In this document: one piece after another, positions 1 through 22,011 of the stretch
Layout: each line of letters starts with the position of its first letter
Numbering within the stretch: the first letter of the stretch is position 1
Origin: a virus
Length of the DNA stretch: 22,011 bases
Reading direction: 5' to 3' (one strand)
IMG/VR virus record: IMGVR_UViG_3300041409_001222
Location: 1-22,011 of that record
Program-made: the position numbers and the translations under genes
The notes under the pieces: generated by a model
What the model was told of the DNA's origin: nothing
What the model saw: only the letters and a program-made list of their open reading frames with translations
Database searches by the model: none

Positions 1-732
1 ATGTCTGACGTTAACAAACATGGACTGAAAAGATATATACCTGAAGATGTTAGAAGGCACGTTAGAGTTAGGGATGGTTTTGGCTGTGTAATATGTGCGA
101 CACCAATTGTGGACTATGAACATGTGGATCCGGAATTTGTTGATGCCCATAGACACGACGCTGATGCGATAACCTTACTATGTCCAACTTGTCACAGGAA
201 AGTAACAGGAAAAGAAATAAGCAAAGATTTGGTCAAGAAAGCAATGAGATCACCTGCGGCAAAGCAAAGAGGGACTATAGGAGATACGCTTTATTTTTGT
301 GACAGTCATCCTACAGTTATATTCGGCGGCGCAACTTTTGTCCATTGTGAGATTCCTCTTCAATTATTAGGGGAAGATGTGATTTCTATAACAGAAGAAG
401 ACGGAAAGTATTTTCTTAATGCTAAATTTTGGGACTCTCAAGGTAAACAAACATTGAGTATTATTAAAAATGAGTGGGTGGTTTCTTCTGAAAATGTGTG
501 GGATTTTGTAAAGGTTGCAAATAGATTCCATATTCAAGAACATGCTAAAGAACCCGCCATGATTATAGAAGTAAGAGATAATAGCACTTTAATAGTTCAG
601 CGTTTTAATATGTTTGTTCAAGGTAGATATAAAGTAATTGGTGATGAGTCTACGCTGAAAATTAACGGGCATCATTTCAGCGCCTTTGGATCCCATTACT
701 GTAAGTATGGGATAGTTTTTGCAAAAGAGTAA
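1..732 (+). CDS. HNH endonuclease-like accessory protein (243 aa)
   Basis: The first 70 residues hold a zinc-type HNH module: CxxC at C29/C32, an acidic-His element (E40-H41) in a YEHVDP context, and CPTCH (C61, C64, H65). HNH proteins of this kind are metal-dependent nucleases cutting DNA or RNA. The remaining ~170 residues are predicted beta-rich, match no domain I recognise, and may be a targeting or sensor part. The ATG is the first base of the window, so promoter and RBS are not visible and a longer N-terminus cannot be excluded. The gene is much more AT-rich than the late genes and converges on S with only 16 nt between the stop codons. It sits where P2 has orf30 (between S and V), a usual place for independently acquired phage cargo. 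Function is inferred only; defence, exclusion or homing are all possible. Confidence 0.75.
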   Translation: MSDVNKHGLKRYIPEDVRRHVRVRDGFGCVICATPIVDYEHVDPEFVDAHRHDADAITLLCPTCHRKVTGKEISKDLVKKAMRSPAAKQRGTIGDTLYFCDSHPTVIFGGATFVHCEIPLQLLGEDVISITEEDGKYFLNAKFWDSQGKQTLSIIKNEWVVSSENVWDFVKVANRFHIQEHAKEPAMIIEVRDNSTLIVQRFNMFVQGRYKVIGDESTLKINGHHFSAFGSHYCKYGIVFAKE

Positions 733-748
733 TTTAATATGCAATTTT

Positions 749-1195
749 TTATAATGTCATCCATCGAAGGATCATATCCTCGATTAGCATTTCTGTTTCT
801 AAATTAATTCCTAGTAGTGGTCTTTGAGCATATTTCACCATCGGGCCGCGACGGCTTACCCGGTCCCGCAGGCCGTAGTGATGAACGCGGGCCAGCTTCT
901 GCACCGACGGAACAAAGGCAACCTCAGCGGCGTCTGCACCTGCCTGCGCCTTGAGATATTTTGCCGTTTTCAGCTTCGCGAACATGCCGCGACGGATGCG
1001 CCCCTTTTTGCTGCGGGCGCTGACGCGGCGCGGCTCCCATGCGGTGCCGTCCGGGGAACGTTGTGCTGTGATGTTTGCCTGCTGAATGCGGCGCACATCG
1101 TGTGCCACCTCGCGCAGCATCTTTTTCCGGGCTGCCGGTTCCAGCTGTGAGAGAAGCGCAACCAGCCAGGCATCCACTTCATGCAGTTCAGCCAT
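749..1195 (-). CDS. S: Tail completion protein S
   Basis: A 148-aa homologue of P2 gpS (150 aa), which together with gpR finishes the contractile tail so that it can join a filled head. The N-terminus beginning MAELHEVDAWL and the following basic segment (AARKKMLREV, then RRIQQANI and a SPDGTAWEPR stretch) are typical of this family. The ATG lies inside the end of R with an 8-nt overlap (R stop 1188-1190, S start 1195), so translation is probably coupled. It is the last gene of the leftward late operon before the oppositely oriented HNH insert. I see no clear hairpin terminator between them. Confidence 0.93.
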   Translation of the reverse strand: MAELHEVDAWLVALLSQLEPAARKKMLREVAHDVRRIQQANITAQRSPDGTAWEPRRVSARSKKGRIRRGMFAKLKTAKYLKAQAGADAAEVAFVPSVQKLARVHHYGLRDRVSRRGPMVKYAQRPLLGINLETEMLIEDMILRWMTL

Positions 1196-1619
1196 GCTTC
1201 ACCGTCCAGAATTCCTCCGGTACTTCAGGTTCCGGCACCGCCTCAATGTGTGCCTTCCCATTCTCCACGGTCGCTATCACGCGCTCGGTCAGCTTCAGGT
1301 CCATGCTGATGTCGCAGCGGTCATTAGCAAGAATATCGACCTCAAACGAAAACAAGTTTTCGCGCGCGTGGCTGTTCTGCAGCGCATCGGGCTGGTTTTC
1401 CCGCAGCCATAAAAGCACCGGGGCCATCAGCAGATTCTGATCGCCGGTGAAGTCGGTGATCACCACGTTCAGGGTGTAGCGATACTCCCATGACAGGGAC
1501 GCGGCGGACGTGGCGACCAGCTGGCCGCTGTCCACGAACAGGTGCAGGCGGTCGGGGTTGTCGGCCACATACTGAACAGACTTATTCAGGGCGCTGCGTA
1601 AGGACTGCGGCTTGTTCAT
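1188..1619 (-). CDS. R: Tail completion protein R
   Basis: A 143-aa homologue of P2 gpR (155 aa), needed for tail completion with gpS. The chosen ATG at 1619 begins MNKPQSLRSALNKSV; the open frame runs 50 codons further upstream, but that part lies over lysC in another frame and reads like a shadow. R overlaps the end of lysC by 38 nt (lysC stop at 1582), as in P2, where lysC and R also overlap. It is part of the O-to-S late transcript. Confidence 0.93.
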   Translation of the reverse strand: MNKPQSLRSALNKSVQYVADNPDRLHLFVDSGQLVATSAASLSWEYRYTLNVVITDFTGDQNLLMAPVLLWLRENQPDALQNSHARENLFSFEVDILANDRCDISMDLKLTERVIATVENGKAHIEAVPEPEVPEEFWTVKHG

Positions 1620-1872
1620 CGTCTTTTTCCTGACAGCTGATGATGGTATCGACCTTACCGGCACATGCCGCCCAGGCGGCCTCCGTTTCGTCCAGCAGGG
1701 CCAGAAGGTCGCCGTTAGTGCGCGGTGCTGCCGGGTCCAGCTGGCAGCGGGTGATTTTCGGACAGCCACTCACGGTAAGATTCACCTCCTGAGAGGGCCG
1801 GTCTCTGGCGCAGCCGGACAACAGGATCAGGCATAGTGGTATCACTCCAGCGGCGCAGGTCTTCATTTTCAC
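1582..1872 (-). CDS. lysC: LysC, outer-membrane spanin (Rz1-like lipoprotein)
   Basis: A 96-aa o-spanin. It starts with a basic stretch and a hydrophobic segment ending in the lipobox LLSGC (C21), so the mature protein should be a lipoprotein anchored in the outer membrane. It pairs with LysB across the periplasm to fuse inner and outer membranes at lysis. About half of the gene lies inside lysB in another frame, the usual Rz/Rz1 nesting, and the 3' part extends into R. The GTG at 1872 has a GAGG nine bases upstream; an ATG two codons later (1866) is the alternative and still leaves the lipobox intact. Unlike compact Rz1 proteins it has a long C-terminal part with several cysteines. Confidence 0.88.
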   Translation of the reverse strand: MKMKTCAAGVIPLCLILLSGCARDRPSQEVNLTVSGCPKITRCQLDPAAPRTNGDLLALLDETEAAWAACAGKVDTIISCQEKDDEQAAVLTQRPE

Positions 1873-2140
1873 GTTTCAGTTCCTCAATCTTTCGCTGCCG
1901 GTCGCGCAGCAGCTGGCCGTTGCGTTCGGCGGCGGCGTAAAGCTGCGTCTGTGCCTGGCTGCTGGTCTGCGTCAGGATGTTCAGGGCAATCAGCTGACTG
2001 TTTTTCTGGATCAGCTTTTTTCCCTGCGTTTCTATGACTGCCTCATGCGCGTGAATCTTCTGATAGGCGTTGTGCAGGTTCCACGACTGCCACAACACAA
2101 TCCCCACAAAAAAAAGAACCATCACGATGATGTTCTTCAT
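1715..2140 (-). CDS. lysB: LysB, inner-membrane spanin (Rz-like)
   Basis: 141 aa, the same length as P2 LysB. The N-terminus (MKNIIVMVLFFVGIVLW) is a single signal anchor; residues ~25-105 are rich in Q, K and E with heptad-like spacing and should form the periplasmic coiled coil. It bridges to the LysC lipoprotein. The ATG at 2140 was chosen because a strong GGGGG lies about nine bases upstream and the protein then begins directly with the anchor; an upstream in-frame start at 2176 would place hydrophilic residues before it. It starts 4 nt after the endolysin stop, leaving no space for P2's lysA gene. Confidence 0.9.
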   Translation of the reverse strand: MKNIIVMVLFFVGIVLWQSWNLHNAYQKIHAHEAVIETQGKKLIQKNSQLIALNILTQTSSQAQTQLYAAAERNGQLLRDRQRKIEELKRENEDLRRWSDTTMPDPVVRLRQRPALSGGESYREWLSENHPLPAGPGSTAH

Positions 2141-2144
2141 GTGC

Positions 2145-2654
2145 TCAGACCCCCTTAAGGCACCAGGCCAGTTCACGCCCGCGCCGGTTATCCAGCCCCT
2201 GATTGAATACGCCTTTCACGTACACCCAGCGCGGCAGCTGGTAACACGCCTCGCGCCACTGGCCCTTTTTCAGCAGCACCACCATCGTGGAGCCGCATAC
2301 GTTGCCGGTTCCCACGTTGAACGCCAGCGACACCAGCGCGTCATAAACCTGCTGCGGCATAGAGACCGCCACGCAGCGCGCCAGTGCCGCCTCGGTGCGT
2401 AACACGTTGGTGATGAAATTCCCCGCCGCCTGCCGTTCCGTAATGGATTTACCCGGCACAACGCCGGACGTGTTGCCGATCCCGTCGGTCCACTTTCCCG
2501 CGCTGCACTGGTACGGCTGCAGGCGGCAGCCCTCATAGTCGGCAATCAGCCGCAGTCCCTCCACGGAGGTGTGCAGCTGCTGAAAACCGGGCAGCGTGGC
2601 GGCCAGTGCCAGCACCACGCCCACGGCGCAGCGCTTAACGATCTGCAGATTCAT
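2145..2654 (-). CDS. SAR endolysin (P21/P1 Lyz-type lysozyme), K position
   Basis: A T4-family glycoside hydrolase that cuts peptidoglycan. From the ATG at 2654 it is 169 aa. The N-terminus (IVKRCAVGVVLALAATLPG) is a weakly hydrophobic signal-arrest-release (SAR) segment. The catalytic triad follows the E-x8-C-x5-T spacing of phage P1 Lyz: E41 (DYEGC), C50 (YQCSAG) and T56 (KWTDG). Cys9 inside the SAR segment corresponds to the P1 cysteine that cages the catalytic Cys, so enzyme release should need both membrane exit and disulphide exchange. The ATG is preferred over a GTG six bases upstream because GGGGTG lies just before it. It overlaps the end of the holin by 20 nt. It resembles Serratia NucD and the lysozymes of Fels-2-like phages more than the exported endolysin of P2. 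Confidence 0.92.
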   Translation of the reverse strand: MNLQIVKRCAVGVVLALAATLPGFQQLHTSVEGLRLIADYEGCRLQPYQCSAGKWTDGIGNTSGVVPGKSITERQAAGNFITNVLRTEAALARCVAVSMPQQVYDALVSLAFNVGTGNVCGSTMVVLLKKGQWREACYQLPRWVYVKGVFNQGLDNRRGRELAWCLKGV

Positions 2655-2847
2655 AATCACCCCGCGTGATGCGCCCGCTCAGCAGCAACTGATAGGTTTT
2701 GTGTTTGTAGTACCAGCTGATAAGCGCCATCAGCAGGCCGATGAATACCCCGGCCACGGTGGACATGTCCTTCAGGTCCATGCCGCCCAGCCACGCCATT
2801 ACTACCGCCATGCACCAGGTGATAAAGGTGCTGATTTTTTCCCACAT
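2635..2847 (-). CDS. Small class II holin (pinholin-like), Y position
   Basis: 70 aa with two predicted membrane segments (about residues 5-21 and 28-47), short N-terminus and a basic C-terminal tail (YYKHK...RITRGDYESADR). This fits the P21 S / HP1 / NucE class of holins rather than the 93-aa, three-segment P2 Y protein. Such holins form small pores that depolarise the membrane and so release SAR endolysins, which matches the endolysin encoded immediately downstream. The ATG is 3 nt after the X stop (TGAATCATG), so translation is probably coupled to X. Confidence 0.85.
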   Translation of the reverse strand: MWEKISTFITWCMAVVMAWLGGMDLKDMSTVAGVFIGLLMALISWYYKHKTYQLLLSGRITRGDYESADR

Positions 2848-2850
2848 GAT

Positions 2851-3054
2851 TCAGTCCCAAAGCTGGACGGCCTGCACGGTGGCCGTCGCTGTCACGTCCG
2901 GCAACTCCACCTCCAGCCCGTGCGGTAAGAGGGGGCCGTGCTCCGCCAGCCCCGGATTTGCCTGCAGCACCTGTTCCGTCATGCCCTGCGTGCGCCCGTA
3001 GTGACGCCAGCAGAGTGCGTCCACCGTGTCATACTGCTGCGCACGCACTTTCAT
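2851..3054 (-). CDS. X: Tail protein X
   Basis: 67 aa, the same length as P2 gpX. The family is LysM-like: the sequence reads from a YDTVDALCWRHYG element through VLQANPGLAEHGPLLPHG to a terminal acidic segment, typical of these small tail proteins thought to act in tail assembly. Its ATG overlaps the L stop by one base (TGATG), so the two genes are translationally coupled. Confidence 0.93.
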   Translation of the reverse strand: MKVRAQQYDTVDALCWRHYGRTQGMTEQVLQANPGLAEHGPLLPHGLEVELPDVTATATVQAVQLWD

Positions 3055-3518
3055 CAGATAAGCTCCACGGTGCAGTGCGGCATGTCCTGCACGCGGCTGA
3101 TAGCCCAGCGCGCATCGCGCCAGAGATCGCCGCTGGCATCACTCAGTTCTTCGCCGCGCTTAACCGCTGTTGCGGTGGCGTCAAAGTCCTGATAGCGCTC
3201 GTTCAGCACCGCGCGCGTCCAGCACCAAACCGCATTCATGTAGTGATGCAGGCGCACGCTCTCACCGGCCAGCTTCTCCGCCGGAACGTCAGCCAGGCCG
3301 TTATGACCGGCCAGTTCCTGCCGCTCACGCCACGGGTAAAGCTCCGCGTTAACTTCCGCCATCGCGGTCAGCACCACCTGACGCAGACGCTCCGGCGTCA
3401 CGGTGCCGTCAACGCGCATGACGCTGCGGAACTTCGCCAGATCGACGTCCGGCCAGAATGAGTTATTGGGGATAATGTCCGGCGCTGCCGTCGCCTTCTG
3501 TGGCGCGATAAATTCCAT
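3054..3518 (-). CDS. L: Head completion protein L
   Basis: A 154-aa homologue of P2 gpL (169 aa), which seals the filled head before tail joining. The family core DVDLAKFRSVMRVDGTVTPE, the central WRERQEL and the C-terminal RRG/WAISRVQD-type region are recognisable. The start at 3518 (MEFIAPQ) has AGGAGT upstream; the frame stays open upstream but only as shadow. A 99-nt gap separates it from M, longer than elsewhere in this operon; I see no obvious structure in it. Confidence 0.93.
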   Translation of the reverse strand: MEFIAPQKATAAPDIIPNNSFWPDVDLAKFRSVMRVDGTVTPERLRQVVLTAMAEVNAELYPWRERQELAGHNGLADVPAEKLAGESVRLHHYMNAVWCWTRAVLNERYQDFDATATAVKRGEELSDASGDLWRDARWAISRVQDMPHCTVELI

Positions 3519-3617
3519 TGCTCTGTTACTCCTGAATAGGTGGGCGGTGGACGGGGTTTTGATGCGGCGCTGCCTGTCGCCACCCCGTGCCGCCCCGCGC
3601 GTGGGCACGTCCGGTTA

Positions 3618-4262
3618 TCAGCTGGCGTTACGGATTTTCCGCTCCAGCTGCTCAATGTCTTTTTTAACGCCGCACTTCTCGTCCAGCTGCAGGGCACGCT
3701 TCAGATGGTTCAGCGCGGACGCCGGGCTGCTTTCCGTCAGCACCCAGCCGATGGACTTATGAAGACGGGCGCGCGACTGATCGGGCATGTCGTGTGCGTC
3801 GACCACCTCCAGCGCCTCCAGCAGCAGAGCCGGATCAAAAGGCGTCTTTGCCAGGATGGCAGCCTTCGCCGCGTCGGCAATTTCTTCTGCCAGTACCGTC
3901 GCCGTGGTGCGGCTTCCCAGCGGCATCGCCCAGCCGTGTTTCAGCGCATGGCGGCCAATCGTGAGCGCACCGGCATAGTCACCGGCGTCAACGCGCCACA
4001 GCATCACGTACATCAGCACGTCGTCCTGCTGCGCGCCGTCCGCACTCAGCACGCCCTCAGCCCAGGCGGCGTACTTCGGCAGCACCTCCACCTTGATTTC
4101 GGCCTTTCGGACGTTGGACTGAATGCCCTTGAGGCGGCGGCGGTCTTCGTTAAGCTGCAGCAGCATCAGGTCATAGCCCTTTGTGCTGCGGCCACTGCCG
4201 CCCGACCGGGCGGCCTCCTGTGCCTGAATAAAGCGCGTATGCGCGCGGAAAGGATTGGTCAC
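3618..4262 (-). CDS. M: Terminase small subunit M
   Basis: 214 aa (P2 gpM is 247 aa). With gpP it forms the terminase that recognises cos and starts packaging; gpM carries the endonuclease function in P2. It has the basic N-terminus (FRAHTRFIQAQEAARSGG), a helix-rich middle (LLQLNEDRRRLKGIQSNVRKAEIKV split across helices) and a Leu-rich C-terminus. The start is a GTG at 4262 with CGGAG eight bases upstream and lies 3 nt after the N stop. Confidence 0.92.
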   Translation of the reverse strand: MTNPFRAHTRFIQAQEAARSGGSGRSTKGYDLMLLQLNEDRRRLKGIQSNVRKAEIKVEVLPKYAAWAEGVLSADGAQQDDVLMYVMLWRVDAGDYAGALTIGRHALKHGWAMPLGSRTTATVLAEEIADAAKAAILAKTPFDPALLLEALEVVDAHDMPDQSRARLHKSIGWVLTESSPASALNHLKRALQLDEKCGVKKDIEQLERKIRNAS

Positions 4263-4265
4263 GGG

Positions 4266-5435
4266 TTACGCTCCGGCGCTCGGATTGGCTCCGGCGGCGG
4301 TTGAGTCACCCGCGCCGCTCATGGACTTGACCACGCTGGCCGCCACGGCGGCGATGCGTGCAATTTCCGCTTCGCTCATTTCGCCTGACTCTTTTTCCGG
4401 CTCCTGCTCCAGCAGCTCGATGTTTTCCACCAGGCAGGTGCAGTCGTAGTCCTCAACTACGTAAGCCTCGTTAACCGACTCAAGGTTTTCGATGCGGTCA
4501 CGTTTCGGGTTGTCGATGATCGAGCGGCGGCGGGTTTCTTCCTGCCAGTAGATGGACAGATTATCCAGGCGGGTAATCAGCAGCGCATTGGCCGGGAAGT
4601 ACGGCGCGCGGACTGCCTGCAGGCCGCCGATGCGCTTCTGGCTGATGATCAGATCAGCGGCCAGCGCTTCGGTGTTGGGCTGGCTCTGATTAACCAGCGG
4701 GAAATACTTGTCAGCCAGCAACTGACGTCCGCAGATCACCACCAGTTCGGTGTCGTCCTGATACTGCACGCCGATTTTTTCCGACACCGCGCCCATCACA
4801 ACCGCGTCCAGGTTACGGAACAGGCCGTTTTTACCCACGGTGATTTTTTCCGACACCACCTTGCCGTCTTCACCGATGTGCTGACCCAGCACCTGCGCCG
4901 GTTTTTCCTGGCGGATTTTTTCCAGCCAGCCGATATTCACGTCCTGCAGCAGCGGGTTCTGCACGCGGTTGGAGGTTTTCTCACGCTTCAGGCCGTTGAA
5001 GCCGATCATGATGCGGTCCAGCGCCTGACGCTTCACGATGGCGTCACGGATGCGCACCTGGAAATCGCTGAACTTCGCCCACATGTCCAGCTTTGAATAA
5101 GGCAGCGCGGTGTCAAAGTTGGTCTGCGTGCATTTGTAGCCGTCGCCGTCGATGTAGGTCGGATCGGTCGGCTCGCGCTCTTTCTGGGTGGTATCGGTGG
5201 TTCCCGCAATGGTGGTGCCGATCCCCAGCCCCAGCCGTTCGCCGCTCTGCTCACTGACCGGCATGATGTTGATGGCCTGCAGGAACGCGGACGACTCCTG
5301 AATTTTGCTTTCCAGCGTCTGTGACACGGACGGCTCAATGGTGAATTTGCTGTTCAGCGCGGACAGGTCAATCTTGTTGATTTCTGCCAGCACCGACATG
5401 TAAGCATTCAGCTTAAAACGGGTAGTATTTTTCAT
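4266..5435 (-). CDS. N: Major capsid protein precursor N
   Basis: 389 aa, about 30 residues longer than P2 gpN (357 aa). The body follows the P2 capsid sequence closely in character: FTIEPSVSQTLESKIQESS near the N-terminus, GFNGLKREKTSNR in the middle, and the ADLIISQKRIGGLQAVRAPY and NLESVNEAYVVEDYDC elements toward the C-terminus. Precursors are cleaved near the N-terminus by the gpO protease during head maturation. The extra length is a C-terminal tail from about residue 345 with an acidic part (EPEKESGEMSEAE) followed by an Ala/Ser/Gly-rich part. It starts 44 nt downstream of the O stop. Confidence 0.95.
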   Translation of the reverse strand: MKNTTRFKLNAYMSVLAEINKIDLSALNSKFTIEPSVSQTLESKIQESSAFLQAINIMPVSEQSGERLGLGIGTTIAGTTDTTQKEREPTDPTYIDGDGYKCTQTNFDTALPYSKLDMWAKFSDFQVRIRDAIVKRQALDRIMIGFNGLKREKTSNRVQNPLLQDVNIGWLEKIRQEKPAQVLGQHIGEDGKVVSEKITVGKNGLFRNLDAVVMGAVSEKIGVQYQDDTELVVICGRQLLADKYFPLVNQSQPNTEALAADLIISQKRIGGLQAVRAPYFPANALLITRLDNLSIYWQEETRRRSIIDNPKRDRIENLESVNEAYVVEDYDCTCLVENIELLEQEPEKESGEMSEAEIARIAAVAASVVKSMSGAGDSTAAGANPSAGA

Positions 5436-5479
5436 CGCTTCGCTTTCTCTGTTCGTTAAAAAGGTTTGCCGCCGCTGTA

Positions 5480-6337
5480 TCAGCAGTCGGTGCGCACTTC
5501 GCCGCCGCTGCCGTTACCCTGCGTGCGCGGGCGGACCTGCTGGCGGCCATCTTCCCGGCTCAGCTGCTGCTGCAGTTCGGTGAAGTCCGCCTGCAGCTTT
5601 TCGCGCTTCAGCACTTCCTCACCCAGCGCACCGCTGAAATGTGATTTCAGGCTGTCAGCCTGTTCGCTCAGTGCCGTTTCAATGCGCGCGCTCAGGTCCT
5701 GCTGCTCGGTGGCAATCAGCTCAACCGCCTGATGCACGTCGCTGAAGCGCGCCGCGTCGGTCTGCTGCTGTCTGCTGAACATCGCTTTGATGCGGGTAAA
5801 CAGGGCGGGCTTTTCGTCGGCCACGTCCTCAAACTCGATCAGGGTTTCTTCAGCGGCAGAGAAAACGTTGTCAGGATGCTGCTTGCGGTTTGCCAGCGGG
5901 TTCGCCCCGGCGCTGGCGCTGAACTGCAGCATTTCGGTGCCGAGGCTGGCCGGATCGTCGGTAACGGCCAGGCCAATCAGATAGGCCGCGCCGGTGTCCG
6001 CGAACTCCGGGCGGATTTCCATTGAAGTGAAGATTTTCTGCATGGTGCCGGTCAGCGTGATCAGCTCGTCAGTCGGGTTGATCAGGGCATACAGCCCCAG
6101 CTTGCCCTTCAGCGGGCCGTCGCTGATTTCTTCAGCGTCCAGCGCTTCAACTACGCCAAAGCGACGAAACGGGCTGTCTGGCGTGTAGCCCTTGATGTGC
6201 TCCATGTTGATCACGGCGGTATACAGCTCAGGGCTGTAATTTGCCGCCATCTGTTCAAGCCAGCTGCGCTCGATGGTGCGCCCGTCCGTGGTGGCACCTT
6301 CCACCCCGATACGAAAACGCTTTGCTTTCTTTGCCAT
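5480..6337 (-). CDS. O: Capsid scaffold and maturation protease O
   Basis: 285 aa, essentially the P2 gpO length (284 aa). The N-terminal half is the serine protease that processes capsid proteins and itself; the C-terminal half is the scaffold. The residues matching the proposed P2 triad are present: D18 (ATTDGR), H47 (NMEHIKG) and S105 (FTSMEI). Residues ~170-270 are Gln/Glu-rich and likely a coiled-coil scaffold. The start at 6337 (MAKKAKRFRIGVEG) is the conserved family start. It is the first gene of the leftward late operon. Confidence 0.94.
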   Translation of the reverse strand: MAKKAKRFRIGVEGATTDGRTIERSWLEQMAANYSPELYTAVINMEHIKGYTPDSPFRRFGVVEALDAEEISDGPLKGKLGLYALINPTDELITLTGTMQKIFTSMEIRPEFADTGAAYLIGLAVTDDPASLGTEMLQFSASAGANPLANRKQHPDNVFSAAEETLIEFEDVADEKPALFTRIKAMFSRQQQTDAARFSDVHQAVELIATEQQDLSARIETALSEQADSLKSHFSGALGEEVLKREKLQADFTELQQQLSREDGRQQVRPRTQGNGSGGEVRTDC

Positions 6338-6371
6338 TGTCCAGGCTCCGGTCAGTAAAACTCTGTGAGGC

Positions 6372-6436
6372 ACTATGTTTGCGGTGACGGGGGGATCGAA
6401 ACAACGCGCGGACGTTGTGCGGGAAACCACACAATG
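6372..6436 (-). promoter_or_regulatory. Ogr-type activator site and late promoter upstream of O (shared with P)
   Basis: A dyad TTGT-N12-ACAA occupies 6415-6434, matching the core of the P2-family Ogr/Delta site (TGTTGT-N12-ACAACA), which is usually centred near -55 of late promoters. Leftward, a CATAGT -10 element (6372-6377) would give a start near 6365, placing the dyad at about -59, good for the O operon. Rightward, a TATTTT (6468-6473) would start close to the P initiation codon. The ogr gene itself is not in the window. Confidence 0.65.
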
Positions 6437-6479
6437 AGGGATAGCGGAAAAGGAAGCGGCGGGGCCGTATTTTGGCTGC

Positions 6480-8246
6480 ATGAACATGACACCCGCCCCC
6501 GACGACCTCGATCCCCGCAGGCAGGCTTTACTGCTGTACTTTCAGGGATACCGTATCGCCCGCATTGCTGAAATGCTGGGAGAGAAACCCGCAACCGTTC
6601 ACAGCTGGAAAAAGCGAGATAAGTGGGGCGACTATGGCCCGCTGGATCAGATGCAGCTGACCACCGCCGCACGCTACTGCCAGCTCATCATGAAGGAGCA
6701 GAAGGAAGGGAAAGACTTTAAGGAAATCGACCTGCTGGCGCGGCAGTCCGAGCGCCACGCCCGGATCGGCAAATTCAGCAATGGCGGCAATGAAGCGGAC
6801 CTGAACCCGAACGTGGAGAACCGCAACAAAGGCCCGCGTAAGCCACCTGAAAAGAACCTGTTCAGCGACGAACAGATTGAGAAGCTGCAGGACGTTTTCC
6901 ACGGCTCGATGTTCGGCTATCAGCGCCAGTGGTGGGAGGCAGGGAATAAGTATTCAGTCCGCAACCTGCTGAAGTCTCGCCAGATCGGGGCCACCTTCTT
7001 TTTTGCCCGCGAGGCGCTGATCGATGCGCTGACCACCGGACGAAATCAGATATTCCTGTCGGCCAGTAAGGCGCAGGCGCACGTGTTCAAGCAGTACATC
7101 ATTGAATTCGCCCGCGAGGTGGACGTAGACCTGAAGGGCGACCCGATGACGCTCAGTAACGGCGCGTGCCTGTATTTCTTAGGCACCAACGCCCGCACCG
7201 CGCAGAGCTATCACGGCAATCTGTACCTGGATGAATATTTCTGGATACCGAAGTTTCAGGAACTGCAGAAAGTGGCGTCCGGTATGGCGCTGCACAAGAA
7301 GTGGCGCGAAACCTACTTTTCCACACCGTCCAGCCTGACGCACAGCGCCTATCCGTTCTGGTCCGGTTCGCAGTTCAATAAGGGCCGGGCCAAAGCGGAC
7401 AGGGTTGATATCAATCTCAGCCATCAGTCACTGGCCGCCGGCCGCCTCTGCGAAGACGGCCAGTTTCGCCAGATCGTCACCGTTGAAGATGCGGTGCGCG
7501 GCGGCTGTGACCTGTTTGACCTGGAGCAGCTGCGCACGCGCTACAGCCCGGAGGACTACCAGAACCTGCTGATGTGCGTCTTTATGGACGATCTGGCGTC
7601 GGTGTTCCAGCTGGCCATGCTGCAGAAGTGCATGGTGGACAGCTGGGAAGTCTGGACCGACTTTGAAGCGCTGGCGCTGCGGCCGTTCGGCTGGAAAGAG
7701 GTCTGGATCGGCTATGACCCTGCGAAGGGAACGCAGAACGGCGACAGTGCCGGATGTGTGGTCATGGCACCGCCTGCCGTGCCGGGCGGTAAGTTCCGCA
7801 TCCTTGAGCGCCACCAGTGGCGCGGGATGGACTTCCGGGCGCAGGCTGACGCCATCAGGACGCTGACGCAGCAGTATAACGTCACCTATATCGGCATCGA
7901 CTCCACCGGCGTCGGGCTGGGCGTGTATGAGAACGTCAAAGCCTTCTTCCCGCAGGTGAAGGAGTTTGTCTATAACCCGAACGTGAAGAACGCTCTGGTG
8001 CTGAAGGCTTACGACACCATCGCCAGCGGGCGGCTTGAGTTTGACGCCAGTCACCTCGACATCGCACAGTCATTCATGTCTATCCGCAAGGCCACCACGG
8101 CCAGCGGCAACCGTCCGACCTATGAAACCAGCCGCAGCGAGGAAGTCAGCCACGGCGATTTAGCCTGGGCGACCATGCACGCGCTGGCAAACGAGCCGCT
8201 GCAGGGACAGGCGGCACACACGCAGAACATTGTGGAGATTTACTGA
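6480..8246 (+). CDS. P: Terminase large subunit, ATPase P
   Basis: 588 aa (P2 gpP 590 aa); powers DNA translocation into the procapsid and works with gpM at cos. An N-terminal helix-turn-helix (about residues 22-48, ending TVHSWKKR) precedes the ATPase: Walker A-like KSRQIGAT (165-172) and Walker B LYLDE (248-252, D251/E252). The C-terminal RNase H-like part has acidic residues in GYDPAKG (D413) and GIDSTG (D474). The ATG at 6480 has no good Shine-Dalgarno sequence close to it; a second ATG two codons on is the alternative. P is divergent from O and its stop overlaps the Q start by one base. Confidence 0.95.
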   Translation: MNMTPAPDDLDPRRQALLLYFQGYRIARIAEMLGEKPATVHSWKKRDKWGDYGPLDQMQLTTAARYCQLIMKEQKEGKDFKEIDLLARQSERHARIGKFSNGGNEADLNPNVENRNKGPRKPPEKNLFSDEQIEKLQDVFHGSMFGYQRQWWEAGNKYSVRNLLKSRQIGATFFFAREALIDALTTGRNQIFLSASKAQAHVFKQYIIEFAREVDVDLKGDPMTLSNGACLYFLGTNARTAQSYHGNLYLDEYFWIPKFQELQKVASGMALHKKWRETYFSTPSSLTHSAYPFWSGSQFNKGRAKADRVDINLSHQSLAAGRLCEDGQFRQIVTVEDAVRGGCDLFDLEQLRTRYSPEDYQNLLMCVFMDDLASVFQLAMLQKCMVDSWEVWTDFEALALRPFGWKEVWIGYDPAKGTQNGDSAGCVVMAPPAVPGGKFRILERHQWRGMDFRAQADAIRTLTQQYNVTYIGIDSTGVGLGVYENVKAFFPQVKEFVYNPNVKNALVLKAYDTIASGRLEFDASHLDIAQSFMSIRKATTASGNRPTYETSRSEEVSHGDLAWATMHALANEPLQGQAAHTQNIVEIY

Positions 8247-9277
8247 TGAGCAAACGCAGGAACCGCACCCGCACGCAGCCAGTGCCGCAGCCGGATAACA
8301 TGATCAGCGGGGCAGCGTCGGAGGCGTTTACCTTTGGCGACCCGATCCCGGTGCTGGACCGCCGCGAACTGCTGGATTACGTGGAGTGCGTTATCAATGA
8401 TCGCTGGTATGAACCGCCCGTAAGCGTTGACGGGCTGGCGCGCACGTTCCGCGCCGCCGTGCATCACAGCTCACCCATCAGCGTAAAGTGCAATATTCTG
8501 GCGAGCACCTTTATCCCGCATCCGCTTCTGAGTCAGCAGGCTTTCAGCCGCTTTGCGCTGGATTACCTGATTTTCGGCAATGCCTATCTGGAGAAGCGGA
8601 CCAGCCGCCTCGGTAACGTGCTGAAGCTGGAGCCGCCGCTGGCGAAGTTTACCCGGCGTGGCCTTGACCTGGACACGTACTGGTATGCGCACTATGGCAT
8701 TAACACGGAGCCGTATGAGTTTGCGAAGGGCAGCGTGTTTCACCTGATGGAGCCGGATATCAATCAGGAGATTTACGGCCTGCCGGGCTACCTGTCGGCT
8801 ATCCCGTCGGCGCTGCTGAATGAGTCGGCTACACTGTTCCGCCGCAAGTATTACCTTAACGGCAGCCATGCGGGTTTCATCATGTACATGACCGACCCGG
8901 CGCAGAGTCAGCAGGACGTGGACAATATCCGCGGTGCCATGAAAAGCGCAAAAGGCCCTGGCAACTTCCGTAACCTGTTTATGTACAGCCCGAACGGGAA
9001 AAAGGACGGCATCCAGATCATCCCACTGTCAGAGGTAGCGGCAAAGGATGAGTTTCTGAATATCAAGAATGTCAGCCGTGACGATATGCTGGCCGTGCAT
9101 CGCGTTCCGCCGCAGCTGATGGGGATTATCCCCAGCAACACGGGCGGGTTTGGAGACGTTGAAAAGGCCAGCAAAGTGTTTGTGCGTAATGAACTTATGC
9201 CATTGCAGAGACGCTTTGAGGAATTGAATGAGTGGGTGGGCGAGAGGATTATAAGGTTTGAAACGTACAACCTTTAA
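8246..9277 (+). CDS. Q: Portal protein Q
   Basis: 343 aa (P2 gpQ 344 aa), the PBSX/P2-type portal ring at the unique head vertex through which DNA enters and leaves. Recognisable family segments include LLDYVECVINDRWYEPPV near residue 40, PDINQEIYGLPGYLSA in the middle and the conserved VHRVPPQLMGIIPSNTGGFG toward the end. It is translationally coupled to P (TGATG) and is followed directly by a hairpin terminator. As in P2 it lies on the cos side of P, although here two extra genes separate it from cos. Confidence 0.95.
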   Translation: MSKRRNRTRTQPVPQPDNMISGAASEAFTFGDPIPVLDRRELLDYVECVINDRWYEPPVSVDGLARTFRAAVHHSSPISVKCNILASTFIPHPLLSQQAFSRFALDYLIFGNAYLEKRTSRLGNVLKLEPPLAKFTRRGLDLDTYWYAHYGINTEPYEFAKGSVFHLMEPDINQEIYGLPGYLSAIPSALLNESATLFRRKYYLNGSHAGFIMYMTDPAQSQQDVDNIRGAMKSAKGPGNFRNLFMYSPNGKKDGIQIIPLSEVAAKDEFLNIKNVSRDDMLAVHRVPPQLMGIIPSNTGGFGDVEKASKVFVRNELMPLQRRFEELNEWVGERIIRFETYNL

Positions 9278-9286
9278 TAGATAAAT

Positions 9287-9308
9287 GGGTGCGTTAAGCA
9301 CCCTTTTT
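9287..9308 (+). terminator. Intrinsic terminator of the P-Q operon
   Basis: A perfect six-base stem GGGTGC / GCACCC (9287-9292 and 9298-9303) with loop GTTAA is followed by TTTTT. It lies 9 nt after the Q stop. The stop codon of the converging membrane-protein gene is inside the loop, so the hairpin may serve both strands, although the T run favours the plus strand. Confidence 0.85.
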
Positions 9309-9995
9309 AATATTGTAACATCTTGGGTTGGACACCTGCTCCACATTGTTTATAACCTCAACAAACTTACTGTCTTTTATCTCCTTTAAGTAGAAAACAC
9401 CCTTACCATCTTTACACTCCTTCAAAATAAACAACCCACTAAATTCCCCTACGACTAATTTTTTATCTTCTGTTTCCCATAAAGTTGAAGCAAATTGGTT
9501 ATGATAGTTGACCCCAGCTAAAAAACTTGATACCGCCATCACAATAGCTGTTCCAGTTAAAGCCCAAAAGTTTACTTCAAGAGCACCTTCTTTTTTAGTT
9601 AGCATGCCTGAAGAAATATATACTGTGAACCAAGATGCAATCCCAAAAACGCCCCCATTAAGATAGATTACCGGATCTGTTTTTCCACTTCTTATATTGT
9701 ATATATATGAGAACACAGTAAGTGCGATGATTACCCAGAGTAAATATTTAATGTTTTCGGCCTTGAGTTTCCCATCATTACCAAAAAAGTGTACTACGCT
9801 ACCGATTATAGTGAAGAAGTAAATTAATAGCTTTAAAGAAATATTTATTACACTAGTGAGGTCAAGGTTTATATAGTATGTGGGGTAGCCGAAATAGATG
9901 GCTTCGCCGACTTTAAAACAATATGCATTTATAAATAGCACAGCAGTCAAAAGAGTAATGATTGGGAAGTCTAGCTTAGAGTTTATGCTTATCAT
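9294..9995 (-). CDS. Multi-pass membrane protein, accessory gene between Q and cos (233 aa)
   Basis: Not recognised. It has about five hydrophobic segments (residues ~10-27, 48-70, 83-99, 113-130, 143-161) and then a soluble ~70-residue C-terminal region with the pattern VVGEFSGLFILKECKDGKGV and two cysteines (in ECKDG and PRCYN). The gene is strongly AT-rich compared with the neighbouring Q and P genes and lies on the opposite strand, converging on Q. In P2 almost nothing separates Q from cos, so this is an insert. The ATG at 9995 has no convincing Shine-Dalgarno sequence. A superinfection-exclusion or membrane-effector role would fit the position, but nothing in the sequence proves it. Confidence 0.7.
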   Translation of the reverse strand: MISINSKLDFPIITLLTAVLFINAYCFKVGEAIYFGYPTYYINLDLTSVINISLKLLIYFFTIIGSVVHFFGNDGKLKAENIKYLLWVIIALTVFSYIYNIRSGKTDPVIYLNGGVFGIASWFTVYISSGMLTKKEGALEVNFWALTGTAIVMAVSSFLAGVNYHNQFASTLWETEDKKLVVGEFSGLFILKECKDGKGVFYLKEIKDSKFVEVINNVEQVSNPRCYNIKKGA

Positions 9996-10025
9996 ATGAG
10001 ATTAAATGAATTTGTTTATTAATTT

Positions 10026-10047
10026 AAGCACCTGAAAACAGGTGCTT
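10026..10047 (-). terminator. Hairpin terminator after the 96-aa gene
   Basis: A perfect nine-base stem AAGCACCTG / CAGGTGCTT (10026-10034, 10039-10047) with a four-base loop lies just downstream of the stop codon at 10052. On the minus strand it is followed by TTAAATTAAT, a weak T-rich tail. It should separate the 96-aa gene from the membrane-protein gene. Confidence 0.7.
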
Positions 10048-10051
10048 TCCC

Positions 10052-10342
10052 CTATTCTTTAATAAGACTACCCCAGTCGAGGTCAGACTCTTCAACTACA
10101 ATATTAATAATGCAATGCACGTGATCATCGTTAATCCTAACGTAATTGAAAAGCTTTGTTTTGACAACTCCAGAGAAAGAAGAGCGGGAATCATCGTTAG
10201 AGATATTTACGTAATCACCTACGTTAGGGAGAATAAGCAAGGCGTTCTCTTCTGATGAGCAGCTTACTATATCTCCATCATCAATAGGCCTTGAATTCCC
10301 TTTAGGCAGATATTGATAATCGTAACCATATGTAGTTTTCAT
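10052..10342 (-). CDS. Small acidic protein of unknown function beside cos (96 aa)
   Basis: Not recognised. From the ATG at 10342 the product is 96 aa, acidic and likely mostly beta strand, with an N-terminal MKTTYGYDYQYLPKG, then a SSEENALLILPNVGDYVNIS segment and a C-terminus ending VVEESDLDWGSLIKE. The start was chosen because GGAGG lies seven bases upstream; the ATG five codons earlier overlaps that GGAGG. It has its own promoter (10376-10404), a palindrome near the start of transcription, and a hairpin terminator, so it is a self-contained expression unit of the kind called a moron. The genes around it are late genes that are silent in the lysogen, so expression from the prophage is plausible. 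Confidence 0.75.
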   Translation of the reverse strand: MKTTYGYDYQYLPKGNSRPIDDGDIVSCSSEENALLILPNVGDYVNISNDDSRSSFSGVVKTKLFNYVRINDDHVHCIINIVVEESDLDWGSLIKE

Positions 10343-10361
10343 TTTTAGAACCTCCAACGAT

Positions 10362-10404
10362 TTAAGATAAATCTTAATATCACGTTGATGTCTAATAAAG
10401 TCAA
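10362..10404 (-). promoter_or_regulatory. Sigma-70 promoter with palindromic operator for the 96-aa gene
   Basis: On the minus strand TTGACT (10399-10404) and GATATT (10376-10381) are 17 bases apart, a near-consensus promoter with a start near 10369. A perfect dyad TTAAGAT-AA-ATCTTAA (10362-10377) overlaps the -10 and start region, a good place for a repressor. Which protein would bind it is unknown. Confidence 0.65.
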
Positions 10405-10440
10405 CAATAGTTTGTCAGAGAGTGGGTGCTTCTGCGCGCG

Positions 10441-10459
10441 CTCGTAGCCCCGCCACGCC
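10441..10459 (-). other. cos site (cohesive-end cleavage region)
   Basis: Read on the minus strand the 19 bases are GGCGTGGCGGGGCTACGAG. The first twelve match the phage 186 cos and differ by one base from P2 (GGCGAGGCGGGG, from memory). The last seven differ from P2, but the GCGCGC that follows the P2 core at the next-but-one base is present at the same offset here, which supports colinearity. The orientation relative to Q is as in P2. Flanking structure includes a dyad CCACTT-TATG-AAGTGG (10463-10478) immediately to the right and CCTGCATG/CATGCAGG (10489-10496, 10565-10572) further on, possibly terminase-binding elements. The exact cut positions are inferred. Confidence 0.7.
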
Positions 10460-10504
10460 TGCCCACTTTATGAAGTGGTTTTCATGCACCTGCATGGCAT
10501 AAGC

Positions 10505-10528
10505 AAAAGCCCGCCATTACTAGCGGGC
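10505..10528 (-). terminator. Terminator between the methyltransferase gene and cos
   Basis: On the minus strand a GCCCGC / GCGGGC stem (10509-10514 and 10523-10528, eight-base loop) is followed by TTTTGCTT. It would stop leftward transcription from the methyltransferase operon before it reaches cos and the accessory genes beyond. Between it and the methyltransferase stop (10529-10654) I see no gene; the only structure there is an imperfect inverted repeat at 10612-10648 (CAAGCTTGCGT / ACGCAGCTTG). Confidence 0.65.
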
Positions 10529-10654
10529 CGGGGCGCCTGGGATCCTTTAAGGATTATGCGGATTCATGCAGGTACTTGCGCAATTACACAAAAAATTAAA
10601 AGAGCAGTCTGCAAGCTTGCGTACATACATTTTTTCAGACGCAGCTTGTTTTAC

Positions 10655-11539
10655 TCAAGCTGATAATGGCACTGAAACCCCTTTAAGAGTGTCAGGTACT
10701 GAAATTTTTGGGGAAAAAATCATGACTTCTTCTCCGGATTTTTTTTGTTGCGCAGTATATTGTAAGGAATATTCAACTCGCGGAAAATTGCTATAGATAT
10801 TCTTGATTTCTTCTGCATTGTCGTAAGAAACAAGCCAATTCGGGAAGTTTATTTCCTCAAGTTTCTTCATGACGAGCACATGATCATCGTGATCATAAAA
10901 ATTACGATACAACCCTTGACCTTTAACATAATAGGGAGGGTCTAAATATAAAAGAATTTTATTTTTATCGGCCTTTCCAAGGCTATCCATGAAATTCAAA
11001 CCCTCAAGGAAATCTATCGCATCCAAATTAGTAACAACAATTCTCTGATTATAATTTGCTATACTTTCGATTCTTGTTATTAAATCTTCACGATTAAAGC
11101 GCACATCCATCTTCCATTTCCCATCTTGCGCTTTTCCACCTATCACTCCTGCTTTTAAAATACCAGAACGATTAGTCCTATTTAAGAAGAATGCAGAAAA
11201 ACCAACTTCAAGTTTTGAGAACTCTGAAGGATTAGAAATAACATGACGATGAAAGCACCATTCTTCCATATTAATTTTGGCTGTGCTAATCAGCTTGCAA
11301 AGATTTTCAGTATCATCAACCACTGATGACCAAAAAGAATAGACCGCAAAGTCAGCATCATTAATATAAATCTTACGAACATATTCTTCTAATAACAATT
11401 CTAAGGCTACCCCTGCACCTCCAGCATATGGTTCAGCATAAGCTCCATCGTTTAACCGATTTTGCTCAATGACATCTTTTAAAAAATAAGATAACTTTCC
11501 TTTTCCGCCGGGATATCTTAGTGGGGTATAAAATTTCAT
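10655..11539 (-). CDS. D12-class N6-adenine DNA methyltransferase (294 aa)
   Basis: Transfers a methyl group from AdoMet to adenine N6. The order of motifs is that of the D12/Dam class: YPGGKGKL (9-16), the AdoMet motif AEPYAGGAG (35-43), FFLNRTNRSGI (117-127) and the catalytic DPPY (D200-Y203). The sequence is clearly different from the prophage's second Dam-like enzyme (16419-17219), so its target site may differ. The ATG at 11539 has AGAGG about seven bases upstream. It follows the ParB-like gene on the same strand after 69 nt that contain a perfect inverted repeat. No restriction-endonuclease gene is visible beside it. It is AT-rich and occupies the cos-A interval, where P2 has tin and old; it could protect self DNA in a defence system or modify phage DNA against host restriction. 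Confidence 0.9.
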   Translation of the reverse strand: MKFYTPLRYPGGKGKLSYFLKDVIEQNRLNDGAYAEPYAGGAGVALELLLEEYVRKIYINDADFAVYSFWSSVVDDTENLCKLISTAKINMEEWCFHRHVISNPSEFSKLEVGFSAFFLNRTNRSGILKAGVIGGKAQDGKWKMDVRFNREDLITRIESIANYNQRIVVTNLDAIDFLEGLNFMDSLGKADKNKILLYLDPPYYVKGQGLYRNFYDHDDHVLVMKKLEEINFPNWLVSYDNAEEIKNIYSNFPRVEYSLQYTAQQKKSGEEVMIFSPKISVPDTLKGVSVPLSA

Positions 11540-11573
11540 ATCTACCTCTCAAGCTTGATCCCACATCATATCA

Positions 11574-11599
11574 AAACATAGACATCCATGTCTATGTTT
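11574..11599. repeat. Perfect 12-bp inverted repeat between ParB-like and methyltransferase genes
   Basis: AAACATAGACAT and ATGTCTATGTTT flank a two-base CC centre. It lies between the stop of the ParB-like gene (11609) and the methyltransferase start (11539). In RNA the leftward transcript would form a strong stem followed by TTTTGAT, so it could be a partial terminator that limits methyltransferase expression; as DNA it could be an operator bound by either product. Confidence 0.8.
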
Positions 11600-11608
11600 G
11601 TCTTAATT

Positions 11609-13108
11609 TCAATCGCCCCAGATCAGGCTAATCAAAACTTCAAAATTATCCCATTCAGTATTAACAGCCTCTTTTGACAAAATCAGATGAGGATTATGGA
11701 CATATTGCTGCAAAGAGCCATTATGTTTAGTTATTTGGCTTGAATGAGTTATCACAGCTGTACATTGACTACCTGTCATTTTTTTTCTATCACGAAGATA
11801 GTGCGCGCACATTATAACTTTGTCGTGCAGGCCCGGATTCCTATTTGCATCTTTCTGACCAATCTGATTATCTTCTATAAAAGTACTTACAGAAAGGTCA
11901 ATGAATATACGTAATAATATAGATATTGCGTTTGGAGTAGAGTCAAATGTCAAATGACTTTTTAGCTCACTAAATATACGAGAACACTTTTTATGTCCTC
12001 TAAAATTAAGCTTGACATAGGACGGTATTAGGTTGTTTCGATCAATTTTTGGAGTGGCTTTATTCTTTCCTTTTTTCTTATCTTCTCCATCACCTTCAAA
12101 TTCAGACTCTGATTTATCTTTATCTTCAGAATAATCATCATTCTTTTTTTCTTGATTTTCAGAAGAGCTATCCCTGCTTTCTTTGATATCATCTACATCT
12201 GCAGGACTCTCATCTTCAAACTCTTCATTAACTGGTTGAGTTGAAACCTCCGGATTCGATTCAAGTAAACTCCACGGCTTATTTAAAACCATTTCAGATG
12301 ATTTGATACTTTGCTCAATAATAAAATTGACCCTATCATCTTGACTTCGAATTCTATTTACTGTGAAGCAAGGTTTCCCCTTTTCATCCTCTTCAATCAT
12401 TACTGCCAAAATATTTTTAAGTTGAGACTGAAATCGCTGATAAGGTTGAAAGCAATATAATATGCCATCAATGCTTTTTAAATTAAAGTAATCACGAACC
12501 TTTAGATCGCCAAAGAGGCGAGTTATATTTGTTATTCTTAGTAATTTCTTTTTCTCTAATATTTCTTTGAAATAATCAGTATTTAATTCTAAAAAGGTGA
12601 ATAGTTGATTACCAAATGATTGTTTACCATTTCTAGCCATATGTCTGGCTTTTTCTGGTGCCGTCCACTCGACCCTTCCTACTCCTCCATTTTGGCCGGT
12701 ATGCTTTAAATTCACCCAATGTTCGTAATCGTCATTATCAAAAACTACGCAATTATCAATGATCTTTATATCTTTGGATTGAGTGATTTTGAGCTTTTCA
12801 AAAGCCTTTCTTGCTCTTTCATTAGGGGCGAGTTTAGGGGATAACAACAACTTGAGTGCAGTAACTCGTCGATTTCCTTCTGCTACCACATAAAAACCAT
12901 CTTCATCTTCACTAGGATATACCAAAACATTCTCAGACGGGTCCAAGCCTTTTGCAACGATATCCTTGGCCAAGCGGTAGATGCGGTCGTACTGCAAATC
13001 TAGCATTTTAGCTATAGCGTCGCGTTGGTTTTCAGCTGATACAGGAAAGCGAGAGTTGTCTACATCCAAAAGTAACTTGTTGATATTCATTGATTTAATT
13101 TGATTCAT
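11609..13108 (-). CDS. ParB/sulfiredoxin-fold protein with acidic linker and helical C-terminal domain (499 aa)
   Basis: The N-terminal ~110 residues look like a ParB-N/Srx domain: a leading strand-loop (INKLLLDVDNSRFP, 9-22), then the nucleotide-binding box VVAEGNRRVTALKLL with G78-N79-R80-R81. A helical middle follows to ~270. Residues ~290-370 are a very acidic then lysine-rich, low-complexity linker. The C-terminal ~130 residues are predicted helical and end in a conserved-looking SLQQYVHNPHL...WDNFEVLISLIWG pattern. In related folds this box binds CTP or ATP; some members are nucleases. The ATG at 13108 is preferred because GAGGA lies nine bases upstream; the frame extends 20 codons to 13168 without a good RBS. 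It is far too divergent and wrongly placed to be a partition ParB, and there is no parA. A sensor or effector partnered with the methyltransferase is my inference. Confidence 0.8.
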   Translation of the reverse strand: MNQIKSMNINKLLLDVDNSRFPVSAENQRDAIAKMLDLQYDRIYRLAKDIVAKGLDPSENVLVYPSEDEDGFYVVAEGNRRVTALKLLLSPKLAPNERARKAFEKLKITQSKDIKIIDNCVVFDNDDYEHWVNLKHTGQNGGVGRVEWTAPEKARHMARNGKQSFGNQLFTFLELNTDYFKEILEKKKLLRITNITRLFGDLKVRDYFNLKSIDGILYCFQPYQRFQSQLKNILAVMIEEDEKGKPCFTVNRIRSQDDRVNFIIEQSIKSSEMVLNKPWSLLESNPEVSTQPVNEEFEDESPADVDDIKESRDSSSENQEKKNDDYSEDKDKSESEFEGDGEDKKKGKNKATPKIDRNNLIPSYVKLNFRGHKKCSRIFSELKSHLTFDSTPNAISILLRIFIDLSVSTFIEDNQIGQKDANRNPGLHDKVIMCAHYLRDRKKMTGSQCTAVITHSSQITKHNGSLQQYVHNPHLILSKEAVNTEWDNFEVLISLIWGD

Positions 13109-13353
13109 TAAAACATCCTCTGTCGAATTCTTGACGTCAAAAGATCCATTTTTTATCATAATTTGCATACTAGCAATAGGGTTGAATGTATTATCACTTC
13201 TGCGGTGAATCGTTCTCGTTCCCGCATGTTTAATCCTTATTGGCTTTTTAATCCGACAATTTACACAGACAGTTTAAATTTTTGATAAATCTTGCTGACG
13301 TGCTGCAAGCGCTGAATAAAAGCATTTAGATAGTGCTAATCATCATTTTTGAA

Positions 13354-13382
13354 AATTAAGTCTTTGATACCGGTATGGTCAA
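13354..13382 (-). promoter_or_regulatory. Possible promoter of the ParB-like/methyltransferase operon
   Basis: TTGACC (13377-13382) and TTAATT (13354-13359) on the minus strand are 17 bases apart, and the spacer contains a perfect palindrome ATACCGGTAT (13367-13376). The site begins right after the stop of the 53-aa gene. It would leave a leader of about 240 nt before the ParB-like start. That leader (13109-13350) shows no gene to me. Confidence 0.4.
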
Positions 13383-13386
13383 GATA

Positions 13387-13548
13387 TTAAAAAGCAACGC
13401 AACTATGCGCCTGTAAACTTAAGTGGCCTAAACAGAAGCCGCCGCCGTTCTCTTTTGGCCGCTGAAAGAAAACTAATCCGCCAGGCGCATAATCAGTCAG
13501 GCTTTCGCCCCGGTAAACTACCTGATAATTTGAATCGCTTCCGGCCAT
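13387..13548 (-). CDS. Short conserved-looking protein, second gene behind the LexA box (53 aa)
   Basis: A short frame beginning MAGSDSNYQVVYRGESLTDY, with a G/F-rich centre (PGGLVFFQRP, NGGGFCLGHLSL) and two cysteines. The composition and regular strand pattern look like a real small protein, not a chance frame. The ATG at 13548 has only a weak AGG nearby; an in-frame GTG lies at 13563. It follows the 61-aa gene on the same strand by 99 nt, so both could share the LexA-controlled promoter, as orf97 follows tum in phage 186. I do not recognise the family and assign no function. Confidence 0.55.
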   Translation of the reverse strand: MAGSDSNYQVVYRGESLTDYAPGGLVFFQRPKENGGGFCLGHLSLQAHSCVAF

Positions 13549-13647
13549 AGCCTGACGCCTCACGGTACTCGTTGTTCAACCTTGCCAGCGCCAAAAATAA
13601 ATTTTGTCGCCAGCAACGTTATCAATATGCCTGGCTGTGGACTCAGG

Positions 13648-13833
13648 CTATTCCGCAGCGTAAAAAATCTCATCGTCAGGGACTTTTTCACAGCTCGAAT
13701 GCGCTAACTCAGCGATGATACTCATCGCCAATTTCATGTCAGATTGCTTGCAATTTGCTATAAGCGACACCTCAGCAATGAACTGAACGCAAGCCATCTT
13801 ACGGTTTATCGGTGCCAAATCTTGAGTGTCCAT
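13648..13833 (-). CDS. Small protein under LexA control, tum-operon position (61 aa)
   Basis: 61 aa (MDTQDLAPINRKMACVQF...), mostly predicted helix in the middle and ending in an acidic tail (VPDDEIFYAAE). A very strong Shine-Dalgarno sequence (GGGAGGG) lies six bases before the ATG. Twenty-three bases further upstream is a near-consensus LexA site, so expression should rise after DNA damage. It lies just downstream of A, between A and cos, on the strand and at the place where phage 186 and Fels-2 encode the LexA-regulated antirepressor Tum. The protein is shorter than 186 Tum and I cannot show homology; an antirepressor role is inference from position and regulation. Confidence 0.75.
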   Translation of the reverse strand: MDTQDLAPINRKMACVQFIAEVSLIANCKQSDMKLAMSIIAELAHSSCEKVPDDEIFYAAE

Positions 13834-13856
13834 CTAACCCTCCCTTTACTCTAAAG

Positions 13857-13888
13857 ACTGTATAAGCATACAGTAGTAGATGCGTTAA
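13857..13888 (-). promoter_or_regulatory. LexA (SOS) box overlapping a promoter
   Basis: ACTGTATAAGCATACAGT (13857-13874) is a perfect dyad and fits the enterobacterial LexA consensus CTGT-N8-ACAG, with an A on both outer sides as preferred. On the minus strand it overlaps the -10 of a promoter: TTAACG (13883-13888) and TATACA (13859-13864), 18 bases apart. LexA binding should block transcription of the 61-aa gene until SOS induction. The arrangement mirrors p95 of phage 186. Confidence 0.85.
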
Positions 13889-13991
13889 GAAATGTGAAAT
13901 GTTTTTTCCTTCAATCGGTCCTAATCTGAAAATGAAAACTACGATTACCAGCGATTCCAAGCTGTTATTTTGATTGGATAAAGCGTTTACT

Positions 13992-14023
13992 ACCTGCCGT
14001 TAGCGGCTTCGCTTATGCCAGGT
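13992..14023 (-). terminator. Imperfect hairpin after gene A
   Basis: ACCTG (13992-13996) pairs with CAGGT (14019-14023), and an inner AGCG-GCTT-CGCT element closes the loop, with mismatches between. It lies 9 nt downstream of the A stop. There is no clear T run on the minus strand, so it may be a factor-dependent or processing element. Confidence 0.3.
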
Positions 14024-14031
14024 TTATTAGT

Positions 14032-16419
14032 TCAGATCCATTGACGCCACTTATCGTCTTCCTGCAGCCGCCCGTTCCGGTAAAAAATTCTCATCCCCGC
14101 GCCAGAACTGATACTGCCACCGGCCAGAAGCAGGTTTGTTTCATTCTCTTGACCGGTAAAACCTCTCGCTAGCAACTCTGCAACCAGAAGCGCCCGCTGA
14201 TCGTCATCAATTTGCTGCTTGTAACCCTTTTTCTGACGCGGTTTCACTACCCGGAGACGCGCCAGCAGATCCCGGCGCTGTTTTCTGGTCATATTGTCGA
14301 AATCTCCCGGACCATAAAGAGGCGTTTCACCCGGTTCTATAGGTTCAACAGATACCGGTTTGCCCCCTGAAATGTTCAGTTTTTCATCAAGGGGACAGTT
14401 ATTGCCACGAGTCCAAGGGGCGCTAGCGCCCTGGTCGGCTGTCGCCTCCTGGTCGGCTGTCGCCTCCTGAACGTCAACGGCCTTACGGACCATCTTCCAC
14501 TTTGTTGCGTGCGTGCAGATACGGCCCGCCACTAACGGGGACCAGATGCCATAAATGCGGGTGCCGTGATCGCCGTAAGGGGTAGGCTCGTCGTTAAGCT
14601 CGTAAGCCGTCCTGACGATGTGATGTTTGCGCGGAACCAGTACGCCGCCCTGTTTCATGATGTAGGTGGCAAAGCAGCCCACATCTGCAGCGGCCAGCAC
14701 GGCGTCCAGCTGAGCGTTTTCAAGCACCGGCGCACCTGCTTTTTTATCGCTCTGATTTCTCAGCGCCTGACCGGCAAGCAGACGCAGTTCCCGGTAAGCC
14801 TGGCGGCCCGGAATACCAAAGAAGCGGAACTGCTGAACGCGATGAAGTGACGCCCACGCGCCTACGTTCTCCGCGCTGTCACGCAGGGATTTTCCGGTTT
14901 CGTTGCTGATTTCATCGGACAGGCCACGGGCATCAATATTTTTACTCACGTACTTAGCGATATAACTGGTCGGTGAACCTTTGCGCGGGTTGATGAGTTC
15001 AGCTTTAAAGCGTGGCCCGGTATTGTTGCCAAGCTCTTCGCGGTCTTCGCGAATGGCAAATTTCCGCAGCAGTGCGGTAACTGAACGGCGCTCTTTTTTG
15101 CGCATGAAGCACAGCAGGTGCCAGTGTACGGTGCCATCATGATGCGGCTCCGCAACCCGCACGCCATACCAGCGCATCCCGCCTTTATGCATGGCCTTAC
15201 GGAAAGCAGCAAAGGTATCGACCAGATAATCACTGCTCTGGCGAACGGTGGCCGTGGTCCACTTCGGATTCGGCCTGCCGTTGTTAAGCGTTGCGTGGAA
15301 ACGTGACGGGCAGGTGATAGTGTAAAACACGGCGCAGTCGCCGCGCATTTTCGCGATAAGCTCCAGCCCTTTAACACAGGCCATCATTTCATTGCGGCGA
15401 TGTGCCGGGTTGCTGTTACTGGCATTTACCACGTCTTCCATATCCAGCGTATCGCCTTCATTACTGATCAGCTCATGTGAGCGGAAGAACTCCAGAGACT
15501 TCCTGCGCTGCTCACGCTTATGGATCACCGCCTCATAGCTGACGTAGGGGGACGCTTTTTTGTTGACCAGGCAGACAGCACGCAGCTGCTCTTCACGCCA
15601 TTCACAACGCAGCTGCCACAGCTTGCGATACCACCAGTCCGCGCAGAGCATACGGGCCAGCGAGGGCGGGATCAGATCATAGGGTACGGGCTTGCGACGG
15701 CGCTTTTTGCGGCGCAGGCGCTCAAAGGCCGGGGGGATTACGTCCAGGCGCATCGCTTCCGCTGCAACCAGTTCCCATGCCTGGCGGACCTGCTCCGGCG
15801 TCACGTCATCACTGACGAACAGATGGCCGCTGGCCTTATCCAGACACATGCTCATGTGCGCAGCGACCAGCGTAGATAAACGCTTGACCTGATTCTGGTT
15901 CATTTCAGGCAACGCCAGCAGGCCGTCCAGCCCGTCATGACCGGCCATAAAACGGAATGAGGCTGAAATCTGGCTTTCGCGCACGCGGGCTAGCCTCTCA
16001 AGGCAGGGGCGAATAGTTTCGCGCAGGTAGCGGGAATAAGCCTGCGGCCTGCCGAGATTGTGGAAAAACTTAACGCGCTCCATGAGTGGCTTGCTGATGT
16101 GCGAAGGCTGGGCGCTAACATCGGCCACGATGACTAGATCGGGATTGTGTTGCTGCTGTTCGCGGGCCATCTTTGCCCGGCTGATAATTCTGTCCTGCAC
16201 AATTTCACGCTGGACGGGATCGCGGGACTCGTTGAAAAAATAGCGCTCCCAAACCTCATCACTCAAAGCCTCACGGCGCAGCTGTTCCTGCTTGTTATCC
16301 GCTGCATAGAGAGTGATTAGGTTTGAAAGCGCGGACACCGGCGTAACTTCCGCCGGGTCCAGCTTTGGATTGATTGCCTTTTTAGGGGCATTCCATGGGT
16401 ATGCGTAAACCTGAGTCAT
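14032..16419 (-). CDS. A: Replication initiation endonuclease A (HUH superfamily)
   Basis: 795 aa (P2 gpA 761 aa). It nicks one strand at the phage origin and starts rolling-circle replication, covalently joined through tyrosine. The HUH motif is VHWH (H432, H434), motif 1 is [11 protein letters not shown] (365-375), and the twin catalytic tyrosines are in [10 protein letters not shown] (Y486 and Y490), the same YxxxY spacing as P2 Y450/Y454. A basic patch RRKKRRRKP lies near residue 236-244. In P2 the origin lies inside A; I cannot place it here. A stretch near residue 665 carries a six-residue tandem repeat (EATADQ twice). The ATG overlaps the dam stop by one base (TAATG). It is the last gene of the cox-to-A early operon. 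Confidence 0.95.
14418..14466. repeat. Palindrome and 18-bp tandem repeat inside A
   Basis: A perfect 14-bp palindrome GGGCGCTAGCGCCC (14418-14431) is followed at once by two exact tandem copies of CTGGTCGGCTGTCGCCTC (14431-14448 and 14449-14466). The repeat is in frame and encodes the doubled ATADQE motif of the A protein. It sits in the weakly conserved C-terminal region. Confidence 0.85.
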
Positions 16420-17219
16420 TAAACCGCCAGACTCATGTGCCGCACTGCGATGATTTCTGATGCGCGCTTGCCTTCACCTGCAGCCACGCCAACAGAGCGG
16501 GCAGCAGTGACTTTTATCAGGTCAAATTCGCGGAAGATACTGCGGGTAAACAGTGTGTCGCTGTTAGAAACGATCACCGGGTTACGATCAGAGATACCCA
16601 GCAGGATGCAGGCCAGCGAGTGCTGATCATCGTCGCTAAACCCATCGGTGTGATAAGCGGTAAAAGTGCCGTGATATGGCGGATCGCAGTAAACGACATC
16701 ACCGGCACGGACCATGTTCAGGGTTTCGCTGTACCCCAGACATTCAAACGTCGTGCGCTGAGCCTTCGCGGCAAACGCTTCGATTTCGACCAGCGGGAAA
16801 TATGGCTCTTTATAATTGCCGTAGGGATTATTGAATTCACCGCGTTTGTTATAACGGCAAAGACCACGGTAGCCGTGGCGGTTCAGGTAGAGGAATTGCG
16901 CAGCGCGTTCCAGCAGTGGCAGTGCCGCGTTGAAGTTAAAGTCTTCGCGGACCTGATAATAACTCTCTTCCGTTTTGTTCTGATTAAAGAGCGATAACGC
17001 CACGACAATAAACGGGCGCGTATGCTCTTTAACCTGACGATAGAGGTTGATCAGATCGGGATTAACATCCGCCACCAGATAGGCCGGGTAATCCGTATTC
17101 ATCATGACCGCACATGAACCGGCAAACGGCTCAACCAGACGATCACCGGCGGGCAGGTGCTTAATCAGTTCAGACATCAGGCCGGACTTGCTGCCAGCCC
17201 ATTTAAGGATGGTTTTCAT
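16419..17219 (-). CDS. dam: Dam-type DNA adenine methyltransferase (266 aa)
   Basis: A Dam-family enzyme, expected to methylate adenine in GATC. Motifs in order: KWAGSKSGL (6-14), the AdoMet motif [10 protein letters not shown] (30-39), [12 protein letters not shown] (109-120) typical of Dam, and the catalytic DPPY (D179-Y182). It overlaps the upstream zinc-finger gene by four bases (ATGA) and the A start by one base, so it is translated as part of the early operon. Several Fels-2-like P2 relatives carry dam just before A; it may protect incoming or replicating phage DNA, or affect the timing of replication. It is separate in sequence and codon use from the second methyltransferase at 10655-11539. 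Confidence 0.94.
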
Positions 17220-17443
17220 AATGCAGCACCTTTGTAATGCGCACTTTTAAGCTCACTGACTTCTTTGCAGGTAACGCAGAGGGAAACGGCCGGCAGTGCG
17301 CGGCGGCGCTTCTCCGGGATTTCTTCGCCGCACGACAGGCAGAAAAACTCACTCGCCCCAGCCGGGCGGTGAGTAGCGTTAGCCAGATTGCGCGCCAGCT
17401 CTTCCTGCACGCGCTGCTGTACCAGATCCATTGAGTCAGCCAT
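17216..17443 (-). CDS. TraR/DksA-type C4 zinc-finger protein
   Basis: 75 aa, equivalent in place to P2 orf82. The zinc site is C35-x2-C38 and C56-x2-C59 (FFCLSCGEEIP ... LCVTCKE), with a helical N-terminal part (VQQRVQEELARNL). Relatives of this length bind in the secondary channel of RNA polymerase and mimic DksA/ppGpp; whether this one does is not shown. It is coupled on both sides: its ATG overlaps the DUF2732 stop, and its stop overlaps the dam start. Confidence 0.9.
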   Translation of the reverse strand: MADSMDLVQQRVQEELARNLANATHRPAGASEFFCLSCGEEIPEKRRRALPAVSLCVTCKEVSELKSAHYKGAAL

Positions 17444-17670
17444 CAGTGCAGCTCCTGCGCCTGGTTCTCAAAGCGTTCCGCCTCTTTGTCCAGCAACTCG
17501 ATGATTTCCGCTGCGGACATTTCATTTTTACGGGCATGAATTGCCAGTGCGGCCAGGCGGATAGAAGCGGACAGCGCATCATCACTACGCTGTTCGGTTT
17601 TGGCCTTACTCAGCAGGACGGCCAGCGCGTCCTCATCGGCTTTAAAATTACGGGTCTCGATATTTCGCAT
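17443..17670 (-). CDS. DUF2732 family phage protein
   Basis: 75 aa, nearly all helical, beginning MRNIETRNFKADEDALAVLL and ending EAERFENQAQELH. The pattern matches the DUF2732 family found in the same position of P2-like early operons; its function is unknown. AGGAGAAAGTG just before the ATG is a good Shine-Dalgarno sequence. It overlaps the next gene by three bases (ATGA-type coupling). Confidence 0.85.
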   Translation of the reverse strand: MRNIETRNFKADEDALAVLLSKAKTEQRSDDALSASIRLAALAIHARKNEMSAAEIIELLDKEAERFENQAQELH

Positions 17671-17687
17671 TTCACTTTCTCCTGAAT

Positions 17688-17707
17688 TCGGGCAAAAAAA
17701 TGCCCGA
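17688..17707. repeat. Hairpin in the leader of the DUF2732 gene
   Basis: TCGGGCA / TGCCCGA with a six-base A (plus) or T (minus) loop lies in the 69-nt gap before the DUF2732 gene, a few bases upstream of its Shine-Dalgarno sequence. There is no T run after the stem on the minus strand, so it is more likely an RNA stability or processing element than a full terminator. Confidence 0.6.
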
Positions 17708-17739
17708 CGGGTTTACGCCATTTAATTTCGTTGGGTTAA

Positions 17740-18078
17740 TTAATTAGGTAACGTCAGATTCTTTGGAAATAAACTCACGACTGCCTTTAAGTGATTCATC
17801 GCGCTAATCAGCGCCGTTAATTCGTCACTCGTCAGTTCACTGAAATCAACGCTGTGACGTTCTTTGCTGATATTTGCCAGGAAGAATATTGCGCTCAGTG
17901 CGCGGCCATTTTGTTCAGCCTGGTGATCGCGCTTATTACGCATATCTGCGATAAAGCGTTTGAGTTCGTGGCTGCAATCGCCGTACATCATGGTACGAAG
18001 CGCAGAGATATGATTAAGCGCACTTGCACGCTGCCCCGCGTTCATCTGAACAGTGATACTCTCAGCTTTGTAACCCAT
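17740..18078 (-). CDS. Hypothetical early phage protein (112 aa)
   Basis: A helical protein with segments VQMNAGQRASALNHISALR, LKRFIADMRNKRDHQAEQNG and LTALISAMNHLKAVVSLFPK. It looks like a family seen in P2/Fels-2-like prophages of Enterobacterales, possibly DUF5347, but I am not sure of that name. A strong GAGGAAAG precedes the ATG at 18078. It overlaps the fil-like gene by 37 nt. No function is known to me. Confidence 0.75.
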   Translation of the reverse strand: MGYKAESITVQMNAGQRASALNHISALRTMMYGDCSHELKRFIADMRNKRDHQAEQNGRALSAIFFLANISKERHSVDFSELTSDELTALISAMNHLKAVVSLFPKNLTLPN

Positions 18079-18230
18079 GATTCTTTCCTCTTACCGGTTA
18101 ATTCTTCCAGCAGTTCGGCCTGTGAAATTGCCGGATGCCAGCGCCTGCCCTTATCTGCTGCAATCCAGCCGTGGCCGTATGCGTGGGACGGGCTTTGCCG
18201 CTTCAGAAGCGGAGCTACTGAAAAGGCCAT
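18042..18230 (-). CDS. Fil-like protein (phage filamentation family)
   Basis: 62 aa. The segment LLKRQSPSHAYGHGWIAADKG followed by RRWHPAISQAELLEEL is typical of the small family that includes phage 186 Fil, whose expression blocks cell division and causes filamentation. In 186, fil lies in the early operon downstream of cII, exactly as here. The ATG is three bases after the cII stop (TGAAATATG), so translation is coupled. The last third is divergent, so the division-blocking activity cannot be assumed. Confidence 0.75.
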   Translation of the reverse strand: MAFSVAPLLKRQSPSHAYGHGWIAADKGRRWHPAISQAELLEELTGKRKESWVTKLRVSLFR

Positions 18231-18233
18231 ATT

Positions 18234-18743
18234 TCACACCATCCCGATAGATGCACCGATACCACTTAACACATCAGCAGTACCCGACAGCGCAGGATTA
18301 GAGTGGACGCGAGTCTGGACCGCGAGGGCCGCCAGCATCATGCAGCGAATGCCGGTATTAGCAGCTTCAACGATCCCGCGACGGCATGAGGTGGTAATGC
18401 TGGCGTGATTAGCAGCACTGGCAGCAAGCGTCCCGACTTGAGCGGAAGCATTGAGCACGTAAGCCGGAAATTTTTCAGCGGCATGTTCATTGACAGGAAC
18501 ACACGGCAGACAGTGCAGCTGCGCCAGCATCCCATCCATCAGCGTTGCGTCCTCGGTCAGATCAGTAAGCAGCAGCACTTCAGGAACGGTCAGCTGATGC
18601 ACCTGATCAGGATTGAGTTTGTTACGAAGAGTCTGCACTTTCATGCCCGATTGCTGCGCCAGCTTCACCATATTGTGGGACAGCGCAAACTTGCGGCAGG
18701 CGTCGTCATAGTGGCTATGGGTGGAAGTCTTAAAATCAAACAT
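18234..18743 (-). CDS. CII-family transcriptional regulator
   Basis: 169 aa of the 186-type phage CII family (not lambda CII). The N-terminal half holds a helix-turn-helix: HNMVKLAQQSGMKVQTLRNK (about residues 23-42), then DQVHQLTVPEVLLLTDLTED and the conserved LHCLPCVPVNE. In 186 CII activates establishment transcription of the repressor. The ATG at 18743 (MFDFKTS) has AGGA six bases upstream; earlier starts (18749, 18761) place residues before the usual family start. It follows cox after 35 nt that contain a perfect inverted repeat. Confidence 0.9.
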   Translation of the reverse strand: MFDFKTSTHSHYDDACRKFALSHNMVKLAQQSGMKVQTLRNKLNPDQVHQLTVPEVLLLTDLTEDATLMDGMLAQLHCLPCVPVNEHAAEKFPAYVLNASAQVGTLAASAANHASITTSCRRGIVEAANTGIRCMMLAALAVQTRVHSNPALSGTADVLSGIGASIGMV

Positions 18744-18758
18744 GGTCATTCCTTTGCT

Positions 18759-18778
18759 CAACTTAAATAATTAAGTTG
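18759..18778. repeat. Inverted repeat between cox and cII
   Basis: A perfect dyad CAACTTAA-ATAA-TTAAGTTG lies directly after the cox stop and just before the cII Shine-Dalgarno sequence. It may be a regulatory protein site or an RNA hairpin that controls how much cII is made. Confidence 0.6.
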
Positions 18779-19003
18779 TTACGCAGCGACGTAGTGGCAA
18801 TTGACACCTTGAGCGAGCAAACGCGCGCGGAAGGCAACCATGTTGATGCGTGCGGCACCACCAACTTTTTTACGTGGCATAACAAGCAGATCACCGTCTT
18901 CAACCATCTGCTTCACAGTGCGAAGGCTGTAACCATAAGCCTGTGCGAACTGTTCATAAGTCATCAGATCGGGGCCGCTAGGTATTGTAATTTGATTGGT
19001 CAT
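18779..19003 (-). CDS. cox: Cox/Apl-like excisionase and regulator
   Basis: 74 aa with a winged-helix signature: LMTYEQFAQAYGYSLRTVKQMVEDGDLLVMPR then a basic VGGAARINM and RARLLAQG. (The first part is at residues 13-44.) P2 Cox and 186 Apl bind direct repeats, direct excision with integrase and repress the lysogenic promoter. As first gene of the leftward early operon and divergent from the repressor gene it is in the right place. GGAG lies ten bases before the ATG at 19003. Confidence 0.87.
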   Translation of the reverse strand: MTNQITIPSGPDLMTYEQFAQAYGYSLRTVKQMVEDGDLLVMPRKKVGGAARINMVAFRARLLAQGVNCHYVAA

Positions 19004-19125
19004 CGGGGATTATCTCCAGTTGGCAGTATTTACGGTGCATTGGCGTGCATTTTCACTAACGAAGTGGATGATATATTCCAAATGGGTTTGTGTAAACAGA
19101 TCATATTGGATTATTTGAAGGTTAT
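19004..19125. promoter_or_regulatory. Lysis/lysogeny control region with early promoter
   Basis: A leftward early promoter is clear: TTTACA (19091-19096) and TATCAT (19068-19073) with 17-base spacing, start near 19061. Candidate repressor or Cox sites around it are: CCAAATGG (19078-19085) inside the spacer and CCAGTTGG (19016-19023) 62 bases away; a direct repeat GTGCATT at 19035-19041 and 19045-19051, exactly one helical turn apart; and an imperfect dyad CACT-N5-AGTG (19054-19066). A rightward promoter for the repressor is less obvious. Confidence 0.6.
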
Positions 19126-19977
19126 ATGACCGATTACAACAGCGATGTTAAGGCCATACTGGAGAGAATCCTTAAATCTTATGGGGTTAGCTCACGCCCA
19201 GAGCTCGCGGAACTTTTGAAAATTCCGTTACCTACTATCCAAAATTGGGTGGCTCGCCAGAGTTTACCCGGCGATTACATAGTTCAATGCGCATTGGATA
19301 CAGGAGTAAGCCTTAGATGGCTGGTTAATGGTGAACTTGCAAATGTAAGTTCAGATGGGGCAAAGCATCCCTCTCTTAAAGGGAAGAAGCTTCATGACAC
19401 TATGCTAGCTAATGGCGGGCGGGCAGTGCTGGATCGCATAATGCACGCATATGGCTTTACTATGCAGAAGCAACTCGGTGACTTGCTTGATATTCCTTCA
19501 GCGACGATGAGCGCATGGGTTCGCAGAGATTATTTTCCAGGTGATGTTGTCATTACATGCGCACTTGATACGGGGGTTTCTCTTTCTTGGTTAGCTACTG
19601 GCCATGAGGATGAGGCACTTCCCCCGAGAGATTTAGCTGATCAGCTGATACCATCCATACCTGCACGAAAACTCTCCGGAGGCACATTAGAGAATCAGGC
19701 TGATGTGAGTTTTAATCTTTCTCTTTTTGGCTTTGATTTAACTAACCCCCTCTATATTCAACGCGGCTCGATGTCATGGATCGTGGAAGGGGAGGCCCAG
19801 ACCATTGGTAATGGTGATTGGCTATTAGATATTGATGGAAATAAAGATATTTATACCGTGTCACGCCTTCCGGGTAATAGGATCAAAGTTACTAACAATT
19901 CATCTTCATTTGAATGTTCAGAAAGTGATGTAAATCCTATTGGCTTCGTAATGCTGACAATATCCAAAAATTTATAG
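19126..19977 (+). CDS. CI-like repressor with two tandem DNA-binding domains (283 aa)
   Basis: Maintains lysogeny by repressing the early promoter. Residues 10-70 and 100-160 are two copies of the 186-type CI N-terminal domain, offset by exactly 90 residues and about half identical by eye: both have AxLxRI...YG, LLxIP, WVxR, PGD and CALDTGVSL-W. After a linker (161-195), residues ~196-283 form the usual beta-rich C-terminal oligomerisation domain (GFDLTNPLYIQRGSMSWIVE, NGDWLLD, NPIGFVMLTIS). The normal family length is about 190 aa with one DNA-binding domain, so the extra ~90 residues are an internal duplication. There is no S24 peptidase motif, so induction should be by antirepressor, not RecA cleavage, which fits the LexA-controlled small genes. 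AAGG lies six bases before the ATG. Confidence 0.93.
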   Translation: MTDYNSDVKAILERILKSYGVSSRPELAELLKIPLPTIQNWVARQSLPGDYIVQCALDTGVSLRWLVNGELANVSSDGAKHPSLKGKKLHDTMLANGGRAVLDRIMHAYGFTMQKQLGDLLDIPSATMSAWVRRDYFPGDVVITCALDTGVSLSWLATGHEDEALPPRDLADQLIPSIPARKLSGGTLENQADVSFNLSLFGFDLTNPLYIQRGSMSWIVEGEAQTIGNGDWLLDIDGNKDIYTVSRLPGNRIKVTNNSSSFECSESDVNPIGFVMLTISKNL

Positions 19978-19984
19978 GGAAATT

Positions 19985-20233
19985 ATGGCTGAGTTAATTT
20001 TATTAATAATAGCGACAGTGAGCGGTATTATTTCAGCTCATATTAATTGTAAAGCAAACAGCATCAGAGGTTTTAAAGCTTTTATGAGCCTATGCCTTGG
20101 TGGGGCAGTGCTGGGCACAATAATGCTTTTTAGTTTCTTAGCTCCTATGTGGGTTTCATATTCAATAGCGGCTGTATGTATTGCCATCCTAATCAATAAT
20201 ATATCTAAATTTAAAGAATCTTTGGTTAGATAA
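19985..20233 (+). CDS. Small membrane protein between repressor and integrase (82 aa)
   Basis: Three predicted membrane segments (about residues 3-19, 32-52, 55-72) with short loops and a basic C-terminus (SKFKESLVR). AGGGAAATT just before the ATG is a good Shine-Dalgarno sequence. It starts 8 nt after the repressor stop and ends 1 nt before the integrase start, so the three genes look like one lysogenic transcript. P2 and 186 have nothing at this position. Expression with the repressor makes superinfection exclusion or another lysogen phenotype plausible, but I recognise no family. Confidence 0.72.
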   Translation: MAELILLIIATVSGIISAHINCKANSIRGFKAFMSLCLGGAVLGTIMLFSFLAPMWVSYSIAAVCIAILINNISKFKESLVR

Positions 20234-20234
20234 T

Positions 20235-21266
20235 ATGTCCATTAAAAAACTGTCATCTGGCGAATGGCTTGCTGATTTTTATTTAGATGGGCGCGGCAGT
20301 CGACGTGTTAGGAAAAGCTTTGCGACAAAAGGTGAAGCGGTAGCTTTTGAAGATTACACGCGCGCTGAGGCCGGAAACAAACCGTGGATAAAAGAGAAGG
20401 AGGATCGCCGCAAGCTTAGTGAGCTGATAAATCTCTGGGATTCTCTACATGGGCAGTCGCTCAAGGCCGTCAAATCTCGTAAGGCAAAATTAGATATTGT
20501 GTGTGCCGGATTAGGTGATCCGATAGCCTCTCAATTGACGGCAAAAGATTGGGCGCATTATCGTGACCAGCGCTTGAAGGGTAAAATTTCTAATGGCTAT
20601 CACGACGATAAATCAAAGTGGAAAGTAAAGCCTATTACTGTCAACAGAGAGCAAAACTATCTTGCCGCTGTTTTCAATGAACTGAAGCGATTAGGGGAAT
20701 GGACTTTACCTAACCCACTGGAAGGTGTCAGGACGTTCCGGGAAGACGAAAAGGAAATGTCCTGGCTTACCTTAAGGCAGATCACAGAACTTCTGAATGG
20801 CTGCGAGCTTTACGGAAAGCCAGACTTAAAGATGATATGCAAAGTTTGCCTGGCTACTGGTGCGCGCTGGACTGAAGCGGAAACCTTGACCCGTTCACAG
20901 CTATCGCCTAATAAACTTTCATTCTTTAAAACTAAAGGCGGTAAAAACAGAACGGTTCCTATCCAGGCATGGCTTTATGACGAGCTAAAGGAACGGCAGG
21001 GCAGGATGTTTAAGCCATGCTATCAGGACTTCAAGAAGATGCTGGCTACTACTACTATCCAGCTTATAGAAGGTCAGAAGACTCATGTGCTACGGCACAC
21101 TTTTGCCAGCCATTTTATGATGAACGGTGGCAACATTCTGGTGCTTCAAAGAATACTCGGTCACGCTAACATCCGTGAAACCATGAAGTATGCTCATTTT
21201 GCTCCAGACCATTTAGAAGAAGCGGCGGCGCTTAATCCTCTGACAAGTTTGATGTCCACAAATTGA
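20235..21266 (+). CDS. int: Tyrosine-recombinase integrase
   Basis: 343 aa (P2 Int 337 aa). It integrates and, with Cox, excises the prophage. The N-terminus (VRKSFATKGEAVAFEDYTR) is the arm-binding region, followed by a core-binding domain (~60-160) and the catalytic domain with R211 (ATGARWTE), H284-x2-R287 (HVLRH), H310 (LGHANI) and nucleophile Y319 (MKYAHF). The ATG is one base after the membrane-protein stop and has no strong Shine-Dalgarno sequence, so translation is probably coupled. The attachment site should lie just downstream. Confidence 0.96.
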   Translation: MSIKKLSSGEWLADFYLDGRGSRRVRKSFATKGEAVAFEDYTRAEAGNKPWIKEKEDRRKLSELINLWDSLHGQSLKAVKSRKAKLDIVCAGLGDPIASQLTAKDWAHYRDQRLKGKISNGYHDDKSKWKVKPITVNREQNYLAAVFNELKRLGEWTLPNPLEGVRTFREDEKEMSWLTLRQITELLNGCELYGKPDLKMICKVCLATGARWTEAETLTRSQLSPNKLSFFKTKGGKNRTVPIQAWLYDELKERQGRMFKPCYQDFKKMLATTTIQLIEGQKTHVLRHTFASHFMMNGGNILVLQRILGHANIRETMKYAHFAPDHLEEAAALNPLTSLMSTN

Positions 21267-21419
21267 CTACCCAGCTTGTACGTGCTCGCATTTGGTTGCA
21301 CTAAATATAGATATAACTAACTGTTTTTTAAATAAAAAGCTTATGTATCAATAGTGTCGCGAAAAAGCGTCTTAACTAAGGTATCGCTAACGCGACATCT
21401 AAAAGTTAATAGCAAACAA
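21267..21419. other. Prophage-chromosome junction region (candidate att)
   Basis: The AT-rich interval between int and the host gene should contain the attachment site, but the other prophage end is not in the window, so the core cannot be defined. The most structured part is an inverted repeat TGTCGCG (21355-21361) / CGCGACA (21391-21397), with an inner AGCG/CGCT pair (21366-21369, 21385-21388). No tRNA or tmRNA 3' end is visible. Confidence 0.45.
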
Positions 21420-21447
21420 GGGGTTGGCATCTGCCAGCCCCTTTTTT
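21420..21447 (+). terminator. Strong intrinsic terminator, probably bidirectional
   Basis: Stem GGGGTTGGC / GCCAGCCCC (one G-T pair), loop ATCT, followed by TTTTTT on the plus strand. It ends transcription coming from int and, on the other strand, lies 27 nt after the stop of the acetyltransferase gene. Confidence 0.85.
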
Positions 21448-21474
21448 ATGTCACTGCCTGCCTGTTGCCTACCG

Positions 21475-22011
21475 TTAACCGGCGTCCGGCCGCTGAAAAT
21501 GATAAATCGCGGTATTAACCGGCCCTTCCTCTAATACGATCAGGCCATAGCGACAGCCAATGAACTGGCCACCGCACTTCTCAGCCACGCCCCGACTGGC
21601 CAGGTTATCCTCAGCCGCCAGAATCTCAATCACCCGGGTCTCCGGGCGTGAAAACCCCAGCGGCAGCAACGCGGCCACTGCGCGGCTGGCGATCCCCTGA
21701 CGCTGTGCATCACTGCGAACCCAGTAGCCGATTGCGCTGGTGTCACCCGGATGACGGGCAAAGCGCACACCTGCACCACCCAGTAACTGGTCATGCTGAT
21801 CAACGATGGCAAACTCTTCTGCTTCCTTCCGCATCCGTTGCCAGTGAGTAAAGCGGATCCAGCTTTCTGCTTCATGAGGCTGATAATCGTGATGCGCCCA
21901 GACCATCCACGGGATAAGGCTATCCAGAGAGGCATTAACCGCAATGGTAAACGCAGATACGTCGCTGAGCTCAAAAGGTCGCAGATAAATATTTTGTGGT
22001 GATGGGGGCAT
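21475..22011 (-). CDS. GNAT family N-acetyltransferase (host chromosome)
   Basis: 178 aa with the RimJ/RimL-type acetyltransferase pattern: LRPFELSDVSAF at residues 10-21, EAESWIRF (48-53), the acetyl-CoA loop RQGIAS (104-109, from QRQGIA) and an N-S-type element near EDNLASRGVAEKCG. It would transfer an acetyl group from acetyl-CoA to an N-terminal or small-molecule amine; the substrate is not predictable. The ATG is the last codon of the window, so the product looks complete but a longer start cannot be ruled out. Base composition and lack of phage relatives mark it as host DNA beyond the right prophage end. Confidence 0.85.
   Translation of the reverse strand: MPPSPQNIYLRPFELSDVSAFTIAVNASLDSLIPWMVWAHHDYQPHEAESWIRFTHWQRMRKEAEEFAIVDQHDQLLGGAGVRFARHPGDTSAIGYWVRSDAQRQGIASRAVAALLPLGFSRPETRVIEILAAEDNLASRGVAEKCGGQFIGCRYGLIVLEEGPVNTAIYHFQRPDAG

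What the first reader, a model, noticed from the sequence alone, without database searches (positions are those of the whole stretch)
10655..13168. ParB-like protein plus D12 adenine methyltransferase at the P2 old/tin locus: candidate two-gene anti-phage system
Seen: two co-directional AT-rich genes between cos and A. The first has a GNRR nucleotide-binding box, a long acidic linker and a helical C-terminal domain; the second has complete D12 methyltransferase motifs. No restriction endonuclease is present, and the phage already carries a separate Dam. Known: this interval in P2-family phages holds tin and old and is a recognised hotspot for defence genes. Inference: the methyltransferase marks self while the ParB-like protein, using a nucleotide-dependent switch, senses or attacks unmodified DNA.
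Basis: partly seen in the sequence, partly recalled or inferred. Interest (0 to 1): 0.78.

Follow-up and report, generated by a model that had tools for sequence, protein, structure and literature searches.

The report
Prophage PD-lambda-5 anti-phage gene pair
The two genes are a prophage copy of PD-lambda-5, an anti-phage system already shown to work in E. coli, and comparison with relatives suggests that one protein checks DNA for the methyl mark left by the other and sets off a toxic domain when the mark is missing.

Summary
Window 10655-11539(-) encodes a D12 adenine methyltransferase (B) and 11609-13108(-) a 499-aa ParB-like protein (A), in the P2 hotspot between replication gene A and portal gene Q. 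It is not a new candidate: both hit PADLOC's PD-Lambda-5 profiles (E 4e-169, 1e-122). PD-lambda-5 was validated experimentally in 2022 (PMC9519451); 22 of 5426 E. coli genomes hold the pair at about 74% DNA identity.

New here: (1) A models as a ParB-CTPase fold, a disordered linker and a HEPN-like domain lacking the canonical HEPN arginine. (2) Of 88 full-length relatives, 86 have a B-type methylase within 150 bases; the other two have one further off. (3) Of 20 relatives without that domain, 19 have another methylase nearby (16 cytosine, 3 adenine) and 15-19 a separate, possibly Mrr-like gene. One ParB-like domain thus goes with exchangeable methylases and effectors. Best-supported mechanism: B marks self, A's ParB-like switch reads DNA, the HEPN-like domain fires on unmarked DNA. 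No activity was tested. Known system; the mechanism is a testable hypothesis.

The parts
11609..13108 (-). PD-Lambda-5_A: 499-aa ParB-like / HEPN-like protein (the ORF can be read from 13168, 519 aa)
   Evidence: PADLOC PDLC03998 E 4e-169; PHROG 9592 E 5e-183, unknown function; start at 13108 as in L003
12626..13108 (-). ParB-CTPase-like fold, residues 1-161 of A
   Evidence: AlphaFold2 model; 7bm8 (CTP-bound ParB) Z 10.3, rmsd 2.1, 98 aligned; Foldseek E 8.7e-4
12866..12880 (-). Box II / P motif EGNRR, residues 77-81 of A
   Evidence: invariant in 64 of 64 relatives
12062..12223 (-). disordered linker, residues 296-349 of A
   Evidence: pLDDT under 50; length and acidity vary in relatives
11612..12004 (-). 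HEPN-like helical domain, residues 369-499 of A; R400, D404, H471
   Evidence: domain folded alone pLDDT 93, pTM 0.89; HEPN structures lead the rows by Z; H471 64 of 64, E/D404 64 of 64, R400 59 of 64
10655..11539 (-). PD-Lambda-5_B: D12-class N6-adenine DNA methyltransferase, 294 aa
   Evidence: PDLC04018 E 1e-122; Pfam PF02086 E 3e-16; PDB relative 7m6b E 7e-14
11093..11182 (-). putative target-recognition hairpin of B (NRTNRSGI...RFN), residues 120-149
   Evidence: holds the most conserved 20-residue block of B over 71 methylases (0.80); role as target-recognition element recalled from Dam
10931..10942 (-). catalytic DPPY motif of B, residues 200-203
   Evidence: DPP[YF] in 71 of 71
14032..16419 (-). 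P2-type replication gene A (hotspot border)
   Evidence: Pfam Phage_GPA E 1e-128
8246..9277 (+). portal gene Q (hotspot border)
   Evidence: phrog_68 portal E 3e-169

Best explanation
The pair is PD-lambda-5. B methylates an adenine in one particular DNA sequence on the host chromosome and the prophage, marking self. A has a ParB-like nucleotide switch that reads DNA; on DNA without the mark (an incoming phage) it changes state and activates its HEPN-like C-terminal domain, which harms the infected cell or blocks the phage (an RM-plus-abortive-infection logic). Shown here: membership, position, co-occurrence, the ParB fold with conserved Box I and II, the HEPN-like fold of the model, the coupling of domain make-up to methylase. 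Shown by others: anti-phage activity of the system. Inferred: that B marks self, that A reads the mark, that a nucleotide switch is used, and that the HEPN-like domain is the effector.
For: Membership. Protection by the system in E. [quoted passage not shown]). Same hotspot in the two E. coli genomes opened; whole pair in 22 of 5426 genomes. Co-occurrence: 86 of 88 relatives of 420 aa or more have a D12 methylase within 150 b, 10 of them in convergent orientation; the two others have it behind an AAA ATPase gene and elsewhere in the same phage record. A and B distances correlate (Mantel r 0.43, 0 of 2000 permutations, 71 pairs). ParB fold and HEPN-like fold. Relatives without the HEPN-like domain have another methylase (19 of 20) and another candidate effector (15 to 19 of 20). 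Two apparent disruptions fit: a C-domain remnant of A beside a transposase gene with B kept (L215), and loss of the HEPN-like domain together with B (L053 against L049).
Against: Sequence profiles hardly see HEPN: hhalign of the C-domain against HepT gives probability 0.3%, one of 64 members hits a Csm6 HEPN model at only 0.063, and Foldseek's best E for the domain is 0.34. The canonical HEPN Rx4-6H arginine is absent in 64 of 64, so RNase activity is unproven. Nucleotide binding is unproven; in PMC12704722 only 11 of 28 purified ParB-fold proteins bound an NTP (passages). Three loci of short relatives show no methylase by our profiles (L054-L056). Shared inheritance alone can give the Mantel correlation. 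B-type methylases also sit beside HerA-type genes, so B is not exclusive to A.
Confidence: 0.5

Rival explanations
1. Direct restriction: A (or A with a host nuclease) cleaves or nicks DNA that lacks B's mark, and infected cells survive.
For: Short relatives of A are followed by a gene with a D-x3-D motif (15 of 20 by one seed, 4 more by a profile that includes them); one relative of that gene hits Pfam Mrr_cat above its cut-off. ParB-fold proteins work in DNA restriction systems (SspE 6jiv Z 4.8, BrxU 7p9k Z 4.2). Related methylases sit beside HerA-type genes and, in one of two scanned loci, a NurA gene.
Against: No nuclease profile in A itself; none of 88 long relatives has the Mrr-like gene within 2.1 kb; the C-domain fold is HEPN-like, not PD-(D/E)XK or HNH.
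Confidence: 0.22
2. Toxin-antitoxin style: B holds A inactive by protein contact or by some other modification, and phage interference with B or with DNA releases A. DNA methylation state is not read.
For: Tight pairing; HEPN-fold toxins such as HepT are held in check by a partner enzyme (recalled; HepT structures are among the matches).
Against: The putative target-recognition hairpin of B is its most conserved block, which fits selection for a fixed DNA target. Most HEPN-free relatives pair with a non-homologous C5 methylase (16 of 20), so a specific A-B protein interface is unlikely to be the common factor.
Confidence: 0.15
3. Not defence in this phage: A and B serve phage DNA metabolism, epigenetic timing or evasion of host restriction.
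For: PMC12704722 suggests anti-defence or phage-host roles for phage ParB-methylase fusions (passage).
Against: PD-lambda-5 protects E. coli against phages (PMC9519451); the genes lie in the accessory hotspot, which holds other genes in Fels-2.
Confidence: 0.08

Closest known systems
PD-lambda-5 (Vassallo et al. 2022, PMC9519451; PADLOC PD-Lambda-5_A/B)
   Same: Both components over full length, gene order and P2 hotspot as in the E. coli copies opened.
   Different: About 74% DNA identity to the E. coli copies.
PADLOC candidate PDC-M38 (profile PDC-M38A)
   Same: Four of four short HEPN-free relatives of A tested hit it (E 3e-13 to 7e-25).
   Different: A separate, possibly Mrr-like gene and a mostly C5 methylase in place of the fused HEPN-like domain and the D12 methylase. 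No paper naming it was found.
ParB-fold restriction and modification proteins: SspE, BrxU/GmrSD, DndI/DndB
   Same: A ParB-like NTPase domain tied to reading of DNA modification (fold rows 6jiv, 7p9k, 9jfl; roles from passages or abstracts).
   Different: Their effector is an HNH-type nuclease (GmrSD; SspE recalled); A has a HEPN-like domain and its partner is a D12 adenine methylase. Fold similarity is weak (Z 3.3-4.8).
HEPN toxins (HepT, AbiA, Csm6)
   Same: Fold of the C-domain: Z about 8 over 113-118 residues; that the matched part of AbiA is a HEPN domain is recalled.
   Different: No Rx4-6H arginine; a conserved arginine instead sits in an earlier helix, and in one group a lysine precedes the histidine.
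Type II restriction-modification
   Same: A D12 methylase whose relatives include PADLOC type II methylases.
   Different: No cognate endonuclease profile in the pair.

Membership tests
PD-lambda-5 | PD-Lambda-5_A protein over full length | tested here: met
   PDLC03998 E 4.1e-169, profile 1-464 of 466
PD-lambda-5 | PD-Lambda-5_B methylase over full length | tested here: met
   PDLC04018 E 1e-122, profile 1-280 of 291
PD-lambda-5 | both genes adjacent | tested here: met
   69 bases between them
PD-lambda-5 | protects against phages | not testable with these tools
   shown by others for PD-lambda-5 (PMC9519451), not for this copy
ParB-CTPase fold | fold of the N-terminal domain | tested here: met
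   7bm8 Z 10.3, rmsd 2.1, 98 aligned; the top 13 rows are ParB, Noc, KorB or PadC. By sequence PF02195 is weak: 4 of 64 members, best E 0.018
ParB-CTPase fold | Box I (C motif) and Box II (GxxR P motif) | tested here: met
   L46, A47, I50, G54, P57 in 90% or more; EGNRR 64 of 64; motif names from passages, the assignment of Box I residues is mine
ParB-CTPase fold | Box III; HTH domain; ParA partner | not tested
   -
ParB-CTPase fold | binds CTP or another NTP | not testable with these tools
   -
HEPN superfamily | HEPN helical fold | tested here: met
   rows 1-21 by Z (8.3-5.5) are mostly entries titled HEPN, HepT or Csm6 (others, such as AbiA, YutE and archaeal proteins, are HEPN-like by recall); other proteins begin at Z 5.0 (likewise). 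Weak by Foldseek (best E 0.34), and Z about 8 can arise by a common helical arrangement
HEPN superfamily | catalytic Rx4-6H motif | tested here: not met
   R at -5 of the conserved H in 0 of 64; R/K at -4 to -6 in 1 of 64. Not filed as a HEPN ribonuclease, only as HEPN-like in fold
Type II restriction-modification | cognate restriction endonuclease | tested here: not met
   no endonuclease profile in A or B; among 64 relatives of A the 25 shown of 36 Pfam families hold only one weak nuclease-like hit (NYN_YacP, 1 member, E 0.032)
Dam (GATC) methylases | Dam-subfamily score and target hairpin | tested here: not met
   TIGR00571 47.9 bits against a cut-off of 114.85; hairpin NRTNRSGI...RFN differs from the window's own Dam-like [17 protein letters not shown]

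The most novel reading that the evidence does not exclude
A modular immune class in which one ParB-like NTP switch reads DNA methylation and is coupled to interchangeable methylases (m6A or m5C) and interchangeable effectors (fused HEPN-like domain, separate possibly Mrr-like nuclease, or AAA ATPase). PD-lambda-5 would then be its abortive branch: a methylation-gated ParB switch that fires a HEPN-like domain with a rearranged active site.
Probability: 0.4. Interest if true: 0.75.

Novelty: new member of a known kind. Interest (0 to 1): 0.47.

Why it matters
PD-lambda-5 gave relatively broad protection in the 2022 E. coli screen (PMC9519451), and the searches made here turned up no paper about its mechanism. 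Of the 11 papers that name it I opened passages of two; bioRxiv and most subscription journals are not held. If the modular reading is right, it is a restriction-modification logic in which recognition is done by a ParB-type switch and the punishment can be swapped from DNA cutting to cell shutdown. That can be tested with point mutants in laboratory E. coli.

Tried and rejected
The idea of a new two-gene system was dropped. Pfam, NCBIfam and PHROGs give no function for A, and phmmer against PDB sequences finds nothing. A profile of 64 relatives finds in the PDB only four weak rows (one of them ParB-like, 6ryk, E 0.46). Sequence comparison of the C-domain with HepT gave no match, so HEPN rests on fold alone. 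Phage and plasmid records hold few relatives (4 and 3 records). A megablast of the hotspot against E. coli covered at most 6% of the query; the slower search found the pair. Literature searches for a mechanism under other names gave nothing useful.

Rows dropped before the count: 14 of 124 (fragments, genes cut by a contig end, or under 1000 bases downstream, listed there). Among them are L037-L039, whose wider loci L054-L056 show no methylase, and L036, whose wider locus L053 has none either. The two largest scans were capped at the best 80 of 91 and of 116 relatives. The 110 rows include the window's own copy (L013) and a 99% copy (L002). The fifth A-only genome (G331, a 739-aa frame, E 5e-12) was not followed. 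My first cut called 21 short relatives 'without methylase', because it counted only D12 genes within 150 bases; one search corrected this. One of the 21 (L123) proved to be a HEPN-type gene in two frames. The profile for the Mrr-like gene was built from nine genes, seven of them from the loci then counted; with the single seed of L188 the count is 15 of 20, not 19.
Full report
What is there. Two minus-strand genes lie in an AT-rich island (GC about 0.33-0.39; flanking phage genes about 0.5-0.64) between the P2-type replication gene A (14032-16419) and the portal gene Q (8246-9277). Going with transcription, the first is A (11609-13108, 499 aa; an in-frame ATG at 13168 gives 519 aa) and the second B (10655-11539, 294 aa), 69 bases apart. 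The window is a 22-kb virus record. The best match among named phage records is Fels-2 (44% of the window covered, 78% identity), which carries other genes in the same interval.

Identity. A hits PADLOC PD-Lambda-5_A at E 4.1e-169 over 464 of 466 positions, and B hits PD-Lambda-5_B at 1e-122. Pfam sees only the methylase. In E. coli, 127 of 5426 genomes give some match to the pair's DNA and 22 hold it over at least 80% of its length; all 22 are listed, with both genes covered, at about 74% identity. In the two I opened, the pair sits between the replication endonuclease and the portal gene, exactly as here. PD-lambda-5 was found by functional selection; it affected plating or plaque size of all but one of ten phages, and its authors remark that it appears to be a compacted RM+Abi system (PMC9519451, section 7 read whole, other passages). 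So the finding is an instance of a known system, not a new candidate.

Co-occurrence. Scans with A alone (the last two capped at 80 loci) gave 124 rows, distinct over residues 31-200, with the ParB-like domain. Fourteen were dropped before counting (fragments, contig ends, short flanks), leaving 110 (95 clusters at 80% identity), the window's own copy included. Of 88 with 420 or more residues, 82 also hit the C-domain profile, and 86 have a D12 methylase within 150 bases. In ten (nine clusters) the methylase is convergent, on the opposite strand, so the pairing does not depend on one operon order. Of the two others, L031/L048 has the methylase behind an AAA_15 ATPase gene, and the Vibrio phage PQ189353 (L058) has a B-type methylase, 43% identical to B, elsewhere in its record. 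A and B distance matrices correlate (Spearman 0.43 over 71 pairs, 0 of 2000 permutations), as expected if they travel together.

The reverse view. In 394 genomes of one order, 14 have an A-domain match at 1e-10 and 11 a B match at 1e-40. Of these 11, nine have both genes side by side or, in G049, with the ATPase between. One (G384, L215) has B beside a 94-aa fragment that hits only the C-domain profile, next to a DDE transposase gene; the contig ends just behind the transposase, so the rest of A was not seen. One (G106), and two further copies in G039, have B-type methylases with two neighbours of about 700 and 460 aa: the first is HerA-type by Pfam in both loci scanned, the second is NurA in L217 but hits nothing in L216, and L218 was not scanned. 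B-type methylases thus serve more than one system. Of the five A-only genomes, four are discussed below (L053-L056) and one (G331) was not followed.

Relatives without the HEPN-like domain. Twenty-two of the 110 are shorter than 420 aa. One (L132) is cut at its 5' end and has B adjacent. Of the other 21, one (L123) is a HEPN-type gene in two frames, with B downstream. Of the remaining 20, 19 have a DNA methylase within 2.1 kb: 16 cytosine-5 (found with one seed; Pfam DNA_methylase 2e-62 and NCBIfam dcm 8e-56 for the two members scanned) and 3 D12; the contig of the 20th ends too early to tell. Next to the ParB-like gene lies a gene of about 330 aa (H) in 15 of 20 by a search with one seed, and in 19 of 20 by a profile that includes the four extra ones by position, 19-21% identical to the seed. 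H keeps D-x3-D in 9 of 9 aligned, mostly followed by a Q, as in Mrr-like PD-(D/E)XK enzymes; only one member of the eight scanned hits Mrr_cat (E 5e-5, above cut-off), so its nuclease nature is likely, not shown. The one without H (L148) has an AAA_15 ATPase instead. None of the 88 long relatives has H within 2.1 kb. Against the rule: three wider loci of short relatives, not in the 110, show no methylase by the D12 or C5 searches (L054-L056; two have H, the third the Mrr_cat protein). The short proteins also match a PADLOC candidate, PDC-M38A (four of four tested), for which no paper was found.

Structure. AlphaFold2 on an alignment of 64 relatives gives pLDDT 86 with one disordered linker, 296-349; pTM is 0.47, so the placing of the domains relative to each other is not known. 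Residues 1-161 match ParB, Noc, KorB and PadC (7bm8: Z 10.3, rmsd 2.1, 98 aligned; Foldseek E 8.7e-4). Box I positions, Box II (EGNRR), N18, R20, H136, W148 and R197 are among the most conserved residues of A. The C-domain folded alone gives pLDDT 93, pTM 0.89. Its matches with the highest Z are HEPN entries (HepT, AMPylated HEPN toxins, Csm6 and others; Z 5.5-8.4) and the abortive-infection protein AbiA (Z 8.3); other proteins begin at Z 5.0. Caution: Foldseek's best E for the domain is 0.34, a sequence profile comparison with seven HepT-type proteins fails, only one of 64 members hits a HEPN model in Pfam among the families shown (Csm6, E 0.063), and Z about 8 is not decisive for helical bundles.

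An unusual HEPN-like site. The C-domain keeps one histidine in 64 of 64 (H471) and an acidic residue in 64 of 64 (404), but the arginine that canonical HEPN nucleases carry 4-6 residues before that histidine (HepT-type sequences show RN...H) is missing in all 64 at -5. Instead an arginine at 400, in an earlier helix, is present in 59 of 64; in the four members with tryptophan there (29-39% identical to each other), a lysine directly precedes the histidine, and in no other member. This covariation suggests that the basic residue was supplied from another place. The four may descend from one event, so this is a lead, not a proof.

The methylase. The block at residues 121-140, which in Dam forms the target-recognition hairpin (recalled), is the best conserved 20-residue block of B (mean 0.80 against 0.20-0.71 elsewhere, 71 methylases), while methylases of restriction systems usually diverge there (recalled). 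It differs from the hairpin of the window's own Dam-like methylase. I infer that PD-lambda-5 methylases share one fixed target that is not GATC.

How it most likely works. Nearly every version examined couples the ParB-like domain to a DNA methylase, but methylase chemistry and attached effector vary. The simplest reading is that the ParB-like domain is the common reader or switch, the methylase supplies the self mark, and the HEPN-like domain, H or the ATPase is the exchangeable punishment. Two apparent natural disruptions fit: the remnant of A in L215 with B kept, and L053 (95% identical to L049 over the first 263 residues), where the HEPN-like domain and B are missing together. Steps shown: membership, position, pairing, modelled folds, conserved pockets. 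Steps inferred: methylation by B, recognition of unmarked DNA, nucleotide use, HEPN action. ParB-fold proteins that bind ATP, CTP or GTP have been measured, though only 11 of 28 tested bound any (PMC12704722, passages).

Novelty. The system is known; this copy is a new member. The domain reading of A, the exchangeable-effector pattern and the odd HEPN-like site did not appear in the listings and passages seen, but the library lacks preprints and most subscription journals, supplements and figures could not be opened, and nine of the eleven papers naming PD-lambda-5 were seen as listings only, so they may be in print elsewhere.

Noticed in passing
window 9294-9995 and 10052-10357, minus strand: Two AT-rich accessory genes between the pair and the portal gene: a 233-aa protein with long hydrophobic stretches (phrog_35408) and a 101-aa protein (phrog_12676), both of unknown function; possible further hotspot cargo.
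   Followed up: partly
window 1-732, plus strand: AT-rich 243-aa gene beside the tail-completion gene, weak HNH (Pfam 0.003, below cut-off; PHROG HNH families about 1e-5; best phrog_6544, unknown function); a second accessory site.
   Followed up: partly
L195, L186, L188 and other short-relative loci: Three-gene relatives: short ParB-like gene, a possibly Mrr-like gene, and a mostly convergent C5 methylase. Five of the 17 cluster representatives share a neighbour that looks like the P2 replication protein, so they may compete for the same hotspot.
   Followed up: partly
L048:2298-3965 and L148:6282-7898: AAA_15/AAA_21 ATPase genes lying between the ParB-like gene and the D12 methylase: a possible third branch.
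   Followed up: partly
L216, L217, L218: B-type D12 methylases beside HerA-type genes and a gene that is NurA-like in L217.
   Followed up: partly
L215:3974-6489: B next to a fragment that hits only the C-domain profile, with a DDE transposase gene beyond it at the contig end: probably a natural knock-out of A with B kept.
   Followed up: partly
L043:5644-5725 and L044:4644-4725: A truncated DUF3850 gene directly behind the replication gene in both E. coli prophages, annotated as frameshifted.
   Followed up: no

Follow-up and report, generated by a model that had tools for sequence, protein, structure and literature searches.

A predicted stand-alone TumA antirepressor gene behind a LexA operator in a P2/186-type prophage

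How can a prophage be induced by DNA damage when its own repressor carries no self-cleavage domain? This question is raised by the window, i.e., the whole stretch of 22,011 bases analyzed here, which comes from an IMG/VR virus record and has a gene content of the P2/186 type. In addition to an integrase (20235-21266, + strand) and to Cox-like and CII-like regulators, the window encodes a CI repressor of 283 aa (19126..19977, + strand) with two Phage_CI_repr HTH matches and one Phage_CI_C match. A predicted model of this protein again shows two HTH domains and a C-terminal domain (pLDDT 81.2, pTM 0.40). The peptidase S24 model gave no match in the 283 aa which, together with the Phage_CI domains, supports the proposal of a first-pass annotation, made from the letters alone, that the repressor of this prophage is devoid of a self-cleavage domain. 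The presumed partner of this CI is a small gene located near the replication region.

A putative SOS-type promoter upstream of a tumA homologue

The gene in question (13648..13833, - strand) is found downstream of replication gene A (14032..16419, - strand), used here as the positional marker upstream of the tum operon. Its 61-aa product belongs to PHROG 1993 (7e-26, residues 6-61) and shares 64.7% identity over 51 aa with TumA of phage PSP3 (NP_958094). Residues 1-61 of the Tum protein of phage 186 fall in the same PHROG (1e-22), with a pairwise identity to the window protein of only 22%, and the homology extends across the whole 60-aa TumA or N-terminal Tum domain. The PSP3 record annotates TumA as 'similar to 5' end 186 tum; UV induction of prophage'; TumB, encoded directly behind it, is described there as 'similar to dinI and 3' end of 186 tum'. 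In a passage on PSP3, the antirepressor activity is assigned to the upstream gene on the basis of a personal communication (Lemire et al., 2011; PMC3121763). Similarly, a 2020 paper on 186 describes that Tum, expressed from the LexA-regulated p95 promoter, inhibits CI, leading to induction (PMC7708051). Given the PHROG match, the PSP3 annotation and this literature, the gene is identified as tumA and the mechanism proposed in the first-pass annotation would be the known one. That annotation considered both short proteins as unrecognised and unlike 186 Tum, and one of them possibly as a new minimal antirepressor. For the first gene, the shared PHROG led us to reject the idea of an unrelated new protein; judging from homology and from the statement on PSP3, the antirepressor reading is very probably right and the claim of novelty wrong, the 61-aa protein being about 65% identical to PSP3 TumA. 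Most likely, the window gene corresponds to the N-terminal, antirepressor half of 186 Tum, encoded as a separate protein. An AlphaFold2 model predicts a helical hairpin (H3-25 and H30-45; mean pLDDT 75.7, pTM 0.53), for which neither a PDB fold search with the model (best E 4.7) nor a PDB sequence search with the TumA alignment returned a match.

Upstream of tumA, a LexA operator or SOS box (GACTGTATAAGCATACAGTA, 13856..13875) differs from the 20-mer TACTGTATATNNATACAGTA by 2 mismatches and ends 22 nt before the ATG. None of 100 shuffles contained any match at 3 mismatches or fewer, and the looser pattern CTGT-N8-ACAG occurs once in the window for 0.18 expected. A putative promoter (13870..13898, - strand) was read by eye, with a -35 element TTCACA (13893-13898) separated by a 17-nt spacer from a -10 element TACTGT (13870-13875) that is located inside the LexA box, a layout also annotated for p95 of 186. 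A ribosome-binding site GGGAGGG (13838..13844, - strand), likewise read by eye, precedes the gene. The operator is conserved in place in relatives encoding a PHROG 1993 protein (class I), of which at least 80 loci were obtained from a scan of viral contigs and 3 from genome contigs (Pantoea, Franconibacter). Of the 83 class I loci listed, 81 have both LexA half-sites 16-23 nt 5' of tumA, the exceptions being L063 and L077 with CTGG instead of CTGT in one half-site; no such pair was seen in 1538 random 60-nt stretches from these loci. The near-consensus dyad over the -10 element and the strong ribosome-binding site, both pointed out in the first-pass annotation, are therefore confirmed, and the layout of the LexA box as well as the gene order after A support its placement of an SOS operator-controlled operon in the position of 186 tum.

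Among known systems, PSP3 TumA resembles the window protein in its length, its PHROG, a LexA box about 20 nt upstream and its position after gene A, and the phage also encodes a double-HTH CI. PSP3 differs by the presence of tumB (DinI) directly after tumA, where the window harbors a truncated PHROG 2100 ORF. The 186 Tum, described in the 2020 paper as a CI antirepressor (PMC7708051) and to which the window TumA is likened by sequence, shares homologous residues 1-61 and the -10 element of p95 within the LexA site, but is 146 aa long with a DinI domain fused behind, and the CIs next to 186-type Tum present a single HTH of a class different from that of the window. PHROG 698 proteins, as found in Klebsiella ST13-OXA48phi12.1, Salmonella SEN8, and Escherichia Cartapus, are also about 62 aa long and encoded before dinI; their profile is weakly similar to PHROG 1993, yet they constitute a family of their own, and the CI they are paired with has one HTH, of another class. 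By their description in Lemire et al. (PMC3121763), GfoA and GftA of the Gifsy phages are, as proposed for the window TumA, small LexA-controlled antirepressors of non-cleaved repressors, whereas dinI comes first in these phages.

Agreement between Tum and CI classes

Tum proteins were assigned to class I (PHROG 1993), class II (PHROG 698) or class III (fused 186 type), and the CTD-proximal HTH domains of the CIs were classified for comparison. Tum, A and CI could all be assigned in 205 of 243 sequences, whereas 38 lacked CI, A or both. The two classes agree in 199 of the 205 loci, which share ancestry and are not independent since each Tum class was sampled through its best hits. The agreement holds within both types of replication gene (92/95 and 107/110). 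After clustering at 90%, 44 of 49 clusters agree, a number reached by none of 10000 shuffles within A type (maximum 34). In a partial Mantel test on 178 distinct loci, from which L013 and loci with an A shorter than 400 aa were left out, TumA is related to the HTH given A and CTD (0.35, p 0.001) and not to the CTD given A and HTH (-0.03). The class of TumA and the HTH class of CI are thus co-inherited, and their agreement across different replication genes is reported here for the first time. The six mismatches are L013, L017, L140, L211, L240, and L249; the CI of L013 is oddly placed, 7 kb downstream, and was scored as a mismatch in the count of 205, and no second Tum class was shown in these six loci. 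Within class I alone (53 loci), there is no clear relation of TumA to the HTH given A (0.055, p 0.051) and a weak one to the CTD (0.135, p 0.001), so that matching inside the class does not serve as a proof of the HTH as target.

The double-domain CI, considered unusual in the first-pass annotation, is common in this class. Indeed, among the matches listed, two HTH domains are found in 51 of the 58 CIs of class I loci (including that of the window) and in the CI of PSP3 (286 aa, encoded by 861 nt), compared to 1 of 74 loci in class II and 1 of 73 in class III. The same annotation suggested an antirepressor matched to this double-domain repressor. The match holds for the HTH class and fails for the number of domains: a one-HTH CI with an unchanged HTH class is encoded in five class I loci, and in L017 a TumA 97% identical to that of the window is found beside a one-HTH CI of another class (1643-2224). 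Tuning of TumA to a two-domain CI was therefore rejected.

In addition, TumA proteins that are identical in amino acids occur with CIs that are only 36-42% identical in the CTD and 69-78% in HTH2 (L011, L007). Since an identical TumA pairs with CIs of 36% CTD identity, TumA does not appear to be tuned to a single repressor, which is also new here; on sequence grounds it matches CI at the level of the class and not of the phage. The CTD-proximal HTH domain may, very tentatively, be the part of CI that is contacted. The same identical proteins could also be expected if the TumA homologue had been retained for another SOS or regulatory target, e.g., modulation of RecA or LexA, with CI inactivated otherwise, and so could the fusion of the TumA family to DinI, a RecA modulator, in 186 or its position before DinI in PSP3. 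This explanation is unlikely, since the half acting on RecA is the DinI half, absent here, since the TumA class tracks the CI class across replication-gene types, and since the passage on PSP3 credits the TumA half with the antirepressor activity (PMC3121763).

The second ORF, the adjoining cargo and a covarying hairpin

No DinI match, fused or as a next gene, was found after tumA in the window. In the near clade (30 sequences: the window, L006-L033, and L086), DinI similarity 3' of tumA is present in 8 and missing in 22, including the window. Among these 8, L016 and L022 have a dinI interrupted by in-frame stops. By eye, L033 appears to harbor a dinI 3' remnant. The second ORF of the window (13387..13548, - strand) is open over 53 aa from the ATG at 13548, or 58 aa from a GTG. 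It is best interpreted as a truncated gene because its match is limited to residues 1-43 of the 85-aa PHROG 2100 profile; its sequence leaves that of the relatives near 13430, and the PD-Lambda-5 cargo comes after. L007, L009, and L012, among others, carry a longer member of the family (267 nt). The two-gene SOS operon of the first-pass annotation thus stands for its LexA-box promoter and first gene, the second ORF not being intact.

The missing DinI in 22 of the 30 near-clade loci and the copies broken by stops, together with the truncation of the second ORF, might reflect a decaying SOS operon in which tumA itself is no longer functional. We regard this as quite improbable: tumA is under strong purifying selection (pN/pS 0.09 among 52 distinct 61-codon genes, 0.05 for residues 12-46), the window gene differs from 4 of the 12 compared relatives at silent sites only, and the LexA box is intact. 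The notion that the second ORF is the antirepressor instead of TumA, or that both are required, is highly improbable, the position of this ORF behind the shared LexA box and the occurrence of PHROG 2100 after tumA or dinI in many relatives being outweighed by its truncation to half the family length and by the many class I loci with neither dinI nor a PHROG 2100 gene; it would be a truncated passenger, not needed for the induction switch.

The tum operon adjoins defence genes (10655-13168, - strand) identified by PADLOC as PD-Lambda-5 A (11609-13168) and B (10655-11539). At the same place, Klebsiella ST13-OXA48phi12.1 encodes RloB and an ATP-binding protein. Two more cargo ORFs of 233 aa (9294-9995) and 101 aa (10052-10357), both on the - strand, had no match in PADLOC or NCBIfam; the former, also without a Pfam match, belongs to PHROG 35408, of unknown function. 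In nine loci (L066, L073, L074, L076, L078-L080, L083, and L084), an apparent tail X-like ORF was seen by eye at most about 210 nt past tumA with no cargo in between; such loci could represent satellites or prophages that have been rearranged.

A covarying hairpin of 43 nt (13578..13620, - strand) is found between tumA and the second ORF; in relatives it is located after dinI or orf97. Its 3' flank of about 30 nt (13550..13577, - strand), of the form GAACAACGAG-N4-GCGAGGCGTTAG-like and here GTGAGGCGTCAGGC, is nearly fixed and overlaps the likely ribosome-binding site of the second ORF. The hairpin stands right behind the last replication or SOS gene and before the variable cargo, and some relatives diverge immediately past it. 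A pattern search allowing up to 5 substitutions returned 311 elements (201 distinct) distributed over 296 loci, an enriched set, as some of the sequences had been retrieved with the motif itself; in loci oriented on tum, the element is on the tum strand in 179 of 179 cases. In an alignment of 54 elements (A8; 55 element rows without L332 and L039, plus the window), both partners have changed in 14 of 19 pairs, a count that is the weakest measure alone as it is reached by 31 of 500 shuffles. The covariation score is 0.485 vs. 0.230 (sd 0.011) when shuffled and at most 0.148 when slid, in a test that favors paired cells since elements were pre-filtered by fold and distinctness and weak predicted folds already dropped.

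By blastn, 71 phage records contain the hairpin, among them 186 (30344-30414, where no feature is annotated), PSP3, which has two copies, and Wphi, where it is located between orf92 and mth. Two pattern matches were obtained in 15 loci, some of them doubtful by fold, and are 405 nt apart in 14; L102 carries two identical copies (at 10349 and 14892) forming a direct repeat that brackets about 4.5 kb, and in some genomes the two copies flank a gene. An identity with t95a or t95b of 186 was rejected, the 186 hairpin being a separate unannotated stretch between orf97 and t95b. The GTTAGGC-like letters at the end of the hairpin suggested an integron attC site, in which such an end pairs with a 5' CTAAC arm. 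This candidate was set aside by eye because the pairing 5' arm is not conserved here. No Rfam family matched at gathering score, the P2 cos core was not found in the window at 3 mismatches, and a literature search yielded no description of such a hairpin. Its recurrence with a conserved 3' flank at the cargo edge of 186, PSP3, and Wphi is new here. That hairpin and flank form an undescribed structured DNA or RNA element serving as a docking or exchange point for cassette-like cargo in P2-type phages is a speculative reading, of rather low probability; it may be a cargo boundary or an RNA element.

A proposed induction switch and its meaning

LexA would silence tumA in the lysogen by occupying the -10 element. 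Upon DNA damage, LexA would be inactivated and TumA made; TumA would then bind the prophage's own CI, which has no self-cleavage domain, and the early promoter would be derepressed, resulting in prophage induction. As a whole, this mechanism is the best explanation, with a probability of roughly 0.83. In vivo SOS control, CI binding, and prophage induction are inferred from relatives, the latter two steps being reported in the literature on PSP3 and 186 (PMC3121763, PMC7708051).

The window gene would thus be an ordinary member of a family that is itself of interest, adding to the TumA antirepressors a stand-alone representative without the usual DinI gene. A 61-aa antirepressor half of Tum without DinI would reduce the induction switch to a minimal unit that can be tested. 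From the observed pairing, with three classes on the Tum side and three on the HTH side, one can predict the repressors that each antirepressor should be able to switch off and, by extension, the prophages liable to be induced together in one cell. The covarying hairpin that borders the defence region provides a new lead on the exchange of cargo among P2-type phages. Of these results, the pairing rule and the hairpin deserve to be followed up.

Follow-up and report, generated by a model that had tools for sequence, protein, structure and literature searches.

A P2/186-like prophage repressor with two DNA-binding heads per subunit and apparently separate operators

The cI gene of the window (the whole 22,011-nucleotide stretch analysed here, positions 1 to 22,011 of IMG/VR record IMGVR_UViG_3300041409_001222) probably encodes the immunity repressor of a P2/186-like prophage, with two DNA-binding heads for each 186-type oligomerisation domain. 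Sequence comparisons, which took in ~65 relatives, support two head specificities, on separate palindromic operators. They indicate that the fast-changing first head (N1) reads the switch at the lytic promoter pR and sets immunity, and that the almost unchanging second head (N2) reads separate flanking sites, FL and FR. In the textbook phage one head does both jobs; here they are apparently divided between two.

Architecture and gene neighbourhood of the repressor

The cI open reading frame (19126-19977, + strand) starts with ATG and encodes a 283-residue protein that matches the transcriptional repressor family phrog_4. The initial annotation, made from the DNA sequence alone, had described two helix-turn-helix (HTH) domains of the 186 CI type, lying head to tail at a 90-residue offset and followed by a single oligomerisation domain, and this description was confirmed. 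A gap-free alignment pairs residues 9-72 with residues 99-162, exactly 90 positions further on; 30 of 64 residues are identical, and the local BLOSUM62 score of 171 compares with a mean of 27 for shuffled sequences (sd 4.5, maximum 51, n = 2000 shuffles; Z ~32). Both stretches matched PF07022 above the curated Pfam cut-off (together 159.5 bits against a cut-off of 22 bits), N1 being encoded at 19153-19335 (+ strand; recognition helix PLPTIQNWVARQ) and N2 at 19423-19611 (+ strand; recognition helix PSATMSAWVRRD). A single PF16452 domain, the C-terminal domain (CTD), follows at residues 177-275 (19654-19950, + strand; 71.3 bits against a Pfam cut-off of 27). Since only 98 of 192 bases are identical between the coding DNA of the two copies, the internal duplication is old. 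The recognition helices differ, as had also been noted at the outset: PLPTIQNW in N1 and PSATMSAW in N2.

The AlphaFold2 model, made with 59 relatives (mean pLDDT 82), gave the same arrangement when structure prediction, the check suggested for the initial reading, was carried out. It folds into two five-helix HTH domains (helices at 8-68 and 86-158) and one beta domain (177-280), connected by flexible, low-confidence linkers (72-81 and 164-174). The CTD matched that of 186 CI (2fkd) at Z 18.0, with 1.6 A over 110 residues, and N2 together with the CTD superposed on the entire 186 CI chain. The protein is thus like coliphage 186 CI (PDB 2FJR and 2FKD) in the PF07022 fold of its HTH domains, in its PF16452 CTD and in the gene order cII-apl-cI-int. 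However, 186 CI has one HTH per subunit; because the window protein has two, we set it apart as a two-headed variant and not as a standard member of the 186 type.

The first gene transcribed from pR encodes a 74-residue cox/apl-like excisionase-repressor (18779-19003, - strand; phrog_575, E 9e-19), and it is followed by a cII-like activator gene (18234-18749, - strand; PF06892, E 3e-45). On the other side, the integrase lies two genes downstream of cI (20235-21266, + strand; PF24624 and PF00589). The context cII-apl/cox-(pR)-cI-int matches the 186 type, with a small ORF added between cI and int, and the region around cI is the switch region of a P2/186-like prophage. The added ORF (19985-20233) encodes an 82-residue predicted membrane protein of no confident family; PSP3 has a DUF2511 gene at this place. 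Elsewhere in the window, two ORFs (10655-11539 and 16419-17219) resemble Dam-type adenine methyltransferases by eye.

The first head and the operator at pR

The pR promoter was assigned by our own consensus scoring, as a -35 box TTTACA (19091-19096, - strand) matching the consensus at fixed spacing and a -10 box TATCAT (19068-19073, - strand) separated by a 17-bp spacer. Two putative N1 operators accompany it: site 1, TATTCCAAATGGGTTT, lies in the spacer (19074-19089) and covaries with N1, and site 2, AGATCATATTGGATTA, lies on the cI side of the -35 box (19098-19113) and is the second-best N1-type site of the window. A possible site 0, CTAACGAAGTGGATGA (19056-19071), is weak in the window and clearer in the relatives L016 and L017. 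In most PSP3-type loci a GATC adjoins the -10 box inside the pR spacer.

In many relatives both halves of the palindromic pR sites are of the N1 type (ATCCATATGGAT, AATCGCAAATGCGATT, ACACGTAACGTGT), and particular N1 helices go with particular pR operators: PLPTIxNW with ATCCAwATGGAT, PANNISSW with AATCGCAAATGCGATT, PSNNVSAW with GATCACAAATGTGCTC and PTNTISNW with ACACGTAACGTGT. Such natural helix-operator pairs, of which the double-headed family supplies many, could serve for decoding HTH specificity. Across 16 loci the similarity of pR operators tracks that of N1 when N2 and the CTD are controlled (partial Mantel r 0.50, p 0.002), and across 54 loci the coefficient was 0.45 with the spacer site taken alone and 0.52 with the two sites together (p 0.001). 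Being related to one another, the loci do not supply independent events, either in these tests or in the site counts given below. For N2, given N1 and the CTD, the partial Mantel coefficient was just 0.03-0.08, and the contribution of the CTD was weak. A natural swap is seen in PSP3 and SW9, which are 100% identical through cox as far as the operator, after which operator and N1 diverge; their N2 recognition helices are identical despite the different N1. At pR, most loci give a low score for the N2-type motif. Two loci, L167 and L185, are exceptions that carry an N2-like site at pR, which counts against the split between heads.

The initial annotation had suggested that the two heads could read different half-sites. 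The part of this that stands is the presence of two heads with apparently different specificities; the half-sites of a single operator give way to what look like separate palindromic operators. A composite operator read by a covalent pseudo-dimer has a precedent in the solved immunity repressor of the cluster A mycobacteriophages (TipsytheTRex/L5; PMC9283540), which also has two DNA-binding domains per chain, and the linked heads of the window protein, with their differing recognition helices, would suit such a scheme. The mycobacteriophage protein differs in being a monomer with unlike domains, without a 186-type CTD, and in placing both domains on one asymmetric operator (PMC9283540), whereas the sites predicted in the window are palindromic and separate. 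We regard a composite operator as decidedly unlikely here: in many relatives pR carries near-perfect palindromes of a single type, which follow N1 alone, the N2 motif is separate, itself palindromic, and distant, and oligomerisation is already provided by the 186-type CTD. The authors of the mycobacteriophage study link the diversity of one domain of the cluster A repressor to immunity type (PMC9283540). Two HTH domains in one prophage-associated regulator are also described for Wolbachia Wmk (PMC12889037); there the HTHs are of the Cro/C1 type, from another family, and come with an accessory domain, and no Wmk operators are reported in the text consulted.

The second head and the flanking sites

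The candidate operator for N2 is a palindrome that in the window lies within cI itself, in the DNA encoding the linker between the two heads (FL, TGAACTTGCAAATGTAAGTTCA; 19332-19353). The score matrix behind it was trained on the sites of L054, on the pB sites of PSP3-type phages (pB being the promoter of the late activator gene ogr) and on one further pB from a phage with a single-headed CI. L054 encodes a single-headed repressor with an N2-like helix and carries AACTTGTATTTGCAAGTT at pR and the related ACTTGCATTTGCGAGC at pB. With this matrix FL is the top N2-type site of the window, at 19.9, where about 0.006 sites of that score are expected and the next best site in the 22 kb scores 8.1; against synonymous-codon recodings its P was 0.0014. 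A second palindrome, CAACTTAAATAATTAAGTTG, lies in the cII-cox gap (FR; 18759-18778). Since the matrix scores it at just 5.1, we propose this site from its palindrome and its position.

FL occurs at the equivalent position in relatives, and in most loci with a double head the matrix peaks at FL or FR. Among 49 held-out loci of ~7 kb each, FL was the top hit in 32 and within the top three in 45, the remaining four having no top-three FL, and the cII-cox region gave a top-three hit in 28. FL beat synonymous recodings (P<0.05) in 17 of 17 loci and in 41 of the 49 held-out ones, though part of its conservation is that of the amino acids, because FL is coding DNA. A matrix-free comparison agreed: 36 of 64 loci had the best additional match to their own FL in the cII-cox region, compared with 69 of 640 control 16-mers. 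FL and FR also change together (L175 and L183). No strong N2-type site was found inside the cI genes of single-headed phages, L054 included.

FR sits where cII meets cox, a region that in 186 holds pE and, nearby, a CII site, and the motif of FL, FR and pB might on that ground be attributed to CII or Cox, with N2 having some other target. This seems very improbable, given that the motif does not vary among three Cox types whose recognition helices differ, that it occurs inside cI and at pB, and that in L054 it stands at a pR controlled by CI. N2 might instead be a structural remnant of an ancestral head, kept for folding, oligomer geometry or contact with an antirepressor and making no specific DNA contacts. 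Its place next to the CTD is indeed that of the single head in 186, and it is the more conserved head, mean pairwise identity across class I being 75% for N2, 52% for N1 and 38% for the CTD. But the recognition helix is among the conserved parts of N2, and the motif used by the single-headed CI with an N2-like head turns up again in double-headed phages, at FL, FR and pB, so that we consider a purely structural N2 unlikely and prefer N2 as the reader of FL and FR.

Another candidate for the N2 site was GTGCANTGGNGTGCAT, an element 50 bp from the -35 box in the majority of A/B-type loci. It is unlikely to be the main one, as its similarity showed no dependence on N2 once N1 and the CTD were controlled; it looks like the direct-repeat sites of Cox/Apl. 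The window (19035-19050) and relatives carry GTGCATTGGCGTGCAT 50 bp from the pR -35 box, in most loci with A- or B-type Cox though the Cox recognition helices differ; these are probably Cox/Apl repeats.

At pB the division between heads varies. The N2-type motif lies over the pB -35 box in phages with differing N1 heads (PSP3, SW9, SEN1, Midge and RCIP0057), whereas in the clade of the window, where pB is known from relatives (L016, L017, L071) since that of the window's own phage lies outside the record, the site is of the N1 type (ATCCAGTTGGAT and the like). These N1-type sites rule out a general rule that N2 reads pB, and the split in which N1 takes pR and N2 everything else is thus not universal. 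This contrast between the clades was noted at the ogr promoters L090, L091, L093 and L098, which are those of the L016, L017, L021 and L071 prophages.

Coliphage 186 CI is a model looping repressor, a wheel of seven dimers that wraps and loops DNA. Its CTD has been described as a wheel-like 14-mer (PMC8053113), and according to the title of a 2002 paper by Shearwin, Dodd and Egan (cited in PMC10310618 and PMC3991615) the one HTH motif of 186 CI recognises two distinct sequences. In the 186 record (U32222) the annotated CI sites comprise FL, which lies inside cI, FR, which lies between apl and cII, three sites at pR and two at pB; FL, FR and pB share ATTCAC..GTGAAT-like sites, and pR is different. 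Like 186, the window has a predicted FL-type palindrome inside cI and an FR-type one in the cox-cII gap; unlike in 186, the two kinds of site are apparently shared out between two heads. A family that splits them in this way would be a natural experiment on the 186 puzzle of one HTH and two sites.

We propose that N1 would bind the palindromes at pR, one inside the spacer and one beside the -35 box, shutting off pR and setting the immunity type, and that N1 and the pR operator would change jointly between phages. N2 would bind the conserved ACTTGCAAATGCAAGT-type palindrome ~260-315 bp either side of pR, at FL in the linker DNA and at FR in the cII-cox gap, and in the PSP3 clade also pB. Drawn from the domains, the positions of the sites, their covariation and their conservation, this assignment of heads to sites, which we infer from sequence, is quite likely to be right. 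One oligomer could loop DNA, with N1 heads on pR and N2 heads on FL or FR; for the shape of the double-headed oligomer and its looping, 186 CI serves as analogy only. More tentatively, and at somewhat less than an even chance, we suggest a heterospecific wheel that holds pR through N1 and FL or FR through N2 simultaneously. Looping and immunity specificity would then be separately evolvable, immunity changing by exchange of an N1-plus-operator cassette with the N2-FL-FR-CTD frame kept fixed, and the linker DNA would double as the operator of the second head. That N1 and its operator can apparently be altered while the remainder of the switch stays intact suggests how immunity groups might arise rapidly, and binding for immunity and binding at the distal sites should be separable by mutating single domains.

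Distribution, origins and selection

PSP3 (CI: NC_005340, NP_958086), SEN1, SW9, SI22, Midge, RCIP0057 and 613R3 have the same double-headed architecture, with 44-47% identity over the whole protein. The window differs from the PSP3 group in its N1 and its pR operator, as its near relatives do at pB. A search for other such repressors, which the initial annotation had called for, found double-headed CI in each of 71 further IMG/VR relatives that were scanned, which between them carry 49 distinct N1 domains, and in several Enterobacterales prophages: in-frame double copies of this class occur in 7 of 395 Enterobacterales species genomes, two of the seven carrying two, and a distant double form occurs in two further genomes of that set (G028, G235). 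A contig search with a single-sequence query matched one locus. It had also been allowed from the start that the architecture might prove common and already described. Common it is in the databases, where the records, those of the PSP3 group included, annotate the protein merely as CI repressor; our literature searches, with most subscription papers outside their reach, found no paper describing a double-headed 186-type CI. The architecture is, as far as could be found, widespread yet undescribed.

Trees recovered a single clade for the class I N1 domains (100/100) and placed the N2 domains near one another, with the single-headed L054 protein inside the N2 clade. The double repressors of Klebsiella phages, with an offset of 105-108, were placed among single-headed Fels-2-like proteins, which gives the double head at least two origins. 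For these class II repressors (ST437-OXA245phi4.2, 4LV2017) no clear split of sites was found. The linker DNA of ST437-OXA245phi4.2 contains the palindrome GTCACAACAATTGTGAC. The independent double-headed CI repressors of Klebsiella phages with this offset of 105-108 include those of L026 and L080.

Relaxed selection on the second copy, which the initial annotation had named as evidence against its own reading, was not seen. In comparisons among close relatives dN/dS was ~0.01-0.06 in both heads; N1 and N2 are both under purifying selection and neither is decaying. In one metagenome contig (L022, 3001-3848) a double-headed cI has a frame break inside N2, which could be a sequencing error. Tandem runs of three to four separate, nearly overlapping small ORFs (~100-156 residues) occur in L059 (322-1836), L057 (1351-2529) and L066 (521-1821), each ORF encoding one CI-type HTH without a CTD.
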